Shown piece by piece: positions 1 to 64,000 of a stretch of 64,000 bases of DNA. The DNA is from Rhizobium brockwellii (GTDB lineage Bacteria; Pseudomonadota; Alphaproteobacteria; Rhizobiales; Rhizobiaceae). The stretch's first letter is position 1, and each line of letters opens with the position of its first letter. Where the stretch lies: the NCBI RefSeq assembly GCF_000769405.2, contig NZ_CP053439.1, positions 3,100,001 to 3,164,000 of the forward strand. Reading direction: 5' to 3'. Below the pieces are notes generated by a model, which ran no database searches, was not told where the DNA came from, and worked only from the letters and a program-made list of their open reading frames with translations. A program made the translations under genes and the position numbers.

Positions 1-214
1 GCTGAAAAGCCCCGGCTTCATTACAGGCGTCTTCGTTTGCGGCTATGCGCTGTCGCGCATCTTCGTCGAATTCTTCCGCGAGCCCGACGCCCAGCTCGGT
101 TACCTCCTCGGCACGAACTGGCTGACCATGGGCATGGTGCTCTCCTCCCCGATGATCCTGCTTGGCCTCTGGGCGATGCTGCGGGCCCGCCGCCAGGCTG
201 CGCTGCAGCTCTGA
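1..214 (+). CDS. lgt: Prolipoprotein diacylglyceryl transferase, C-terminal part
   Basis: The window opens inside this gene; the last 70 codons are present in frame 2 and end at the TGA at 212-214. Lgt is the inner-membrane enzyme that moves a diacylglyceryl group from phosphatidylglycerol to the lipobox cysteine of prelipoproteins. The visible part has the family's C-terminal pattern: a membrane segment beginning [16 protein letters not shown], the conserved [15 protein letters not shown], then a last hydrophobic helix and a basic tail (ARRQAALQL). The next gene starts 16 bases downstream on the same strand, so the two probably share a transcript. The 5' part lies outside the window. Confidence 0.93.
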
Positions 215-230
215 AACGGCAGGACGCGAC

Positions 231-1331
231 ATGACCACCGCTCTAGGCGAAAAGATCAAGGCGATTATCCAGGCCAACGGCCCGATCAGCGTCACCGATT
301 ATTTCTCGCTTTGCCTCGCAGACCCCGAACACGGCTATTACCGCACCCGCGAGCCCTTCGGCCGATCCGGTGATTTCGTCACCGCGCCCGAGGTCAGCCA
401 GATCTTCGGCGAAATGATCGGCGTCTTCATCGTCCATGCGTGGCAGCGTCACGGCACACCGACAGGCGTCCGCCTCGTCGAGATCGGCCCCGGCCGCGGC
501 ACCATGATATCAGACATGCTGCGCGTCATCTCCCGCATCGCTCCACCGCTTTTCGACGCCATGACCGTGCATCTCGTCGAAACCAGCGAGCGGCTGCGCG
601 ACGTCCAGAGCCAGACGCTCGAATCCCAGGGCGAGAAGATCACTTGGCATAATGGCTTCGACGAGGTGCCGCCCGGCTTCACGCTGATTGCCGCCAACGA
701 ACTCTTCGACGCCATCCCCATCCGCCAGTTCGTCCGCATGCCGACGGGTTTCCGTGAGCGCATGGTCGGCATCGATGCCGATGGTGAGCTGACATTCGCC
801 GCCGGCGTCGCCGGCCTCGACCCCACGCTTCTTCCCGAACCGGTGCAGAACCTGCCGGTCGGCACACTCTTCGAGATCTCGCCTGCCCGCCAGGCGGTGA
901 TGATGGCGATCTGCGAGCGGCTGCGCGCCTTTGGCGGCACCGCGCTTACGATCGACTACGGCCATCTCGTCACCGGCTTCGGCGATACGCTGCAGGCCGT
1001 GCGCATGCATGAATTCGACCCGCCGCTCGCCCATCCAGGTGAATCCGATCTGACGAGCCATGTCGACTTCCAGCAGCTCGCCGAAACGGCGCTTGCGGCC
1101 GGCCTCCATCTGAACGGCGCCCTGCACCAAGGTGATTTTCTGACCGGCCTCGGCATCCTCGAGCGCGCAACCGCTCTCGGCCGTGATCGCGAGCCGCACA
1201 CCCAGCAGGTCATTCAGGCGGCGGTCGAAAGGCTTGCCGGCGCCGGTGAAGGCCGGATGGGCGAACTCTTCAAGGTGATGGCGGTCTCCTATCCTGCCAT
1301 CGATCTCATGCCCTTTCGTCCGGTGGATTGA
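231..1331 (+). CDS. MidA/NDUFAF7-family SAM-dependent methyltransferase
   Basis: A 366-residue protein of the DUF185/MidA family, whose mitochondrial member NDUFAF7 methylates an arginine of a complex I subunit. That target is family knowledge and is not shown here. The S-adenosylmethionine motif I is clear at about residues 90-105 (LVEIGPGRGTMISDML), followed by HLVETSERL and the family motif AANELFDAIPIRQF near residue 165. The reading frame is open upstream to 162, but the ATG at 231 is preferred: it leaves a normal N-terminus (MTTALGEKIKAII) and sits 16 bases after lgt. The position between lgt and pgeF is typical of rhizobia. Confidence 0.92.
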   Translation: MTTALGEKIKAIIQANGPISVTDYFSLCLADPEHGYYRTREPFGRSGDFVTAPEVSQIFGEMIGVFIVHAWQRHGTPTGVRLVEIGPGRGTMISDMLRVISRIAPPLFDAMTVHLVETSERLRDVQSQTLESQGEKITWHNGFDEVPPGFTLIAANELFDAIPIRQFVRMPTGFRERMVGIDADGELTFAAGVAGLDPTLLPEPVQNLPVGTLFEISPARQAVMMAICERLRAFGGTALTIDYGHLVTGFGDTLQAVRMHEFDPPLAHPGESDLTSHVDFQQLAETALAAGLHLNGALHQGDFLTGLGILERATALGRDREPHTQQVIQAAVERLAGAGEGRMGELFKVMAVSYPAIDLMPFRPVD

Positions 1332-1442
1332 CAGGGCGCACGCGGCTGGTTCAACATCCGCCCGAAACAAGAACTTGAAGCGCGCCGCATATGCGATGCG
1401 CTTGGGATAATAACAAACCCCTCGAAAACCCCGGAATCACAG

Positions 1443-2237
1443 ATGCAGGACGCGGCCTCTCCCGCACCGATTGAAAGCGTGCTGCTCAACCAAGCGGCGG
1501 GCGCCACGATCCGGCACGGTTATTTCACTCGGGCCGGCGGCGTTTCCGAAGGGATGTATCGTGGCCTCAATGTCGGCCTCGGCTCCAGCGACGAACGCGA
1601 CAAGGTTCTGGAAAATCGCCGTCGCGTCGCCGCCTGGTTCGGCTTGCCGATCGAGCGGCTGGCAACGGTGCATCAGGTCCATTCCCCCGATGTCGTGACG
1701 ATCGGCGCCGACTATGACGGCATCCGCCCCGACGCCGATGCAATGGTGACGGCAGCCCCTGGTATTGTGCTTGGCGTGCTTGCCGCCGATTGCGGGCCGA
1801 TCCTGTTTGCTGACCCGGATAATCGCGTCATCGGCGCTGCCCATGCCGGCTGGAAGGGCGCGTTGACGGGCGTGCTCGAAAATACCATCGCCGCCATGGA
1901 GGCGCTGGGTGCGGACCGCGCTCGCATCGTCGCCTGCCTCGGCCCCTCGATCAGCCAGGCAAGTTATGAGGTCGGTCCCGAATTCGTCGAGCGTTTCGTC
2001 GCCGAAAACCCGGACGACGAGCGCTTTTTCGTGCCTTCCGCAACGCCCGGCCACGCCATGTTCGACCTGCCGGCGCTGACCGTCGACCGGCTGACGAAAG
2101 CCGGCGTGCGGGCCGAAAGCCTCGGCCTCTGCACTTATCCGGACAATGAGCGCTTCTTTTCCTACCGCAGGACGACACATCGCAAGGAGCCGGATTACGG
2201 CCGCCAGATTTCCGCGATATCAATTAGGGAGACTTGA
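1443..2237 (+). CDS. pgeF: Purine nucleoside phosphorylase / laccase-domain protein (YfiH family)
   Basis: 264 residues, the usual length of the YfiH (DUF152, Cu-oxidase_4) family. Members were once called polyphenol oxidases and are now known as zinc-dependent purine nucleoside phosphorylases, some with a role in peptidoglycan quality control. The metal and catalytic motifs are visible: ATVHQVHSPDV near residue 78, LAADCGPILFADP near 112 and GAAHAGWKGALTGVLE near 130. It starts 111 bases after the methyltransferase gene. Its stop (2235-2237) lies just before the next gene, so translation of the two may be coupled. The exact in vivo substrate is not deducible here. Confidence 0.92.
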   Translation: MQDAASPAPIESVLLNQAAGATIRHGYFTRAGGVSEGMYRGLNVGLGSSDERDKVLENRRRVAAWFGLPIERLATVHQVHSPDVVTIGADYDGIRPDADAMVTAAPGIVLGVLAADCGPILFADPDNRVIGAAHAGWKGALTGVLENTIAAMEALGADRARIVACLGPSISQASYEVGPEFVERFVAENPDDERFFVPSATPGHAMFDLPALTVDRLTKAGVRAESLGLCTYPDNERFFSYRRTTHRKEPDYGRQISAISIRET

Positions 2238-2242
2238 GCAGA

Positions 2243-3394
2243 ATGGCACTGCACTTCGAAAAGGCCGAATTCGCAAGCCGGCTTGCGCGCCTCACCGAGA
2301 AGATGAAGGAAGAAAAGCTCGACGCCTTGCTGCTTTTTGCCCAGGAAAGCATGTACTGGCTGACCGGCTACGACACCTTCGGCTACTGCTTCTTCCAGAC
2401 GCTGGTCGTCAAGAGTGACGGCACCATGGCGCTGATCACTCGCTCGGCCGATCTTCGCCAGGCCAGACATACCTCAATCCTCGAGGACATCCATATCTGG
2501 GTCGACCGGGTCAACGCCGACCCGACGCTCGACCTGAAGAACCTGCTGGTCGAGATGGATCTGCTCGGCGCCCGCATCGGTGTCGAATACGATACCCACG
2601 GCATGACCGGCCGCGTCGCCCGCCTGCTCGACGCGCAATTGACCACCTTCGGCCAGATCGTCGACGCCTCCTACCTCGTCAGCCGCCTGCGCCTGATCAA
2701 GAGCCCGACGGAGGTCGCCTATGTCGAACGTGCCGCCGTTCTCGCCGACGATGCGCTCGATGCTGCGATCCGCCTGACAAAACCCGGCGCCGACGAGGCC
2801 GATATCCTCGCCGCCATGCAGGGTGCAATCTTTTCCGGTGGTGGCGACTATCCGGCCAACGAGTTTATCATCGGCTCCGGCGCCGACGCGCTGCTCTGCC
2901 GCTACAAGGCCGGCCGCCGCAAGCTCGACGCCAACGACCAGCTGACGCTCGAATGGGCCGGCGCCTATGCGCATTACCATGCCGCCATGATGCGCACGAT
3001 CGTTATCGGCGAGCCGACGCATCGCCACCGCGAGCTTTACAACGCCTGCCGCGAAACCATCGAGGCGATCGAGACTGTGCTGAAGCCCGGCCAGACCTTC
3101 GGCGATGTCTTCGACATGCATGCCAGGATCATCGACGAGCGCGGCCTGGCCCGCCACCGGCTGAATGCCTGCGGTTATTCGCTCGGCGCCCGCTTCTCGC
3201 CCTCCTGGATGGAGCATCAGATGTTCCATGTCGGCAATCCGCAACCGATCGAGCCGAACATGTCGCTCTTCGTGCACATGATTATCGCCGATTCCGATAC
3301 GGGCACGGCGATGACGCTCGGCCAGACTTATCTGACGACAGCGGATGCGCCGCGCGCACTATCCCGCCATCCGCTCGATTTCATCGGGCTCTGA
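2243..3394 (+). CDS. M24-fold protein (creatinase / Xaa-Pro peptidase-like) lacking metal ligands
   Basis: 383 residues with the two-part layout of the M24 'pita-bread' family: an N-terminal creatinase-N domain (about 1-130, QESMYWLTGYDTFGY) and a C-terminal catalytic-fold domain (about 140-375). True metallopeptidases of this fold carry Asp, Asp, His, Glu and Glu metal ligands. Here the matching stretches read LEWAGAYAHYHAAMMRT and GYSLGARFSPSWMEHQM, and the final Glu region reads LFVHM, so the ligands look absent. This resembles metal-free members such as creatinase, and a C-N hydrolase role is more likely than a peptidase. A TTG at 2234 overlaps the pgeF stop; the ATG at 2243 is preferred. 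Confidence 0.85.
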   Translation: MALHFEKAEFASRLARLTEKMKEEKLDALLLFAQESMYWLTGYDTFGYCFFQTLVVKSDGTMALITRSADLRQARHTSILEDIHIWVDRVNADPTLDLKNLLVEMDLLGARIGVEYDTHGMTGRVARLLDAQLTTFGQIVDASYLVSRLRLIKSPTEVAYVERAAVLADDALDAAIRLTKPGADEADILAAMQGAIFSGGGDYPANEFIIGSGADALLCRYKAGRRKLDANDQLTLEWAGAYAHYHAAMMRTIVIGEPTHRHRELYNACRETIEAIETVLKPGQTFGDVFDMHARIIDERGLARHRLNACGYSLGARFSPSWMEHQMFHVGNPQPIEPNMSLFVHMIIADSDTGTAMTLGQTYLTTADAPRALSRHPLDFIGL

Positions 3395-3426
3395 CGGGTG
3401 AGAATCCGGAATTGACAGACGACCGT

Positions 3427-3452
3427 CCCCACCCGCATAAATTCGGGTGGGG
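3427..3452 (+). terminator. Hairpin after the M24-family gene
   Basis: A perfect 9-bp stem (CCCCACCCG, 3427-3435, with CGGGTGGGG, 3444-3452) around an 8-base loop, 33 bases after the stop of the M24-family gene. No T-run follows, so efficient intrinsic termination is uncertain. It marks the likely end of the lgt-midA-pgeF-M24 transcript. Confidence 0.5.
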
Positions 3453-3485
3453 CTGATTGCGATTGCGGGAAGGACGGATCAAGGG

Positions 3486-4307
3486 ATGACGCGAGCTGCG
3501 ATTGTGCCCACGCTCCTGTTCGTCATGGCTCTGCTGACCGCCTGCAATACTACCGATGCACTGACACCGCAGGTCGATATCGGCGATTCCTCCGGCCGCG
3601 CGTCATCGAGCCCGGTGACGCAGAGCGAAGCCGAGCGTTTGGCGGGCACCCGCCAACCGGGTTTCTCGGGAAGCTCGCAGCAGGGCGGCTACCATCCAGC
3701 CTATGATCAGTCGCAGCAGGCCTATCGGCCCGGCACCGGAGCGGCGCCGACGACGATGCAGGAACAGGCAGACGCCCTGTCGAGAAGCGGCTCCTCACCC
3801 GCCGCCTCTGCCCCAATCGACGGACAATCGCTGCCCCCGCCGGCGGCCAGTGGTGGACTTCCCGCACAGCCGGCTCCACCGGGCGAGGCGCAACAGCCGC
3901 AGCAGACCGCCGCCCTCCCCTCCAATTCCCCCTCCGTTCGCGGCAGTACCGTGCGCTTCCTGCCGATCATCGGCGCGCCGGTGCAAGCCGTGACACCGCT
4001 CTCGCGCCAGCTCGGCACCGAGGCACGCGCGCACGGCCTTTCCATCAAGAGCTCGACCGATGCGAGCAGCGATTACATCCTTAAAGGCTATCTCTCCGCC
4101 TTCAGCGACGACGGCAAGGTTACCGTGGTCTATGTCTGGGACGTTCTCGACGGCGGCGGCGCTCGCCTGCACCGTATCCAGGGGCAAGAGAGTGTGCCGA
4201 CGGCCGCAGCCGATCCCTGGGCGGGCGTTCCAGCCTCGGTGATGCAGCAAATCGGCTCAAAAACCATCGCGGAATTCTCCTCTTGGCGGCAGACTCAAGG
4301 CGGTTAG
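3486..4307 (+). CDS. Putative lipoprotein with Pro/Gln/Ser-rich linker
   Basis: 273 residues. The N-terminus MTRAAIVPTLLFVMALLTAC is a lipoprotein signal with lipobox LTAC, so Cys20 should be lipidated. A low-complexity region follows (about 50-155: repeated Q, S, P, G), as in a periplasmic tether. The C-terminal globular part (about 165-270) contains VRFLPIIGAPVQAVTPLSRQLGTEA and YILKGYLSAFSDDGKVTVVYVWDVLD, a conserved rhizobial pattern of unknown function. The ATG at 3486 is chosen because it begins the signal peptide; the frame is open to 3447. It stands alone between a hairpin and the prs upstream region. No enzymatic motif was recognised. Confidence 0.8.
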   Translation: MTRAAIVPTLLFVMALLTACNTTDALTPQVDIGDSSGRASSSPVTQSEAERLAGTRQPGFSGSSQQGGYHPAYDQSQQAYRPGTGAAPTTMQEQADALSRSGSSPAASAPIDGQSLPPPAASGGLPAQPAPPGEAQQPQQTAALPSNSPSVRGSTVRFLPIIGAPVQAVTPLSRQLGTEARAHGLSIKSSTDASSDYILKGYLSAFSDDGKVTVVYVWDVLDGGGARLHRIQGQESVPTAAADPWAGVPASVMQQIGSKTIAEFSSWRQTQGG

Positions 4308-4412
4308 TCACAAACTTTTTGCAAATATAGGAGCCTGTGGCGCCTTTGCCCTTGCATTCACGGGGAAGCTGACTAAAAAGCGCGGCTATCAGCGCATAAC
4401 AGGCGGACCAAA

Positions 4413-5345
4413 ATGAAGGTTTTCGCAGGCAATTCGAACCGGCAACTCGCCGAAGCGATCTGCAACTATCTCAATGTTCCCTTGGGGAAAGCCAGTGTTC
4501 GAAGGTTTGCCGATCAGGAAATCTTCGTGGAAATCCAGGAAAATGTGCGCGGTGAGGATGTTTTCCTCGTGCAGCCGACTGCCTTTCCTGCCAACGACCA
4601 TCTGATGGAACTGCTGATCATGATCGACGCGATGCGTCGTTCGTCAGCCCGCCGCATCACCGCCGTCCTACCCTATTTCGGCTATGCCCGTCAGGATCGC
4701 CGAGCCTCCGGCCGCACGCCGATCTCCGCCAAACTGGTCGCAAACCTCATTACCGAAGCCGGCGCCGACCGCGTCATGACGCTCGATCTCCATGCCGGGC
4801 AGATCCAGGGCTTCTTCGATATCCCGACCGATAACCTCTTTGCCATGCCCGTGCTGACCCGCGACATCAAGAGCCACTATGACCTCAGCAACGTCGTGGT
4901 CGTCTCGCCCGACGTCGGCGGCGTGGTTCGCGCCCGCGCGCTCGCGAAGCGGCTGGACTGTCTTCTGGCCATCGTCGACAAGCGTCGCGATCGGCCGGGT
5001 GAATCCGAAGTCATGAACATCATCGGCGACATTGCCGGCAAGGACTGCCTGCTGATCGACGATATCGTCGATTCCGGCGGCACGCTCTGCAATGCGGCCG
5101 ACGCGATGCTGTCCAAGGGCGCATCCAGCGTCACCGCCTATATCACCCACGGCGTTCTCTCCGGCGGCGCGGTCACCCGCGTCACCTCCTCGAAGCTGCG
5201 CGAACTCGTCATCACGGATTCCATCCAGCCGACCACCGCTGTGCTATCGGCCCACAATATCCGCGTCGTAACGACGGCGCCGCTGATCGGCGAAGCCATC
5301 AGCCGAACGGCTCAGGAAGAGTCCGTCTCCAGCCTCTTCGATTAA
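4413..5345 (+). CDS. prs: Ribose-phosphate pyrophosphokinase
   Basis: 310 residues, the full length of bacterial class I PRPP synthetase. It makes 5-phosphoribosyl-1-pyrophosphate from ribose-5-phosphate and ATP, feeding purine, pyrimidine, histidine, tryptophan and NAD synthesis. Visible motifs are [26 protein letters not shown], the flexible-loop region [32 protein letters not shown], and the PRPP-binding loop [15 protein letters not shown] near residue 215. The start is supported by the conserved [16 protein letters not shown]. The gene appears monocistronic, with about 105 bases of upstream non-coding sequence and an intrinsic hairpin right after the stop. Confidence 0.97.
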
Positions 5346-5372
5346 AAAGAGCCGGCGTTCGACCGGCTCTTT
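5346..5372 (+). terminator. prs terminator hairpin
   Basis: A perfect 10-bp stem (AAAGAGCCGG, 5346-5355, with CCGGCTCTTT, 5363-5372) with a 7-base loop starts at the base after the prs stop codon. It ends in a short T-run. It is A/T-flanked on both sides and could work in either direction. Confidence 0.85.
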
Positions 5373-5538
5373 CAATTTCTGCATCAGATGAACCAAGCCA
5401 TTGCCTGGCATGCTCTCCGAGCCGCATGAATTGCTGGCCGTTGATTGTCGCGGAGCCGCCTTCGTTAACAACGAAAGCCCCGAATAAACCGCCGTCCCGA
5501 TCGTTGGTCTCGCGAAGCTTGTGACCTACGGCGCAAAA

Positions 5539-5559
5539 AAGCCGGCACAGGGCCGGCTT
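5539..5559 (-). terminator. Terminator of the minus-strand secreted-protein gene
   Basis: Stem AAGCCGGC (5539-5546) with GCCGGCTT (5552-5559). Read on the minus strand it is followed by a run of T (complement of 5535-5540), as expected for an intrinsic terminator about 30 bases after the stop of the gene ending at 5590. The stretch 5373-5535 between the two terminators holds no gene I can support. Confidence 0.8.
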
Positions 5560-5589
5560 CCTTTCATTTCTGATCCCAATTGATAACGC

Positions 5590-7134
5590 TCAAGGCTGTT
5601 GCGGCGGCGCAGGTACAGCGTCCTGACCCTGATCCGGTTCCTGCTCCTGGTCTGGCTCCAGCCCCGGATCTTGATCCGGACCATCCGGCCCCTTGACCAC
5701 CTGCCCATTGACGGCGACTGCGCCGTCGCGGCTGACGCTGATGTCCCAGCGCGAACGGCCATCCGCATCGGTCTTGGCGAAACCCTTTACCATCATGATG
5801 CCGAAGGAAACCTGGTTGAGGTCGGGATCCGTCTTGGCAAGTTCCTGAACCGCGGCGATCGTCTTGTCGAGATCACGGGCAAGGATCGTCGCCTCCATCG
5901 AATAGTCCTTCTCTGTGTCGACCCGCCCCTCGATCTTGCCCGTTACGTCGACGTCGTAGACATCGGACTTGGCGCTGACCTTCGGAAACTCGACGGCGAG
6001 CCGTCCGTCGCGGAAGAGCTTCTTGCTCATCTCCTCGCCGCTCGTCTCCGGCGCCTTGTCATTGAAATCCATCGCCATGAGGGCTTCGCCAAAGGTGGCG
6101 AAATCCAGATTCGGCATGGCGAGTTGCAGCTCGAAGCTGGTCGGCATGAAAGGCGAATAGCTTGGCGGCATCAGCGGGCTGTCAAGGCTGATGTCCTGCG
6201 CATTCATGCCGAAGCCGAAGCGCATGGCATCGCTCGGCCCATCGATGGCCAGGTTGTAACCGAACGCCTTGACCCCGCCATTGCCCATCTGGCTGCTGAT
6301 GGTCAGATTATTGACCCCGATCGTCTCGCTGAACGAGGCAAGAATCGGGAAGGCTTCTTTCAGCATTCCCTTTATCTTACCGCTATTCTCCGGGCTTAGT
6401 TCCTTCTCCTCGAGATGGTCGAGAACGAAAAGGACGATCTCGCGGATTTGCTTGGCCGGCAGGCCGTTCACCTTGGCATCGAAATCAATCGAGTCCGCAC
6501 GGATTTCGACAGGCGGCATTTGCAGGCCGGAAACCTGCTCGACGAAAGTCGACATCGAGCCGCTGCCCGCAAAATCGATACGCCCGTTGCCGCCTGCGCT
6601 GTCCGTTGAAGTCAGCTTTTGGTCCATCCCGGCAAAGCTGGCATGGACTTCCTCGGTGTCGGACTTGCTGGCGACTTTGATGTCTTTGGCGGCGAAAGTG
6701 CCGGAGCGCAGATAGCTGATCGCCGGATCGAAGACGCCGGTGTAGACAAGTGAAGCGATGGAGTAGGAAAAATCCGTCGGCTTCTGGTCGGGGCCTTTGA
6801 AATGGCCGGAGACGTTGAGTTTGTTGTCACCTTCAATGTTCCAGAGCCCGCTGTCGAGCGGCGTAGCGAACATCGAGAACGGCGTCAGCCCGTTGATCGC
6901 GAATGCCGCCGGATCGGCCTTGGCAAGCAGCTTCGCCAGATCGTAAATGATCTCGTAGCGGGAGCCAGCCGGATTGACGGCAATCAGGCCGCTCTTCGCC
7001 AGATCCGCGGGAAGTAGTTTCGTCAGCGTGTCCTTGACCGCATTGGCGCCATCCTGATTGATCTCGACACCCTGGGCCGTGGTGACAAGGCAAAGTGCCA
7101 GCAAGCTCGTTGCCGTGACAAGTTTGAGACGCAT
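5590..7134 (-). CDS. Conserved secreted/periplasmic protein of unknown function
   Basis: 514 residues. The first 22 (MRLKLVTATSLLALCLVTTA, cut near QGVE) form a Sec signal peptide, so the protein is exported. The mature part is an alternation of short strands (for example SGKIKGMLKEAF, LTISSQMGNGGVKAFGYNLAIDGPSDAMRFGFGMNAQDISL) without a motif I recognise. The last 35 residues are low-complexity, rich in Pro, Gln, Glu and Asp (DQDPGLEPDQEQEPDQGQDAV). The overall look recalls periplasmic DUF2125-type proteins, but I cannot confirm that family. It is a single-gene unit with its own downstream terminator. Confidence 0.75.
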   Translation of the reverse strand: MRLKLVTATSLLALCLVTTAQGVEINQDGANAVKDTLTKLLPADLAKSGLIAVNPAGSRYEIIYDLAKLLAKADPAAFAINGLTPFSMFATPLDSGLWNIEGDNKLNVSGHFKGPDQKPTDFSYSIASLVYTGVFDPAISYLRSGTFAAKDIKVASKSDTEEVHASFAGMDQKLTSTDSAGGNGRIDFAGSGSMSTFVEQVSGLQMPPVEIRADSIDFDAKVNGLPAKQIREIVLFVLDHLEEKELSPENSGKIKGMLKEAFPILASFSETIGVNNLTISSQMGNGGVKAFGYNLAIDGPSDAMRFGFGMNAQDISLDSPLMPPSYSPFMPTSFELQLAMPNLDFATFGEALMAMDFNDKAPETSGEEMSKKLFRDGRLAVEFPKVSAKSDVYDVDVTGKIEGRVDTEKDYSMEATILARDLDKTIAAVQELAKTDPDLNQVSFGIMMVKGFAKTDADGRSRWDISVSRDGAVAVNGQVVKGPDGPDQDPGLEPDQEQEPDQGQDAVPAPPQQP

Positions 7135-7237
7135 AGTCCGATTTCTCCTCAGCCGCTTTTTTTAAATGCGGGCCATCCAAAGATGCGAAGCGCGCCGATG
7201 TCAACCTCAGCTGCGGCAGAGAATGGCAATTTGCCGC

Positions 7238-9322
7238 TCACGCGGCCGCGGATTTCTTCACGGCCGGCGCAAGAACCGTTTCCTGTTGTACGGCCGGCAC
7301 CTCGCCGTTGACGATCGCCTCGATGCCCGAGCGCGGTCCCGGCTTACCGAAGAGGAAGCCCTGCACCTGCAGGCAGCCTTCCCGTCGCAGGAAGTCGATA
7401 TGGTCTTCGTTTTCGACGCCTTCAGCAAGCACCGGTATGTCGAGGCTTGCGGCAAGAATGAGCGTCGAACGCACGATTGCCGCAGACTGCTTGTTGGTGA
7501 CGACGCCGTCGACGAAGGCGCGGTCGATCTTGATCTTGTCGAACGGGAAGCTCTGCAGTGTCGACAGTGACGAATAACCGGTGCCGTAATCGTCCATCGC
7601 CACCTTGACGCCGAGCGCCTTCAGCCGGCGGATGGCCTGAAGCGCATGTTGATGATCGGCGATGATGCCGGATTCGGTGATCTCGATCTCCAGTCGCGAC
7701 GCCGGCAGGCCGGTCTCAAGCAGGACCTGATGCACGATCTGCGGTAGGCGGTTGTCGCCGAGCTGCTGCGGCGCGACGTTGACGGCGATGCGCAGCGGGT
7801 TCTTCCAGGTCGCCGCTTCCGCGCAAGCGGCCCGCAGCACCCATTCACCAAGCTCAATGATAAAGCCGGTCTTCTCCGCGATCGGAATGAATTCGACGGG
7901 TGAGATGTAGCCGCGCACAGGATGTCTCCAGCGCAGGAGCACTTCCAGGCCAACGATGTCGCGCGTCACCGTGTCATTCTGCTGCTGGTAGAACAGCTCG
8001 AATTCGCCGCGCGCCAACCCCTCCCGCATCTCGCTCGCCAGCGCGTTGCGTTCGCGCGCTGCCTGGTCCATCGAGGGCTCATAGAAGCATATGCTGTTGG
8101 TCGCTGTCGATTTTGCCCGATACATGGCGATATCGGCCTGCGACAGCAGGTCGTCCAAAGTGTCCGCCTGTCCGGGATAGGTGGAGATACCGATACTGGA
8201 GCCGACGGTCAGCGCATGGCCGTTCCATTCGATCGGCCGGGCGATCTCGTCGAGCATGCGTTGTGCCAGTCCCTTGGCATCCGAACGGACGAAATAATCG
8301 CACATGACGGCCACGAACTCGTCGCCGCCGACCCGCGCCACGAACTGGCCGTTCTGCATGATCTTGGACAGCCGCTCGGCGACGGCGCGCAGCACGGCAT
8401 CGCCGGCGGCGTGGCCGTGAACGTCGTTGATTTCCTTGAAACGGTCGAGGTCGAAGGAGAGCACGGCGATATTGGCCGTCATGTCCTTCGGCTTGTTGAC
8501 CAACGCCGACAGATGCTCATTGAAGGCGGCGCGATTGGCAAGATTGGTCAGCGGGTCATGCAGCGACAGATGGCGGTAACGCTCGACGGCTGCCTGCGTC
8601 GACTGCATGTCGATGATATAGGTGGAGGCGCCCAACGCCAGGATGATGATCATGACGGCGCTGACGAGACCGGTCATGATGCCGTCCGAGATGATCTCGG
8701 TGGGTGCCGCAACAGTGGCATCCGGCAGGATCGTCAGCCCCGCCATGCCGGTGAAATGCGTGAGCACAATCGCAAGGATCAGCGAAAGGGCAGCCCCGTG
8801 GCGGCAGAAACGCGTGATCGGCCGGCCGACGCGATTGGTGGCGACCGCGCCGAACAAGCCGGCCAAGACCAGCGAGGCGACGACATAGGAGGTCTGCCAT
8901 TCGAGACGACCCTCGATCTCGTAACCGGCGATCCCGACATAGTGCATGACCGCAATGCCGAGGCCGACGATCACGCCGCCTGCCTCGATAAGCGCGCTCT
9001 TCTGCGCGATTGACGCGATGGCAAAGCCGATCATCGTCGTCGCGACGGCGGCAAACAGCGACAGCAGCGTCAGCGTCGGCTCATAGCCGTTCGCCACCGG
9101 CGTCTGGTAACCGAGCATGGCGATGAAATGCGTCGTCCAGATGGTCGAGCCGCCAACGAAACCGGAGAGAAACAGCCAGTTGGCTTTCTGCAGCCCCTGC
9201 GATCGGCGCACCCGGGTGAAGAGGCGCATCGACAGCATCGATCCGAGCACACAGATAACGGTGGCGAAGATCAGATGCGGAAGGCTGTGTTCGACGGTGA
9301 TGCAGGAAAGGACGCGCAACAT
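7238..9322 (-). CDS. MHYT-GGDEF-EAL membrane protein (cyclic-di-GMP turnover)
   Basis: 694 residues. The N-terminal 240 residues hold a seven-helix MHYT sensor (TTHFIAMLGYQTP, VMHYVGIAGYEIEG, LTHFTGMAGLTILP are its three His-containing repeats, thought to bind metal or a gas). A GGDEF domain follows (about 260-420, signature RVGGDEFVAV intact). Then comes an EAL domain (about 435-680) reading EVL instead of EAL at the signature, but with EITESG, MDDYGTGYSSLSTL and LAEGVENEDH intact. Both synthesis and breakdown of cyclic-di-GMP are possible. The frame is open to 9619, but residues before MLRVLSCITVEHSLPHL lack domain character. It is divergent from rplY. Confidence 0.9.
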   Translation of the reverse strand: MLRVLSCITVEHSLPHLIFATVICVLGSMLSMRLFTRVRRSQGLQKANWLFLSGFVGGSTIWTTHFIAMLGYQTPVANGYEPTLTLLSLFAAVATTMIGFAIASIAQKSALIEAGGVIVGLGIAVMHYVGIAGYEIEGRLEWQTSYVVASLVLAGLFGAVATNRVGRPITRFCRHGAALSLILAIVLTHFTGMAGLTILPDATVAAPTEIISDGIMTGLVSAVMIIILALGASTYIIDMQSTQAAVERYRHLSLHDPLTNLANRAAFNEHLSALVNKPKDMTANIAVLSFDLDRFKEINDVHGHAAGDAVLRAVAERLSKIMQNGQFVARVGGDEFVAVMCDYFVRSDAKGLAQRMLDEIARPIEWNGHALTVGSSIGISTYPGQADTLDDLLSQADIAMYRAKSTATNSICFYEPSMDQAARERNALASEMREGLARGEFELFYQQQNDTVTRDIVGLEVLLRWRHPVRGYISPVEFIPIAEKTGFIIELGEWVLRAACAEAATWKNPLRIAVNVAPQQLGDNRLPQIVHQVLLETGLPASRLEIEITESGIIADHQHALQAIRRLKALGVKVAMDDYGTGYSSLSTLQSFPFDKIKIDRAFVDGVVTNKQSAAIVRSTLILAASLDIPVLAEGVENEDHIDFLRREGCLQVQGFLFGKPGPRSGIEAIVNGEVPAVQQETVLAPAVKKSAAA

Positions 9323-9516
9323 GAGAGGCAACCGGCAATTGAGACGGCCCTGCTTATATTGGCGGGTAAACGCAGGATTTATTAATCGCCGCCGATTTCG
9401 TGTTCGATGGTTAAACCTTGGCGAAAGCGTGTATATGGGCAAAAAACAACCCAAATCCGCAACTTGCGTTTCCGATCGACTTATAATATAGGCCACCGGT
9501 CCGTGTAGACACCCTT

Positions 9517-9553
9517 GGAGGCAACGCGGATGAGGTCGGATAATACCGCCTCC
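9517..9553 (+). promoter_or_regulatory. Possible SD-sequestering hairpin in the rplY 5' leader
   Basis: GGAGGC (9517-9522) contains a strong Shine-Dalgarno for the upstream ORF at 9530. It is complementary to GCCTCC (9548-9553), which lies 25 bases further on inside that ORF. A TATAAT sequence at 9482-9487 upstream is a candidate -10 element, without a convincing -35 at the right distance. Pairing is inferred by eye only. Confidence 0.35.
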
Positions 9554-9670
9554 GGTTCGTCGGAACAAGGCTTTTGCCCGCCGCCGAACTCTCCAAATAA
9601 CCTCGAAAGGAATAGCCATGAGCCAGGAAACTTACGAGCTCAAGGCCGAGGCGCGCGAACGGGTTGGTAA
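9530..9670 (+). CDS. Upstream ORF overlapping the rplY start
   Basis: A 46-codon ORF starting at ATG 9530 ([15 protein letters not shown]...) and ending at TAA 9668-9670, inside rplY in another frame. Its ATG has a textbook Shine-Dalgarno, GGAGG at 9517-9521, spaced 8 bases, which is better than that of rplY itself. Ribosomes translating it would run through the rplY start at 9618. It could be a translated leader controlling rplY, or a chance ORF. I know of no homologue, and the peptide has no recognisable feature. Confidence 0.35.
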
Positions 9671-10226
9671 GGGGTCCGCCCGTGAACTTCGCCGCAACGG
9701 TTTGATTCCCGCTGTCATCTATGGTGACAAGCAGGCCCCCATTGCCATCGCTCTCAACACCAATGAGGTGACGAAGCGCATTCACGCCGGTGGTTTCATG
9801 ACCACCGTGGCCACGATCGACGTCGACGGCAAGAAGCACAAGGTTCTGCCGAAGGACTACCAGCTCGATCCGGTCCGTGACTTCACCATGCATGTCGATT
9901 TCCTTCGCGTCTCCGGCAACACCCAGGTGACCGTCGAAATTCCCGTGCACTTCATCAACGAAGAGAAGTCCCCGGGCCTCAAGGTCGGCGGCGTTCTGAA
10001 CATCGTTCGCCATGAAGTCGAAGTTCATTGCCCGGCCGATGCGATCCCGGAGTTCTTCAACATCGACCTCAGCGGCAAGAAGATCGGTGACAGCATCCAT
10101 ATCGCGGAAGTCACCCTGCCGAAGGGTGTCACTCCTGTGATCGACCGCGACTTCACGATCGCGACCATCATTGCCCCGGCTGGCGGCATTGACGAGACTG
10201 CTGCGGAAGGTGGAGCCGAAGCCTGA
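9618..10226 (+). CDS. rplY: 50S ribosomal protein L25 (general stress protein Ctc type)
   Basis: 202 residues: the long, two-domain L25/TL5 form. It has an N-terminal 5S rRNA-binding domain (about 1-95: [27 protein letters not shown]) and a C-terminal TL5 beta domain ([48 protein letters not shown]). It binds 5S rRNA in the large subunit. The ribosome-binding site AAAGG lies just upstream (9605-9609). A strong terminator follows at 10255-10283. The 295-base divergent upstream region holds a candidate leader ORF. Confidence 0.96.
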
Positions 10227-10254
10227 TCGCTTCGACCAATTTGTAAAGCATATG

Positions 10255-10283
10255 GCCCGCTTTCCCCTGGAAAGCGGGCTTTT
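10255..10283 (+). terminator. rplY intrinsic terminator
   Basis: An 11-bp perfect stem (GCCCGCTTTCC, 10255-10265, with GGAAAGCGGGC, 10269-10279) with a 3-base loop, followed by TTTTC. It lies 28 bases after the rplY stop. Confidence 0.92.
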
Positions 10284-10411
10284 CATTGTCCGGAAACGCC
10301 CCGTTTCAGCAACATTTAACAAATTCGTGAAAGCATGTTTCGTCAGCTGCGAAGAAGCCCGCCTCAACGCGCGACAGCAAATATGGCCGACCTGGGGGAG
10401 TAGACGGAACC

Positions 10412-12763
10412 ATGAACAATTCCGTTGAGAACAGATTTTTTGCGATAGTTTGCGGAGCGCTGCTTGTTTTTGTCGCTCCCCTCTTTGTTCTCTTCCTATT
10501 TCTTTCCTCGGAACGGGCCGACAAGGAAATACGCGACCATATCTCTGTTCTTCTTGTCGCCAATGCCCAGGCGCTGGCCAAACCGCTGTGGGACCTCGAT
10601 GAGGAGAGCGTCACTCAAATCAGCGCGACGGTCGTTTCCCAGGGCGCCATCGTCAAGGTCGAAGTGCGTGACCAGTCAGGCCAGCTCGACGTCAGCCAGT
10701 CCACCATTCCGCGCTCCTTCGACGGCAAGCTCGTGCAGGTGTCGCGCGCCATCATTTACAACACCGTTGACGGTCCGAAGAACCTCGGCAGCATCAGCGT
10801 CTATTATCCCGCGCTCGGCCTGTTTTCCGGCCTGAAGCAGGAAGAGGTCGTCTTCATCTCGATCTTCATCTTTGCGGTATTGACCGTTTTCGGCACGGCG
10901 CTGATCGGCAACCGCTTCTTCGTCATCCAGCCCCTGATGCGGCTGACGGCGGCGATCGAGGCCACCCGCCAGCTGGGCTCCCGTCATCATGTCGACTGGC
11001 AGTCGAACGACGAGATGGGGCGGCTTGCCCATAGCTTCAACGAGATGCAGACCAAGCTCGAAAGCGAGGAAAAGGAGCTGAAGTTCGCCCACCGCCGCGC
11101 CACCGACATCTACAATCTGACTCCCGCCATGCTCTTCTCTCTCGACGAGGAGGATCGCATCACCGCCGTCAGCGATTATTGGTTGCTTGCCACAGGTTAT
11201 AACCGCGCTGCCGTCATCGGCCGCAACTTCGCCGATCTCGTCACCCCCACCACCCGCGACAAATTCGTCAAGCGCCGCCGAGCCGAAAGCGGCTTGACCG
11301 TCACCGTCAAGTTTGTCTGCCTGGATGGCCGCGCCATGGACGTCCTCATCATGGAATCGGAGGCGGGAGCCGGCGCTCACGACCGCCTCTCGCTATCGGT
11401 CATGACGGATGTGACCGAACTCAAGGCCTCCGAGGACCGCAACCACCGCCAGGCCATCACCGATCACCTGACCGGGCTTCTCAATCGCCAGGGCTTCGAA
11501 GCCGTCCTCGACAACAAGATCGCCGCCGCCGATGCCGCCGGCCAGGAACTCGCCTGTCTATTCGTCGATCTCGACCGCTTCAAGTGGATCAACGACAACA
11601 TGGGCCATGCCGCCGGAGACATGGCGCTGGTCGAGCTCGTCGAACGCCTGAAGGCCCATCTTGCCCCCTCCGACGAGGCAGCCCGTCTCGGCGGCGACGA
11701 ATTTGCCATCCTGCTGCCGGCGAAAGATGCCGAAAGACGCGCCAGGGCGATGTGCGAGCAGATTGCCTCGATCTTCGAAACGCCATTCGCTCCCGACATG
11801 CATCTGAGCGCTTCCGTCGGCATCGCCATCTATCCGCATCATGCTGCAACCGCGGCCGAACTGCTGCAGAAATCCGACATGGCGATGTATGCAAAGAAAC
11901 GCGACGGCAAGAACGGCGCGCAGCTCTTCGACAATGCCATGCTCGACCGTGCCCGCAGCCGCGCCGAAATCGAGGCCAACATCGAAGCCGGCCTCGTCGA
12001 CGACTGGTTCGAGGCCTTCCTGCAGCCAATCGTCAACCTGAACGGCCGCGGGATTGCCGGTTTCGAGGCGCTGATGCGCCTCAACCATCCGCAGAAGGGC
12101 TTGATGCCGCCGGCCGAGATCATCAGCGTCGCCGAGGAGACGGCAAAGATCGTCCGGGTCGGCAACGTCATCATGGAAAAGGCGATCGCCAACCTCGCGA
12201 AAATTTCCCGCATATCAGGCATGCAGGATACCTATCTCGCCGTCAACTTCTCGCCGCTGCAGTTCGAACCGGCGCTGCCGGCCCGTCTTGCCGCCTTCGT
12301 CGGCCGCCACGGCATCCGCCCCGAGCGCATCGTCGTCGAGATCACCGAAGCCGTGCTGATGCACGACAACCCTGAGATTCGCATGATCGTCACGGAGCTC
12401 CGTCGCTTCGGCTGCCGCATTGCGCTCGACGACTTCGGCACCGGCTATTCGTCGCTGAGCTATCTCAACCGCTTCCCTGTCGACATCATCAAGATCGACC
12501 AGTCCTTTACCCGCGCGATCAACGACGGCGACGACGACGTGCGCCAGAAGAGCCGCATGCTGATCGAAGGCATCACCACGCTCTCCCACAAGATGGATTG
12601 CACCGTCATTGCCGAGGGCATCGAGACCGAAGAGGAATGCCGCACGCTCCACCAGATGGGGCTTGACTATGGTCAGGGCTATCTCTTCCATCGTCCGCAG
12701 CACGCAGCCACGCTGATCGAGGAACTGATGGCCTCGCAATCGGCCGTCGCCCGCGCCTCGTAA
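10412..12763 (+). CDS. Membrane HAMP-PAS-GGDEF-EAL protein (cyclic-di-GMP turnover)
   Basis: 783 residues. Two membrane helices (about 9-31 and 145-168) enclose a periplasmic sensor region (PLWDLDEESVTQISATVV, a pattern common in such sensors). A HAMP linker follows (about 170-225, PLMRLTAAIEATRQLG...DEMGRLAHSFNEM), then a PAS domain (about 230-345), a GGDEF domain (about 350-505, RLGGDEFAIL) and an EAL domain (about 520-770, GFEALMRL, EITEAVLM, LDDFGTGYSSLSYL, IAEGIETEEE). All signature residues of both catalytic domains are present, so both activities are possible. It is followed 25 bases later by a periplasmic binding protein on the same strand, which may supply its ligand. Confidence 0.93.
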   Translation: MNNSVENRFFAIVCGALLVFVAPLFVLFLFLSSERADKEIRDHISVLLVANAQALAKPLWDLDEESVTQISATVVSQGAIVKVEVRDQSGQLDVSQSTIPRSFDGKLVQVSRAIIYNTVDGPKNLGSISVYYPALGLFSGLKQEEVVFISIFIFAVLTVFGTALIGNRFFVIQPLMRLTAAIEATRQLGSRHHVDWQSNDEMGRLAHSFNEMQTKLESEEKELKFAHRRATDIYNLTPAMLFSLDEEDRITAVSDYWLLATGYNRAAVIGRNFADLVTPTTRDKFVKRRRAESGLTVTVKFVCLDGRAMDVLIMESEAGAGAHDRLSLSVMTDVTELKASEDRNHRQAITDHLTGLLNRQGFEAVLDNKIAAADAAGQELACLFVDLDRFKWINDNMGHAAGDMALVELVERLKAHLAPSDEAARLGGDEFAILLPAKDAERRARAMCEQIASIFETPFAPDMHLSASVGIAIYPHHAATAAELLQKSDMAMYAKKRDGKNGAQLFDNAMLDRARSRAEIEANIEAGLVDDWFEAFLQPIVNLNGRGIAGFEALMRLNHPQKGLMPPAEIISVAEETAKIVRVGNVIMEKAIANLAKISRISGMQDTYLAVNFSPLQFEPALPARLAAFVGRHGIRPERIVVEITEAVLMHDNPEIRMIVTELRRFGCRIALDDFGTGYSSLSYLNRFPVDIIKIDQSFTRAINDGDDDVRQKSRMLIEGITTLSHKMDCTVIAEGIETEEECRTLHQMGLDYGQGYLFHRPQHAATLIEELMASQSAVARAS

Positions 12764-12788
12764 ACGAAGAACGAAGGAGATGATGCCG

Positions 12789-13502
12789 ATGAAAAAGCTC
12801 CTGCTTCTCGCATGCCTGGCGCTGCCCTGCACCGCCCATGCACAAACGGTGACGTTCACGACCGAGGACTATGCCCCCTTCAACTATCGCGAAGGCAAGG
12901 AGATCAAAGGCGCGACCGTCGAGCAGGTCGAAAAGGTGATGGCCGCGATCGGCGTCGACTACACAATCGAGATCATGCCCTGGGCGCGCGCTTTTAGCCT
13001 TGCCCGCACGGCGCCGATGACTTGTGTCTTTGCGACCGCCCACAACGGCGCACGCGACCCGTTGTTCAAATGGGTCGAGCCGCTGCTCATCGACCGCAAC
13101 ATCCTGATCACCCGCAAGGGGTCGGGCGTCACTGCCGGGAATCTGGACGAGGCGAAGAAATATACGGTTGGTACTCAGCGCGAGGATTACACCGAGACGA
13201 TCCTGAAGGAGAAGGGTTTCACCAAGATCGATGTCGCCAGCGACTTCAATGCGACGCTGCGCAAGCTGCTTGGCGGACGCATCGACATGATGCCGATATC
13301 CGAACTCTATTTCGAGAAGCTGAAGGTCGACCAGCCGGTGGAGATAGTGACCGTGCTCTCCTCGCAGCCGATGGGCATCGCCTGCGAGAAGAACTTTCCG
13401 GCCGATCTGCTTGCCAGGATGCAGGCTGCCCTCGACAAGCTGATCGCCGATGGCGACCAGAAGCAGATCTTCCTGAAATACGGCATGAACCTCTCGGAAT
13501 GA
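12789..13502 (+). CDS. Periplasmic substrate-binding protein (SBP_bac_3 type)
   Basis: 237 residues with a cleavable signal peptide (MKKLLLLACLALPCTAHAQ) and a bacterial extracellular solute-binding family 3 fold (VTFTTEDYAPFNYREGKEIKGATVEQVEKVMAAIG; YTVGTQREDYTETILKEKGF; GGRIDMMPISELYFEKLKV). No ABC permease or ATPase gene is next to it. Instead it follows the HAMP-PAS-GGDEF-EAL gene, so a ligand-presenting role for that sensor is a reasonable inference. ATGs at 12780 and 12783 are in frame, but AAGGAG (12774-12779) is best spaced (9 bases) for the ATG at 12789, which also begins the signal peptide. Confidence 0.88.
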   Translation: MKKLLLLACLALPCTAHAQTVTFTTEDYAPFNYREGKEIKGATVEQVEKVMAAIGVDYTIEIMPWARAFSLARTAPMTCVFATAHNGARDPLFKWVEPLLIDRNILITRKGSGVTAGNLDEAKKYTVGTQREDYTETILKEKGFTKIDVASDFNATLRKLLGGRIDMMPISELYFEKLKVDQPVEIVTVLSSQPMGIACEKNFPADLLARMQAALDKLIADGDQKQIFLKYGMNLSE

Positions 13503-13574
13503 TCCTGCTCGGCGGATTGCTGCCCTTTCCGCTTGACTTTGCTTTCGTTTCGCGGTGGTGAACGGCGGGAAGTT

Positions 13575-13680
13575 CTAAAACGCGTCGCGATCTTTCAGAT
13601 TCGCTTATCGCGCTTTAGGTCTTTGTTTTTACGCATGTCGTTGTCGCAAAACCACTGCACACTTTTGCGCGACATGCTTT
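13575..13680. repeat. Intergenic mosaic repeat upstream of pth
   Basis: About 105 bases with two parts. The first is AACGCGTCGCGATC...TTATCGCGCTTTAGG. The second is a long imperfect hairpin: GCATGTCG (13633-13640) pairs with CGACATGC (13670-13677), and CGCAAAA (13645-13651) with TTTTGCG (13663-13669). From general knowledge, units like this recur between genes in Rhizobium genomes (RIME-like mosaic elements). I see only this one copy in the window. It ends 19 bases before the pth start codon. Confidence 0.55.
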
Positions 13681-13698
13681 GGTGAGGAAAGACAGGCC

Positions 13699-14430
13699 AT
13701 GCTGATCATCGCGGGTCTCGGCAATCCCGGCGGCAAATACGCCGGCAACCGCCATAATATCGGCTTCATGGCCGTCGACGCCATCCATCGGCGCCACGGC
13801 TTCTCGCCCTGGTCGAAGAAGTTCAGGGCCGAGATCGCCGAGGGCGAGCTCGCCGGCGAAAGGGTGCTGCTGATCAAGCCGCAGACCTTCATGAACCTCT
13901 CCGGTGAGGCCGTCGGCGAGGCGATGCGCTTTTACAAGCTCCAGCCCGCCGACCTCGTCGCGATCTACGACGAACTCGACCTTCCCCCGGGCAAGGCGCG
14001 GCTGAAGACCGGCGGCGGCCATGGCGGCCACAACGGCATCAAGTCGCTGGACGCCCATTGCGGCAAGGAGTACCGGCGGCTACGCCTCGGTATTGGCCAT
14101 CCCGGCGTCAAGGAAATGGTGCAGAACCATGTGCTCGGCGATTTCGCCAAGGCCGACAAGGCCTGGCTGGAACCGCTTCTCGACACGCTCGCCGACAATG
14201 CCGACATGCTTGTGCGAAACGAGGATTCGCAGCTGATGAACAAGATCGCGCTGGCGCTCGGCGACAAGGCCGAGGAGGAGAAGCCGCGAAAGGAAAACAA
14301 GAATACCGAAAAGGGGCCGGCCGGCCAGTCGCATATCCATCAGGCCCGCAACCACAATCAGCCGAAGCTGCTCACCACCGGGCCGATGGCCGACATGTTG
14401 AAGAAGATGTTCGGCAACAAGGGCGACTGA
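13699..14430 (+). CDS. pth: Peptidyl-tRNA hydrolase
   Basis: 243 residues. It releases peptides from prematurely dissociated peptidyl-tRNA. The family motifs are plain: [25 protein letters not shown] at the N-terminus with the catalytic His in [21 protein letters not shown] near 60 and [25 protein letters not shown] near 95. The core family is about 190 residues. This protein carries an extra Lys/Asn/Glu-rich tail of about 50 ([15 protein letters not shown]...[12 protein letters not shown]), a common alphaproteobacterial extension. The next gene begins 4 bases after the stop, so it is probably cotranscribed. In many rhizobia pth follows rplY; here about 3.4 kb lie between them. Confidence 0.96.
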
Positions 14431-14434
14431 AGCC

Positions 14435-14887
14435 ATGACGGACCGGGACTTCATCATCCGCGCTGCTGCCCGCAGCGATCTCCCTGGTCTCATGACGCTT
14501 TACCGTCACCTGAACCCGACCGATCCGGTTCTCGACGAGGCACTTGCCGAGGAACGCTTCTCCGACATCCTGGCGCAGCCGGGCATGACCGTGTTCATCG
14601 GCTATGCCGGTGATGTCGCCGCTGCAACCGTCACAAGCGTCGTCGTGCCGAACCTGACGCGCAGCGGCGCACCTTATGGGCTCATCGAAAACGTCGTCAC
14701 CCACGCCGATCATCGCAAGCGCGGTTACGCCGGCGCCGTTATCCGCCACGCGATCGCAGACGCCTGGAACGCAGGCTGCTACAAGGTGATGCTGCTCACC
14801 GGCTCCAAGAATCCGGCCACGCTGCGCTTCTACGAGAATTGCGGCTTCGTTCAGGACAAGACCGGATACCAGATCCGCCGGCGCTGA
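14435..14887 (+). CDS. GNAT-family N-acetyltransferase
   Basis: 150 residues with the GNAT acyl-CoA fold: N-terminal DFIIRAAARSDLPGLMTLYRHLN, the central LIENVVTHADHRKRGYAGAVIRHAI (pyrophosphate-binding loop near 85-105) and a C-terminal ATLRFYENCGFVQDK. It presumably transfers an acetyl group to a small molecule or protein amine; the acceptor cannot be told. It starts 4 bases after pth and ends 32 bases before the convergent clpS stop. Confidence 0.9.
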   Translation: MTDRDFIIRAAARSDLPGLMTLYRHLNPTDPVLDEALAEERFSDILAQPGMTVFIGYAGDVAAATVTSVVVPNLTRSGAPYGLIENVVTHADHRKRGYAGAVIRHAIADAWNAGCYKVMLLTGSKNPATLRFYENCGFVQDKTGYQIRRR

Positions 14888-14919
14888 GCCCCTCTTCGGG
14901 ACGGCCCCCGGCAAAGCGC

Positions 14920-15231
14920 CTATTCTTCCGGCTCTGTGGTGAACATCAGCGGAAAGCCCATGCCCTTGGCAAGGTCGATGCCTTCCTTGGCCTTGGTCTC
15001 GGCGATGTCTCTTACGCAGACCACGACCACACAGGAGCCGAGCTTGTGCGCCGTCATCATCACCCGGTAGCCGGCCTCCTCGCTCATGCGGAAGACGGAC
15101 TTCAGGATCATGATCACCAGTTCGCGCGGCGTATAATCGTCATTGACCAGAATGACCTTGTAGAGCTTCGGCTCGTCCAGCTTCGGCTTCACCTTGGTCT
15201 TCGGTTTAAGGGCAATGTCATTGTCACTCAT
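14920..15231 (-). CDS. clpS: ATP-dependent Clp protease adaptor ClpS
   Basis: 103 residues. ClpS binds N-degron substrates and delivers them to ClpA(P). The family core is intact: LYKVILVNDDYTPRELVIMILKSVFRMSEEAGYRVMMTAHKLGSCVV, including the VNDDYT binding-pocket segment. The N-terminal tail is Lys/Pro-rich and disordered, as usual. No clpA is adjacent, so this is probably the second, stand-alone clpS paralogue common in Rhizobiales. The frame is open to 15351, but the ATG at 15231 starts the known N-terminus. A candidate promoter lies at 15287-15315. Confidence 0.92.
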   Translation of the reverse strand: MSDNDIALKPKTKVKPKLDEPKLYKVILVNDDYTPRELVIMILKSVFRMSEEAGYRVMMTAHKLGSCVVVVCVRDIAETKAKEGIDLAKGMGFPLMFTTEPEE

Positions 15232-15286
15232 CGGAAAAATCCACCCGTTGATGACATGGAAAGGCGGAGAAAACGTCCGCCGACAA

Positions 15287-15315
15287 TATATTGCACCGTA
15301 AGCACGGCAGTTCAA
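15287..15315 (-). promoter_or_regulatory. Candidate sigma-70 promoter of clpS
   Basis: On the minus strand TTGAAC (15315-15310) and AATATA (15292-15287) are separated by 17 bases, about 55 bases before the clpS start. Found by eye. Confidence 0.4.
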
Positions 15316-15432
15316 TGACGCAAATATCATTGAGCGGAAAGCAGGAGGCAATCCCGGCCCCGTTTTTCGAGAATCGCCGCAGCCTTCCTGTCATCCGGAG
15401 AGCCATCGACCTTCAATTCCTGTTGCGAACCC

Positions 15433-15461
15433 TTGACCCAGGGCGGCCATTCCCGCATAGG
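15433..15461 (+). promoter_or_regulatory. Candidate sigma-70 promoter of ychF
   Basis: TTGACC (15433-15438, within CTTGACC) and CATAGG (15456-15461) with a 17-base spacer, 34 bases before the ychF start codon. The -35 is strong for alphaproteobacteria and the -10 is weak. Confidence 0.4.
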
Positions 15462-15495
15462 CAGGGCAAAGTTACAAATAGATATGGATCAAGCC

Positions 15496-16599
15496 ATGGG
15501 CTTCAAATGCGGTATCGTCGGGCTGCCGAATGTCGGCAAATCGACCCTCTTCAACGCGCTCACCAAGACGGCGGCGGCACAGGCGGCGAATTATCCCTTC
15601 TGCACCATCGAGCCGAACACCGGTGAAGTCGCCGTTCCTGATCCGCGCATGCGCAAGCTTGCCGACATCGCCAAGTCCAAGGAACTGATCCCGACCCGCA
15701 TCTCCTTCGTCGACATTGCCGGCCTGGTGCGCGGCGCCTCGAAGGGTGAAGGCCTCGGCAACCAGTTCCTCGCCAATATCCGCGAGGTCGATGCCATCGT
15801 CCATGTGCTCCGCTGCTTCGAAGACAGCGACATCACTCATGTCGAGGGCCGCATCAACCCCGTCGCCGATGCCGAGACGATCGAGACCGAACTGATGCTT
15901 GCCGACCTCGAAAGCCTGGAGCGCCGCACCGAGCAGACGCGCAAGCGCGCCACCGGCAAGGACAAGGAATCGGTGGCGATGCTGCCGATCATGGATGCCT
16001 CGCTGAAGCTGCTCAACGAAGGCAAGCCGGTTCGCACGCTGCTGTCGACGCTCGATGCGGAAGAAATCGTCATCCTCAAGAGCCTCAATCTTCTGACCTC
16101 GCATCCGGTGCTCTACGTCTGCAACGTCGCCGAAGGCGATGCCTCGACCGGCAACGAATTCACCGAGGCCGTTGCCGTCATGGCGAAGGAACAGGGTGCC
16201 GAAACCGTCGTCATCTCGGCGGCGATCGAATCGGAGGTTGCCCAGCTTCCCGAAGAGGAAGCCAAGGAATTCCTCTCCGCCCTCGACCTTGACGAGGCCG
16301 GCCTCGACCGGCTGATTCGTGCTGGCTACAAGCTGCTCCACCTCATTACCTATTTCACTGTCGGCCCGAAGGAAACGCGCGCTTGGACGATCGAGCGCGG
16401 TACCAAGGCACCACAGGCCGCCGGCGTCATCCATTCGGATTTCGAGCGTGGCTTCATCCGCGCCAACACCATCGCCTATGACGACTACATCAAATACAAC
16501 GGCGAAGTCGGCGCCAAGGATGCCGGCAAGGCGCGCGACGAAGGCAAGGAATACGTCGTCCAAGACGGCGACGTCATCCATTTCCGCTTCAACACCTGA
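15496..16599 (+). CDS. ychF: Redox-regulated ATPase / Obg-family GTPase-like protein YchF
   Basis: 367 residues, standard for YchF (OLA1 in eukaryotes). It is an Obg-type P-loop protein that prefers ATP and associates with ribosomes. The G1 loop GLPNVGKST stands at the N-terminus ([17 protein letters not shown]), with switch/G3 [21 protein letters not shown] near 67. A coiled-coil insert lies in the middle, and the C-terminal TGS domain reads [42 protein letters not shown]. In-frame ATGs exist at 15484 and 15496; the latter gives the canonical MGFKCGIVG start. A hairpin separates it from the convergent gene. Confidence 0.96.
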
Positions 16600-16629
16600 T
16601 CGCAGACCGCTGCTGTCTCGGCCAATGCA

Positions 16630-16662
16630 TTTCGCCCAAACTGCTCAGCGGTTTGGGCGAAA
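16630..16662. terminator. Bidirectional hairpin between ychF and a convergent gene
   Basis: A perfect 12-bp stem (TTTCGCCCAAAC, 16630-16641, with GTTTGGGCGAAA, 16651-16662) and a 9-base loop in the 72-base gap between two convergent genes. The A/T ends serve both directions. Confidence 0.7.
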
Positions 16663-16671
16663 TCATAAGAT

Positions 16672-17784
16672 CTACGATACCGCCCCCGAGACGGCAGGCG
16701 GCAATCTCTGCGAGATTACCAGCGGCAGCGCCCGCAGCACGATACGGCGCAGCGGCATCCAGCCTGTTCCGATGATGAGCACGATCGCTCCGACGACGAT
16801 CAGCGTCGTGAAGATATAGGTGTCAACAGTCGCGCTCCCCTGCCGGAAAATGCCGTAGATCGCAAAACCGAGCGACAGCAGGCCTGACGTGACGAAGGCG
16901 CGCCGGTCGATGACAAGGCCGATCAGCATCAACGCCGCCACGCTGATGACAATGATGGGCGTCTTGATCGACACGGCCTGGGCAACATCCAGCAAATTGC
17001 CGTCGAACGACATCAGCAGCCTTACGCTGAAGAGCAGTGCCGGTGCCGCACCCAGATGAAGCCAGAAGGCGATATCGGAGCGTATCGTCCGGCGCAACCG
17101 GTCGCCGAGGTCGAAATAGAGCGCCGTTGCAAACAGCCCGAGCGCGCAAACGAGGAAGACCACCGCGAACAGGAGGGGATGGTTGGAGAAGAATTGCGGA
17201 TCGCCGCTCGCCCATTGCGTGAGGCGCAATAGCAGGGTGAGCACCAGCGCAAGCGCAGACATGATGCAGAGCGCCAGCGACAGCGGCACGCGGTACCGGG
17301 CATAATAGAGGCCGAGAACGATCGGGAAACCGGCGATGAACTGCGTCGCCCCCGCCCCAATATCATTGAAGGCTGAGGTCCCCGGTTTGAAGAAGAAGGA
17401 CATCAGCAGGAATGTCCAGCAGAACAGCGCGATCGTCAGGCTGACGGCCGGCAGGGCAAGCCGCTGGCGGCGCACCAGGATTTCCGAAAGCAAGATGATC
17501 GCAGGCAGCACGGCATAAAGCGCGGCAAGCCCCCAGAGGCCGGCGAGCGCCACCGCGACGCCGATGGTGATCAGCACGTCGTGGAAGCCGCGCACGAAGC
17601 TAGGCGTCTCTGTATCCGACCAGGCCTGCCCTTCCGCTTCCATTGCCGGCTGTGCCTCAGCGACGCCGCCTCCGACGACGGCGACTCCGCGCTCCATCAG
17701 GAAGGGCAAGAGCCGCCCGCCCGCCTCCGGCGAAATCAGCTCTTGGCGTACGGCCTCATCGAGTATCGACCTTAGTTCAGTCAT
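16672..17784 (-). CDS. DUF2157-type integral membrane protein
   Basis: 370 residues. A short cytoplasmic N-terminal region (MTELRSILDEAVRQELISPEAGGRLLPFLMERG) is followed from about residue 70 by about ten hydrophobic helices (e.g. DVLITIGVAVALAGLWGLAALYAVLPAIILLSEILV; PIIVISVAALMLIGLVID; FTTLIVVGAIVLIIGTGW). The layout matches the uncharacterised DUF2157 group of inner-membrane proteins. The function is unknown and no transport motif was recognised. It is convergent with ychF and divergent from the MaoC gene. Confidence 0.8.
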   Translation of the reverse strand: MTELRSILDEAVRQELISPEAGGRLLPFLMERGVAVVGGGVAEAQPAMEAEGQAWSDTETPSFVRGFHDVLITIGVAVALAGLWGLAALYAVLPAIILLSEILVRRQRLALPAVSLTIALFCWTFLLMSFFFKPGTSAFNDIGAGATQFIAGFPIVLGLYYARYRVPLSLALCIMSALALVLTLLLRLTQWASGDPQFFSNHPLLFAVVFLVCALGLFATALYFDLGDRLRRTIRSDIAFWLHLGAAPALLFSVRLLMSFDGNLLDVAQAVSIKTPIIVISVAALMLIGLVIDRRAFVTSGLLSLGFAIYGIFRQGSATVDTYIFTTLIVVGAIVLIIGTGWMPLRRIVLRALPLVISQRLPPAVSGAVS

Positions 17785-17865
17785 GCCGGTTTATCTCCCC
17801 GGAATCATTGAGCCCGCGCGGATGCTATTGTAAGCATTGTGCGCTGCATATGGCGGGAGGAACGA

Positions 17866-18357
17866 ATGTCGGCAGAAAAGCTTTCCTTCGAGGATTTCCA
17901 GCCCGGCCGCCGCTTCGCGCTTGGCCCGAAGCTGGTGACCACCGAGGAAATCATTGAGTTCGCAAGCGAATTCGACCCGCAACCGATGCATCTCGATGAG
18001 GCTGCCGGCCGCGCCAGCATTCTCGGCGGCCTTGCCGCTTCCGGCTGGCATACCTCTTCGATGTTCATGCGCATGATGGCCGACAGCTATGTCCTGCATT
18101 CGCTCTGCGAAGGTGCGCCGGGCGTCGACCTGATGGAATGGCGAAAGCCGGTGCTTGCCGGCGACGCGCTATCTGGCCATTCGACCGTGCTTGAAGCCCG
18201 GCCGATGCGCTCGCGCCCCGGCATCGGCATCGTCAAGTTTCGCCACGAGGTGCAAAACCAGCGCGGCGAACTCATCTGCGTCTCTGAGAATTCGGTCATG
18301 TTCGGCATGCGCGCCCGGCCCGCAGATATCGGCATAAGCCCGGAGACATCAGCATGA
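17866..18357 (+). CDS. MaoC-family dehydratase (first of a pair)
   Basis: 163 residues with the hot-dog fold of MaoC-type (R)-enoyl-CoA hydratases: FEDFQPGRRFALGPKLVTTEEIIEFASEFDPQPMHLDEAAG (the D..P.H hydratase motif), then LGGLAASGWHTSSMFMRMM. The ribosome-binding site GGGAGG (17855-17860) fits the ATG at 17866. Its stop overlaps the next gene (ATGA), so the two are translationally coupled and probably work as one unit. The acyl-CoA substrate is unknown. Confidence 0.9.
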   Translation: MSAEKLSFEDFQPGRRFALGPKLVTTEEIIEFASEFDPQPMHLDEAAGRASILGGLAASGWHTSSMFMRMMADSYVLHSLCEGAPGVDLMEWRKPVLAGDALSGHSTVLEARPMRSRPGIGIVKFRHEVQNQRGELICVSENSVMFGMRARPADIGISPETSA

Positions 18358-18821
18358 GGATGTCCGAGCTTTACGCGGTTGGCGAGAAGGCCGAGATCGG
18401 CAAGTACACTTTTACCGAGGAAAACATCATCCGTTTCGCGACGCGCTACGATCCGCAGCGTTTCCACGTCGACAAGGAAGCCGCCAAAGACACCCTCTTC
18501 GGTGGCCTCTGCGCCTCGGGCTGGCACACCACCGCCGCCTGGATGCGGACCTTCCTCGCCTTTTGGGAAAGGCAGAGCGCCGCACTCGCGCAAAAGGGCC
18601 TGGCGTCGCCGAATCTAGGTCCTTCACCGGGCTTCCAGAAACTGCAATGGCTGCGGCCTGTCTTCGTCGGCGACGTCGTCACCTATTCCGTCGCCTTCCT
18701 CTCCAGCCGAGCGCTCGCGTCGCGATCGGGCTGGCACCTCAACACCATCCTCTGCGAGGGCGTCAATCAAAACGGCGATGCGGTTATCCGCTTCGAAAGC
18801 GGCGTGCTCGAATTCGACTGA
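18354..18821 (+). CDS. MaoC-family dehydratase (second of a pair)
   Basis: 155 residues, paralogous to the preceding gene: YAVGEKAEIGKYTFTEENIIRFATRYDPQRFHVDKEAAKDTLFGGLCASGWHTTAAWMRTF. It keeps the D.Q.FH variant of the hydratase motif and the ASGWHT helix. The ATG overlaps the TGA of its partner by four bases. Two tandem hot-dog proteins of this size often form a heteromeric enzyme; that is inference here. An alternative start is ATG 18360. Confidence 0.9.
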   Translation: MRMSELYAVGEKAEIGKYTFTEENIIRFATRYDPQRFHVDKEAAKDTLFGGLCASGWHTTAAWMRTFLAFWERQSAALAQKGLASPNLGPSPGFQKLQWLRPVFVGDVVTYSVAFLSSRALASRSGWHLNTILCEGVNQNGDAVIRFESGVLEFD

Positions 18822-18845
18822 CGCTGCAGGCACGAGGACGAGGGC

Positions 18846-19388
18846 TCAATGGCCGGAAAATTCCACCAGCGTATGCACAACGACGCCGAGTTCTTCCAGC
18901 TTCTTGCGGCCGCCGAGATCCGGCAGATCGATGACGAAGCAGGCGCCGACCACCTCCGCGCCGATCTGGCGCAGCAGCTTCGTGGCGCCGACCGCCGTGC
19001 CGCCGGTGGCGATCAGGTCGTCGACCAGGATCACCTTCTCGCCGGGCTGGACAGCATCGCGATGCATCTCCATCTCGTCGACACCATATTCCAGGCTGTA
19101 GGCGATGCGCACGGTCTCGTGCGGCAGCTTGCCCTTCTTGCGGATCGGCACGAAGCCTGAGGAAAGCTGGTGGGCCACCGCGCCGCCGAGAATGAAGCCG
19201 CGCGCCTCCATTCCGGCGATCTTGTCGATCTTCGTGCCTGCATAGGGCTGCACGAGTTCATCGACCGCCCGGCGGAAAGCCCGAGGATTGCCGAGCAATG
19301 TGGTGATGTCGCGGAAGATGATGCCGGGCTTGGGGTAGTCGGGAATGGAGCGGATGCTGGCTGCGAGCTCCGAAGTCGTATTGTTCAT
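18846..19388 (-). CDS. apt: Adenine phosphoribosyltransferase
   Basis: 180 residues. It salvages adenine to AMP using PRPP. Motifs are [67 protein letters not shown] and the PRPP loop [19 protein letters not shown]. The frame is open to 19457, but the ATG at 19388 ([18 protein letters not shown]) gives the usual length. It is convergent with the MaoC pair and lies just downstream of the petABC terminator on the same strand. Confidence 0.95.
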
Positions 19389-19458
19389 GGAAAATCCATA
19401 TCTGCGAAGGCATGAAACTGGCCGGACATTATCAATTGCCAGGAGCGGAACCAACAAA

Positions 19459-19482
19459 AAAGGCGGCCCGTAGACCGCCTTT
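19459..19482 (-). terminator. petABC operon terminator
   Basis: An 8-bp stem (AAAGGCGG, 19459-19466, with CCGCCTTT, 19475-19482) with an 8-base loop. Read on the minus strand it is followed by a run of T (complement of 19456-19461), about 20 bases after the petC stop. Confidence 0.88.
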
Positions 19483-19503
19483 CGAAATCCGGCGAAGAAC
19501 CGC

Positions 19504-20388
19504 TCAATGTTCCTTATTGGCGTAGATCGAGCGCTTCGTCAGGTAGATCAGTACCGTGAAGATCGCCAGGAAGATCATGACCATGAAGCCGGTGCGCTTG
19601 CGCTCCTCGAGATGCGGCTCTGCGGCCCACATCAGGAAGGCGGAGACATCCCTCGAATACTGGTCGACCGTCGCCGGCGCGCCGTCGTCATAGGTCACCT
19701 GCCCGTCGGAGAGCGGCTTCGGCATGGCAAGGACGGCTGCAGCGTGGAAATAAGGGTTGTAATGTGAGCCCTGCGCCACCTGGAAGCCGGCTGGCGGCTC
19801 TTCATAGCCGGTCAGCAGCGCATGGATGTAATCCGGGCCACCTTCCTGATACTGCGTGAAGATATCGAAGACGAATTGCGGGAAGCCGCGCTCGACTTCG
19901 CGAGCCTTGGCGATCAGCGAAAAGTCGGGTGGAGCCGCACCGTTGTTGGAAGCAGCAGCGGCCTCCGCATTGGCGAAAGGCGCCGGGAAGTGATCGGAGG
20001 GGACCGCCTTGCGGGTAAACATCTCACCGGCGGCGTTCGGGCCGTCCTGGACCTCATAGTTCGCGGCAAAAGCCTTTACCTGCGCCTCGGAATAACCGAG
20101 CTCGTCGAGCATGCGGAAGGGCACCAGGTTCATCGAATGGCAGGCGGAACAGACTTCGGTGTAGACCTTGAGGCCGCGCTGAAGCTGACCCTTGTCGTAG
20201 TGGCCGAACGGACCGGCGAAAGTCCATTCCTCCTCCTTCGGCTCCTTCAGCGGATAGTGCGGCGTCTCACTTTCCGCGTGATGGGCAGGAGCCGCGCTGT
20301 TGGCGGGCGTCGCCTCCTGGGCCAGCACGGCACTGCCGAGACTGGCAGCGAATGCGAACGAGAGAATGCTTGTAACAAGCGTTTTCAT
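19504..20388 (-). CDS. petC: Cytochrome c1 of the bc1 complex
   Basis: 294 residues: signal peptide ([24 protein letters not shown]), a heme c site CSACH in the context [19 protein letters not shown] (about residues 77-92), and a C-terminal membrane anchor ([29 protein letters not shown]). It hands electrons from the Rieske protein to a soluble or membrane c-type cytochrome. The frame runs on upstream to 20619, overlapping petB, but the signal peptide fixes the start at 20388. It is the last gene of petABC, 25 bases after petB. Confidence 0.96.
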
Positions 20389-20413
20389 ATTTCTAGTCCC
20401 TTCCGTCGCTCGC

Positions 20414-21682
20414 TTATGCTTTGACCGCTGCGGTCTTGTTGCGCTTTTCGAGCACTGCTTCGGTGATCGAGTTCGGGATGCGGCGCGGTGTTTCCACCAA
20501 GCCGAGAACCGGCATCGCGACCAGGAAGAAAGCGAAGTAGAGGAGTGTGCAAATCTGCGAGATCGTGGTGAACAAGCCTTCCGCCGGCTGCGAGCCGAGC
20601 CAGCCGAGGATGATCGCATTGATCACGAACAGCCAGTAGAACAGCTTGTACCACGGGCGGTAGACGGCGGAACGGACCTTCGAGGTATCGAGCCAGGGCA
20701 GGAAGAACAGCACGATGATCGCGCCGAACATCACGAGCACGCCGCCGAGCTTGGAGTCGATCGGGCCGATGTTGAAGGTGATCGAGCGCAGCATCGCATA
20801 GAAGGGCAGGAAGTACCATTCCGGAACGATGTGGGCCGGCGTTTTCAACGGGTCGGCCGGGATGTAGTTGTCGGCATGGCCGAGGAAATTCGGCAGGTAG
20901 AACACGAAATAGGCATAGACCAGCAGGAAGACCGAAACGCCGAGCGCATCCTTCATCGTCGCATAGGGCGTGAAGCGCACCGTGTCGGTCTTCGTCTTGA
21001 TCTCGATACCCGTCGGGTTGGTCTGGCCGACGACGTGCAGCGCCCAGATGTGCAGGACGACGACGCCGGCGATCATGAAGGGCAGCAAGTAGTGCAACGA
21101 GAAGAATCGGTTCAGCGTCGGCTGGTCGACGGCAAACCCGCCGAGCAGGAACTGCTGGATCCATTCGCCGACCAGCGGGAAGGCCGAGAAGAAGCCGGTG
21201 ATGACGGTCGCACCCCAGAAGGACATCTGGCCCCAGGGCAGGACGTAGCCCATGAAACCGGTCGCCATCATCAGGAGGTAGATGACCACGCCGAGAATCC
21301 AGAGGATTTCGCGCGGCGCCTTGTAGGAGCCGTAATAGAGGCCGCGGGCGATGTGCAGGTAGACCGCGACGAAGAAGAAGGACGCGCCGTTGGCATGCAT
21401 GTAGCGCAGCAGCCAGCCGTGGTTGACGTCGCGCATGATCTTTTCGACGGAGTTGAAGGCGATCGTCGTGTCGGCGGCGTAGTGCATGGCGAGCGTGACA
21501 CCTGTCAGGATCTGCACCACCAACATGACGGCCAGCATGGCGCCAAAGGTATAGGCATAGTTCAGGTTCCGCGGAACCGGATAGGCGATGAAGCTGTCAT
21601 AGACCATGCGCGGCAGCGGAAGGCGCGCATCGACCCATTTCTCGAGGCCGGTTGATGGCTCGTAGCTGGAATGGCCACTCAT
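20414..21682 (-). CDS. petB: Cytochrome b of the bc1 complex
   Basis: 422 residues, eight membrane helices. Both heme-ligand His pairs are visible: [39 protein letters not shown] and, near 200-220, [24 protein letters not shown]. The Qo-site [14 protein letters not shown] motif is present near residue 285. It oxidises ubiquinol with the Rieske protein and cytochrome c1. It begins 15 bases after petA and ends 25 bases before petC, a tight operon. Confidence 0.97.
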
Positions 21683-21696
21683 TAATCAGTCTCCCC

Positions 21697-22275
21697 TCAA
21701 CCGATCTTGATCTTGGTATCGGACAAAAATGAAAAGGTCGGAATCGCCAGATTCTGCGGCGCCGGGCCTTTGCGGATGCGGCCGGCCGTGTCGTAGACCG
21801 AGCCATGGCAGGGACAGAACCAACCATTGTATTCGCCAGCCTGGCCGAGCGGCACGCAGCCAAGATGCGTGCAGGTGCCGATCATGACGATCCAGTTTTC
21901 CTTGCCCTTGCCGCCCGAACGGTCAACACCCGTTGCCTGAGCGTCAACAGGAAGATTTGCATTGCGTGCGATCGGATCCTTGAGGTCCGACAGCGGAACA
22001 TCGGCAGCGGCCGTCACTTCTTCCGGGGTGCGATTACGGATGAAGATCGGCTTGCCGCGCCATTTGACTGTCAGCGACATGCCTGGCTCGAGGCTGGCAA
22101 CGTCGACTTCGATGGAGGCGAGTGCGAGCGTCGAAGCATCAGGACGCATCTGATCTATGAACGGCCAAGCGACCGTAACGGCGCCGACGGCGCCTGCCAT
22201 ACCAGTGGTGAGATAAAGGAAATCACGGCGAGTGGGTTCGCCCATGCCCTCGCTTGTCGTTTCGTGTTCGCTCAC
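21697..22275 (-). CDS. petA: Rieske iron-sulfur subunit of the bc1 complex
   Basis: 192 residues. A twin-arginine-type N-terminus (GEPTRRDFLYLTTGMAGAVGAVTVAWPFI) anchors the protein. The [2Fe-2S] cluster boxes are CTHLGC and CPCHGS (about 128-155), each with its Cys and His ligands. The start is taken as GTG 22275 (MSEHETTSEG): AGAGG lies 9 bases upstream of it, while the in-frame ATG at 22284 directly follows that sequence with no room. petA is first in petABC; the 284-base region before the divergent EEP gene should contain the promoter. Confidence 0.93.
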   Translation of the reverse strand: MSEHETTSEGMGEPTRRDFLYLTTGMAGAVGAVTVAWPFIDQMRPDASTLALASIEVDVASLEPGMSLTVKWRGKPIFIRNRTPEEVTAAADVPLSDLKDPIARNANLPVDAQATGVDRSGGKGKENWIVMIGTCTHLGCVPLGQAGEYNGWFCPCHGSVYDTAGRIRKGPAPQNLAIPTFSFLSDTKIKIG

Positions 22276-22559
22276 GGCTAACATCCTCTGCGCAATTTTC
22301 GCGGAATTCCGCCCTGCCCCCTCTACCGGCGAATCTCTATGGACACAATTCGGCCATAGATTCCCCGGCAATCCGGCGCGTTCTATGCTTGATCGCAAAT
22401 TATGTCCAGCCTTGGCAAGGGGATGAGGGCACAATGTCGCGGGAAATTTCGGATGAATTTTTTAAGGCAAACACGCGCTTGCCATTATGTTGCATTGCAA
22501 CAAAAATGCCCCCGTGATAGGCGCAGTCGCAGCCATGCCAGCGAGCCGGACCGGAGCGG

Positions 22560-23492
22560 ATGAGAGACACGATTTTTTGCGTATTCAGCGTCCTCACGAC
22601 CCTCGTTCTCGCCATCGTCTCCCTGCGATATGTCACCGATTTCTATCTGCTGTCCTTCTTTTACAGCTTCCAGGTCCATCTGGCGGTGGCCGGCGCCGTG
22701 GCCTCGGTCGCTGCCCTTCTCGTCAAGCGGCACTGGTATGCACTGCTGACCCTTGCAGTGTCGGTAGTCCTTGCCGTCCACGGTGTCGTGATGATGCGCG
22801 AATTCGTCGAGCCGGCTGTCGAGAAGAGCCGTCCCGCCCTGTTCAGGCTGATGTCCTTCAATATCGAGAACGATAATTTCGCAAACGGCCCTGCGATCGC
22901 CGATATGGTCATTGCCTCAGGCGCCGACATCGTCAGCATCCTGGAGGCCGAACCGCTGCTGTCGGAACTGCCGCGGTTGTTGAAGATCTATCCCTATTAC
23001 ATCGGCTGCGGTGTCGGCATGGAGCAATGCGATACGCTGGTGCTGTCGAAGCGTCCGCTGATCGAACCCCGCATCCGCAATCTCGGCCTGCTCTGGCGCA
23101 ACCGGCTGACGATCTCGACGATCGATTTCGATGGCCAGAAGGTCAATTTCCTCGCCGCGCACCTGACCAAACCTTATTACGACGAATTCCACGGCCTCGA
23201 AATCTGGGATCTCGCAGAGATCATCCCTACCCTTTCGGGACCGCTCGTTCTCGCCGGTGATTTCAATACGTCGATTCTGGCGCCCGACGTGCAGTATCTC
23301 ATGCGCACTCAAGGCTTGGGCACGGTATCGCTGGAGCCCGCGACGTGGCCGATCCGCGCCGGTGCTTTCGGCATTCCGATCGATCATATCTTTACCCGAG
23401 CGCCGCTGCGGCTAAAATCGGTGCGCCGCATCGAGAACGGCTTCGGGTCAAATCATTTTGGCCTCATGGCGGAGTTCGTCGTCGACCCTTGA
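22560..23492 (+). CDS. Membrane-anchored endonuclease/exonuclease/phosphatase-fold protein
   Basis: 310 residues. Two to three N-terminal membrane helices (about 1-75: FCVFSVLTTLVLAIVSLRY, FYSFQVHLAVAGAVASVAALLV, YALLTLAVSVVLAVHGVVMM) are followed by an EEP-fold domain. Its catalytic motifs are MSFNIENDN, LEAEPLLSEL, LAGDFNTSIL, IDHIFTR and a final SNHFGLMAEF (SDH-like). Such proteins cleave phosphodiesters of DNA, lipids or inositols; the substrate here is unknown, and the active site probably faces the periplasm. Its last 45 bases overlap the end of the convergent ABC exporter gene. Confidence 0.87.
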   Translation: MRDTIFCVFSVLTTLVLAIVSLRYVTDFYLLSFFYSFQVHLAVAGAVASVAALLVKRHWYALLTLAVSVVLAVHGVVMMREFVEPAVEKSRPALFRLMSFNIENDNFANGPAIADMVIASGADIVSILEAEPLLSELPRLLKIYPYYIGCGVGMEQCDTLVLSKRPLIEPRIRNLGLLWRNRLTISTIDFDGQKVNFLAAHLTKPYYDEFHGLEIWDLAEIIPTLSGPLVLAGDFNTSILAPDVQYLMRTQGLGTVSLEPATWPIRAGAFGIPIDHIFTRAPLRLKSVRRIENGFGSNHFGLMAEFVVDP

Positions 23493-25361
23493 GCCCGCAT
23501 CCTCATCCGCAGCAAGGAAGCCGCCGGACTGGCGCGCCCAAAGTTCGGCATAGAGCCCGCCGTGGCGAAGCAGTTCGTCATGGCTGCCTTCCTCGATAAT
23601 CCGTCCGAGATCGACGACGATCAGCCGGTCGAGCGCGGCGATCGTCGACAGCCGATGGGCGATCGCAAGCACCGTCTTGCCTTCCATGATCCGATGGAGA
23701 TTGGACTGGATCGCTTCCTCCACTTCCGAATCGAGCGCCGACGTCGCTTCGTCGAGAACGAGGATCGGCGCGTCCTTCAGCATGACGCGGGCAATGGCGA
23801 TACGCTGCCGCTGCCCGCCTGACAGCTTGACGCCGCGTTCACCGACATGCGCGTCGAAACCCTTGCGCCCCTGCTGATCCTGCAGCCGCGCGATGAAGTC
23901 GATGGCCTCCGCGCGCCTGGCCGCCTCGACCAGCCGCTCCTCGCCGGCATCCGGCCGTCCGAACAGGATATTGTCTCGCACCGAACGATGCAGCAGCGAG
24001 GTATCCTGGCTGACGACGCCGATCTGCATCCTGAGAGATTCCTGCGTCACGGCTGCAATATCCTGGCCGTCGATGAGAATGCGGCCGTCCTGGATGTCGT
24101 AGAGACGCAGCAGCAGGTTCATCAGCGTCGATTTCCCCGCGCCTGAACGGCCGACGATCCCGACCTTTTCGCCCGGCCGAATGGTCAGAGAGAAATTCTC
24201 GACGACCGGCTGATGACCCTTGCCGTAGCGGAACGAAACATTGTCGAAGCGAATGCCGGGCTGCCGGATCACCAGGCTTTTGGCATCCGGCCGATCGACC
24301 AGCCCCAGAGGCTGGGAGATCAGCTCGGCGGCGTTCTGGATGGTGCCGAGATTGCGCATGATGCCGTTGAACTGCGTCATCAGCCGTCCGAGCAGGAAAT
24401 TCAACCTGAGCACCAGTGCCAACGAGAATGCCACGGCACCGGAGCTGACCAGGCCGCGCAACCAGAGATCGACGCTCAACCCCGCCATCGTCACGATCAT
24501 CAGGCCGGAGAGCAGCGCCATCGAGGCCCTGACGCCCGTGATGAACCGCGTAAAGCGCAGCACCGTATCCTGATAGATATCGAAACCCTGCCGCATATAG
24601 CGGTCGCTCTCCTCGTCGCGCGCAAACAGCTTCAGCGTCTGCATGTTGCTGTAGGAGTCGACCATCCGGCCATTCAGCATCGATCCGGCTTCCGCCGTTT
24701 CACGGGAGTGATGGCGGATCCGCGGAACGAAGTGGCGCGCCAGAAGGCTGAAGGCGCAAAGCCAGAACAGCACGACGGCAGCCAGAGAAAAGTCCAGCCG
24801 GGCGACGAGCACGAGAGTCGTTGCGGCATAGATGCCGACGAACCAGACGCTTTCCATCAGCGAGGTGACGAGATCACCGGTTGCCTGCCCGGCCGACCAG
24901 ACTTTGGTGACGATGCGCCCGGAGAAATCACTCTGGAAAAACGACAATGACTGCCTGGAGACGTGGAGATAGGATTGCCAGCGTGCTAGATTGTAGAAGC
25001 CCGGCGTGATCACCTGTTGGTCGACGAGCGCAATCAGGAAGGCGACGACGAAACGCACGATCCCGATAAGGGCGAGCATGCCGAACAATTCGCCGCCATG
25101 GGCGGCGAGAAGACCGTTCCAGCCGGCCCCAGGCGTGATGCTGCCGAGGATATCGACCAGGCGTCCGACGAACCAGAAGAGTGCAGCCTCGATTGCCGCC
25201 GATGTCCCACCCAGAACGAGCATGGCGACGAACGGCATCCTCGCCTGGCCGATATAGAACCAGATGAATCCGAGCGTCGAGCGCGGCGGCTGGAGATTGG
25301 CGCGTGGGCGGAACGGATCGATCCAGGTTTCGAACCGGCGGAGGATAGGGTTCAGCAACAT
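23448..25361 (-). CDS. ABC exporter, fused membrane and ATPase domains (first)
   Basis: 637 residues. Six membrane helices (about 30-330) are followed by an ATP-binding cassette: Walker A GRSGAGKST (about 400), Q-loop VVSQDTSLLHRSVRDNILFG, signature LSGGQRQRIAIARV and Walker B ILVLDEATSALDSE. It is a type IV half-transporter that should act as a dimer, exporting a lipid, peptide or drug. The second exporter, 0.5 kb upstream on the same strand, is closely similar, so the pair may have arisen by duplication and could form a heterodimer. The C-terminus ends in DDELRHEAKMI. Confidence 0.93.
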   Translation of the reverse strand: MLLNPILRRFETWIDPFRPRANLQPPRSTLGFIWFYIGQARMPFVAMLVLGGTSAAIEAALFWFVGRLVDILGSITPGAGWNGLLAAHGGELFGMLALIGIVRFVVAFLIALVDQQVITPGFYNLARWQSYLHVSRQSLSFFQSDFSGRIVTKVWSAGQATGDLVTSLMESVWFVGIYAATTLVLVARLDFSLAAVVLFWLCAFSLLARHFVPRIRHHSRETAEAGSMLNGRMVDSYSNMQTLKLFARDEESDRYMRQGFDIYQDTVLRFTRFITGVRASMALLSGLMIVTMAGLSVDLWLRGLVSSGAVAFSLALVLRLNFLLGRLMTQFNGIMRNLGTIQNAAELISQPLGLVDRPDAKSLVIRQPGIRFDNVSFRYGKGHQPVVENFSLTIRPGEKVGIVGRSGAGKSTLMNLLLRLYDIQDGRILIDGQDIAAVTQESLRMQIGVVSQDTSLLHRSVRDNILFGRPDAGEERLVEAARRAEAIDFIARLQDQQGRKGFDAHVGERGVKLSGGQRQRIAIARVMLKDAPILVLDEATSALDSEVEEAIQSNLHRIMEGKTVLAIAHRLSTIAALDRLIVVDLGRIIEEGSHDELLRHGGLYAELWARQSGGFLAADEDAGSRVDDELRHEAKMI

Positions 25362-25523
25362 AGAAGCGATATAGGCGGATTAGCCGGGCCGGCAAAGGGA
25401 ATGAAAAGCGGACAGAATGTTATATTTTGGTAATTATCGGTAACATCGGCGGCATACCCATTGAATGCCCCCGAACTGGTCACAATCTCACGTTACGATC
25501 GCGCTTTACCGGAGACCACTTCC

Positions 25524-25754
25524 ATGGAAACGAAAATGCTCGATGTGCATGTTCCGCTTCCGCTTGCAGAAAGGCTGGATGCCCTGGCATTCGCCCTGGG
25601 GTTGCCGCGCGACGAGATCATCGCCGAGGCCATTACCACCTGGATCGATCAGGAGGAGCACCGCCGCCTCGTCGCACTGCGCACAATCGCGGCCGCCAAC
25701 ACCATGGTCGTCGTCGAGCATCACCGCGTCATCGACTGGGCCGACAGTCTTTGA
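25524..25754 (+). CDS. Orphan ribbon-helix-helix (CopG/StbD-type) protein
   Basis: 76 residues with the pattern of a short RHH DNA-binding protein: a basic/hydrophobic strand (KMLDVHVPLPLAERLDALAFALG) and two helices (PRDEIIAEAITTWIDQEEHRRL). Such proteins are often antitoxins. No toxin ORF follows before the terminator at 25826, so it is an orphan here. GGAG (25511-25514) is spaced 9 bases from the ATG at 25524; the frame is open to 25461. It sits between two ABC exporter genes on the other strand. Confidence 0.75.
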   Translation: METKMLDVHVPLPLAERLDALAFALGLPRDEIIAEAITTWIDQEEHRRLVALRTIAAANTMVVVEHHRVIDWADSL

Positions 25755-25825
25755 GGGGATAAGAGGCAAACGCAGTCAGGCTTCAGCAACCATCCGGCAA
25801 GCTTATAGTCATCCTAAGAATTCAA

Positions 25826-25857
25826 GAGGCCCTCCCCGCTTTCGCAGGGAGGGCCTC
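25826..25857. terminator. Bidirectional terminator hairpin
   Basis: A perfect 11-bp stem (GAGGCCCTCCC, 25826-25836, with GGGAGGGCCTC, 25847-25857) with a 10-base loop. It lies between the RHH gene and the convergent ABC exporter gene that ends at 25866. Confidence 0.8.
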
Positions 25858-25865
25858 ATTTCATC

Positions 25866-27722
25866 TTATTCCGCCGCCACTTCCGATTCCTCGGCGTGAT
25901 CGGAGAGGAAGCCGCCGGACTGCCGGTTCCAGAGGTCGGCATAGATGCCGCCCCCTTCGACTAGCTCGCTATGCGAGCCCGCCTCGATAATCCGGCCCTT
26001 GTCGAGCACGATCAGCCGGTCCATCTCCGTCAGCGTCGAAAGCCGGTGGGCGATCGCGATCACCGTCTTGCCCTCCATCAGGGCGAAGAGGTTTTCCTGG
26101 ATCGCCGCCTCGACTTCCGAATCGAGCGCCGAGGTTGCCTCGTCGAGCACCAGGATCGGCGCGTCCTTCAGGAAGACGCGGGCGATCGCGACGCGCTGCC
26201 GCTGACCACCGGACAACTTGACGCCGCGTTCGCCGACCTGTGCGTCGAGCCCCGCGCGGCCCTGCATGTCGACGAGTCCTTCGATGAACTCCCAGGCATT
26301 GGCGCGTTTGGCGGCCTCGATCACCTCGTCGTCCGTTGCTTCGGGACGACCATAGGCAATGTTGTCGCGGATCGAGCGATGCAGCAGCGACGTGTCCTGC
26401 GTCACCACGCCGATCAGCGAGCGCAGGCTTTCCTGCGAGACGCCGGCGATGTCCTGCCCGTCGATGGTGATGCGGCCGGCCTCCAGGTCGTAGAAGCGCA
26501 GCAGCAGGTTCATTAGCGTCGTCTTGCCGGCGCCGGAACGGCCGACCAGACCGACCTTCTCCCCCGCCTTGATGTCGAGCGACAGGTTTTCGATGACGCC
26601 CTTGCTCTTGCCGTAGTGGAAGCGGATGCGGTCGTAGTGGATCGCGCCCTTCTTCGCCGTCAGGGTGGGTGCGCCCGGCTTGTCGACGATGTCGTGCTGT
26701 TTGCTCATCATCTCCATGCCGTCATAGACCGTGCCGATATTCTCGAACAGCGCCGAGACTTCCCACATGATCCATTGCGACATGCCGTTAACGCGCATGG
26801 CAAGACCGATGGCGATGGCGATGGCGCCGACCGAGATCGCGCCGTTCAGCCAGAACCAGATCGACAGGCCCGAGATGACGAAGAGCGCAACACAGTTGTT
26901 CACGTAGACGCAGATATGGAAGAGCGTCACCTTGCGCATCTGCTTGTGCACGGTCTGCAGGAACTCGTCCATGCCCTCCTTGGCATAGACCTCCTCGCGG
27001 CCCGCATGCGAAAACAGCTTGACGGTCGCAATATTGGTATAGCTGTCGACCACGCGCCCGGTCATCATCGAGCGCGCATCCGCCTGCGCCGCCGCGATCT
27101 TGCGAAGCCGCGGCACAAAATAGGCGACGATGGTGATATAGACCGCGAGCCAGACAAGGATCGGGATCATCAGCCGCCAGTCGGCCGCTGCGATGACGAT
27201 GATCATCGTCAGGAAGTAGGTGACGACATAGACGAAGACGTCGAGGATCTTCATCACCGTTTCGCGCACGGCAAGCGACGTCTGCATCACTTTGGTCGCG
27301 ACACGCCCGGCAAATTCGTTGGCGAAGAACGACATGCTGTGGCGCAGCAGGAAGCGGTGCATCTGCCAGCGTGCGATCATCGGATAATTGCCGAGCATCA
27401 TCTGATGCATGATCAGCGAATCGAGCCCGGCCGTCAGCGGCAGGCCGACCAGCACCAGCGCCGCCATCCAGAAAAGCTTGTGGCCTTCTCTCTCCAGGAA
27501 TGTGGCGCGGTCGGCATTGGTCAGCCAGTCGACGATATCGCCGAGGAACTGGAAGAGCGCCACTTCGCCGATCGCGATCAGCGCGGTGAGCACGGCCATC
27601 AGGCCGAGCCAGGGCGCAGCCGGTTTGCTGTAGTGCCAGCAAAAGGCAAAAAGACCTTTCGGCGGGGCGACAGGGTCCTCGCTTGGAAAGGGATTGAGTC
27701 GCTGTTCGAACCAGCCAAACAT
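25866..27722 (-). CDS. ABC exporter, fused membrane and ATPase domains (second)
   Basis: 618 residues. The transmembrane domain (about 25-320) is followed by a nucleotide-binding domain with Walker A GRSGAGKTT, VVTQDTSLLHRSIRDNIAYG, signature LSGGQRQRVAIARV and Walker B ILVLDEATSALDSE. It closely resembles the exporter at 23448-25361 in length, domain order and motif wording. The ATG at 27722 (MFGWFEQRLNPF) is preferred over the in-frame GTG at 27743 because GGAG stands 7 bases before it. It should function as a dimer in the inner membrane; the cargo is unknown. Confidence 0.93.
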   Translation of the reverse strand: MFGWFEQRLNPFPSEDPVAPPKGLFAFCWHYSKPAAPWLGLMAVLTALIAIGEVALFQFLGDIVDWLTNADRATFLEREGHKLFWMAALVLVGLPLTAGLDSLIMHQMMLGNYPMIARWQMHRFLLRHSMSFFANEFAGRVATKVMQTSLAVRETVMKILDVFVYVVTYFLTMIIVIAAADWRLMIPILVWLAVYITIVAYFVPRLRKIAAAQADARSMMTGRVVDSYTNIATVKLFSHAGREEVYAKEGMDEFLQTVHKQMRKVTLFHICVYVNNCVALFVISGLSIWFWLNGAISVGAIAIAIGLAMRVNGMSQWIMWEVSALFENIGTVYDGMEMMSKQHDIVDKPGAPTLTAKKGAIHYDRIRFHYGKSKGVIENLSLDIKAGEKVGLVGRSGAGKTTLMNLLLRFYDLEAGRITIDGQDIAGVSQESLRSLIGVVTQDTSLLHRSIRDNIAYGRPEATDDEVIEAAKRANAWEFIEGLVDMQGRAGLDAQVGERGVKLSGGQRQRVAIARVFLKDAPILVLDEATSALDSEVEAAIQENLFALMEGKTVIAIAHRLSTLTEMDRLIVLDKGRIIEAGSHSELVEGGGIYADLWNRQSGGFLSDHAEESEVAAE

Positions 27723-28107
27723 GAAATTGCTCCGAAACGTCACCGTTCCGGCTCCCGGCTTCGCGCCATCCCAGCGCTATGCAAGCACATATGGGAACCG
27801 AACGTTCAAGGGGCGAGGCTGAGACAGCCGCACAAGGGATCAAAAAGGAAATTCAGGGAAGAAATCCGCACTATCGGCGGAAAATCGCACCGCTTGGCAT
27901 CACGGCCGGGAGGCGCACATACAGCAAAATATTCATTCTGGCGCTCCTTGCTGGCGATTAAAGATATGCACCGATAACGCGAAAATGAGGAATTTTCCAG
28001 CCCTGTTCTGCCAAATATTTCATCTTTTCGGGTCCAAACGCGCCCTGTTGCGTCGAAATCACAGTTGCATTAGGCCTTTGGCGGCGAGAGCGGGAAGACG
28101 GCGCATC
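27723..28107. other. 385-base divergent intergenic region
   Basis: Separates the second ABC exporter (minus) from trmL (plus) and should hold both promoters. A 60-codon open frame at 27779-27961 has no convincing ribosome-binding site or protein-like pattern and is not called. I see no repeat, RNA gene or clear operator here. Confidence 0.5.
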
Positions 28108-28569
28108 ATGACTTCACTCAGACTGGCACTCTATCAGCCGGATATTCCCGGCAACACCGGCACGATCCTGCGTCTTGCCGCCTGCCTTGGCTTTGCGGTC
28201 GATCTGATCGAGCCAGCCGGCTTCGACATCTCCGACCGCAACCTGAAACGGGCCGGCATGGATTATATCGCCGCCGCCACCCTCACCCGCCATGTCAGCT
28301 GGGACCGCTTCGAGGCATGGCGTCTGACCACCGGCCGCCGCCTGATCCTCGCCTCGACCAAGGCTGCGGAGCGCTACATCGATCTTGCCTTCCGCCCGGA
28401 CGATATCCTGCTCTTCGGTCGCGAAAGCGCCGGCGTGCCGGATCAAGTGCATGAGAGGGCCGACGCCCGCGTCCTGATCCCGATGCTCGAAGGCCAGCGC
28501 TCGATCAACGTCGCCGTGTCGGCCGCGATGATCGTCGGCGAGGCGATGCGCCAAACCGTCTGGGCCTGA
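28108..28569 (+). CDS. trmL: tRNA (cytidine/uridine-2'-O-)-methyltransferase TrmL
   Basis: 153 residues, the minimal SPOUT methyltransferase length. It 2'-O-methylates the wobble base of tRNA-Leu isoacceptors. Motifs are LALYQPDIPGNTGTILRLAACLGFAVDLIEP (motif 1), LLFGRESAGVPDQVHERADARVLIPM (motif 2) and RSINVAVSAAMIVGEAMRQ (motif 3), which build the SAM-binding knot. The frame is open to 27985, but the ATG at 28108 (MTSLRLALYQPDIPGNTG) gives the family N-terminus. Confidence 0.94.
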   Translation: MTSLRLALYQPDIPGNTGTILRLAACLGFAVDLIEPAGFDISDRNLKRAGMDYIAAATLTRHVSWDRFEAWRLTTGRRLILASTKAAERYIDLAFRPDDILLFGRESAGVPDQVHERADARVLIPMLEGQRSINVAVSAAMIVGEAMRQTVWA

Positions 28570-28640
28570 CGGAGGCCGGCGCTGGTCGAGCAAAGCCCGC
28601 GGAGTTGCCGATCCGCTCCAGAATATGTCGCAAAATAGCG

Positions 28641-28668
28641 TTGTCTATCTGTCAAACCGGCGTATATT
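28641..28668 (+). promoter_or_regulatory. Candidate promoter of the Na/Pi symporter gene
   Basis: TTGTCT (28641-28646) and TATATT (28663-28668) with a 16-base spacer, in an A/T-rich stretch 118 bases before the start codon at 28786. Confidence 0.45.
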
Positions 28669-28785
28669 TATTAGCCGGGCAATCAAAAATTCAGTATTGG
28701 CCTCCATGATTCCAAGAAGTTGGAATGGCGATGCGAGGAAAACGGCATTTCTCCAGATCTGTGAAAGAAGAATAAAAACAACAAA

Positions 28786-30432
28786 ATGGACTCTACAATC
28801 ATCATGATCAACTTGTTCGGCGCCGTGGCTCTGCTGCTCTTCGGCCTCGCGCAGGTGAAAGATGGCGTATCCAGAGCTTTTGGCGCCCGCCTGAGAACGG
28901 GGCTAGCGACCGGCACACGCGGCAGTCTTCGTTCGTTCCTGTCAGGCCTCGTTGCAACCGTCGCGCTGCAGAGCTCGACGGCAACGGCGCTGATGACGGC
29001 CTCCTTCGTCGAGCGTGATCTGATCAAGCCGCGCATGGCGCAGATCGTTCTGCTCGGCGCCAATGTCGGTACCGCGATCACTGCCTGGATCGTTGCCACC
29101 GGCATCGAATGGCTCTCTCCTCTTCTGATTCTTGTTGGCATTGTGCTTTACCGCGGCCGTTCAAGCACCAGCCAGGGCGGCGGCACAGCGCTGATCGGCA
29201 TCGGGCTGATGCTGCTGTCGCTGCACCTCCTTGGTCTTGCGACGGAGCCGATGCGCGCCTCCCCTGCTCTCGCCGCCTTCATCGGCCTGCTGGATGGCGC
29301 CCTGCCCGTAGCAATGATCGTCTCGGCAGCACTTGCCTTCGCATCCTCGTCGAGCCTTGCGGTGGTGGTGCTCATCCTGTCGCTCGCCTCGGCCGGCGTC
29401 GTCTCCGCCGAACTCGTCATCGTGCTCGTGCTCGGCGCCAATCTCGGCGGCGCGATACCGCCTGTCGTCGCGACATTGTCCGGTCCGGTTTCGGCGCGGC
29501 GCGTCACCCTCGGAAATCTCGCCGTCCGCACGCTCGGCTGCCTTATCGCCCTGCCGCTGGCGGGTTATGGCGCGGAATTCATCCAGATGCTGCCCTTCGG
29601 TCCTGCCAAGCTGCCGGTCGATGCGCATCTTGCCTTCAATCTTCTGCTGGCGGCGCTGGCCTGGCCATTCTCCCGGCCGCTCGCCACCCTGATGGCCCGG
29701 CTGGTGCCGGATCAGGCCGAGCCTGACAGCGCCCCGAAATATCTGGATGCGCAAGAGCTTTCGACGCCGGTCGTGGCCCTGGCCAGCGCTACCCGCGAAG
29801 TGCTCGGCGTCGGCGACTTGATCGAGCGCATGCTGATCCGGGTCTCCGAAGCCTTCGAGCGTAACGACGCATCGAAGCTTGCCGAGATATCCGCCCTCGA
29901 AGAGCGCGTCGACCGGCTGCAGCAGGCGGTGAAGGTCTATCTCTCGAAGCTTGGCCGCGAGGGTCTCAGCGACGAGAACGCCCGTCGCTCCATCGTCGTC
30001 ATCGACTATGCGATCAACCTCGAACATATGGGCGACATCATCGAGAAGGGCTTGCTGGAGCAGGTGGCGAAGAAGATCTCCCTCGGCCTGAAATTTTCCG
30101 AGGACGGTCATCAGGAACTGCGCAAGCTGTTCGATCTGACGATCGACAATCTGCGCGTCGCCCAGACGATCTTCGTCACCCGCGATTTCAATCTCGCCCG
30201 CCAGATGATGGAGGTGAAGGTCGAGGTGCGCCGGATGGAGAAGCAGTCGGCCGAGCGCCATCTCGAACGTCTGCGCGACGGCCGCGCCGACAGCCTGCAG
30301 ACGAGTTCGCTGCATCTCGACATGCTGCGCGACCTGAAGCGCCTCAACGCCCACATCGTCTCTGTGGCGCATCCGATCATGGACGAAAGCGGCCTCTTGA
30401 TCGAAAGCCGCGTGCGCGCTGACGCGAAGTGA
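28786..30432 (+). CDS. Na+/phosphate cotransporter (NptA/YjbB type) with PhoU-like tail
   Basis: 548 residues. Residues about 1-310 form an NptA-type transporter of two inverted repeats, each with the QSS motif region (VALQSSTATALMTASF; FASSSSLAVVVLILSL) and GANVGTAITAW / GANLGGAIPPVVATLSG. Residues about 340-540 are a cytoplasmic helical PhoU-like domain (FERNDASKLAEISALEERVDRLQQAVKVYLSKLG...). It should carry phosphate across the inner membrane with sodium. It stops three bases before the convergent small gene at 30436. ATG 28786 follows AAAACAACAAA with no clear Shine-Dalgarno. Confidence 0.92.
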   Translation: MDSTIIMINLFGAVALLLFGLAQVKDGVSRAFGARLRTGLATGTRGSLRSFLSGLVATVALQSSTATALMTASFVERDLIKPRMAQIVLLGANVGTAITAWIVATGIEWLSPLLILVGIVLYRGRSSTSQGGGTALIGIGLMLLSLHLLGLATEPMRASPALAAFIGLLDGALPVAMIVSAALAFASSSSLAVVVLILSLASAGVVSAELVIVLVLGANLGGAIPPVVATLSGPVSARRVTLGNLAVRTLGCLIALPLAGYGAEFIQMLPFGPAKLPVDAHLAFNLLLAALAWPFSRPLATLMARLVPDQAEPDSAPKYLDAQELSTPVVALASATREVLGVGDLIERMLIRVSEAFERNDASKLAEISALEERVDRLQQAVKVYLSKLGREGLSDENARRSIVVIDYAINLEHMGDIIEKGLLEQVAKKISLGLKFSEDGHQELRKLFDLTIDNLRVAQTIFVTRDFNLARQMMEVKVEVRRMEKQSAERHLERLRDGRADSLQTSSLHLDMLRDLKRLNAHIVSVAHPIMDESGLLIESRVRADAK

Positions 30433-30435
30433 CGG

Positions 30436-30696
30436 TCAGTCGGCCGAAGGCAGGCGGCGCATGGTGAATTCGATCTGGTCGCCGTCGAGCTGACGCCAGC
30501 TCTCCACCTCGGTCCAGTAGGCGGCTTTCGGATATTCGTCGAACCATTCGCGCGCCTTGGCCCGTGCGTCCATGAGGCCGAGGCAATATGTCTCACGCAC
30601 GAAATGGTCTTTCTTGCTCGGGCGATTTTCCGCCCGATGTCTCGCTATCCTGCGCTTCAGGCCGTCGAAGGACGGAGGCCCTGGAACATTCTTCAT
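30436..30696 (-). CDS. Small conserved hypothetical protein
   Basis: 86 residues: MKNVPGPPSFDGLKRR, a basic segment ARHRAENRPSKKDHF, then ETYCLGLMDARAKAREWFDEYPKAAYWTEVESW and a C-terminal strand. I do not recognise a family. The start is fixed by an unusually complete Shine-Dalgarno, AGGAGG (complement of 30705-30710), 8 bases before ATG 30696; the frame is open further upstream. It is convergent with the Na/Pi symporter and divergent from hemF. No signal peptide or membrane helix, so probably cytoplasmic. Confidence 0.78.
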   Translation of the reverse strand: MKNVPGPPSFDGLKRRIARHRAENRPSKKDHFVRETYCLGLMDARAKAREWFDEYPKAAYWTEVESWRQLDGDQIEFTMRRLPSAD

Positions 30697-30874
30697 CAAA
30701 CCTACCTCCTCCGAAAAGGTAGTATTGAAATTCTTGATTTGCGAGTCGAATCTTGGAAGCGCACGGCGGTGTTTGCCTCGGCTTGGCGAGATGCAGCACC
30801 AACTGCTAATCATGACATGCAATCAAGAATGAGCGAGTCGCCTCCGAAGGAGATGTCGACCGTCGGAGGCGTAA

Positions 30875-31786
30875 ATGGAAAGACCGGAACTGCCGATCGG
30901 CTTGCCTGACGATATCGAAGAGAAGAAGGCTGCCGCCCGCAATTGGTTCGAGGGATTGCGCGACACGATCTGCGCCTCCTTCGAGGCGCTCGAGAATGAG
31001 TTGGAAGGGCCGCTTTCCGACCAGGAGCCCGGTCGCTTCGTCGCCAAGGACTGGTCACGCGAAAACGGCGCCGGCGGCGGTGGCCGGATGTCGATGATGG
31101 AAGGCCGCGTCTTCGAAAAAGTCGGCGTCCATACCTCCACCGTCTACGGCGAATTCGCCCCGGATTTCCGCGCCCAGATACCCGGCGCCAAGGACGATCC
31201 GCGTTTCTGGGCCTCGGGCATCTCGCTGATCGCCCATCCCGTGAACCCAAACGTTCCGGCCGTGCACATGAACACTCGCATGGTCGTCACCACCAGCCGC
31301 TGGTTCGGTGGCGGCGCCGACCTGACGCCGGTGCTGTCGCGCCGCCGCACGCAGGAGGACGAAGACAGCCAGCTCTTCCACAAGGCCATGGAGATCGCCT
31401 GCCGCAATCATGCCGTCGCCGATTACGATGCGTACAAAGCCTGGTGCGACGAATATTTCTTCCTGAAACACCGCAACGAGGCCCGCGGCATCGGCGGCAT
31501 CTTCTACGACTGGCTGCATTCAAGCGAGGAAGCCGGCGGCTGGGACGCCGATTTCGCCTTCACGCGTGATGTCGGCCGGGCCTTCGCCATGGTCTATCCA
31601 AAAATCGTCCGCTCCAACTTCAATAAATTGTGGACAGAGGCCGATCGCGACGAACAATTGATCCGCCGGGGCCGCTACGTCGAATTCAATCTGCTGTATG
31701 ATCGCGGCACGATCTTCGGCCTGAAGACCGGCGGCAACGTTGAATCCATTCTCTCTTCGATGCCCCCCGTCGTCCGCTGGCCATGA
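30875..31786 (+). CDS. hemF: Oxygen-dependent coproporphyrinogen III oxidase
   Basis: 303 residues, full length. It uses O2 to decarboxylate coproporphyrinogen III to protoporphyrinogen IX in haem synthesis. Signatures are [94 protein letters not shown] and the C-terminal [29 protein letters not shown]. It is monocistronic, with 178 bases of divergent upstream region in which I found no convincing FNR/FixK box. Confidence 0.97.
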
Positions 31787-31889
31787 AACTGTGATATCTC
31801 GTCGATAAATTCGAGGTGATAGACCTTCACGAAAATTCAGTGCGTCCTAACTTTATATGTATGTGCGTAACAATCGGAGGAGGATTGTC

Positions 31890-32159
31890 ATGACGATACA
31901 AAGTGGCTCGCCAGCGTCTACGGATGTCCAGGAAACATCCCGCACGATCGACACATCCGAGTTTCTGACGCGCATTGCCGAGAAACTGCGGACCAAGAGC
32001 GGCTCGGATCTGCCGCTGTCCTGCTTTATCGAGCAGGTCAAGCTGCAACTGGCCGGCGGAAAGTCGCCGGAACAGCTGCAGAACGAAGCAGCGGCCGCCA
32101 ACAGCAACATGCCCGAGCACCTTTCGGATACTTACAAAGCCTGGGCGATGCCCGACTGA
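31890..32159 (+). CDS. Small hypothetical protein
   Basis: 89 residues: a Ser/Thr-rich start (MTIQSGSPASTDVQETSRTI), then TSEFLTRIAEKLRTKSGSDLPLSCFIEQVKLQLAGGKSPEQLQNEAAAANSNM, probably helical, and a short tail ending in KAWAMPD. No family recognised and no export signal. GGAGGAGG (31877-31884) lies 5 bases before ATG 31890 and decides the start; the frame is open to 31857. It is followed after 114 bases by the DUF1059 gene on the same strand. Confidence 0.75.
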   Translation: MTIQSGSPASTDVQETSRTIDTSEFLTRIAEKLRTKSGSDLPLSCFIEQVKLQLAGGKSPEQLQNEAAAANSNMPEHLSDTYKAWAMPD

Positions 32160-32273
32160 TACTGCTTTCGCCGGCTGGCATGTCGATGCCGGCCGGAACC
32201 TTCTCCCCTCCCGCACATTCATCAGTCGCGTGAAAGCGCGATTGTCGTTGTGTTCAGGATAGAGGAAAAGACC

Positions 32274-32459
32274 ATGCGACTCTTCGAATGTGGCACACTT
32301 GTTCCGGGCTGCGCCTGGCATACACGGGCGGATAATGACGCCGAGGTGGTCCGCCGGGCCGTCGAGCACCTGAAAGACGCTCACGGCGAAACCACGATCC
32401 GCGAGAACATGGTGGATAATATCAAGGCTCGCATCCGCGACGAGGCTAACGCAGCCTGA
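32274..32459 (+). CDS. DUF1059 small protein
   Basis: 61 residues beginning MRLFECGTLVPGCAWHTRADND, the DUF1059 pattern: an N-terminal (F/Y)xCGxxxPGCxWxxR followed by VVRRAVEHLKDAHGET and IRENMVDNIKARI. The Cys and His residues suggest metal binding, but the function is unknown. The frame is open to 32250, but the ATG at 32274 gives the family start. Its stop codon directly abuts the stop of the convergent CCA transferase gene (32459/32460), leaving no intergenic base. Confidence 0.85.
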   Translation: MRLFECGTLVPGCAWHTRADNDAEVVRRAVEHLKDAHGETTIRENMVDNIKARIRDEANAA

Positions 32460-33713
32460 TTATTGCACGCGTTCCTGCAGCCGGGCGAGCAGCGCCGCCC
32501 GGTCGGAAACGAAGTTTTCCTCCACCCACTGGTTTTCCAGGCCGGCAAGCAGCTCGCCGACGCGCGGGCCGGACGCGATTCCTGCCGAAATCACGTCGCC
32601 GCCGTTCAACGGAAACTGTGGCTTTTTCCAATGCATTGCCTTGTCCAGCAGCTTGATGAGCCGCGCCGACCGCGCCATTTCGTCGAAATCGCTTTCAGCC
32701 TTGCCGCGCGCAACCGCAAGCGCCAGCTTCAGCCGTGTCGTGATGCCGTCGGCGCCGTTGCGGTAAAGCAGCCGTTCGAAAGCCGCCGACGACATGTCGT
32801 CATTAACAGGCGCTGCCATTGCCCAGGCCTTGAGAGTGGCCGCTTCCGCATTCGAGAGCTTGAGCCGGACTGCGAGCGCCTCCATGCGCGCCGCATCGGG
32901 CGGCACGATCGCCGCAAGGCGCAGCAACGGATCGGGCGTCCAGCCGAGCGCCTTTTCGGTGGTGATCAGCGAAGGGATCGCATCGATCCCCCATCGTTCC
33001 GATTCCGGCAGGATTTCCGTCAGCACTGCCACCTGCCGCATCCAGAGCAGCGCCCGGCCGGGATCGTCGGCGCCAAGCAGCTTTCGCAGTTCAGACCAGA
33101 CGCGTTCTGCCGAAAGCGTCGTCAGTTTCGAACGCGAGAGGGAACACGCCTTCAGCCCCTCGGCATCCGGCCGCCCCGAACCGTAATAGGCAAAGAAGCG
33201 GAAGAAACGCAGGATGCGCAAATGATCCTCGGCAATACGCCTTGCGGCATCGCCGATGAAGCGGATGTTGCGCGTCTTAATGTCGTCTAGCCCGCCAACG
33301 AGATCAACCACCTCGCCCTTTGCATCGGCATAAAGCGCGTTGATCGTCAGATCCCGCCGTTCGGCATCGGCCTTCCAGTCGGTGCTGAAGGCAACCTTGG
33401 CATGGCGTCCGTCGGTCTCGACGTCGGTGCGAAGCGTCGTCACCTCGAAGGGCTTGCCGTCGATGACGAGCGTCACCGTGCCATGCTCCAGGCCGGTCGG
33501 GACTGCCTTGATGCCGGCAGCCGCCGCCCGCTCCATCACCGTCTCCGGTCTGAGTGTCGTGGCTATGTCGACATCATTGACCTGCAGGCCCATCAGGCTG
33601 TTGCGCACCGCACCGCCAACCACCCGCCCTTCCCCGCCATCGGCGCCGAGAAGTGCTAAGATCCGGCCGAGCGCCGGGTCGCGAAACCATGCTTGGTCGG
33701 CAAGGCCGGTCAT
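32460..33713 (-). CDS. CCA tRNA nucleotidyltransferase / poly(A) polymerase family
   Basis: 417 residues, class II nucleotidyltransferase. The catalytic region is at the N-terminus: GRVVGGAVRNSLMGLQVNDVDIATTLRPETVM, with the metal-binding DVD, then RRDLTINALYADAKGEVVDLVGGLDDIKTRNIRFIGDAARRIAEDHLRILRFFRFFAYYG. The C-terminal half is helical. It adds or repairs the 3' CCA of tRNA. It is the last gene of a three-gene operon: its ATG overlaps the stop of the NUDIX gene by four bases (33710-33713). Confidence 0.93.
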   Translation of the reverse strand: MTGLADQAWFRDPALGRILALLGADGGEGRVVGGAVRNSLMGLQVNDVDIATTLRPETVMERAAAAGIKAVPTGLEHGTVTLVIDGKPFEVTTLRTDVETDGRHAKVAFSTDWKADAERRDLTINALYADAKGEVVDLVGGLDDIKTRNIRFIGDAARRIAEDHLRILRFFRFFAYYGSGRPDAEGLKACSLSRSKLTTLSAERVWSELRKLLGADDPGRALLWMRQVAVLTEILPESERWGIDAIPSLITTEKALGWTPDPLLRLAAIVPPDAARMEALAVRLKLSNAEAATLKAWAMAAPVNDDMSSAAFERLLYRNGADGITTRLKLALAVARGKAESDFDEMARSARLIKLLDKAMHWKKPQFPLNGGDVISAGIASGPRVGELLAGLENQWVEENFVSDRAALLARLQERVQ

Positions 33714-34360
33714 GCATAAAGCCTTTCGTAAAGCGTGCGGACGATGCCGGCGGTGATGCCCCAGATCATTCTGGTTTCATAGGGCACGCGGTAGAAATGC
33801 CGGTCGATGCCATCGATGACACGCCTGTCGCGGGTGTGATTGGCAGGATCCATCAGGAAGGAAAGCGGGACCTCGAACACGTCGTCCACCTCGGCCGGGT
33901 TCAGCGTCAGCGCAAAGCCAGGCGTGACGACGCCGAGCACCGGCGTGATGCGGAAGCCCGTCGAGGCAAGGTAATTCGGCAGCCGCCCGACGGTTTCGAC
34001 GAAAGAACCGGCCAGGCCGATCTCCTCCTCCGTTTCGCGGATCGCCGCCATTTCGGGCGAGATATCGGCGGGATCGATTGAGCCGCCGGGAAAGGCGATC
34101 TGCCCGGAATGTTTGCGCAGCGTCGCCGTGCGCTTGGTGAAGATCACATGCGCTTCATCGCCGTCGTCGACGACGGGCACGAGCACGGCGGCGTCGCGCA
34201 GCTTGAAGGTCTCGACCTCGGCGACGATATCGGGGTTGAGGATATGATCCCCGTGATCGCGCCAGGCATGGTCGACCGGCCCGCCGTTTTGGTTGAGCGC
34301 ACGGCGGCGGAATTCGGCCGCGGAAAAAAGCGGGTAGCGGTGGGTGATCGCATCATTCAT
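33710..34360 (-). CDS. NUDIX hydrolase, CoA-pyrophosphatase type
   Basis: 216 residues. The NUDIX box reads GGSIDPADISPEMAAIRETEEEIGL, with the CoA-pyrophosphatase-like GG.xDP.D opening and all REU-EE metal residues. Before it stands VIFTKRTATLRKHSGQIAFPGG, the UPF0035 motif typical of YeaB/NUDT7-like CoA hydrolases. It should cleave CoA or a derivative to phosphopantetheine and ADP. The ATG at 34360 overlaps the TGA of the DUF1285 gene (34357-34360); a TTG at 34366 is also in frame. Confidence 0.92.
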   Translation of the reverse strand: MNDAITHRYPLFSAAEFRRRALNQNGGPVDHAWRDHGDHILNPDIVAEVETFKLRDAAVLVPVVDDGDEAHVIFTKRTATLRKHSGQIAFPGGSIDPADISPEMAAIRETEEEIGLAGSFVETVGRLPNYLASTGFRITPVLGVVTPGFALTLNPAEVDDVFEVPLSFLMDPANHTRDRRVIDGIDRHFYRVPYETRMIWGITAGIVRTLYERLYA

Positions 34361-34980
34361 CGGCAAAGCGCATCCAGTTCGTCGGCCGGCATCATCGCAA
34401 AGACCTCGCCGGCGGAGCGGATCGCAAACATCGCCCGCCCCTCCACCTCGAAAGTCTCGCCGAGCGCGACCAGTTCATACATCACTGCACGCGACACCAG
34501 CGCCTCCAGCCGCCCGCGCACATGCAGATAGGGTTTCAATTCGGCATTCTCGCCCGCAATGGCAAAACGCAGCCGATGCTCTCCTCCCGCCTCCACGACA
34601 TCGCCGACATTGGTGCGGAAGGTCAGCACCTGCTGGCCTTGCCCTTCCGTCACGCTCATCTCCACGGCGATGAAAGGCGCGTCGACGACCCTTATACCGA
34701 CCTTTTCCACAGGAGTTACGAGATAGGTCTTCTGATCGTCGTCTTTTCTTAAAACCGTCGAGAACAGCCGCACCAGCGCCGGTCGGCCGATCGGCGTGCC
34801 CATGTAGAACCACGTGCCGTCCGCCCGGATTTCCATGTCGATATCGCCGCAGAAAGGCGGATTCCACCGCTCGACCGGCGGTAATCCTCGTTTTTTACCG
34901 GCATTTTCCTGAGACGCGCGCGAAATCAGTGCGGCAAGTCCCGCCGCATCCGCCTGTCCGCTGATTTCCTCGGCTGCCAT
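34357..34980 (-). CDS. DUF1285 protein
   Basis: 207 residues. After a helical N-terminus (MAAEEISGQADAAGLAALISRAS) comes the DUF1285 signature PPVERWNPPFCGDIDMEIRADGTWFYMGTPIGRPALVRLFSTVLRKDDDQKTYLVTPVEKVGIRVVDAPFIAVEM. The structure of the family is known to be mainly beta, but its role is not. It is first in the operon DUF1285-NUDIX-CCA transferase, and starts 158 bases from the divergent moxR gene. Confidence 0.92.
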   Translation of the reverse strand: MAAEEISGQADAAGLAALISRASQENAGKKRGLPPVERWNPPFCGDIDMEIRADGTWFYMGTPIGRPALVRLFSTVLRKDDDQKTYLVTPVEKVGIRVVDAPFIAVEMSVTEGQGQQVLTFRTNVGDVVEAGGEHRLRFAIAGENAELKPYLHVRGRLEALVSRAVMYELVALGETFEVEGRAMFAIRSAGEVFAMMPADELDALCR

Positions 34981-35138
34981 TCTTCCGTCCCGGTTTGTCC
35001 TTAACGAAGTAAAGTCACGAGATAGTCATTCGCAACGAACTTGTCAGCCCGTCACATCTCCATAACTCTATCGGGTATGAGGCACATGTATAAGTCCGCC
35101 GATTCGCTGCCGAATGATTTCAGCCGTTGGAGATACGC

Positions 35139-36149
35139 ATGGGTATGATGAAGACCGAAGCCAGCCTCGATGAAAAGGCGATCGTCGCCGCCGCCGAAAA
35201 GGCGCTCTCCGATATCGCCGCCATCCGCGGGGAAGTCTCGAAAGTGATCTTTGGTCAGGAAAGCGTCGTCGAGAACACCATTCTCGCTGTGCTCTCAGGT
35301 GGTCATGCCTTGCTCGTTGGCGTTCCCGGTCTTGCCAAGACCAGACTGGTGACCACGCTCGGCGAGGTGCTCGGCCTTGCCGCCAACCGCATCCAGTTCA
35401 CGCCCGATCTGATGCCCTCGGATATTCTAGGCTCCGAAGTGATGGACCAGGACGACAGTGGACGCCGCTCCTTCCGTTTCGTCAAGGGCCCGGTCTTCGC
35501 CCAACTCCTGATGGCCGACGAGATCAACCGTGCCTCGCCGCGTACCCAGTCGGCTCTTCTGCAATCCATGCAGGAATATCACATCACGATCGCCGGCCAG
35601 CGCTATGACCTGCCTGCGCCCTTTCATGTGCTCGCCACGCAGAACCCGCTCGAGCAGGAAGGCACCTATCCTCTGCCCGAAGCCCAGCTCGACCGCTTCC
35701 TGCTGCAGGTCGACGTCAACTACCCCGAACTCGCCGCCGAGCGCCAGATCCTGCTTGAGACGACGGGCTTGGGCGAAACCCGGCCGGAAGCCGTCATCGA
35801 TGCGCAGCGGCTGATCGAGATTCAGACGCTGGTGCGTCAGATGCCGGTGAGCGACACGGTCGTCGATGCCATCCTGGCGCTGGTGCGTTCCGCCCGCCCC
35901 GGACAGGGCAACGCCTCGACCGACAAGAACGTCGCCTGGGGTCCAGGCCCGCGCGCCGGCCAAGCAATGATGCTCTGCGCACGCGCACGCGCGCTCTACG
36001 AAGGCCGTCTCGCACCGTCTCTGGACGATATCTTCGCGCTCGCCGAACCCATTCTCCAGCACCGCATGGCGCTGACCTTCGCCGCCCGCGCCGAAGGCAT
36101 GTCGGTGCGTGATGTCATCGCCGGACTGGTCAAGCAGGCAAAGGGATAA
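35139..36149 (+). CDS. MoxR-family AAA+ ATPase
   Basis: 336 residues. AAA+ core with Walker [12 protein letters not shown] (about 65), pore/ssDNA-like insert [15 protein letters not shown], Walker [25 protein letters not shown] and sensor 1 [25 protein letters not shown]. MoxR ATPases act as chaperones for proteins with von Willebrand-type metal-binding domains. The ATG at 35139 has GGAG (35129-35132) 6 bases upstream. It is the first gene of a four-gene run (MoxR, DUF58, BatA-like/DUF4159, large membrane protein), spaced by -4 to 13 bases. Confidence 0.94.
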
Positions 36150-36162
36150 GGAAGCCGGACGC

Positions 36163-37083
36163 GTGGCATCTATCGGACAGATCGTCAACCCGACGTCAGG
36201 CAGCGATGCCCTTTCCCGCGCCAGGCAGCGGGCCGCCCTGGTGCCGGACTGCCTGGTGGAAGCCAAGCGCATCGCCAACACCGTGATCGCCGGCTGGCAT
36301 GGTCGCCGCAAGCGCGGCATCGGCGAGAATTTCTGGCAGTTCCGTCCCTATTCCGAGGGCGAGAGCCTGTCGCGCATCGACTGGCGCCGCTCCGCCCGCG
36401 ACGACCATACTTACGTGCGCGAGCGCGAATGGGAGGCGGCGCACACGATCTGGCTCTGGTGCGACATGTCGCCCTCGATGATGTACAAGTCGAGCTACGG
36501 CAGCGTCTCCAAGGAAAGCCGCGCGCTGGTCATCATGCTGGCGCTTGCCGAAATCCTCGCCCGCTCCGGCGAGCGCATCGGTTGCCCCGGCATCATGGAA
36601 CCCGCCTCCGCCCGCAATGCCGCCGAACGCCTCGCAGCCGCGCTCATGCACACGCCGTTGACCGGCGGCCTGCCGGAAACGGCGATGATCCGCGGCTGGA
36701 GCGACCTCGTCCTCATCGGCGATTTCCTCGACGATGCGCCGGCAATCATGGAACGGCTCGGCCCGCTTGCCCGCCGCGGCCTGCGTGGCCACGTGGTCGA
36801 GATATCAGATCCCGCCGAAGAGATTTTCCCCTATAGCGGGCGCACCGAATTCACCGATCCGGAGAGCGGCGCCAAGCTCGTTTCCGGCCGCGCCGAACAC
36901 ATCCGCGAGGCCTATCGCAACGCCTACCTCGCCCGCAGGGACAGCCTCGGCCAGTCCCTGCGCCATCTTGGCTGGACCTTCGCGTCCCACCGCACCGATC
37001 ATCTTGCTTCTGAAGCGCTGGTCGCGGTGCACATGTATCTGTCCGGCATGCCGGCCAAGGCAACGCATGGAGGGCAGCTATGA
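36163..37083 (+). CDS. DUF58 protein (MoxR partner)
   Basis: 306 residues. The DUF58 signature is strong: GRRKRGIGENFWQFRPYSEGESLSRIDWRRSARDDHTYVREREWE. A vWA-like domain follows, with a MIDAS-type WLWCDMSPSM stretch and LVLIGDFLDD. The start is GTG 36163 (MASIGQIVNPTSG), 9 bases after AAGGAAG; the frame is also open to 36109 inside moxR. The last four bases overlap the start of the BatA-like gene. It is probably the direct client of the MoxR ATPase. Confidence 0.9.
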   Translation: MASIGQIVNPTSGSDALSRARQRAALVPDCLVEAKRIANTVIAGWHGRRKRGIGENFWQFRPYSEGESLSRIDWRRSARDDHTYVREREWEAAHTIWLWCDMSPSMMYKSSYGSVSKESRALVIMLALAEILARSGERIGCPGIMEPASARNAAERLAAALMHTPLTGGLPETAMIRGWSDLVLIGDFLDDAPAIMERLGPLARRGLRGHVVEISDPAEEIFPYSGRTEFTDPESGAKLVSGRAEHIREAYRNAYLARRDSLGQSLRHLGWTFASHRTDHLASEALVAVHMYLSGMPAKATHGGQL

Positions 37084-39893
37084 ACGCCCTTCCCTTCGCT
37101 TTCGCCTATCCCGCCATTCTCGGCGCGCTCGTTGCCTTGCCCGTCATCTGGTGGCTGCTGCGGCTGACGCCGCCACGTCCGAAGTCGGAAGTCTTCCCGC
37201 CGCTGAAGATCCTCGCCTCAGTGCTGAAGCGCGAGGAGACGCCGGCACAAAGCCCCTGGTGGCTGACGCTGCTGCGCATGCTGCTCGCCGCCACCATCAT
37301 CCTTGCGATCGCCGATCCGGTTTTCAATCCGCGCACCAGTTCGCTCGCATCAGGTGGCCCGCTCGTCCTCTTCGTCGACAACAGCTGGGCGGCGGCACCC
37401 GACTGGGAGCGCCGCATCCAGACCGCCGACGCGTTGATAGACGATGCCGAATCCGCCGGCACACCTGTGTCTATCGCCTTCACCGCCGATCCGACCAACG
37501 ACGCCGTGCCCGGCACCGCAGCTGCCGCCCGCGACAAGCTGCGCGCCGCCGAGCCGCGACCGCTGGTACCGGACCGTGAGCGCGCCTTCCAGGCGCTGCG
37601 CGCCGCGCTGAACGGCATAAAGCCCGGCACACTCGCCTTCCTGACCGACGGTGCCGCCGCCAAGTCCGACGACGCAACCGTGCGCAGGCTGGCCGAACTC
37701 CAGCCCGCTGATCTGCGCCTGATCGAAGGCGATGCCGCAAGGACAGTCGCGATCACCGCGGCCAACAATGCGGCGGATGCCATGACCGTCAAGGTCACTC
37801 GACTCAACACCTCGCAGGCCGCATCCGTGGCGCTGAACGCCGTCGATACCCAAGGTCGCTCGATTGCCAATGGCAGGGTGGATTTCCGCCCCGGCCAGAG
37901 CGTTGCGACAAGTTCGATCACAGCACCCTTCGAGATGCGCAACGATTTCGCGCGCGTCAGCGTCGACAATGGCGCGACGGCCGGCGCGGTCCATCTTCTC
38001 GACGATGCGTTCAAGCGTCGCCGTGTCGTCTTGCTGTCAGGCGAAGGAGGGGATGAATTCCAGCCGCTGCTCTCGCCGCTCTATTATATCCAGCGAGCAC
38101 TGCAGCCCTATGCGGATCTGATCCAACCCGCCGATTCCGATCTCTCGGTCGCGATACCAAAACTTCTCGCCAACAATCCCTCCATCATCATCATGGCCGA
38201 TATCGGCCGGCTACCGGAGGAGACCTACGAACCTCTGACGCGCTGGATATCGAATGGCGGCATGCTCCTGCGTTTTGCCGGCCCGCGCATGGCGGCTGCT
38301 CCCGCAGACGATCCGCTGATCCCTGTCATCCTGCGTCAGGGAGAACGGGCGCTGGGCGGCACTTTGTCCTGGAGCGAGCCGCAGTCTCTTGCCGAATTTC
38401 CGAGTTTCGGGCCTTTCGCCGGCATAGCGCGTCCCGCCGATATCGTCGTCAAGCGGCAGGTGCTTGCCGAACCGACGCCCGATCTTGCCGAACGCACGTG
38501 GGCGAGCCTGGCTGACGGCACACCGCTCGTCACGATGAAGCAGATCGCCTCCGGCCAGATCGTCCTGTTTCACGTCACCGCGGAAGCGACCTGGTCCGAT
38601 CTGCCGATCTCCGGCACCTTCGTCGACATGCTGCGTCACCTCCTGCAGATATCGCGCTCGGGCGGCGTAACTTCGGAAGCGCGCGGCAATGCGCGTGTCT
38701 CCGAAACCCTGCCGCCATTCCGTATGCTGACGGCCAAGGGCACGCTCGTCTCCGAGACGGGTTCGGCGCGGCCGCTCATCCCATTGGCCGGAGCCGAACC
38801 GACGGCGAATTTCGACAATCCGCCCGGGCTCTACGGTTCGGAGGACGGTTTCACATCCCTGAACGTGCTGCCCGAGAACGCCGAACTGAAGCCGCTCGAC
38901 ACAACAGGGACCAATGCCGTGCGCGAAGGCCTGATCGGCGGCGAAAGCTGGTCGGCAAAACCCGCGCTCTTTCTCGCAGCCTTTCTGCTGCTCCTGGCCG
39001 ATAGCCTGATCGTCCTCTTCATGAATGGCGCGTTCTCGCGATTGCGCCCGGCCGTCCGCACCGCAGCGATGATCGCGATCGCCGTCGGCGCCGGCTTTCT
39101 CATGCAACCCGGCATACTTCACGCCGACGACTCCCAGCCCGGCGACGACCTCATCTTACAGAGGCTTGACAACACCCACCTCGCCTATGTCGTCACTGGC
39201 GAACAGGACGTGGACAATATTTCCGAGCGCGGTCTCGAGGGTCTCACCCAGTTCCTGACTTTCCGCACGACGCTCGAGCCGGCGCCGCCGGTGGGCATCG
39301 ACCTTACCAAAGACGAGCTCTCCTTTTATCCGATCATCTACTGGCCGGTTTCGGCAACGGCGCCGATGCCATCGTCGGCGGCGATCAGCCGTATCGACGC
39401 CTATATGCGCAATGGTGGCACCGTGCTGTTCGATACGCGCGATCAGATCAGCGCATTGGACAATGGCGGCAATGTCAGCGCCAACGGTGAGAGACTGCAG
39501 GCAATCCTCGCCAATCTCGACATTCCGCCGCTCGAGCCGGTGCCATCCGATCACGTGCTGACGAAATCCTTCTATCTCCTGTCGAGCTTTCCCGGTCGTT
39601 ATACCGGCAGCCCCCTCTGGATCGAGGCGCGGCAGGGCGGTCAGGAGCCGAGCGAAAAATCGGCCGCGACGGCCGATGGCGTTTCGCCGATCCTGATCAC
39701 CGGCAATGATTTCGCCGGCGCCTGGGCAATCGACGATAACGGCGTACCGATACTGCCGACCGTGCCGTCCGATGAAACGCAGCGCGAATATGCCTACCGT
39801 TCCGGCGTCAACATCATGATGTATATGCTGACCGGCAACTACAAGACCGACCAGGTCCATGTTCCCGACCTCCTCGAACGGTTAGGACAATGA
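37080..39893 (+). CDS. BatA-like / DUF4159 membrane protein
   Basis: 937 residues. The N-terminal part (about 1-330) resembles BatA: two membrane helices (FAYPAILGALVALPVIWWLLRLTPPRP; LLRMLLAATIILAIADPVF) and a vWA-like domain (PLVLFVDNSWAAAPDWERR). A central glutamine-amidotransferase-like region follows. Further membrane helices lie near 620-665. The C-terminal third is a DUF4159 domain (DDLILQRLDNTHLAYVVTGEQDVDNISERGLEGLTQFLTFRTTLEP...YPIIYWPVS). It belongs to the 'aerotolerance' type operons known from Bacteroides, but its role in rhizobia is unknown. It overlaps the DUF58 gene and ends one base before the next gene. Confidence 0.9.
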   Translation: MNALPFAFAYPAILGALVALPVIWWLLRLTPPRPKSEVFPPLKILASVLKREETPAQSPWWLTLLRMLLAATIILAIADPVFNPRTSSLASGGPLVLFVDNSWAAAPDWERRIQTADALIDDAESAGTPVSIAFTADPTNDAVPGTAAAARDKLRAAEPRPLVPDRERAFQALRAALNGIKPGTLAFLTDGAAAKSDDATVRRLAELQPADLRLIEGDAARTVAITAANNAADAMTVKVTRLNTSQAASVALNAVDTQGRSIANGRVDFRPGQSVATSSITAPFEMRNDFARVSVDNGATAGAVHLLDDAFKRRRVVLLSGEGGDEFQPLLSPLYYIQRALQPYADLIQPADSDLSVAIPKLLANNPSIIIMADIGRLPEETYEPLTRWISNGGMLLRFAGPRMAAAPADDPLIPVILRQGERALGGTLSWSEPQSLAEFPSFGPFAGIARPADIVVKRQVLAEPTPDLAERTWASLADGTPLVTMKQIASGQIVLFHVTAEATWSDLPISGTFVDMLRHLLQISRSGGVTSEARGNARVSETLPPFRMLTAKGTLVSETGSARPLIPLAGAEPTANFDNPPGLYGSEDGFTSLNVLPENAELKPLDTTGTNAVREGLIGGESWSAKPALFLAAFLLLLADSLIVLFMNGAFSRLRPAVRTAAMIAIAVGAGFLMQPGILHADDSQPGDDLILQRLDNTHLAYVVTGEQDVDNISERGLEGLTQFLTFRTTLEPAPPVGIDLTKDELSFYPIIYWPVSATAPMPSSAAISRIDAYMRNGGTVLFDTRDQISALDNGGNVSANGERLQAILANLDIPPLEPVPSDHVLTKSFYLLSSFPGRYTGSPLWIEARQGGQEPSEKSAATADGVSPILITGNDFAGAWAIDDNGVPILPTVPSDETQREYAYRSGVNIMMYMLTGNYKTDQVHVPDLLERLGQ

Positions 39894-39894
39894 G

Positions 39895-41964
39895 ATGACG
39901 TTCGACTTTTCGCCCTTCCTGCCCTGGTCGATTCTGGCTGCACTTGCGGTCGTCAGCGCTGTTATCGCCGCCTTCGCGATCTGGCGCGGCATTCGCGGCG
40001 CCTGGATCAGAACGCTCGCAGCGCTCGCCATGCTGGCCGCCCTTGCCAATCCTGTGCTTCTGCAGGAAGACCGGGATCAGTTGTCGACGATTGTCCCGGT
40101 GCTTGTCGATCGAAGCCAGAGCCAGCAGACGCCCGATCGCGTCAAGGTTACCGACGATGCGCTTGCGGCCTTGAAGGGACAGCTCGCCCGCTTTCCCCAG
40201 ATAGAGCCCCGCTTCGTCGATGTCGAAGGCGACGTCAATTCCGACGTGCCGTCCACGCGCCTGTTCGACGCGCTGTCGGCCAACATCGCCGATGTCCCGC
40301 CCGCCCGTATCGGCGGCGCCATCATGCTAACCGACGGTGAAGTCCATGATGTTCCGGCTGCCAATCAGGCGCTCGGTTTCGACGCGCCGATCCATGGCCT
40401 CGTAACCGGCAAGCCCAACGAATTCGATCGCCGCATCGAAGTCATCAAGGGGCCGCGCTTCGGCATCGTCAACGAAGAGCAGCAGGTGATCTTGCGCGTC
40501 TTCGACGACGGCCCGAGCCCTGGCGGTACGGCCGATGTCACGGTGAAGCTGAATGGTGACGAGATCGCCACCCTGCAGGCAACGCCCGGGCAGGATACGC
40601 CCTTCTCCTTCAAAGTTCCGGGTGGCGGCAGCAATGTGCTCGAATTCTCGGTCGCAGCACTTCCTGGCGAAGTGACCACCGCCAACAACCGTGCCGTCCA
40701 CGTCATCGACGGCATCCGCCAGAATCTCCGCGTCCTGCTTGTCTCCGGCGAACCACATGCCGGTGAGCGCGCCTGGCGCAACCTGCTGAAATCCGACGCG
40801 TCAGTCGATCTCGTCCACTTCACCATCCTGCGTCCGCCGGAAAAACAGGACGGCACGCCGATCAACGAGCTGTCGCTGATCGCCTTCCCGACGCGTGAGC
40901 TCTTCGTCGACAAGATCAAGGATTTCGACCTGATCATCTTCGATCGCTACCAGCACCGTGGCGTGCTGCCGCTGCTCTATTACGATTACATCGCGCAATA
41001 TGTCGACAATGGCGGCGCGCTGCTGATCGCCGCCGGTCCCGAGCACGCCGGCCCCGATTCCATTGCACTGACGCCACTTTCCTCGGTCCTGCCGGCAACG
41101 CCCACTGGAGAGATGATCGAGAAGGCCTTCTATCCCCGCCTCTCCGAGGAAGGCCGCAAACATCCCGTCACGCGCGGCCTCGACGGCTCGGGCGAGGACC
41201 CGCCGCATTGGGGCCGCTGGTTCCGCAGCGTCGATGTCGACCGGCCGCAGGGCGAAACGATCATGCTCGGCGCCGACAACCACCCGCTGCTGGTGCTGAA
41301 CCGCGCCGGCCAGGGCCGCGTCGCCATGCTGCTTTCCGATCAGGGCTGGCTCTGGGCGCGCGGCTTCGAAGGCGGCGGTCCGAACGTTTCGCTCTATCGC
41401 CGTATCGCCCATTGGCTGATGAAGGAGCCAGCGCTCGAGGAAGAAGCGTTGACGGCGCGCGCTTCTGGCCGGACCCTTGAGGTCACGCGCCAGACGATCG
41501 GCGACAATCCCGGCAACGCCACTGTGCGTTACCCCTCCGGCAAGACCGAAACCCTGCCGCTCACCCAGTCCGAACCGGGCCTCTACAAGGCCGAGAAGAG
41601 GATGGACGAGATCGGCCTCTTCGAAATCCGCAACGGCAAGCTGTCGACGCTTGTCCATATCGGCGCCGTCGACGCGCCGGAATTCAAGGCGATGATCTCG
41701 ACGACCGATGTGCTGCAGCCAGTCGCCGACAGAAGCAAGGGTCTCGTCGCCCGCGTCTCCAATGCAAATGGCGCGATCTCGGTGCCGCCGATCCTGCCGG
41801 TGCGCGGCCAGGTGCGCGTCTCCGACAACGATCGCATGATGATCCGCATGACCAGCGAGACGGTCTTGAAGGGCATCAACACGCTGCCGCTCTTTGCCGG
41901 GTTCGCCGGCGTTGGCATCCTGCTGCTCGCCTTCGGCGCCATGTGGTGGCGCGAAGGACGATAA
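39895..41964 (+). CDS. Large membrane protein, last of the MoxR operon
   Basis: 689 residues. Two N-terminal membrane helices (FLPWSILAALAVVSAVIAAFAIWRGI; LAALAMLAALANPVLL) lead to a periplasmic region with VPVLVDRSQSQQTPDR (vWA-like start), a beta-rich part, and a glutamine-amidotransferase-like domain (LRVLLVSGEPHAGERAWRNLL ... FDLIIFDRYQHRGVLPLLYYDYIAQYVDNGGALLIAAGPEH). A C-terminal anchor follows (LPLFAGFAGVGILLLAFGAMWWREGR). It is like the preceding gene in design, suggesting the two products form a complex. It starts one base after it. Confidence 0.85.
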   Translation: MTFDFSPFLPWSILAALAVVSAVIAAFAIWRGIRGAWIRTLAALAMLAALANPVLLQEDRDQLSTIVPVLVDRSQSQQTPDRVKVTDDALAALKGQLARFPQIEPRFVDVEGDVNSDVPSTRLFDALSANIADVPPARIGGAIMLTDGEVHDVPAANQALGFDAPIHGLVTGKPNEFDRRIEVIKGPRFGIVNEEQQVILRVFDDGPSPGGTADVTVKLNGDEIATLQATPGQDTPFSFKVPGGGSNVLEFSVAALPGEVTTANNRAVHVIDGIRQNLRVLLVSGEPHAGERAWRNLLKSDASVDLVHFTILRPPEKQDGTPINELSLIAFPTRELFVDKIKDFDLIIFDRYQHRGVLPLLYYDYIAQYVDNGGALLIAAGPEHAGPDSIALTPLSSVLPATPTGEMIEKAFYPRLSEEGRKHPVTRGLDGSGEDPPHWGRWFRSVDVDRPQGETIMLGADNHPLLVLNRAGQGRVAMLLSDQGWLWARGFEGGGPNVSLYRRIAHWLMKEPALEEEALTARASGRTLEVTRQTIGDNPGNATVRYPSGKTETLPLTQSEPGLYKAEKRMDEIGLFEIRNGKLSTLVHIGAVDAPEFKAMISTTDVLQPVADRSKGLVARVSNANGAISVPPILPVRGQVRVSDNDRMMIRMTSETVLKGINTLPLFAGFAGVGILLLAFGAMWWREGR

Positions 41965-41968
41965 TTTC

Positions 41969-42385
41969 ATGCCGGAATTCGAGCTCACCGCTTCGCCCTC
42001 GCCGGAAGAGCTCGCGGCGATCACCGATGCGCTCTCGGCCTTCAACAACCGCGATGTCGGCCCCTCGGATCGCCGGCCGCTTGCGGTCCTCATCCGCGAT
42101 ACCGACGGCAAGGTGACCGGCGGCCTTTCCGGCTTTACCGCCTGGGGCTGGCTCTTCACCCAGATGCTCTATATTCCCGTTACACTGCGCGGCACCGGTA
42201 TCGCAGGCAATATCCTCGCAAAGGCGGAAGAAGAGGCCAGGGCACGGGGGTGCCGCGGCGCCTGGATCGACACGTTCAGCCCTCAGGCTTTGAGTGTCTA
42301 TCTGCGTCAGGGTTATGAGGTTTTCGGAGAGCTTAAGGACTTCCCGGAAGGCCGCACGCGCAGCTTCCTCCGGAAAAGTCTCTAG
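41969..42385 (+). CDS. GNAT-family N-acetyltransferase
   Basis: 138 residues. Short GNAT protein: RPLAVLIRDTDGKVTGGLSGFTAWGWLFTQMLYIPVTLRGTGIAGNILAKAEEEARARGCRGAWIDTFSPQALSVYLRQGYEVFGEL, with the acetyl-CoA loop RGTGIAGNIL. It begins 4 bases after the MoxR operon's last gene and is probably cotranscribed. Its stop codon TAG (42383-42385) is the left end of a palindromic repeat that also contains the stop of the convergent GNAT gene. The acceptor substrate is unknown. Confidence 0.9.
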   Translation: MPEFELTASPSPEELAAITDALSAFNNRDVGPSDRRPLAVLIRDTDGKVTGGLSGFTAWGWLFTQMLYIPVTLRGTGIAGNILAKAEEEARARGCRGAWIDTFSPQALSVYLRQGYEVFGELKDFPEGRTRSFLRKSL

Positions 42386-42434
42386 CGCATCGTCCTTTGT
42401 GCGTCCGAAAGGACGCACGGCGCTCTAAATCATT
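42382..42434. repeat. Palindromic repeat, family A, copy 1
   Basis: Core stem GTGCGTCC (42399-42406) / GGACGCAC (42411-42418) with a GAAA loop, flanked by outer arms TAGCGC and GCGCTCTA and ending in AAATCATT. The TAG at its left is the stop of the plus-strand GNAT gene. The ATCATT at its right carries TCA (42430-42432), the stop of the minus-strand GNAT gene. It probably also ends both transcripts. The same design recurs at 44153, 49510 and 54378. Confidence 0.75.
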
Positions 42435-42930
42435 CGCGCCAGGCGATCGTACCCTTCAGCTGCGCGTGCACGCCCTCGACGATCGGAACGACGAGTACAC
42501 GGCCGGGATCGACCGGGCCTGGAAAAGAAAGGGCGTTATAGGCGACCTTCTCGAAGCCGAGCGGGCCGTAATAGGGCGGATCACCGACGAGGATGACGGC
42601 TTCCGAGCCCTTGCGTCTTGCTGCCTCCACCGCGATCCGCACCAGTTCCCGGCCAATGCCCTTGTTCTTGTGGGAGGGCCGCACGGCGAGCGGGCCGAGC
42701 AGATGGCCCTTCACGGTGCCGGCCAGCACCGGCGTCATGCGCACGGAGGCGATCGTCTCACCGTTATCGGTGCAGATGAAGGAGAGCGACAGATCATGCG
42801 GCCCCTGCTCACGGATGCGCGCCGCAGCGCGCGTGAAACGGCCCGGACCGAAGGCTTCTTCGTTGATATGTTCGATGGCGGCGTCATGAGACGCCTCTTC
42901 AGTGAGGTAGACGAGATCGTGCTTGTACAT
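42430..42930 (-). CDS. GNAT-family N-acetyltransferase (YhbS type)
   Basis: 166 residues, with MYKHDLVYLTEEASHDAAIEHINEEAFGPGRF, TIASVRMTPVLAGTVKGHLLGPLAVRPSHKNKGIGRELVRIAVEAARRKGSEAVILVGDPPYYGPLGFEKVAYNAL and the YhbS-like proline-rich end. The acetyl-CoA loop is KNKGIGREL. The frame is open to 43170, but the ATG at 42930 gives the usual N-terminus; I see no strong Shine-Dalgarno for any start. Its stop lies in a palindromic repeat shared with the convergent GNAT gene. Confidence 0.88.
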   Translation of the reverse strand: MYKHDLVYLTEEASHDAAIEHINEEAFGPGRFTRAAARIREQGPHDLSLSFICTDNGETIASVRMTPVLAGTVKGHLLGPLAVRPSHKNKGIGRELVRIAVEAARRKGSEAVILVGDPPYYGPLGFEKVAYNALSFPGPVDPGRVLVVPIVEGVHAQLKGTIAWRE

Positions 42931-43187
42931 GATGACAGAAACCGGATGGACAGATTGATGGGTCTCGAACACGCCTTGGGCGTTCGGGAACATCAGCGTC
43001 GTCGCGGGTTTCTGGAAATGAACATCAGGCAGGGGTCCGAAAATCGTGAAAAGGCCGATAGCAGGAAAAATTTCCGCCGTCCAACGCAAAATGCGCGACG
43101 TGACGCACTGTTCAATCTTTGCTGCCTGTAAAGCCCTGCCATCTGCGATATCTTCGGTTCCAACACGCAATCAAGGGAATGAAGACC

Positions 43188-44198
43188 ATGGGAATGCTGG
43201 TGGACGGCGTCTGGCATGACGTCTGGTACGACACGAAGGAGAGCAAGGGCCATTTCAAGCGGCAGCCCTCGCAGTTCCGCAACTGGGTGACATCAGACGG
43301 TGAGGCCGGCCCTTCCGGCAGCGGCGGCTTCAAGGCCGAGGCCGGGCGCTATCATCTGTATGTGTCGCTCGCCTGCCCCTGGGCGCACCGCACGCTGATC
43401 TTCCGCAAGCTGAAGGAGCTCGAGGAACTGATCTCGGTTTCGGTCGTCGATCCGCTGATGGTCGAGAACGGCTGGGAGTTCAAGCTCGGCGACGGCGCCA
43501 CCGGCGATCACCTCTTCGGCGCAGCCACGCTCTGGCAGATCTACGTCAGGGCCGATCCGCACTATTCCGGCCGCGTCACCGTTCCCGTCCTCTGGGACAA
43601 GAAAACCGGCACGATCGTCAGCAACGAATCCGCCGAGATCATCCGCATGTTCAATAGCGCCTTCAACGGGCTGACCGGCTCGAAGACCGATTACTATCCC
43701 GAGAACCTTCGCTCCGAAATCGATGCACTGAACGCCACCATCTACGACACCGTCAACAACGGCGTCTACAAGGCCGGCTTTGCCACCGCCCAGCAAGCCT
43801 ATGAAGAAAATGTCGCCAAGCTGTTCGAAACGCTCGACATGCTCGATGAACGCCTCGGCAAGGGCCGCTACCTCTTCGGCAGCAGGCAGACCGAGGCTGA
43901 CTGGCGCCTGTTCACCACGCTGGTACGCTTCGACGCCGTCTATGTCGGCCATTTCAAGTGCAACATCCGCCGCATCGCCGACTACCCCAACCTGCACAAC
44001 TATCTCAGTGATCTCTACCAGACGGCGGGCGTTTCGGAGACGGTGAACCTGAAGCACATCAAGGAACACTATTACCGCAGCCACAAGACGATCAATCCGA
44101 CCGGCATCGTTCCCGTCGGCCCGGCGCTCGATCTCGATAGTCCGCACGGTCGTACGACAGCGCCGCACGTCTTTCTAGACGCGCAAAGGACGCTGTAG
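43188..44198 (+). CDS. Glutathionyl-hydroquinone reductase (Xi-class GST, YqjG/ECM4)
   Basis: 336 residues. The catalytic CPWA motif of Xi-class glutathione transferases stands in YVSLACPWAHRTLIFRKLKELEELISVSVVDP. Then come NESAEIIRMFNSAFN (thioredoxin-fold end) and the helical C-terminal domain (LDERLGKGRYLFGSRQTEADWRLFTTLVRFDAVYVGHFKCN). It reduces glutathionyl-hydroquinones. The start is ATG 43188 (MGMLVDGVWHDVWYD), 10 bases after AAGGG; ATG 43179 is the alternative. The last 14 residues (TAPHVFLDAQRTL region) and the TAG stop are encoded by a palindromic repeat and match the tail of the HxlR protein at 49142-49555. Confidence 0.92.
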   Translation: MGMLVDGVWHDVWYDTKESKGHFKRQPSQFRNWVTSDGEAGPSGSGGFKAEAGRYHLYVSLACPWAHRTLIFRKLKELEELISVSVVDPLMVENGWEFKLGDGATGDHLFGAATLWQIYVRADPHYSGRVTVPVLWDKKTGTIVSNESAEIIRMFNSAFNGLTGSKTDYYPENLRSEIDALNATIYDTVNNGVYKAGFATAQQAYEENVAKLFETLDMLDERLGKGRYLFGSRQTEADWRLFTTLVRFDAVYVGHFKCNIRRIADYPNLHNYLSDLYQTAGVSETVNLKHIKEHYYRSHKTINPTGIVPVGPALDLDSPHGRTTAPHVFLDAQRTL

Positions 44199-44259
44199 CA
44201 CTCCTGAATTGCTGCATAATTTTATCCCTAAATCGATTCCGATTTAGGAAATTGTGCAG
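44153..44259. repeat. Composite palindromic repeat (families A and B), copy 1
   Basis: Two hairpins in tandem. The first (44153-44198) is a family A unit in reverse orientation: ACAGCG (44157-44162) / CGCTGT (44191-44196), with an inner CGTCT/AGACG stem. It lies inside the 3' end of the glutathionyl-hydroquinone reductase gene and supplies its TAG stop. The second (44212-44259) is CTGCATAATT / AATTGTGCAG outside and AAATCG / CGATTT inside. A nearly identical composite lies at 49510-49615. The rest of the gap to the NUDIX gene holds nothing else. Confidence 0.85.
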
Positions 44260-44280
44260 TCGCTTGCCGCCGCCTGAGGT

Positions 44281-44757
44281 TCACCAGCGGTGGGCGGGCT
44301 CCTGCTCGCCGCGAAGCTCAGCGAGACGACGGTGCGTCGCCTTGGTCGTGCCCTCGGGCAGGCTGTCGAGGGAAAAGAAGCCGCAGTCGGAGATCTCCCA
44401 GTCCGGCGGCCGCGGCGCGGTCTGCTCGACGATCGCCCGGTAGAAGACGACATGGTCGCGCCTTGTGGTCGTGGTATTGAAATAGACTTGGATCAGCTGC
44501 GGCTTGCCGATGATCCTAAGGTTGCCCTCCTCGCGCAGTTCCTTGACAAGCGCTTCCTCGACCGTCTCGTTGCGCTCGAGCCCGCCGCCCGGCATATGCC
44601 AGCCGCCGATATAGCTATGGCGCACGAGAAAGATGCGGCCGTCTGCATCGAAACAGGCGGCCCGCACGCCCACGGTCATGCTGCGGACGAAACTGAAATA
44701 GACATGCAGCAGGCGCAACGCCAGCCTCATGTACAGGGGCCGGTTTTCTTTATCCAC
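44281..44757 (-). CDS. NUDIX hydrolase
   Basis: 158 residues. A hydrophobic start (MRLALRLLHVYFSFVRSMTVGVRAACF) leads into GRIFLVRHSYIGGWHMPGGGLERNETVEEALVKELREEGNL, a NUDIX box with Lys in place of the usual first Arg and a slightly shifted Gly. The core Glu residues (ELREE) are kept, so metal binding is likely. It should hydrolyse a nucleoside diphosphate linked to some group X; the substrate cannot be told. It is divergent from the phosphoesterase gene, which starts 73 bases away. Confidence 0.88.
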   Translation of the reverse strand: MDKENRPLYMRLALRLLHVYFSFVRSMTVGVRAACFDADGRIFLVRHSYIGGWHMPGGGLERNETVEEALVKELREEGNLRIIGKPQLIQVYFNTTTTRRDHVVFYRAIVEQTAPRPPDWEISDCGFFSLDSLPEGTTKATHRRLAELRGEQEPAHRW

Positions 44758-44830
44758 TATCGCTCCGTTTCAGCTCTTCATCGCGCCCGATGTGTTTGAT
44801 TTGTCAATAAGCTGGTCTATGTCTCGTAAC

Positions 44831-45739
44831 ATGTTCAAGCTCGCGCATATCTCCGACGTCCACCTCGGGCCGTTGCCCAGTCTTTCCATTCAAGAGCTGT
44901 TTTCTAAACGCATAACAGGCTTTGTGAACTGGCATCGAAATCGACGCAAGCACCTTTTCGGCAGCACGTTGGATCTGCTGCTCGACGACATTCGCGCCCA
45001 TCAGGCCGATCACGTGGCCGTCACCGGCGACCTCGTCAATCTGGCGAGCGGCATTGAGATTCGCGCCGCCGCTGCATGGCTGCGCGCGCTCGGCGATCCT
45101 GCCAACACGTCAGTCGTTCCCGGCAATCATGACGCCTATGTGCCAGGCGCCTATGAGAAGTCGATGCGCGCCTGGTACGATTATGTCCGCGGCGATCTGG
45201 CCCCGCCGCAATGGCAGGACGACCGCCATATCTTCCCCTATCTGCGCATCCGCGGCAAAGTCGCGATTGTTGGCTGTTCGACGGCGGTCGCCACCCCTCC
45301 CTTCGCCGCGTCTGGCTTTTTCGGCGCGCGACAGGCCCGCGATACTGTCAACATACTGCGTGCGGCTGGCGAAGCCGGTCTCTTCCGCGTCGTCATGATC
45401 CATCACCCGCCGATCCGCGGCGCCACGGCCTTCTACAAACGGATGATCGGCATCCGCCGCTTCGCTGCCGTGATTTCGACGGGCGGCGCCGAACTCGTCT
45501 TGCACGGCCATACGCACCTGAACACGCTGCATTGGCTGCGCGGCCAAGTGCAGCCAGTGCCTGTCGTCGGCATCGCGTCAGCCTCACAGGGACCGGGCAG
45601 CACCAAGCCGCCCGCTGCCTACAACCTCTTCTCTATCGACGGCTCTCCCGGCGCCTGGGAGCTCAGCGGCGAGCGCTTCAGTCTTAACAGGGCCGGCGAT
45701 GCAGTGATGCCGGAAAGCACCGATATTTTCGCGCCTTAG
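44831..45739 (+). CDS. Calcineurin-like metallophosphoesterase
   Basis: 302 residues. All five phosphoesterase metal motifs are present: KLAHISDVHLGPL (motif 1), VAVTGDLVNLASG (2), SVVPGNHDAYV (3), RVVMIHHPP (4) and LVLHGHTHLN (5). The product is a dinuclear-metal phosphodiesterase or phosphatase; the closest known types act on cyclic nucleotides or nucleotide sugars, but the substrate here is unknown. Start MFKLAHISDVHLG at 44831 matches the fold; ATG 44819 (MSRN...) is possible, and neither has a clear Shine-Dalgarno. It stands alone. Confidence 0.9.
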   Translation: MFKLAHISDVHLGPLPSLSIQELFSKRITGFVNWHRNRRKHLFGSTLDLLLDDIRAHQADHVAVTGDLVNLASGIEIRAAAAWLRALGDPANTSVVPGNHDAYVPGAYEKSMRAWYDYVRGDLAPPQWQDDRHIFPYLRIRGKVAIVGCSTAVATPPFAASGFFGARQARDTVNILRAAGEAGLFRVVMIHHPPIRGATAFYKRMIGIRRFAAVISTGGAELVLHGHTHLNTLHWLRGQVQPVPVVGIASASQGPGSTKPPAAYNLFSIDGSPGAWELSGERFSLNRAGDAVMPESTDIFAP

Positions 45740-45898
45740 CGCCGGCTCCTGACTCTTTTTGTATAGCACTTGAATCGATCTGCGAGGAGATCGGCCCACC
45801 GTCGCAACATTTGCCATGGAGGTTGCTTACCCTCTTGGTATTTTTAGTGGTAAGCGTACAATTCAAGCAACTGCATTGCCTGAGAACGGAGCGCGCCG

Positions 45899-46459
45899 AT
45901 GACTTCTTCTTTCCGTCAACTGTCCAGACTTTCGCTCGCCGCCGGCTTTGCCTTCGGCATCGCCACGGCCGCTTTCGCGGTCGGAGACAACAATGATGAC
46001 ACCAATCCGCCGCCGAAGACCCAGACGACCAAGACCTGCACCGGCGGCAAGGTTTGGGACAAGGCCAAGAAGGAATGTGTCAACCCGAAGAAGAGCAGCT
46101 TCAACGACGACGATCTCTACAAATTCGCCCGCGAGTTTGCCTATGCCGGCCAGTATGACAATGCCATCACCGTGCTCAATCTTGCCCGCAACCAGAACGA
46201 CCCGCGCATCCTGAACTATCTCGGCTACGCCAACCGCAAGGCCGGCCGCATGGAGCTCGGCATGTCCTACTACCGCAAAGCGCTGCAGGCGGATGAGAAC
46301 TACATCCTCGCCCGCTCCTACATGGGTATGGCGCTGGTGGAACAGGGAGACATCCAGGGCGCCCGCGTCCAGCTTGTCGAAATCCGTGATCGCGGCGGCG
46401 AAGGCACCTGGGCCTATCGCGCTCTGCTGCAAAGCTTGAACGGCTACAAGACATATTGA
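45899..46459 (+). CDS. Exported TPR protein
   Basis: 186 residues. A signal peptide (MTSSFRQLSRLSLAAGFAFGIATAAFA) is followed by an Asp/Asn/Pro/Thr-rich linker with a Cys pair (TCTGGKVWDKAKKECVNPKK). Then come two to three tetratricopeptide repeats (YKFAREFAYAGQYDNAITVLNLARNQNDPRILNYLGYANRKAGRMELGMSYYRKALQADENYILARSYMGMALVEQGDIQGARVQL). It is likely periplasmic and a protein-protein adaptor. The ECF sigma pair that follows is 186 bases away on the same strand; a link is only positional. Confidence 0.86.
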   Translation: MTSSFRQLSRLSLAAGFAFGIATAAFAVGDNNDDTNPPPKTQTTKTCTGGKVWDKAKKECVNPKKSSFNDDDLYKFAREFAYAGQYDNAITVLNLARNQNDPRILNYLGYANRKAGRMELGMSYYRKALQADENYILARSYMGMALVEQGDIQGARVQLVEIRDRGGEGTWAYRALLQSLNGYKTY

Positions 46460-46645
46460 CGCAAGCTTTGCGGGCCACAATACGAAAATCCCTTGGGAAA
46501 GAGGGATGAAGACGACCGGATGCTTGCGAAGTGCAGGAGACTTGTTTCATAAAGCACATGTATCGCCGGCGCCAACCATGTCGGCTTCGCGCCGAGGGCG
46601 AACCCTTCGTCCGCGAAACCATTGTGAATGTTTCTTGGATAGACA

Positions 46646-47155
46646 ATGCGTCAGCCCGCAACGACCATCGATCTCCGGCGTGATCTCGTCGGCCTCCTGC
46701 CCCGCCTTCGCCGCTTCGCGATCACGCTCGCGGGTGAGGTTGCTGTGGCCGATGAACTCGTTCAGGCCGTCTGTCAGCGCGCCATCGCCAAGGGTCATCA
46801 ATGGAGCGGCGAGGGCCGGCTGGAAAGCTGGATCTACACGCTTGCCCGCCAGCAATGGACCGACGACAACCGCAAGCGCAAGCCGAAGGCTTCCGTCCGC
46901 GGCAACGTCACCGATATCCGCGAGGCCGCGCGCGAACGTTCGGCAGCGGTCGATCCCGACACCATCCATCACATGATTTCCGATATGCCGGATGGCGTTT
47001 CCAGCATGTTTCTGCTTGTCGACGTCGAAGGCCACAGCTATCAGCAGGCGGCCGATATCATGGGCACTCCGGTGGCAAACGTCGTCTCGCAGCTCGCCAC
47101 CGCAAGACTGCAATTCGCCGGGCTTGCCGGCACCCACCCGATCCACAGGTTCTGA
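46646..47155 (+). CDS. ECF-type RNA polymerase sigma factor
   Basis: 169 residues. Region 2 (RRDLVGLLPRLRRFAITLAGEVAVADELVQAVCQRAIAKGHQWSGEGRLESWIYTLARQQWTDDNRKRK) and region 4 (VSSMFLLVDVEGHSYQQAADIMGTPVANVVSQLATARLQF, the helix-turn-helix) are recognisable, with an Ala/Arg-rich linker between. It is shorter and more divergent than housekeeping ECFs. The presumed anti-sigma gene starts 2 bases after the stop (TGA 47153-47155, TTG 47158), so the two are coupled. The target promoter is unknown. Confidence 0.87.
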   Translation: MRQPATTIDLRRDLVGLLPRLRRFAITLAGEVAVADELVQAVCQRAIAKGHQWSGEGRLESWIYTLARQQWTDDNRKRKPKASVRGNVTDIREAARERSAAVDPDTIHHMISDMPDGVSSMFLLVDVEGHSYQQAADIMGTPVANVVSQLATARLQFAGLAGTHPIHRF

Positions 47156-47157
47156 AT

Positions 47158-48003
47158 TTGCTCGATCTTAGGAAATTGCCGCTCGAAGCCCAGCTCACCG
47201 CCCTTCTCGACGGCGAAGTCTCGCCCGAACAGCGGCACGAACTGGAGCAGCGTCTGGCAAGCGACGAGAATGCGCGCCGGCTGCATGAGCAGTTGCGCCA
47301 CGGGGCTGATTTCGGCCGCCGCCGCCTGGACGATATCCTGAAGGAGCCGGTGCCGCTCGCCCTCGTCCGTTCCATCAAGAGCACGCAACTGCCGAAAACG
47401 TCGATCGCCCAGCGCGCTACGCGCCCGCAAGTGAAATTGGCGCCGAGCGGCCCGCAGGCGCTGGCCGCTGCCCTCATTCTCTTTGCCGTCGGTTGCGGTA
47501 TCGGCTATTTCGTCGGCACCGCCCCGGATGCCGACGAAATTGCCACCACGGCCACCACCAATACGGCTCCGACCAATACCAACGACTGGCTCGGCGACGT
47601 CACCGCCTATCAGCGCCTGCTGATCCGCCAGCCCCGTCATCTCGTCGAAGTGCCTGCTTCGCAGGCCGAGGAAATCTCCAGCTGGCTGACGACCGCGATC
47701 GGCGTGCCTTTCCGCGTGCCGGATCTGAGCGCCGAAGCCTGGACCTTCCAGGGCGCGCGGGTCATCCTCGGCGACAGCCGCCCTGTCGGGCAGCTCGTCT
47801 ATTCGAATACCGATGGCGACATCATCTCCATTTGCTTCCGCAAGGACGCGCAGCCGCCTGAGACCGACGACTTCAAGGAAACGATCAAGGACGAGATCGG
47901 CCTCGTGACCTGGCACAATGCCGGCACCTCCTACGTGCTCGCCGGCCCCTCGGCCGAAGCAACGCTCGGCCAGCTTGCCATCAAGATCGCCACCGCGATC
48001 TGA
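47158..48003 (+). CDS. Membrane anti-sigma factor (partner of the ECF sigma)
   Basis: 281 residues if started at TTG 47158 (MLDLRKLPLEAQLTALLDGEVSPEQRHELEQRLASDENARRLHEQLRHG). This is a typical cytoplasmic anti-sigma domain but without the HxxxCxxC zinc motif. A single membrane helix lies near 100-120 (ALAAALILFAVGCGIGYFVG), then a periplasmic domain (about 145-281, DWLGDVTAYQRLLIRQPRHLVEVPASQAEEISSWL). No ATG lies near the sigma gene's end. TTG is supported by the domain start and by ACAGG 8 bases upstream. It should hold the sigma factor until a periplasmic signal arrives. Confidence 0.82.
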   Translation: MLDLRKLPLEAQLTALLDGEVSPEQRHELEQRLASDENARRLHEQLRHGADFGRRRLDDILKEPVPLALVRSIKSTQLPKTSIAQRATRPQVKLAPSGPQALAAALILFAVGCGIGYFVGTAPDADEIATTATTNTAPTNTNDWLGDVTAYQRLLIRQPRHLVEVPASQAEEISSWLTTAIGVPFRVPDLSAEAWTFQGARVILGDSRPVGQLVYSNTDGDIISICFRKDAQPPETDDFKETIKDEIGLVTWHNAGTSYVLAGPSAEATLGQLAIKIATAI

Positions 48004-48059
48004 TTGCCGGAGCATGATGACGAGCGGTTTCGCACGGCGTCGTGTTTGTCTTCTTTGAT

Positions 48060-49040
48060 TTAAGGCATCAGCACCACCTTGCCGACCGCCCTCCGCTCCT
48101 CGATGGCGCGATGCGCTTCCGGCGCTTGATGCAGTGGGAAACGACCGCCGTCGATAACCGTCAGGGCACCCGCCGCGGCAAGCTCGAAGAGCGCGGCAAG
48201 ATCCTCCTGCGCACCCTGAGGCGTCAGTAGCGGCAATAACGAAAATCCCTTGATTGACTGATTGTCATCGAGCATGTGCTCGACATCGGCCGCCTCAAGC
48301 CCAAACCGCCCCATCGCCGCCAGCACCAGTTCGCCGCAAGGCGCCAGCGCATCGAGCGCCGCCCTTGAAAACGCGCCGCCAACGGTCTCATAGATGATAT
48401 CCGCGCCGAGCCCACCGTTCAGTCTCTTGACGTCCTCCTGCCAGCCGGGCGCAGTATAATCGGCCGCATGATCGGCACCAAGAGATAGGGAAAGCGCCCT
48501 CTTCTCGTCACTGCTCGCCGCTGCGATCACCATCTTCGCCCCGTCGCGCCTTGCAAGCTGCAGCAGCAGCGAACCGACACCGCCGGCTGCCGCATTGACG
48601 AGAACGATTTTGCCTTTCACTGGACTGCGGCGTAGAAGGTGCAGCGCCGTCAACCCCTGCACCATCAGCGCGGCAGCCACCTCGAAGGAGACCGCATCCG
48701 GCAGCGGCACTACCGCCCCGCCATCGACTGCGACGAACTCGGCATAGCCGCCTGAACCGCGCCCGATCGCGAAGAGAGGAACAGCAACCCGCTTGCCAAT
48801 GAGCAAGTGGTCGGCACCAGGTCCTGCTCGCTCGATTATACCCGCGACCTCGACACCGGGAAACATCGGCAGGTCGGGCGTCACGGCATAGCGGTCAGCC
48901 CGCATCAACACCTCGAAGAAGTTGACACCCGCCGCATGGACGCGGACGAGAACCTCGCTCAGGCCCGGCTCGGGAACCGGCAGTTCCACGAGCTCGAGGA
49001 CATCGGGCGGACCGAAGCGAGTGAATTGAACGGCTTTCAT
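48060..49040 (-). CDS. Zinc-type alcohol dehydrogenase-like quinone oxidoreductase
   Basis: 326 residues of the medium-chain dehydrogenase family, quinone reductase branch. It has MKAVQFTRFGPPDVLELVELPVPEPGLSEVLVRVHAAGVNFFEVLMRADRY, the nucleotide-binding GGVGSLLLQLARRDGAKMVIAAASSDEKR near 145, and GADIIYETVGG. No Cys cluster for structural or catalytic zinc is present, as expected for the NADPH:quinone oxidoreductase branch. It is divergent from the HxlR regulator, with a palindrome 10 bases before its start codon that could be the operator. Confidence 0.92.
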   Translation of the reverse strand: MKAVQFTRFGPPDVLELVELPVPEPGLSEVLVRVHAAGVNFFEVLMRADRYAVTPDLPMFPGVEVAGIIERAGPGADHLLIGKRVAVPLFAIGRGSGGYAEFVAVDGGAVVPLPDAVSFEVAAALMVQGLTALHLLRRSPVKGKIVLVNAAAGGVGSLLLQLARRDGAKMVIAAASSDEKRALSLSLGADHAADYTAPGWQEDVKRLNGGLGADIIYETVGGAFSRAALDALAPCGELVLAAMGRFGLEAADVEHMLDDNQSIKGFSLLPLLTPQGAQEDLAALFELAAAGALTVIDGGRFPLHQAPEAHRAIEERRAVGKVVLMP

Positions 49041-49050
49041 GGCAAATGAA

Positions 49051-49073
49051 CCTCACGTCTGATTGGCGTGAGG
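49051..49073. promoter_or_regulatory. Palindrome between quinone reductase and HxlR genes
   Basis: CCTCACG (49051-49057) and CGTGAGG (49067-49073) form a perfect 7+7 inverted repeat with a 9-base centre, between the divergent start codons at 49040 and 49142. The size and place suit an operator for a dimeric winged-helix regulator, most simply the adjacent HxlR protein. Confidence 0.5.
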
Positions 49074-49141
49074 CAGGTTTAGCAATAGGATATCCGGCAA
49101 AAATACACACTCTTTCGTGCCATACCCACCAGGAGGTGACC

Positions 49142-49555
49142 ATGGCTGAGCCGATGAAAAGACTCCCCGAGCTGCCGGTCGAGCGCGCGCTGAAGGTGAT
49201 CTCCGGACGCTGGAAGCCCGTCATCCTCTATTACGTCTTCTCCGGCCCGAAGCGTCTTTCGGAGCTGAAGCGGATGATGCCCGCCATTACTCAGAAGGTG
49301 CTGATCCAGCAGCTGCGCGAGATGGAGGAGCACGGGCTGGTCGCCCGCCAGATCTTCGCCGAAGTCCCCGCCCGCGTCGAATACAGCGCGACCGAACTTG
49401 GTCTCGGTCTCGAACCGGTGTTGCTGGCGCTCTGCCAATGGGGCCAGCGCCACGCCGAAGCACGCAACGAAGCCGACGAGATCACCGACTGCATCGTCAG
49501 GCCGCGCCGCGTTACAGCGCCGCACGTCTTTTCAGACGCGCATAGGGCGCTGTAA
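49142..49555 (+). CDS. HxlR-family transcriptional regulator
   Basis: 137 residues. The HxlR/MarR-like winged helix is complete: ELPVERALKVISGRWKPVILYYVFSGPKRLSELKRMMPAITQKVLIQQLREMEEHGLVARQIFAEVPARVEYSATELG. AGGAGG (49130-49135) stands 6 bases before ATG 49142 and decides the start, although the frame is open to 49046. It is divergent from the quinone reductase gene and probably controls it in answer to an electrophile or quinone. The last residues (VTAPHVFSDAHRAL) and the TAA stop come from a palindromic repeat and nearly repeat the tail of the unrelated protein at 43188-44198. Confidence 0.91.
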   Translation: MAEPMKRLPELPVERALKVISGRWKPVILYYVFSGPKRLSELKRMMPAITQKVLIQQLREMEEHGLVARQIFAEVPARVEYSATELGLGLEPVLLALCQWGQRHAEARNEADEITDCIVRPRRVTAPHVFSDAHRAL

Positions 49556-49615
49556 CACTTTGAATTGCTGCATAATTTTATCCTTAAATCGATTCCGATT
49601 TGAGGAATTATGCAG
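49510..49615. repeat. Composite palindromic repeat (families A and B), copy 2
   Basis: First hairpin: TTACAGCGCC (49512-49521) / GGCGCTGTAA (49546-49555) with inner CGTCT (49525-49529) / AGACG (49534-49538). It encodes the C-terminus and TAA stop of the HxlR gene. Second hairpin: CTGCATAATT (49568-49577) / AATTATGCAG (49606-49615) with inner AAATCG (49586-49591) / CGATTT (49596-49601). It separates the convergent HxlR and leuA genes and likely ends both transcripts. Matches the composite at 44153-44259 over its whole length. Confidence 0.88.
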
Positions 49616-49646
49616 TAGTGCGATCACGGCCTGAGAACTTCCCAAA

Positions 49647-51434
49647 TCAAGCCTTGCCAGCCTTGACCTCGAGCACGCGGTTGGCGGCCGAGACGATCGC
49701 TTCCAGCGACGCCGCGACGATGTTGGTATTGATGCCGGCGCCGAAGAGTTTGCCGCCGGGATAGGAAGTCTCGACATAGGAGATCGCCGCTGCGTTCGAG
49801 CCATGCTGGAGCGAGTGCTCGGAATAGTCCTCAACCGACATCTCGATGCCGAGATAATGCGACAGCGCGTTGATGAAGCCGTCGATCGGACCGTTGCCGC
49901 GCCCTTCGATGCGCTTGATCTCCCCATTGTCGGTGATCTCGGCTGCGACGATCCGCTGGCCCTTGTGCTCGGTGTCGGGATAGGTGTGATGGTCGACGAA
50001 GCGCAGGCGCCCTTCCGGCTGCGTCACGTAGCGCTCGATGAAGCGGTCGTAGATGCGCCGGGACGGAAGCTCTTTGCCCTCTACGTCGGTGATGCGCTGG
50101 ATATCCTCGCGGAATTCCACCTGCAGGTTACGCGGCAGGTTCAGCCCGTAATCCTGCTGCAAGATATAGGCGATGCCGCCCTTGCCGGACTGCGAATTGA
50201 TACGGATGATCGCCTCGTAGGAACGACCGACATCACGCGGATCGATCGGCAGGTACGGGACCTCCCACACGGGATGGTTGGCGACCTGTGCTGCCTTCAT
50301 GCCCTTGTTGATCGCATCCTGATGCGAGCCGGAAAACGCCGTATAGACCAGCTCGCCGACATAGGGATGACGCTCGCCGATCGCCATCTGGTTCGAATAT
50401 TCGAACACTTCCTTGATGCGTTCGATATTCGAGCAGTCGATCTCGGGATCGACGCCTTGCGTGAACATGTTCAGCGCCATCGTCACCATGTCGACATTGC
50501 CGGTACGCTCGCCATTGCCGAACAGCGTGCCTTCGACGCGGTCGGCACCTGCCAGCAGTGCCAGTTCGGCGGCGGCAATGCCGGTGCCGCGGTCATTATG
50601 CGGATGCAGGGAAACGATCAGGTTCTCGCGATTGTCGAGGTTGCGGCACATCCATTCGATCTGGTCGGCATAGACGTTCGGAGTCGCCATCTCGACGGTA
50701 GACGGCAGGTTGATGATCAGCTTATTGTCGGGCGTCGGCTTGACGACCTCGATGACCGCGTTGCAGATCTCCAGCGCCACATCGAGTTCGGTGCCGGTAA
50801 AGCTCTCCGGGGAATATTCGAAACGGTAACCGCCGCCGGCCTTGGTGGCCATATCGGTGATCATCTTGGCGGCATCGACGGCGATCTGCTTGATGCCCTG
50901 CACATCCTTGGCGAAGACGACGCGGCGCTGCAACTCGCTGGTGGAGTTGTAGAAATGCACGATAGGCCGGTTTGCGCCTTCCAGCGCTTCGAAGGTGCGG
51001 GTGATGAGTTCCGGGCGGCACTGCACCAATACCTGCAGGGAGACGTCGTCGGGCACACTGCCCTCCTCCACGCACCAACGGGCAAAGTCGAAATCGGTCT
51101 GCGAAGCCGAGGGGAAACCGATCTCGATTTCCTTGAAGCCCATCTCGATCAACAGCTGGAACATCCGCGCCTTGCGATCGTGGCCCATCGGGTCGACAAG
51201 CGCCTGGTTGCCGTCGCGCAGGTCGACCGAGCACCAGACCGGCGCCTTGGTAATGGTCTTCGTCGGCCATGTGCGGTCGGGAATGTTCACCTGCGGATAG
51301 GCCCGGTATTTTGCCGCGGCATCGGGCATGCCTTTTGCGGGGGCCGTCTTGTTAGTGGGGGCCATCTTATTCTCGGAGGCCATCTTATTTTGGGAGGCCA
51401 CCTTATTTTGGGAGGATTGCGTCTTCGCGTCCAT
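49647..51434 (-). CDS. leuA: 2-isopropylmalate synthase
   Basis: 595 residues. It condenses acetyl-CoA with 2-oxoisovalerate in the first committed step of leucine synthesis. Motifs are VWCSVDLRDGNQALVDPMGHDRKARMFQLLIEMGFKEIEIGFPSASQTDFDFAR, SLHPHNDRGTGIAAAELALLAGADRVEGTLFGNGERTGNVD and, after a linker, the LeuA dimerisation/leucine-feedback domain (about 450-590). The N-terminal tail has four 6-residue repeats (QNKVAS QNKMAS ENKMAP TNKTAP) coded by 18-base tandem repeats at 51342-51413. The start is ATG 51434, with AGGAG 8 bases upstream. A Leu-rich leader ORF and hairpin lie upstream. Confidence 0.95.
   Translation of the reverse strand: MDAKTQSSQNKVASQNKMASENKMAPTNKTAPAKGMPDAAAKYRAYPQVNIPDRTWPTKTITKAPVWCSVDLRDGNQALVDPMGHDRKARMFQLLIEMGFKEIEIGFPSASQTDFDFARWCVEEGSVPDDVSLQVLVQCRPELITRTFEALEGANRPIVHFYNSTSELQRRVVFAKDVQGIKQIAVDAAKMITDMATKAGGGYRFEYSPESFTGTELDVALEICNAVIEVVKPTPDNKLIINLPSTVEMATPNVYADQIEWMCRNLDNRENLIVSLHPHNDRGTGIAAAELALLAGADRVEGTLFGNGERTGNVDMVTMALNMFTQGVDPEIDCSNIERIKEVFEYSNQMAIGERHPYVGELVYTAFSGSHQDAINKGMKAAQVANHPVWEVPYLPIDPRDVGRSYEAIIRINSQSGKGGIAYILQQDYGLNLPRNLQVEFREDIQRITDVEGKELPSRRIYDRFIERYVTQPEGRLRFVDHHTYPDTEHKGQRIVAAEITDNGEIKRIEGRGNGPIDGFINALSHYLGIEMSVEDYSEHSLQHGSNAAAISYVETSYPGGKLFGAGINTNIVAASLEAIVSAANRVLEVKAGKA
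51342..51413. repeat. Four 18-bp tandem repeats in the 5' end of leuA
   Basis: Units at 51342-51359, 51360-51377, 51378-51395 and 51396-51413, on the plus strand like GGCCATCTTATTTTGGGA; the last three differ by one to three bases. They encode the six-residue (Q/E/T)NK(V/M/T)A(S/P) repeat near the LeuA N-terminus, outside the catalytic domain. Confidence 0.85.
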
Positions 51435-51546
51435 CGTATCGTCTCCTCGTCCCGGCATTTGCCCGCTCTTAGCCGATCACGTCGGGCTTGGCGATAAACA
51501 AATGCGGACCTTGTCGGTCGTTAGGTCAATTTTGAAAGTGAGTCGC

Positions 51547-51590
51547 GAGGAGCGATGGCCGGGCGGGCTTACGGCCGCCGGGCGCTCCTC
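51547..51590 (-). terminator. Attenuator-type hairpin between leuL and leuA
   Basis: Outer stem GAGGAGCG (51547-51554 on the plus strand) with CGCTCCTC (51583-51590), plus an inner GGCGG (51562-51566) / CCGCC (51575-51579) stem. On the minus strand it starts inside the leuL stop codon. GCCGGG in the leader (complement of 51597-51602) can instead pair with CCCGGC in the hairpin (complement of 51577-51582), giving two exclusive structures. No long T-run follows, so the mode of termination is open. Confidence 0.6.
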
Positions 51591-51714
51591 AAAGGACCCG
51601 GCAACCGCGCGTAAGGCCGAGGAGAAGAAGCGAGGTCAGGGCGCGCGTATTGTCACGCAGGGCGATGCGGCCGCGTGCAATCGTGTCAGAAATTCTGGCG
51701 CCAGTGGTCTTCAT
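51589..51714 (-). CDS. leuL: Leucine leader peptide of leuA
   Basis: A 41-residue ORF, MKTTGARISDTIARG..., with the run TSLLLLGLTRGCRVL at its end. It has four consecutive Leu codons (CTT CTT CTC CTC, 51619-51630) and two more within the last nine codons. Its ATG (51714) lies 7 bases after a TATAAG -10 box, so transcription should begin at or next to the A of the ATG and the mRNA would be leaderless, as known for rhizobial trpL. The TGA (51589-51591) overlaps the foot of a strong hairpin. leuA starts 155 bases downstream. Stalling at the Leu codons under leucine starvation would favour the alternative fold and leuA expression. The symbol is by analogy. Confidence 0.82.
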   Translation of the reverse strand: MKTTGARISDTIARGRIALRDNTRALTSLLLLGLTRGCRVL

Positions 51715-51721
51715 GACCGCG

Positions 51722-51750
51722 CTTATAGCCTCGGACGGTAAAGCTGGCAA
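51722..51750 (-). promoter_or_regulatory. leuL-leuA promoter
   Basis: On the minus strand TTGCCA (51750-51745) and TATAAG (51727-51722) with an exact 17-base spacer. The leader ATG begins 7 bases after the -10. The remaining sequence up to the BenE-type gene (51751-51863) shows nothing else. Confidence 0.75.
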
Positions 51751-51863
51751 GTCCTTGTCCGGCTTTTGGCCGCCGCCAACATTCGACCAACGGCGCAGCT
51801 ACTGCCGGCGGAGCTGCTTGAAAGCGCCAGGATCCGGCATTTGAAGAGCAGAACGACCTTCCG

Positions 51864-53063
51864 TTACTCCGACTGAGCTCGGTCTTTCCAAATCTTCACC
51901 AGCCGCGACAGCGCCAGCATCAGCCCACCCGCGATCAGGCCCCAGAAGGCGCCGGAAATGCCGCCGAAGGAAACGCCGGAGGCGGTGACGAGGAAGGTGA
52001 TTGCCGCCGCCTCGCGCGAGTCCGGCGCCTGGAAGGCCGACATCGCCGAGGAAGAGAAGGCTCCAATCAGCGCCAGCCCCGCTACCGCCTCGATCAGGAT
52101 CGAAGGCGCGAGTGCGACGAAGGCCGTCACCGCGCCTGCGAGCAGCCCGAGAATGATATAACCGACGCCGGCGATCAGTGACGCCCAATAGCGCCGCTTC
52201 GGATCGGTGTGGGCGTCCTGTCCGGCGCACATCGCCGCGGTGATGGCCGCCAGATTGACCGCGTGGCCACCGAACGGCGCCGACAGCAGCGAAAAGAAGC
52301 CGGTGACGGCAAAGAGCGGGCCGGGCTTCGGATCGTAGTGGTTGACCTTCAGCACCGCGATACCCGGAATGTTCTGCGAGGCCATGGTCACGATGAAGAG
52401 CGGCAGCGCAATCGAGATGAGGCCGGCAAGATTGAACACCGGCCGGACGATCTCCACCGTCGGCACCAGTGATTGTTCCAGCGAGCCGAGCGCACCGTCT
52501 GGGATATCGACGCCGAAGGCGAGCACCAGCACGAAGGCCGCGAGTGCTGCCGGCACCGCCCAAAGCCGCTTGAAGGCGCCGACGACGATCCAGGCAACGA
52601 CGATCGGCAGACCGAACAGCGGATTGAAGCCGATCGCTTTCACCGGCGCGAAGCAGAGACCGATCAGCACACCGGAAAGCATCGCATTGGCAAGCGGCGC
52701 AGGAATCGCGGCAACCGCCCGGCCGAGCGGCTTGAACAGTCCCGCAACGATGATCAGCGCAGCGCAGACCAGGAAGGCCCCGACCGCCGCATTGAAGCCG
52801 CCATCGATCGCCCCGGTGCTTGCCAGCAGTGCGGCACCCGGTGTCGACCAGGCGATGCTGATCGGCAATCGGGTCACGGCACTCAGCACGATCGCGCAGA
52901 CGCCCATGGAAATCGACAATGCCATCAGCCCGGATGCCGCCTGAGCATCCGTCGCGCCGACCGCCTCAAGCCCGTGCAGCACGACGGCGAAGGAACTGGC
53001 GGAGCCGACGAAGGCGGTCAGCAGCCCCATGAACAGAGCTTGGACGGAAAAATCTTTGAGCAT
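51864..53063 (-). CDS. BenE-family (benzoate/H+ symporter-type) membrane transporter
   Basis: 399 residues and about twelve membrane helices. The BenE pattern is visible: VGSASSFAVVLHGLEAVGATDAQAASGLMALSISMGVCAIVLS, RLPISIAWSTPGAALLAST, PAPLANAMLSGVLIGLCFAPVKAI and NIPGIAVLKVNHYDPKPGPLFAVTGFFSLLSAPFGGHAVNLAAITAAMCAGQDAHTDPKRRYWASL. E. coli YdcO and Acinetobacter BenE are relatives. No benzoate catabolic genes are nearby, so the substrate is unknown. ATG 53063 gives the family start (MLKDFSVQALFMGLL); the frame is open to 53177. Confidence 0.9.
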   Translation of the reverse strand: MLKDFSVQALFMGLLTAFVGSASSFAVVLHGLEAVGATDAQAASGLMALSISMGVCAIVLSAVTRLPISIAWSTPGAALLASTGAIDGGFNAAVGAFLVCAALIIVAGLFKPLGRAVAAIPAPLANAMLSGVLIGLCFAPVKAIGFNPLFGLPIVVAWIVVGAFKRLWAVPAALAAFVLVLAFGVDIPDGALGSLEQSLVPTVEIVRPVFNLAGLISIALPLFIVTMASQNIPGIAVLKVNHYDPKPGPLFAVTGFFSLLSAPFGGHAVNLAAITAAMCAGQDAHTDPKRRYWASLIAGVGYIILGLLAGAVTAFVALAPSILIEAVAGLALIGAFSSSAMSAFQAPDSREAAAITFLVTASGVSFGGISGAFWGLIAGGLMLALSRLVKIWKDRAQSE

Positions 53064-53182
53064 GGCGGGACTCGAGCTGCGCGAATGGCGCATGGAGCAT
53101 GATGGTTGCCGCAGGCGCAAGTCCGGATTCGGTGCTTTCCGTTCAGACCTTGCCGCCAGGAGATCATCTCCGTTCAAGCACT

Positions 53183-53453
53183 AGAGCCTTTCCTGGTCAG
53201 ATTGCAGCATTCTGCCGGAGCAGGGTTTCGTCAGGGCAGAGGCGATTGGCGACGGGCATACCCCAAGGTACGTCCGAGCCGATCGCCTTTGATCCTGGCG
53301 GAAAGATGCCCGGCCCTTCGGGTTGGCTGAAACGGGCCGCCTGCTCGACCGGCCGGCTTGGCCGTAGAAATGGGCTACGACGCGCGCCGGCCGGTCGACC
53401 ATCCGACTCCGTTTGAGCCAACAGAATGCTGCAATTTGACCAGGAAAGGCTCT
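53183..53453. mobile_element. MITE-like element with 32-bp terminal inverted repeats
   Basis: The first 32 bases (53183-53214, AGAGCCTTTCCTGGTCAGAT...) and the last 32 (53422-53453) are inverted copies with a single mismatch. Inside is another inverted pair, TCGACCGGCCGGC and GCCGGCCGGTCGA. At 271 bp with no transposase, it looks like a non-autonomous miniature element or a large intergenic repeat. I see no clear target-site duplication. Short open frames inside it on both strands lack ribosome-binding sites and are not called. It fills most of the 462-base gap between the BenE and clpP genes; 53064-53182 shows nothing else. Confidence 0.8.
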
Positions 53454-53525
53454 GGCCGAAAACAGAACGCCCTCACCTGCGATCGGCAGGCAAGGGCGGG
53501 TTCTTGGCAGCTTGGCTGAGAAAAC

Positions 53526-54110
53526 TTAGATATCGGCCTGCGACGTCACGATCCGTGAAACGAGGCCATACTCCTTCGCCTCTTCGGCCGAAAGCCAGTA
53601 GTCGCGATCCGTATCCTTGTCGATCTTGTCGAGCGGCTGGCCGGTGGCCGCTGCCATGATCCTGTTCAGGCGCTCGTTCATCTTGATGATCTCGCGCGCC
53701 TGGATTTCGATGTCGGATGCCATGCCGCGCGTGCCGCCGGAGGGCTGATGCAGCAGGAAGCGCGTGTTCGGCAGGCACAGGCGCCGCTCCTTCGGAGTGG
53801 CGACATAGATCAGTGCGCCGGCAGAGGCGACCCAACCGGTGCCGATCATCCAGACCTTCGGCTTGATGAACTTGATCATGTCATGAATGGAATCGCCGGA
53901 TTCGACGTGGCCGCCGGGCGAATTGACATAGATGCGGATGTCCTCGTCGCTGGCCGCGGCAAGCGCCACAAGTTGCGAGCAGACTTTCTGCGCCAATTCC
54001 TGATTGATCGGTCCGTAGATGAAGATCGAACGCGACTTGAAAAGATTCGCCTCCGTTTCCTTACCGAGCGGCAGTTCCTTCGTCTTGTCGTCCTGGTCTT
54101 CGTCGTTCAT
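53526..54110 (-). CDS. clpP: ATP-dependent Clp protease proteolytic subunit
   Basis: 194 residues. Serine peptidase of family S14. The catalytic Ser is in [19 protein letters not shown], the His in [15 protein letters not shown] and the Asp in [24 protein letters not shown], so the triad is complete. The wording around the Ser (VASAGA rather than AASMGA) marks a divergent paralogue, as rhizobia carry several clpP genes. The acidic start [35 protein letters not shown] has no evident propeptide. ATG 54110 is preceded by AGAGG at 5 bases; the frame is open to 54188. Confidence 0.93.
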
Positions 54111-54320
54111 TCGAACCTCTTGGAGATGAATTCGGGTTCCTCGCACATAGTGCGACTCAATGCCTAAAACAATGCGGGAAAAACACAAGGCACCGAAGCG
54201 ATGGAGATATCCTTAAGAAGCCGCGCGCCGTTCTGCAAGCCTTACTGAATTGTAACGACGAAAGGCTTTGAAAAGCCTAAATCGGTTCCTACCTCAGCCC
54301 TCACGCGGCAAACGCCGCCA

Positions 54321-54364
54321 GCGCATCACCCCGACAATCGGAAGCGATTGTCGGGGTGATGCGC
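54321..54364. repeat. Perfect 20-bp palindrome with GAAG loop
   Basis: 54321-54340 (GCGCATCACCCCGACAATCG) is the exact reverse complement of 54345-54364, with only GAAG between. It is followed by AGTTTTAAATTG. Such a long perfect stem is beyond a normal terminator and is likely an intergenic repeat unit. Confidence 0.9.
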
Positions 54365-54377
54365 AGTTTTAAATTGA

Positions 54378-54426
54378 TAGAGCGTCCTTAGCGCGTCCTG
54401 TCGGACGCGCGGCGCCCTAGATCATT
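54378..54426. repeat. Palindromic repeat, family A, copy 4
   Basis: Core stem GCGCGTCC (54391-54398) / GGACGCGC (54403-54410) with loop TGTC, outer arms TAGAGCG and CGCCCTA, ending in GATCATT. Same order of parts as the copy at 42382-42434 (which ends AAATCATT) and, in reverse, as those at 44153 and 49510. This copy lies 14 bases after the 20-bp palindrome and touches the DUF2076 ribosome-binding site. Confidence 0.75.
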
Positions 54427-54439
54427 AGGAGGCAGGACA

Positions 54440-55228
54440 ATGTCACCCGAAGAACGCCAGTTGCTGACCGCCCTCTTCGACCGCGTACGCACCGCCGCGG
54501 CCACACCGCGCGACCGCGACGCCGAGGCCCTGATCGACCAGGCGACGCGCGAACAGCCCTCCGCCACCTACTATCTGGCCCAGGCCGTCATCGTTCAGGA
54601 AAAGGGGCTGGAGGCGGCCGCCAACCACATCAAGGAACTCGAAGAGCGTGTCCGCCAGCTGGAAGCCGGCGAGAGCGAACACCGCCAGGCCGAGCAGGGC
54701 GGCGGCTTTCTGAGCTCGATCTTCGGCAACACCCAGACGCAGCAACCGGCGCCTGTCCCCTCCAATCCTGGCCCTTCCAATCCCGGTCCCTGGGGCCAGC
54801 AGTCCCGCGGCTATGACGATTCCCGCGGCTACGACCGCGATGTCCGCCAGCCGCCGCAACAGCCGACCGGCCCCTGGACCCAGCAGGCCGCTGCGCCGTC
54901 TGCCGGCGGCAGCTTCCTGCATGGCGCGCTCGGCACGGCGGCGGGTGTCGCCGGCGGCATGCTGCTTGCCAACTCGCTGAGCGGCATCTTCGGCAACCAC
55001 ATGTCCTCGCTCGGCTGGGGCTCGCCCTTCGGCACCAATCCCTTCGGCAATGCCAGCGCGCCGACCGAAGAAACCGTCATCAACAATTATTACGGCAATG
55101 ACGACACCCGCCAGGCCGCTGATACCGCGTCAGACGACAAGGACAACGACAATATCCAGCAGGCTGATTACGACGACAGCAACGATGATTCCGACGACTC
55201 GTCCGGTGACGACGTCACGGATGTGTGA
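54440..55228 (+). CDS. DUF2076 protein
   Basis: 262 residues. The DUF2076 N-terminus is clear: MSPEERQLLTALFDRVRTAAATPRDRDAEALIDQATREQPSATYYLAQAVIVQEKGLEAAANHIKELEERVRQLE (helical, partly coiled coil). A Pro/Gln/Gly-rich middle follows. Next is a Gly-rich hydrophobic stretch SFLHGALGTAAGVAGGMLLANSLSGIFGNH that could enter a membrane, then NNYYGNDD and an Asp-rich tail (DDKDNDNIQQADYDDSNDDSDDSSGDD). It is presumed a periplasmic or membrane-associated ligand-binding protein; function unknown. AGGAGG 7 bases before the ATG fixes the start. Confidence 0.9.
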   Translation: MSPEERQLLTALFDRVRTAAATPRDRDAEALIDQATREQPSATYYLAQAVIVQEKGLEAAANHIKELEERVRQLEAGESEHRQAEQGGGFLSSIFGNTQTQQPAPVPSNPGPSNPGPWGQQSRGYDDSRGYDRDVRQPPQQPTGPWTQQAAAPSAGGSFLHGALGTAAGVAGGMLLANSLSGIFGNHMSSLGWGSPFGTNPFGNASAPTEETVINNYYGNDDTRQAADTASDDKDNDNIQQADYDDSNDDSDDSSGDDVTDV

Positions 55229-55333
55229 GATCTAGCGGCCGGAGACGGGCAGCGATTGCCGCGCCGTTGCCCGGCCCTTCGCCGCTGCAATCGATTCACT
55301 GGATCGATTGCTCGGGCTGCGCTCGACCGCGGC

Positions 55334-55801
55334 TCACCCACGGCCGCGATAGGTGGCAACGCCCTGTTCCGGCAGCCACACGCCTTCCGGCGGCTTGCCC
55401 GTCTGCCAGAAGACGTCAATCGGAATGCCGCCGCGCGGATACCAGTAGGCACCGATCCTGAGCCACCGGGGATCGAGCAGTTCGACGATGCGCTTGGCGA
55501 TGTAGACCGAGCAATCCTCGTGGAAAGCGCCGTGATTGCGGAAGGAATGCAGGAAGAGCTTTAGCGACTTCGATTCCACCAGCCATTCGCCCGGAATGTA
55601 ATCGATGACGATATGGGCAAAATCCGGCTGCCCGGTCATCGGGCAGAGCGAGGTGAATTCCGGCGCAGTGAAGCGCACGACATAGTCGATGCCCGCATGG
55701 TTGGACGGCACTTTTTCAAGCACCGCCTCCTCAGGCGATTGCGCGGTTTCGGTTTGCTGGCCCAGCATCGACAGGCTGGAAACATCTGTATTCGGCATCA
55801 T
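55334..55801 (-). CDS. queF: NADPH-dependent 7-cyano-7-deazaguanine reductase (preQ0 reductase)
   Basis: 155 residues, the short YkvM-type QueF. It reduces preQ0 to preQ1 for queuosine in tRNA. The active Cys is in [54 protein letters not shown], where the ESKSLK segment is the family signature and FHED holds the substrate-binding Glu/Asp. Two adjacent ATGs (55801, 55798) follow AAGGAGG. The first overlaps the stop of the cation diffusion facilitator gene (55798-55801), so the genes are coupled. Confidence 0.95.
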
Positions 55802-56712
55802 GCCTCCTTGACGACTTTGACGCGGATGCCGTGAGCCTTTTCGCCCTCCGGCTCCACATGAATTGCGATGGTGGCGCCCTCGTGCACCGCCCTGACGGCA
55901 TCCTCAAGGCGGTCGCATATATCATGCGCCTGCCGCACCGACATCCCGCCGGGCACCACCATGTGAAAATCGATGAAGGTGACTTTACCAGCGCGGCGCG
56001 TTTTCAGATCGTGCACGCCGATTGAGCCTTCGGCGTGGGTAGCGATCGCCTGCTTGATCGCCTCCTCCTCCTGCGGCTCGACCGCCTGGTCCATCAGCCC
56101 GCCGATCGATTGCGAGATCACCCTCCAGCCCTGATAGAGGATGTTGACAGCAACCAGAATGGCAAGCACTGGGTCGAAGATCGCATAACCCGTTGCCAGC
56201 GCCAGCAGCAGGCCGACGAGCACACCGACGGAGGTCACGACGTCGGACATGATATGTTGGCCATCCGCCGTCAGCGCTGCCGAGCGATGTCTGCGTCCAG
56301 TCCGGATCAGCAACCGCGCCCAGACCGCATTGATGACACCGGCCGCGAAGTTGATCGCAAGGCCGAGCACGGGTGCATCCAGCATGCGCGGCTCGGCCAG
56401 ATAACCAACCGCCTCGTTGACGATCAGTAGGGCAGCGACGACGATCAGCACGCCCTCGGTGACCGCAGACAGATATTCCGCCTTATGATGGCCGAAGGGA
56501 TGGTCGTGATCGGCCGGCTTCTGCGCATAGCGAATGACGAAGAAGGCGATGAAGGCGGCAACGACATTGACCGATGATTCGAGCCCGTCCGACAGCAGCG
56601 CCACCGATCCGGTGACCCACCAGGCCACCATCTTCAGTCCCATGACTCCGAGCGACAGCGGGATGCCCCACATCGCCAGCTTCCGAACCGTAAGATCGCC
56701 GTTATCACTCAT
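55798..56712 (-). CDS. Cation diffusion facilitator family transporter
   Basis: 304 residues. Six membrane helices in the first 210 residues. Metal-site motifs in helices 2 and 5 read [17 protein letters not shown] and [16 protein letters not shown], with [20 protein letters not shown] between. The C-terminal cytoplasmic domain (about 215-300, [42 protein letters not shown]) is the metallochaperone-like dimer domain. It should export Zn2+, Fe2+ or another divalent metal by proton exchange. Start ATG 56712 after GGGGGACGAT; the frame is open to 56766. It is followed by queF with a 4-base overlap. Confidence 0.93.
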
Positions 56713-56766
56713 ATCGTCCCCCTGCGGTTGCGAATGAATTGCAGAATTCAAGCCGTTGAAACGCAA

Positions 56767-56797
56767 AACCGCCCACGCGAATGTCGCGCAGGCGGTT
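56767..56797 (-). terminator. Terminator hairpin of the DUF2161-type gene
   Basis: AACCGCC (56767-56773) pairs with GGCGGTT (56791-56797), with an inner CGCG/CGCG stem. Read on the minus strand it is followed by TTTTGCGTTT, 70 bases after the stop at 56867. Confidence 0.75.
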
Positions 56798-56866
56798 CAG
56801 TTCAGGGTGATATGGGGGAAGACGGCGGATTTGTCAAAGGGCAATAAAGTTCCCCTTCCGCATGGC

Positions 56867-57538
56867 TCAAGGAGCAGGCTCGGAGAGAATAGTCTGCGGC
56901 CAGCGCAAGAGCGCGGCCTGCCCTGCAGGCGTCAGGGCGTAGACGCCCTTCTCCCTCCGTTCGAACCATCCGTAGACGTTGTCGAGCAGGATTCGGCCGG
57001 CATTGGGGACCTGAACCTTCATATCCCGCGGCCGCTCGACCCCCCGCTCGATTGCGGCGGCGCAGAGCAGCACCTGCTGGCGATAGGCGGTCATGATCGG
57101 CGCCCGCGTGCTGCCGCCGATGGCGGGATCGCCACGGCGGCGCTGATGCTCCTTGACGAGGCGCGTCCGCCGCTTGGGATTGGTGCGCGGCATCGGTGAG
57201 ACGGAACTGACGATGATGCTGACCTCGCCGGCATCGGAGACGCCGAGCATGCCGATGCCGAGCCTGCGGCAGAGATCGCGATAGCGGTTGTCGGTTTCCC
57301 GCCCCCGACCCTTGGCGGAGACGCGGGCCGCGATCCAGACCTCATCGCTCATCGCCGCGCGGTCGACCGCCTGGAGAAGCAGTTCGAGGTTGAAGGAGAG
57401 CTTGAGTTCGCAGACCACCACGACCGGCGGATCAGCATCGCTGAGGCCTACGAGATCGCACCCGCCGACCTCACCCTTCACGACATAACCGGCCGCCTCC
57501 AGGAAAGCTTTGACCGGCAGGTAGAGCGATGTCTCCAT
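56867..57538 (-). CDS. DUF2161-type protein with PD-(D/E)XK-like core
   Basis: 223 residues. The N-terminal domain (METSLYLPVKAFLEAAGYVVKGEVGGCDLVGLSDADPPVVVVCELKLSFNLELLLQAVDRAAMSDEVWIA) has the D...ExK order of PD-(D/E)XK nucleases (GCDLVGL ... CELKL). This matches what I recall of the DUF2161 phosphodiesterase-like family. The C-terminal part (RPRDMKVQVPNAGRILLDNVYGWFERREKGVYALTPAGQAAL) looks like a winged helix. Together they suggest a DNA-acting protein, not proven. It starts 15 bases after the small gene upstream on the same strand, so the two form an operon. Confidence 0.8.
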   Translation of the reverse strand: METSLYLPVKAFLEAAGYVVKGEVGGCDLVGLSDADPPVVVVCELKLSFNLELLLQAVDRAAMSDEVWIAARVSAKGRGRETDNRYRDLCRRLGIGMLGVSDAGEVSIIVSSVSPMPRTNPKRRTRLVKEHQRRRGDPAIGGSTRAPIMTAYRQQVLLCAAAIERGVERPRDMKVQVPNAGRILLDNVYGWFERREKGVYALTPAGQAALLRWPQTILSEPAP

Positions 57539-57553
57539 ATTGAAAACGGCGTC

Positions 57554-57793
57554 TCAGGCAGCGTTGAGATCGGCAATCTCGCCATATCGTGCAAGCAATC
57601 GCGGCGACGACATGTCGCCGGTTTCCTCGTCGACGATCACGGCATAGGCCGCTACGCCGACGAAACGCTCAGCCATCGCCGAAGCGATCTTTTCCGCGCT
57701 GACGGAGTTCGATGCCTGGCGCATTTCGCCGGGCACGAGATTGCCGCGGTTCTTGCGATACGGAAGAACGATGAACTTTTCAGCATTGGCCAC
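57554..57793 (-). CDS. Small hypothetical protein upstream of the DUF2161-type gene
   Basis: 79 residues, starting at GTG 57793: MANAEKFIVLPYRKNRGNLVPGEMRQASNSVSAEKIASAMAERFVGVAAYAVIVDEETGDMSSPRLLARYGEIADL. A GGGA lies 8 bases before the GTG. The pattern alternates strands and a helix and contains EETGDM, but I do not recognise a family. It ends 15 bases before the DUF2161-type gene and is probably made with it. Between it and trpE(G) lies the terminator at 57873-57901. Confidence 0.7.
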   Translation of the reverse strand: MANAEKFIVLPYRKNRGNLVPGEMRQASNSVSAEKIASAMAERFVGVAAYAVIVDEETGDMSSPRLLARYGEIADLNAA

Positions 57794-57872
57794 GTCGAAT
57801 ATCCCGATTGATCGTTCCTGAAATGTTCTGATTTGCCGGAAGAAGTCAAGCCGCGGCCCAACGACCTGATGA

Positions 57873-57901
57873 CTGGCCCTTCCAACAGCAGGAAGGGCCA
57901 G
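57873..57901 (-). terminator. trpE(G) downstream hairpin
   Basis: A perfect 11-bp stem (CTGGCCCTTCC, 57873-57883, with GGAAGGGCCAG, 57891-57901) with a 7-base loop, 12 bases after the trpE(G) stop. There is little T-run, but the stem is strong. Confidence 0.75.
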
Positions 57902-57913
57902 GCTAAATTGCGC

Positions 57914-60103
57914 TCAGGCAGCCTTCGTCTTCACCTTGCGCGCCAGATGCGCCACGACATTTTCGATCATCCGCATCCCGGCATCGCCACCGAGCGTCAT
58001 GATGGATTCCGGATGGAACTGCACCGCGGCGATCGGTTCCTTCGCGTGTTCGATGCCCATGATCGTGCCGTCGTCGCTTTCCGCCGTGATGATGAACTCG
58101 CGCGGCAGCGTCGAAGGATCGGCGAAGATCGAGTGGTAGCGGCCGACCGTCACCTCCTTGGCAAGGCCGGAGAAGACGATGCCGGGCTCCAGCACGCGGA
58201 TGCGCGAGGGCTTGCCGTGCATCGGCACCGCCAGATGACGCAACTCCCCGCCATAGGCTTCGGCGAGCGCCTGCAGGCCGAGGCAGACGCCGAAGATCGG
58301 CAGGTTGCGCGCCCGCGCCTTCTTGATCGTCGCCTTGCAATCGAAATCCTTGGGCGTTCCGGGTCCCGGCGACAGCACAACGAGGTCCGGGTTCAGCCTG
58401 TCGAAGATTTCCTCCGGCACCGGCGTGCGCACGGTCGAAACCGTCGCCCCCGTCTGGCGGAAATAATTGGCGAGCGTGTGGACGAAGCTGTCCTCGTGAT
58501 CGACGAGCAGGATGCTGACGCCCTTGCCGACGCCTGCGACGTCGCGCTGAACCCTGCCGGAATTACCCGTCTTGGCGTCTCGGATGGCGGAAAGCATGGC
58601 AGAGGCCTTCAGTTCTGTTTCGGCTTCTTCTTCGTCAGGAATGGAATCGTTGAGCAGCGTCGCACCGGCGCGCACCTCGGCGATACCATCCTTGATGCGC
58701 ACGGTGCGCAGCGTCAGGCCGGTGTTCATATCGCCATTGAAGCCGACCATGCCGATCGCCCCACCATACCAGGCGCGTGGGCTCTTTTCATGGCTCTCGA
58801 TGAAGCGCATCGCCCAGAGCTTCGGGGCGCCGGTGACGGTGACGGCCCAGGCGTGGCTGAGGAAACCGTCGAAGGCGTCCATGTCGTCGCGCAGCCGCCC
58901 TTCGATATGGTCGACCGTGTGGATGAGGCGCGAATACATCTCGATCTGCCGGCGGCCGATCACCTTGACCGAACCCGGCTCGCAGACACGGCTTTTGTCG
59001 TTGCGGTCGACATCCGAGCACATGGTGAGCTCGGACTCGTCCTTCTTGGAATTCAGCAGCTTCAGGATCTGCTCGCTGTCGGCGATCGGGTCGTCGCCGC
59101 GCTTGATCGTGCCCGAAATCGGGCAGGTCTCGATGCGACGGCCGGAAACGCGCACGAACATTTCGGGCGAGGCGCCGACCAGATATTCCTGATGGCCGAG
59201 ATTGATGAAGAAGGAATAGGGTGACGGATTGATCGCCTTCAGCCGCTTTGAAATGTCGGACGGCTTGCTGTCGCAGCGCTCCATGAATTTCTGCCCGGGC
59301 ACGACTTCGAAAAGGTCGCCCTTGCGGAAACTTTCCTTCGCCTTGGTGACGAGCTCGGCATATTCGCCCGGTCGGTGATCGCTCTTCGGCGGAATGGCAT
59401 CCGTGTGTTTGAAGGGCTCCGCGGCGATATCCTGGGCCTTGCTCTCGGTCGACACGCCGCCTTTTTCGAAGTCGTAACGGTCGACCCAGGCCTTGGCGGA
59501 ATAGTTGTCGACGACGAGGATCTCGTCCGGCAGGTAGAGCACCATGTCACGCTGATCGGAGGGCCGCGTCAGCTTCAGATTAATCGCGTCGAACTGGAAG
59601 GCGATGTCGTATCCGAAGGCGCCGTAGAACCCGAGGCTTGCATCCGCCTGCGAATAAAACAGGTCGGTGACGGCGCGCAGCACGGTGAAGACCGTCGGCA
59701 TCTTCGAGCGTTCTTCCTCGGTGAACACCCGGTCCGGCGTCTTGACGGTGAGGTCGAGGCGGCGGGCCGAGGAAGCGCCGAGCACGATGTCGGACACGGT
59801 CTTCAGCCGCTCGATCACGAAGCCGAGGATCACCTCGCCGCGTTCATTATAGGCCTCGATCCAGACGTCGCGCCCGAAGGAAGAGATTCCGAGCGGCGGA
59901 TCGACGACGGCGGTATCCCAGCGCGTATAGCGGCCCGGATATTCGTAGTTCGACGAAAACACCGCGCCGCGGCGCTCGTCGAGCTTGTCGACATAGGAAG
60001 AGACCGCATCGCCGTAGGGGATCGCCCGCCGCTGCCGCGTGACCGTAATGCCGCCCTTGGTCTCGTAGATTTCCGCACCATCATCCCGCAGGATCGTTAC
60101 CAT
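57914..60103 (-). CDS. trpE(G): Fused anthranilate synthase TrpE-TrpG
   Basis: 729 residues joining both anthranilate synthase components, as in rhizobia. TrpE part (about 1-510): [78 protein letters not shown] and [21 protein letters not shown]. TrpG part (about 530-729): [32 protein letters not shown], the nucleophile loop [19 protein letters not shown] and the catalytic [10 protein letters not shown]. It turns chorismate and glutamine into anthranilate. It is controlled by the trpL attenuator upstream and probably by tryptophan feedback. No other trp gene is adjacent. Confidence 0.97.
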
Positions 60104-60145
60104 TGTTCCACTCCGTTATCGGGGCCCGGACGACAGGCGGCCATA

Positions 60146-60180
60146 AAACAAAAAAAGCCGCCTCGAAGTTTCGGGCGGCT
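60146..60180 (-). terminator. trp attenuator terminator
   Basis: Stem AGCCGCC (minus strand 60180-60174) / GGCGGCT (60162-60156), then seven T (complement of 60150-60156) and further T-rich sequence. GGCGGCC, placed directly after the trpL stop (complement of 60211-60217), can pair with AGCCGCC and so forms the antiterminator. trpE(G) begins 53 bases beyond the stem. Confidence 0.88.
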
Positions 60181-60217
60181 CACTCGTCGTCTTTGGACAC
60201 GATTGGTCGAGGCCGCC

Positions 60218-60262
60218 TTAGCGAACCCACCACCAAACAGCAATGTTCAAGGACTTGATCAT
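60218..60262 (-). CDS. trpL: Trp leader peptide
   Basis: 14 residues, MIKSLNIAVWWWVR, with three consecutive Trp codons. It lies between a promoter and a terminator/antiterminator pair, before trpE(G). Ribosome stalling at the Trp codons when Trp-tRNA is scarce would favour the antiterminator. The ATG falls 6 bases after the -10 box, so the transcript should start on it (leaderless). In Sinorhizobium meliloti the homologous leader RNA (rnTrpL) and peptide (peTrpL) are known to act also in trans; whether that holds here is inference. Confidence 0.92.
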   Translation of the reverse strand: MIKSLNIAVWWWVR

Positions 60263-60268
60263 GAAAAA

Positions 60269-60297
60269 TTGTTAGCCTGAGATCAGCAATTGCGCAA
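60269..60297 (-). promoter_or_regulatory. trpL-trpE(G) promoter
   Basis: On the minus strand TTGCGC (60297-60292) and TAACAA (60274-60269) with a 17-base spacer. The trpL ATG begins 6 bases after the -10. Confidence 0.7.
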
Positions 60298-60367
60298 GAG
60301 GCGAATGCGGAATGAAAAGGGCGGCCCGAAAGCCGCCCCTCCCTCAGCCATGAAGGCGTGATCGCGA

Positions 60368-62617
60368 TCAGAAAGTCTTGGTCAGCGAGATCTTGAAGGT
60401 GCGGCCGGGCTCGGAATACCAATCGCGCGGCTGCGACGCCGTCGAGATCAGGTTAACATCGCGCACGGCGAGCGCGTTGAAATATTCCTGGTCGAAGATG
60501 TTATAGACACCTGCCTGCACGCGCAGGCCCGGCACCTGGTCCGGCGTCCACCAGCCGGTCAGGTCGACGATCGCGTAGCCGGGCGCATCGAAGGTCGTGT
60601 CGGTGGTGTTGGTGACGGGCGTATTGAGATGATCGGTAAGCATGCCCGCCGAAAGCGTCGAAGAAAGATCGAAGCCGAAAGTCTCGTTGCTCCAGCCGCC
60701 GCCGACGATCGCCTTGAACGGTGCCACCGATCGCAGGCGCTGGGCGGTATCCTCGTTCCTGCCATAGGCATAGGCAAGTGACGCATGCAGATTTATACCG
60801 TTGTTGAATGTCTTGGCGGCGCTGGCTTCAATACCCGAGATCGTGGCCGCAGACACGTTCGTGTAGTTAAATTCCGTAAAGCCGGTCGCGTCGACGCTCG
60901 TCACCGTCTCGATAAAATTCTGGTAGCGGGTGTGGAAGGCCGCAACCCGACCGGTAAAATCGCCCGTGTCAAAATTAGCGCCGATTTCGACGCCGCGGCC
61001 GATTTCAGGCTCCAGATCGGGATTGCCGAGCTGAGCGTAGCGGCCCGTAGGGTTGTAGAAGCGGCTGTAGAGTTCGTCCACAGTGGGTGCGCGGAAGCCG
61101 ACTGCCAGCTGCATGTAGAGCTGCACTTCGGGCGTCAACTCGTATGTCGCAAGAATCTTCGGTGACAGGCCGACTTCCGTTCGGTCGTTCAGATCCCCGA
61201 AACGGGTAAGCCCGGTATTGCTTGCGAAACTCCCGCCGGTCGAGGGATTGTAGTTGAACCAGTCAAAGCGAAAGCCGGGTGTCAGCGCGAAGCCGGTATT
61301 GCCGATTTCGATCTTGTCTTCGACAACAAGCCCAAGATTCTGGCTGTCGACATTGGGCACTTCCGCCTGATTGTTCAGCGACGGGCAGGTCGTCGGTGTG
61401 GGGCAAAGGGCCCAGCTATACTGGCTCCAGCTGGAAACGCCGACGTCGAGGCCAACACGAACGGAGTGGCTGAGACCGGAATATTCGAAATCCTTCGTCG
61501 CAGTGCCGCTGAAGCCCCAGGTTTCGTTTTCAATCTCGTTGTTACGGCCATAGGCCACATTCGCCGCGGTACGCCCCTTACTGCCGGATTCCTTCTTCAA
61601 GTCCTGCCAATAGAGCGTGGCGCGCGCACTGCTGAAGAACGCATCGGAAGACTGCGCTTCATAATCATAATCGAGCGAGACACGATCACGATCACGCAGT
61701 TCGCGACCGTCGTAATTGTCGATCATATAAGTGCGTCCGGTACCTTGCTGTTCACGCAGATCAGTCTGCAGGTCACGACGGAAACGCTCAGCAGTCAGAC
61801 CGATGCGGTGGCCACCCTCCAGCTCCTGACGCAGCTTGAAGAGCAGATTATGCTGATCGAAATCAGCCGGATCCGCCTCGGTGCGGAAACGACCATAGCT
61901 GTTATTGTCGCCCATGTTGTCTCGTTCGTGCCCCTTCCGATAGCCACCCTGGAACAGGATCGACGTACCGCCGATCTTCTTGGCGGCAGCGGCTGAGCCG
62001 GAAATGCTGCGGTCTTCGCTGTCGTAGGTCGACTTGACGATCGCACCCCAGTCGCGGCCTTCAGGAATGAGATCCTCCGGCTCCAGCGTATTGAGAACGA
62101 TGGCGCCGCCGAGCATGCCGGAACCACCCTTGCTCGAATCCGCGCCGCGCACGATATCGAGCGACGACAGCGAATCGAAATCGAACGTATCGCCACCGCC
62201 ATTGGCATTGCTGAGGGCGAAAGCGCCCTGGCGCGAGCTGTTCGAAATATAGGGAATTGGAATGCCGTCGACGGTGGTCAGGATGCGAGCGCCCGAAAGG
62301 CCGCGCAGGTTGAAGCCTGCGTCACCACGCGAATAATTCACGCCTGCATCGACGCTGCGGCCGATATCGTCAAAATTGGTCACCTGCTTTTCTTCGAGCT
62401 GCTTGGCAGTGATCTCGGTGGCCAGCGGCGTGTCGGCGACGCTGCCCGGCGCCACGCGCTTGCCCTTGACGACGATTTTCTGCAGGACAGTGCTATCCTC
62501 TGCGGTGGCTTGCGGCGTGGTGGCCGGAGCGCTTTGCGCGAAAGACTGCGAAACAGGAAGAATAACTGTGGCTGCCGTGCAGACCAATAGAACCGAGCGC
62601 CAATGCCGGACGATCAT
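60368..62617 (-). CDS. TonB-dependent receptor, haem/haemoglobin type
   Basis: 749 residues. Signal peptide (about 1-28, ...VILPVSQSFAQ), a TonB-box-like segment VLQKIVVKGKRV, a plug domain (about 60-180: QVTNFDDIGRSVDAGVNYSRGDAGFNLRGLSGARILTTVDGIPIPY and SLSSLDIVRGADSSKGGSGMLGGAIVLNT) and a beta-barrel ending in the aromatic residue of FKISLTKTF. The wording fits the haemoglobin/transferrin/lactoferrin receptor group, which includes rhizobial haem receptors such as ShmR/HmuR; the ligand is inferred. Upstream are a consensus promoter and two TGA-N9-TCA iron-type operators, so it should be induced by iron limitation. Confidence 0.9.
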   Translation of the reverse strand: MIVRHWRSVLLVCTAATVILPVSQSFAQSAPATTPQATAEDSTVLQKIVVKGKRVAPGSVADTPLATEITAKQLEEKQVTNFDDIGRSVDAGVNYSRGDAGFNLRGLSGARILTTVDGIPIPYISNSSRQGAFALSNANGGGDTFDFDSLSSLDIVRGADSSKGGSGMLGGAIVLNTLEPEDLIPEGRDWGAIVKSTYDSEDRSISGSAAAAKKIGGTSILFQGGYRKGHERDNMGDNNSYGRFRTEADPADFDQHNLLFKLRQELEGGHRIGLTAERFRRDLQTDLREQQGTGRTYMIDNYDGRELRDRDRVSLDYDYEAQSSDAFFSSARATLYWQDLKKESGSKGRTAANVAYGRNNEIENETWGFSGTATKDFEYSGLSHSVRVGLDVGVSSWSQYSWALCPTPTTCPSLNNQAEVPNVDSQNLGLVVEDKIEIGNTGFALTPGFRFDWFNYNPSTGGSFASNTGLTRFGDLNDRTEVGLSPKILATYELTPEVQLYMQLAVGFRAPTVDELYSRFYNPTGRYAQLGNPDLEPEIGRGVEIGANFDTGDFTGRVAAFHTRYQNFIETVTSVDATGFTEFNYTNVSAATISGIEASAAKTFNNGINLHASLAYAYGRNEDTAQRLRSVAPFKAIVGGGWSNETFGFDLSSTLSAGMLTDHLNTPVTNTTDTTFDAPGYAIVDLTGWWTPDQVPGLRVQAGVYNIFDQEYFNALAVRDVNLISTASQPRDWYSEPGRTFKISLTKTF

Positions 62618-62731
62618 AACCTACCCTCTAATGATGATTACCGGGCTGGCTGGTCGTGGCGCGTCGAACGCTCGAGGGGCTGGCTAGGCTTTTGCGGATG
62701 AAGACGAAGAAGAACTTCGCCTTCTTTTCGC

Positions 62732-62760
62732 CGCATAAAAAACATGAGAAGTATTGTCAA
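62732..62760 (-). promoter_or_regulatory. Promoter of the TonB-dependent receptor
   Basis: On the minus strand TTGACA (62760-62755) and TATGCG (62737-62732) with a 17-base spacer, 115 bases before the start codon. The -35 is a perfect consensus and is overlapped by an iron-type operator. Confidence 0.65.
62745..62759. promoter_or_regulatory. RirA-type iron-responsive operator, site 1
   Basis: TGA (62745-62747), nine bases, TCA (62757-62759), matching the TGA-N9-TCA consensus described for RirA-controlled genes in Rhizobiales. It overlaps the -35 box of the TonB receptor promoter, so binding would block transcription. Confidence 0.6.
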
Positions 62761-62780
62761 CATAAGTCATCGTTTTATGT

Positions 62781-62795
62781 TGAATTTACCTGTCA
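62781..62795. promoter_or_regulatory. RirA-type iron-responsive operator, site 2
   Basis: TGA (62781-62783), nine bases, TCA (62793-62795), 36 bases (about 3.5 helix turns) centre to centre from site 1. It lies upstream of the receptor promoter in an A/T-rich tract. Confidence 0.55.
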
Positions 62796-62886
62796 AGTTT
62801 TAGCGATCTTCAACGACGTTGCACAATTGCAACGAAAACCGCCCTCATGCGTTGTCTTTGGCCACGGATACGAGGAATCGGACGCG

Positions 62887-63837
62887 TTGAGAAAACTTTC
62901 GACATTGGCGATTCTTTTCGCCGCTACCGCCTTTCTTGCCGGCGCCCGCCTGCCCCCGCAAGGCCCGCTGCCCGAACCTCGGCCAGATGCCGGCCAGGCG
63001 ACCAGCCCCACCTCCCCTTCCTCGGAAAAGCCGGAACCGCCCGCGCCTGAAGAGGTCCCGGCCCCGCAGCCGAAACCCGATGTGAAGGGTCCGGAGGAAC
63101 CGGCATCGAGCCAGCCGCCAGCACCGCAGGCCGCACCGTCAAAGCCCGGGCCGGCAGAGCCGATGCAAGGTCCGCCACGGCCGCCGGGCAGCCCCGAAAG
63201 CTCGCAGCCGCCGGAAGAAGCTAAGCCACCCGGCGAGCAGACACTTGAAGAGCAAAACCTGACGATCAAACCCGAAAGCGATGCCGAGCATGCCGAATGC
63301 ACGGCCGCCCTTCAATCCCTGGGCGTCGTCTTCAAGGACACGCCGCGCATCGACGACGGTAACGGCTGCGGCATCGACAAGCCGATCATCGTCTCCGAAG
63401 CCCTGCCCGGCATCAAACTGAAGCCGGAGGCGACGATCCGCTGCCCGGCGGCACTCGCCCTTGCCCGCTGGATGAAGGACAGCGTCATCCCGGCGGCTTC
63501 CGCCGCCCTGCCGGAGCAGGGCCGCATCACCACCGTCAACCAGGCAACGTCCTATATGTGCCGCCTGCGCAACGGCGCCGGAACCGGCAAGATCTCCGAG
63601 CATGCCCGCGGCAACGCCATCGATATTGCCAGCTTTCATTTCGAAAAGGGTGAGGATGTCGCCGTCCGCTCCCGCCGCGAGGATTCGACCCTCACCGGCG
63701 CCTTCCAGCGTACCGTCAGCGCCGCCGGCTGCCTCTACTTCACCACCGTCCTCGACCCCGAAAGCGACGCCGCCCACGAAACCCATTTCCATCTCGACGT
63801 CATCGAGAGGAAGGGCGGTTATCGGTATTGTCACTAA
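62887..63837 (+). CDS. Extensin-like C-terminal domain protein, exported
   Basis: 316 residues if started at TTG 62887, where a signal peptide begins (MRKLSTLAILFAATAFLAGARLP, first codon read as Met). GAGGA lies about 10 bases before it. A Pro/Glu/Ser-rich region (about 25-120) follows. The C-terminal part (about 135-316) is the bacterial extensin-like_C fold, with ECTAALQSLGVVF, NGCGIDKPI, MCRLRNGAGTGKISEHARGNAIDIASFHF (the SEHARG.AIDI motif shared with D,D-peptidase-like folds) and ETHFHLDVIERKGGYRYCH. The His and Asp residues suggest a metal site acting on cell wall. The frame is open to 62656. Confidence 0.87.
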   Translation: MRKLSTLAILFAATAFLAGARLPPQGPLPEPRPDAGQATSPTSPSSEKPEPPAPEEVPAPQPKPDVKGPEEPASSQPPAPQAAPSKPGPAEPMQGPPRPPGSPESSQPPEEAKPPGEQTLEEQNLTIKPESDAEHAECTAALQSLGVVFKDTPRIDDGNGCGIDKPIIVSEALPGIKLKPEATIRCPAALALARWMKDSVIPAASAALPEQGRITTVNQATSYMCRLRNGAGTGKISEHARGNAIDIASFHFEKGEDVAVRSRREDSTLTGAFQRTVSAAGCLYFTTVLDPESDAAHETHFHLDVIERKGGYRYCH

Positions 63838-63921
63838 TCATTTCAAGGATTTGCAATTCCCGCTTGAATCAGACTGTCCAGTCACTAAACTTCGACATGA
63901 AGAACCGACGGAGCCTATCTC

Positions 63922-64000
63922 ATGACCGTATTGAGCTTCCAGATGAAGGATTCCACGGTTTCCCGTCTGAATAGCCTGGCCGAAAAGCGAAAGCTTTCGC
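63922..64000 (+). CDS. Start of a small protein, possibly ribbon-helix-helix (partial)
   Basis: The window ends 79 bases into this ORF: MTVLSFQMKDSTVSRLNSLAEKRKLS. A short strand followed by a basic helix (VSRLNSLAEKRKLS) resembles the start of RHH antitoxin-like proteins, but too little is visible to be sure. GGAG (63910-63913) is spaced 8 bases from the ATG. It follows the extensin-like gene by 84 bases. Confidence 0.55.
   Translation, partial: MTVLSFQMKDSTVSRLNSLAEKRKLS

What the first reader, a model, noticed from the sequence alone, without database searches (positions are those of the whole stretch)
51547..51750. Leaderless leucine leader peptide and attenuator upstream of leuA
A 41-codon ORF (51714 to 51589, minus) carries CTT CTT CTC CTC plus two nearby Leu codons, right before a strong hairpin that begins inside its stop codon. 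leuA follows. The promoter (TTGCCA-17-TATAAG) puts the transcription start at or beside the A of the ORF's ATG, so ribosomes would have to load on a leaderless mRNA. GCCGGG in the leader can pair with CCCGGC in the hairpin, giving two exclusive folds. This copies the logic of rhizobial trpL. By analogy with rnTrpL, the released leader RNA or Leu-rich peptide could also act in trans. The hairpin lacks a good T-run, so the mechanism may be unusual.
Basis: partly seen in the sequence, partly recalled or inferred. Interest (0 to 1): 0.75.

Follow-up and report, generated by a model that had tools for sequence, protein, structure and literature searches.

The report
Leucine-sensing leader RNA before leuA
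In this Rhizobium and its relatives the leucine-synthesis gene leuA is preceded by a tiny leucine-rich gene whose RNA probably lets ribosomes short of leucine switch on leuA translation, a design previously described in a distant group of bacteria, the Actinobacteria.

Summary
A 41-codon ORF with CTT CTT CTC CTC GGC CTT lies upstream of leuA, and its ATG sits 7 nt after TTGCCA-17-TATAAG. The 79 fetched leuA relatives that have upstream sequence all carry a leader of this kind; 76 of 80 sequences have a promoter at leaderless spacing, against 0.84% of control ATGs. The interpretation needs changing. The hairpin is no ordinary terminator: 1.69 T in the next 8 nt on average, 1.59 expected. Instead the leucine codons themselves pair with the leuA ribosome-binding site, and the helix and the hairpin's outer stem interleave as a possible pseudoknot. 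That is the published plan of the actinobacterial LEU element; four actinobacterial loci show similar geometry. Best reading: a LEU-type, probably translational, leucine attenuator in Hyphomicrobiales. Sensing, stalling and output are inferred. Some base-stem tests were weak. Common descent with the actinobacterial element is not shown.

The parts
51722..51750 (-). Promoter TTGCCA-17-TATAAG placed for a leaderless transcript (7 nt from -10 hexamer to ATG)
   Evidence: such an arrangement in 76 of 80 loci against 175 of 20928 control ATGs
51589..51714 (-). Leucine leader ORF, 41 codons plus TGA: MKTTGARISDTIARGRIALRDNTRALTSLLLLGLTRGCRVL
   Evidence: leaders in the 79 relatives with upstream sequence
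51613..51630 (-). Leucine codon run CTT CTT CTC CTC GGC CTT: proposed ribosome stall site and 5' strand of the base stem with the leuA RBS
   Evidence: leaders use CTT or CTC for 402 of 451 Leu codons in their last 16 codons, leuA itself for 663 of 2871; pairing
51597..51607 (-). S1 5' strand CGGTTGCCGGG, inside the 3' end of the leader ORF
   Evidence: S1 pairs in 879 of 880 cells, 3 of its pairs with changes on both sides
51583..51590 (-). S2 5' strand GAGGAGCG, overlapping the leader stop codon (Shine-Dalgarno-like)
51572..51582 (-). S1 3' strand CCCGGCGGCCG; alternatively part of the hairpin stem
51547..51554 (-). S2 3' strand CGCTCCTC (anti-Shine-Dalgarno-like)
   Evidence: pairs with the leuA RBS in the window fold when S1 forms and S2 does not
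51547..51590 (-). Alternative hairpin, 44 nt, -26.9 kcal/mol, without T-tract
   Evidence: no terminator-like site
51455..51505 (-). Linker hairpin GCATTTG/CAAATGC in the window (seen in several Rhizobiaceae, not in all)
   Evidence: read by eye; not counted
51442..51457 (-). leuA ribosome-binding region GCCGGGACGAGGAGA with flank: 3' strand of the base stem with the leucine codons
49647..51434 (-). leuA, 2-isopropylmalate synthase, TIGR00970 type

Best explanation
It is a LEU-element-type, ribosome-mediated attenuator of leuA that acts mainly on translation. The mRNA starts at the AUG of the leader, and ribosomes load on the leaderless end (inferred from the promoter position). With enough leucine, ribosomes run through the leucine codons and leave at the stop codon. 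The pyrimidine-rich leucine codons then pair with the purine-rich leuA ribosome-binding site and close it. When charged leucine tRNA is short, a ribosome stalls on CTT CTT CTC CTC, keeps those codons out of the stem and lets S1 form beyond it; S1 excludes the big hairpin and, together with S2, can make a pseudoknot that also keeps the CUCCUC strand off the leuA site. leuA is then translated. Shown by comparison: leader, promoter spacing, S1, S2, alternative hairpin, leucine-codon/RBS pairing, missing T-tract. Inferred: leucine sensing, stalling, the pseudoknot in three dimensions, and translation as the output.
For: Leaders in the 79 relatives with upstream sequence. S1 and S2 co-vary: 61 cells changed on both sides against 23.5 +- 3.4 in shuffles, 0 of 500 as high; the number of pairs with such a change (6) is reached by 9 of 500. 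No T enrichment after the hairpin: mean 1.69 of 8, 6 of 80 loci with 4 or more; 1.59 expected from base composition. Sliding leader segments against the leuA RBS, with RBSs of flanking genes as control (51 representatives of 76 loci, 741 controls), the leucine run stands out: -3.57 +- 0.43 kcal/mol, 19% of controls better. Whole-leader folds pair leucine run and RBS (4 bp or more expected) in 78% of 49 representatives, against 41% with synonymous leucine codons and 29% with RBSs of flanking genes; natural above synonymous in 39 of 49, above swapped in 38 of 49; Wilcoxon 5e-7 and 2e-8, rows not independent. RNAalifold, unprompted, predicts this stem in 16 Mesorhizobium/Brucella-like leaders, with UA-to-CG exchange at one pair. 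A second type of leuA on a Rhizobium plasmid has a quite different 11-bp perfect match between leader and RBS, TTCCGTTGCAT/ATGCAACGGAA (L103). With the ribosome placed on the leucine codons the modelled RBS opens by more than 0.1 in 44 of 73 loci and closes in 3. Similar geometry relative to the stop codon in four actinobacterial leuA leaders.
Against: In the window itself the pseudoknot-free model does not open the RBS on stalling (0.11 to 0.11); it opens (0.68) only if both pseudoknot helices are held, and over 73 loci holding them opens 17 and closes 13 (the window row there was misplaced by 3 nt and was redone). With a 29-nt leucine segment the swap test is weak (P = 0.07 and 0.08) and a control segment before the run does better (P = 0.035 and 0.023). 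In one search, 108 of 365 flanking-gene controls pair at least as well, and 45 of 365 do so with the window's own leucine run. With controls matched for purines 37% pair as well; 38 of 51 loci beat half of them but only 6 of 51 are in the best tenth. The focused swap test (P = 0.003) does not correct for relatedness. For the base stem in the 16 leaders two of five shuffle measures are unremarkable (350 and 484 of 500 shuffles as high). In the alignment of 21 Rhizobiaceae leaders RNAalifold did not find the base stem. Of the other leuA loci, L144 and L145 show no clear leader/RBS match. Seliverstov et al. cite Streptomyces work in which mutating the leuA leader peptide had some effect, not consistent with classical attenuation, and elsewhere say leucine-codon mutations do not influence regulation.
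Confidence: 0.62

Rival explanations
1. Classical transcription attenuation with a terminator that needs no long U-tract: stalling makes S1 (antiterminator); otherwise the hairpin stops RNA polymerase.
For: S1 and the hairpin exclude each other, the hairpin is strong (mean -25.5 kcal/mol) and conserved; a few lineages have T-rich stretches after it (6 of 80); leuA leaders of two Cupriavidus have T-rich stretches after a similar core, by eye.
Against: No T enrichment in the clade, no terminator-like site in the window; it leaves the leucine-codon/RBS pairing unexplained.
Confidence: 0.18
2. Rho-dependent attenuation: after termination at the leader stop the roughly 150-nt untranslated linker is exposed to Rho; stalling or structure shields it.
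For: Median 153 nt (99-218) between leader stop and leuA start, no U-tract terminator.
Against: No test of Rho sites was made here; the conserved RBS pairing is not needed.
Confidence: 0.1
3. Protein-binding element: the pseudoknot is bound by a regulator, as Seliverstov et al. proposed for the actinobacterial LEU element, and the leader peptide is incidental.
For: Several S1 and S2 positions are fixed in sequence although pairing alone would allow exchange; the proposal was read.
Against: Leucine codons with a CTT/CTC bias far from that of leuA and a leaderless promoter are conserved, which fits translation-based sensing.
Confidence: 0.05
4. Dual function: besides acting in cis, the leader RNA or the Leu-rich peptide acts in trans like rnTrpL/peTrpL.
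For: Analogy with Sinorhizobium meliloti trpL (passages read).
Against: No U-tract terminator to release a small RNA; peptide N-termini differ between genera and the conserved C-terminal codons follow RNA pairing (RGCRV becomes GDRRV while S1 is kept).
Confidence: 0.05

Closest known systems
LEU element upstream of leuA in Actinobacteria (Seliverstov et al. 2005, PMC1262725; abstract and passages read; its figures are not held)
   Same: Leucine-run leader ORF, pseudoknot of two interleaved helices, base stem between leucine codons and the leuA Shine-Dalgarno box, an alternative hairpin, no obvious terminator. Similar order and offsets from the stop codon in Nonomuraea, Microbacterium, Nocardia and Tsukamurella, whose LeuA is related (57% and 52% identity to the window's for the first two).
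   Different: Hyphomicrobiales; leader 37-41 codons in 72 of the 76 loci with a scored promoter against 13-16; longer linker in most, with an extra hairpin in some Rhizobiaceae; different arm sequences. LeuA proteins of the two groups do not form one clade.
leuA leader peptide of Corynebacterium glutamicum (PMC4046766, passages read)
   Same: Small ORF with four consecutive leucine codons detected in front of leuA by RNA-seq, proposed as an attenuator.
   Different: Only predicted as transcriptional attenuation there; structure not given in the passages seen.
Rhizobial trp attenuator trpL/rnTrpL (PMC10117765 passages)
   Same: Leaderless leader ORF in the 5' UTR of a biosynthetic gene of a rhizobium.
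   Different: Here no T-tract follows the hairpin and the regulatory codons pair with the RBS of the gene; the terminator of trpL is recalled, not tested.
Leaderless poly-cysteine attenuators of mycobacteria (Canestrari et al. 2020; paper not held; seen only as a reference title, mechanism recalled)
   Same: As recalled: ribosomes stalled on a leaderless short ORF block an RNA structure that hides the RBS of the next gene.
   Different: Cysteine rather than leucine; other genes; no pseudoknot recalled.
Enterobacterial leuABCD attenuator (Rfam RF00512 Leu_leader, recalled)
   Same: Leucine codons in a leader peptide before leuA (recalled).
   Different: Not matched by Rfam; intrinsic terminator there (recalled).

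Membership tests
[quoted passage not shown]
   window and the 79 relatives with upstream sequence; the run is broken up in some distant ones such as L068 and L076
LEU element | Two interleaved helices able to form a pseudoknot | tested here: met
   S1 99.9% and S2 91.6% of cells paired, compensatory changes; co-existence in three dimensions not tested
LEU element | Base stem of leucine codons with the leuA Shine-Dalgarno box | tested here: met
   weak or negative
LEU element | Alternative hairpin excluding part of the pseudoknot | tested here: met
   in 80 of 80 hairpins at least 5 of the 11 nt of the S1 3' strand pair inside; 70 of 80 exceed their own loop shuffles (mean 8.2 against 6.9 nt, -3.2 kcal/mol)
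LEU element | Common descent with the actinobacterial element | tested here: inconclusive
   similar geometry, but LeuA of the window's type and of Actinobacteria are separate clades
Classical transcription attenuator (trpL type) | Leader ORF with regulatory codons and two exclusive folds | tested here: met
Classical transcription attenuator (trpL type) | Intrinsic terminator with U-tract | tested here: not met
   6 of 80 loci with 4 or more T in 8 nt, mean 1.69 against 1.59 expected; none found in the window
Rhizobial trpL-like leaderless leader | Transcript starts at the leader AUG | tested here: inconclusive
   promoter spacing fits in 76 of 80; no start-site data seen
rnTrpL-like trans-acting RNA/peptide | Released leader RNA or peptide with targets | not testable with these tools
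   needs experiments
Rfam RF00512 Leu_leader | Match above gathering score | tested here: not met
   whole window; region, permissive: only two chance-level matches of other families on the other strand, E above 4

The most novel reading that the evidence does not exclude
One leucine switch, built from a leaderless leucine leader, a pseudoknot straddling its stop codon and a stem that uses the sensing codons themselves as anti-Shine-Dalgarno, controls translation of leuA in two phyla (Actinomycetota and the Hyphomicrobiales of Pseudomonadota). In Rhizobium the stop-codon-proximal GAGGAG also acts as a Shine-Dalgarno decoy that keeps CUCCUC off leuA.
Probability: 0.4. Interest if true: 0.75.

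Novelty: new variant of a known kind. Interest (0 to 1): 0.6.

Why it matters
The LEU element was described in Actinobacteria in 2005 with its mode of regulation called unknown. A large, diverging set in genetically easy soil bacteria, with covariation and a leaderless promoter, makes the question testable: does a ribosome stalled on leucine codons open the RBS by occupying its complement? It would also show that the regulatory codons can double as the anti-RBS strand, which by itself could explain the CTT/CTC bias. In the papers held here, searches with leuA, attenuation, leader peptide, leaderless, leucine and Rhizobium/Sinorhizobium/alphaproteobacteria terms listed no paper whose title, abstract start or passages seen describe this leader; I did not read the listed papers in full, and older subscription papers on proteobacterial attenuators are not held.

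Tried and rejected
An intrinsic terminator was looked for and not found. An early idea that the hairpin's 3' arm (CUCCUC) generally masks the leuA RBS was kept only as a secondary feature: it is the second-best segment in the scan (-1.1 to -1.3 kcal/mol) and strong in the window (8 bp), but has no general effect. A base-stem swap test with a long segment was not convincing; flank controls without purine matching and with it give a moderate effect; the whole-leader fold with two controls is the stronger test. Covariance-model searches of genomes (5 of 150 and 2 of 289 genomes) scored only 30 or 15 candidates per genome, so misses say nothing; the one hit outside the order (L109) was not matched by a core pattern and was not followed further. 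A strict sequence pattern gave 25 of 347 genomes of the order (15 of 16 of the family, 10 of one genus in another family, none of the other 321) and 15 of 349 of the phylum, reversed control 0; being strict, it does not show absence elsewhere. A transfer of leuA between Actinobacteria and Hyphomicrobiales is not supported by the tree. Rfam gave nothing above threshold for the region.

Rows dropped: L080 (only 2 nt upstream) everywhere; L054, L063, L068, L069 (unclear leuA start or odd Leu run); four further loci with fewer than 3 flanking-gene controls; loci without a scored promoter (L042, L044, L068, L076); I gave 16 of the 18 sequences prepared (L061 and L064 left out); one search used the window and 20 chosen Rhizobiaceae loci; the model used 52 of 80 sequences. 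The 49 representatives are listed; the window is not among them (L002 stands for it). In one search several in-frame ATGs per leader were tried, so the control rate per ATG understates chance per locus somewhat. leuA starts were chosen by a rule (SD match, purines, ATG), not from annotation. The first regular expression missed L022, L024, L058, L071, L078, L081, found with a looser one. Two notebook slips: entry 2 gives the S1 5' strand as 51611-51601 (right: 51607-51597); entry 3 says 78 of 80 hairpins are about 44 nt (right: 77 of 80 are 40-57 nt, while L061, L068 and L073 fold longer).

Full report
What is there. On the minus strand a 41-codon ORF (51714-51589) ends 154 nt before leuA (start 51434). 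It carries CTT CTT CTC CTC GGC CTT, and a -35/-10 pair (TTGCCA-17-TATAAG) ends 7 nt before its ATG. leuA matches TIGR00970 above its cut-off. The window lies in a 7.1-Mb genome, of the Rhizobium group judging by LeuA identity of up to 95% to named Rhizobium.

Conservation. The 79 with upstream sequence have a leader and the core. In 76 of the 80 sequences (window included) an in-frame ATG lies 4-9 nt after a TTG-N16..19-TAnnnn promoter, most often 7 nt (41 of 76); of 20928 ATG triplets in the same loci 175 (0.84%) do. Leaders use CTT or CTC for 402 of 451 leucine codons in the last 16 codons; leuA in the same loci uses them for 663 of 2871.

RNA structure. Helix S1 joins the last codons of the leader (51607-51597) to 51582-51572: 11 pairs, 879 of 880 cells paired, with GC/AU exchanges on both sides at three pairs. 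Helix S2 joins 51590-51583, which overlaps the stop codon, to 51554-51547. Together they have 61 cells changed on both sides against 23.5 +- 3.4 in shuffles, and sliding partners by 1-3 columns drops pairing from 96% to 34-59%. S1 and S2 interleave, so both at once would be an H-type pseudoknot; by count there are 6 nt, 0 nt and 17 nt in its three loops in the window, which looks feasible but is inference. Alternatively S2 plus the S1 3' strand make a hairpin: 40-57 nt in 77 of 80 loci, mean -25.5 kcal/mol. On average 8.2 of the 11 nt of the S1 3' strand pair inside it, against 6.9 with the loop shuffled; 70 of 80 loci exceed their own shuffles. So this strand has two partners. The amino acids of the leader's end change (RGCRV to GDRRV) while S1 is kept, so this part is held at the RNA level.

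No terminator. After the hairpin there are on average 1.69 T in the first 8 nt, against 1.59 expected from composition, and only 6 of 80 loci (L041, L044, L063, L065, L070, L076) have four or more. The terminator scan of 51400-51900 finds nothing.

The base stem. Folding the window's leader pairs the leucine codons with the leuA RBS. To test this, 14-nt segments of the leader were paired with the leuA RBS and with RBSs of flanking genes in 51 representatives (741 controls in 76 loci): the leucine run stands out (-3.57 +- 0.43 kcal/mol, 19% of controls better; its two overlapping neighbours -2.3 and -2.8); the hairpin's 3' arm is second (-1.1 to -1.3); the other segments lie between -0.8 and +1.8. 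With whole leaders folded, natural sequences pair leucine run and RBS in 78% of 49 representatives (median 10.5 bp expected), those with synonymous leucine codons in 41%, those with a flanking gene's RBS in 29%. For 16 Mesorhizobium/Brucella-like leaders the consensus fold finds this stem unprompted across about 190 columns, with one pair exchanged on both sides in 5 rows; of five shuffle measures three are reached by 7, 16 and 20 of 500 shuffles and two by 350 and 484. A second type of leuA on Rhizobium plasmids has S1 and an 11-bp perfect match of other sequence between leader and RBS (L103; 9 bp in L143, 7 bp in L141; no clear match in L144 and L145). Against: a longer segment gives P = 0.07-0.08 and a control segment P = 0.02-0.035; 108 of 365 flanking-gene controls pair as well; purine-matched controls pair as well in 37%; the focused swap gives P = 0.003, without correction for relatedness; the Rhizobiaceae alignment does not show the stem.

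How it may work. With the ribosome placed on the leucine codons the modelled RBS opens by more than 0.1 in 44 of 73 loci and closes in 3; mean openness rises from 0.26 to 0.46, and it stays at 0.26 with a ribosome at the stop codon. In the window the RBS opens only if the pseudoknot helices are held (0.11 to 0.68), because otherwise the CUCCUC arm takes the leuA RBS (8 bp); over 73 loci holding them has no general effect (17 open, 13 close). So the leucine codons as anti-RBS strand are the general part; the decoy role of S2 is proposed for the window's near relatives only.

Comparison with the known. Seliverstov et al. [quoted passage not shown] Four actinobacterial loci taken from the plasmid collection (L097, L098, L135, L136) show an S1 of 11-12 bp starting at -21 to -13 and at +10 to +15 relative to the leader stop codon; an S2 of 7 bp starting at +3 to +7 was listed for three of the four (L098's, 5 bp, was only seen by eye); leucine codons pair with the RBS region over 10 bp in L098 and 7 bp in L097, in L136 with a G-rich stretch further upstream, and in L135 no such helix was among the nine listed. 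In the window S1 starts at -16 and +9, S2 at +1. The plan is thus the same. The LeuA tree (25 rows, 11 of the window's LeuA type) keeps the two groups apart, so descent from one element is open. Rfam has no match above threshold.

Verdict. Ordinary in being a leucine leader before leuA, and real; unusual in lacking a terminator and in using the sensing codons as the anti-RBS strand, as in a poorly understood actinobacterial element. No experiment on it was found in the listings and passages seen; the S. meliloti small-protein and start-site papers do not contain the word leuA in the main text held.

Noticed in passing
window 60151-60246 (-): RcsR1 small RNA, full-length Rfam match (111.8 bits).
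   Followed up: no
window about 51505-51455: In 21 Rhizobiaceae leaders the linker between leader and leuA has two conserved blocks (around ATTTG..CATCGCCAA and GATCGGCTA); by eye the spacing does not suit a standard promoter. A second start site or a structural role is possible.
   Followed up: partly
window about 51415-51335 (-): The N-terminus of LeuA in the window has imperfect tandem repeats (SQNKVASQNKMASENKMAPTNKTAP), making it 595 aa against 563-579 in nine Hyphomicrobiales relatives translated from chosen starts.
   Followed up: no
L103, L141, L143, L144, L145: leuA genes on rhizobial and Ochrobactrum plasmids have their own S1-like leader helix of 12-13 bp; L103 and L141 fall in a second LeuA clade (the other three were not placed). 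In L103 11 bp and in L143 9 bp of perfect leader/RBS complementarity.
   Followed up: partly
L102, L137: Cupriavidus leuA leaders carry the same CGGTTGCCGGG core but T-rich stretches downstream, suggesting a termination-type relative.
   Followed up: no
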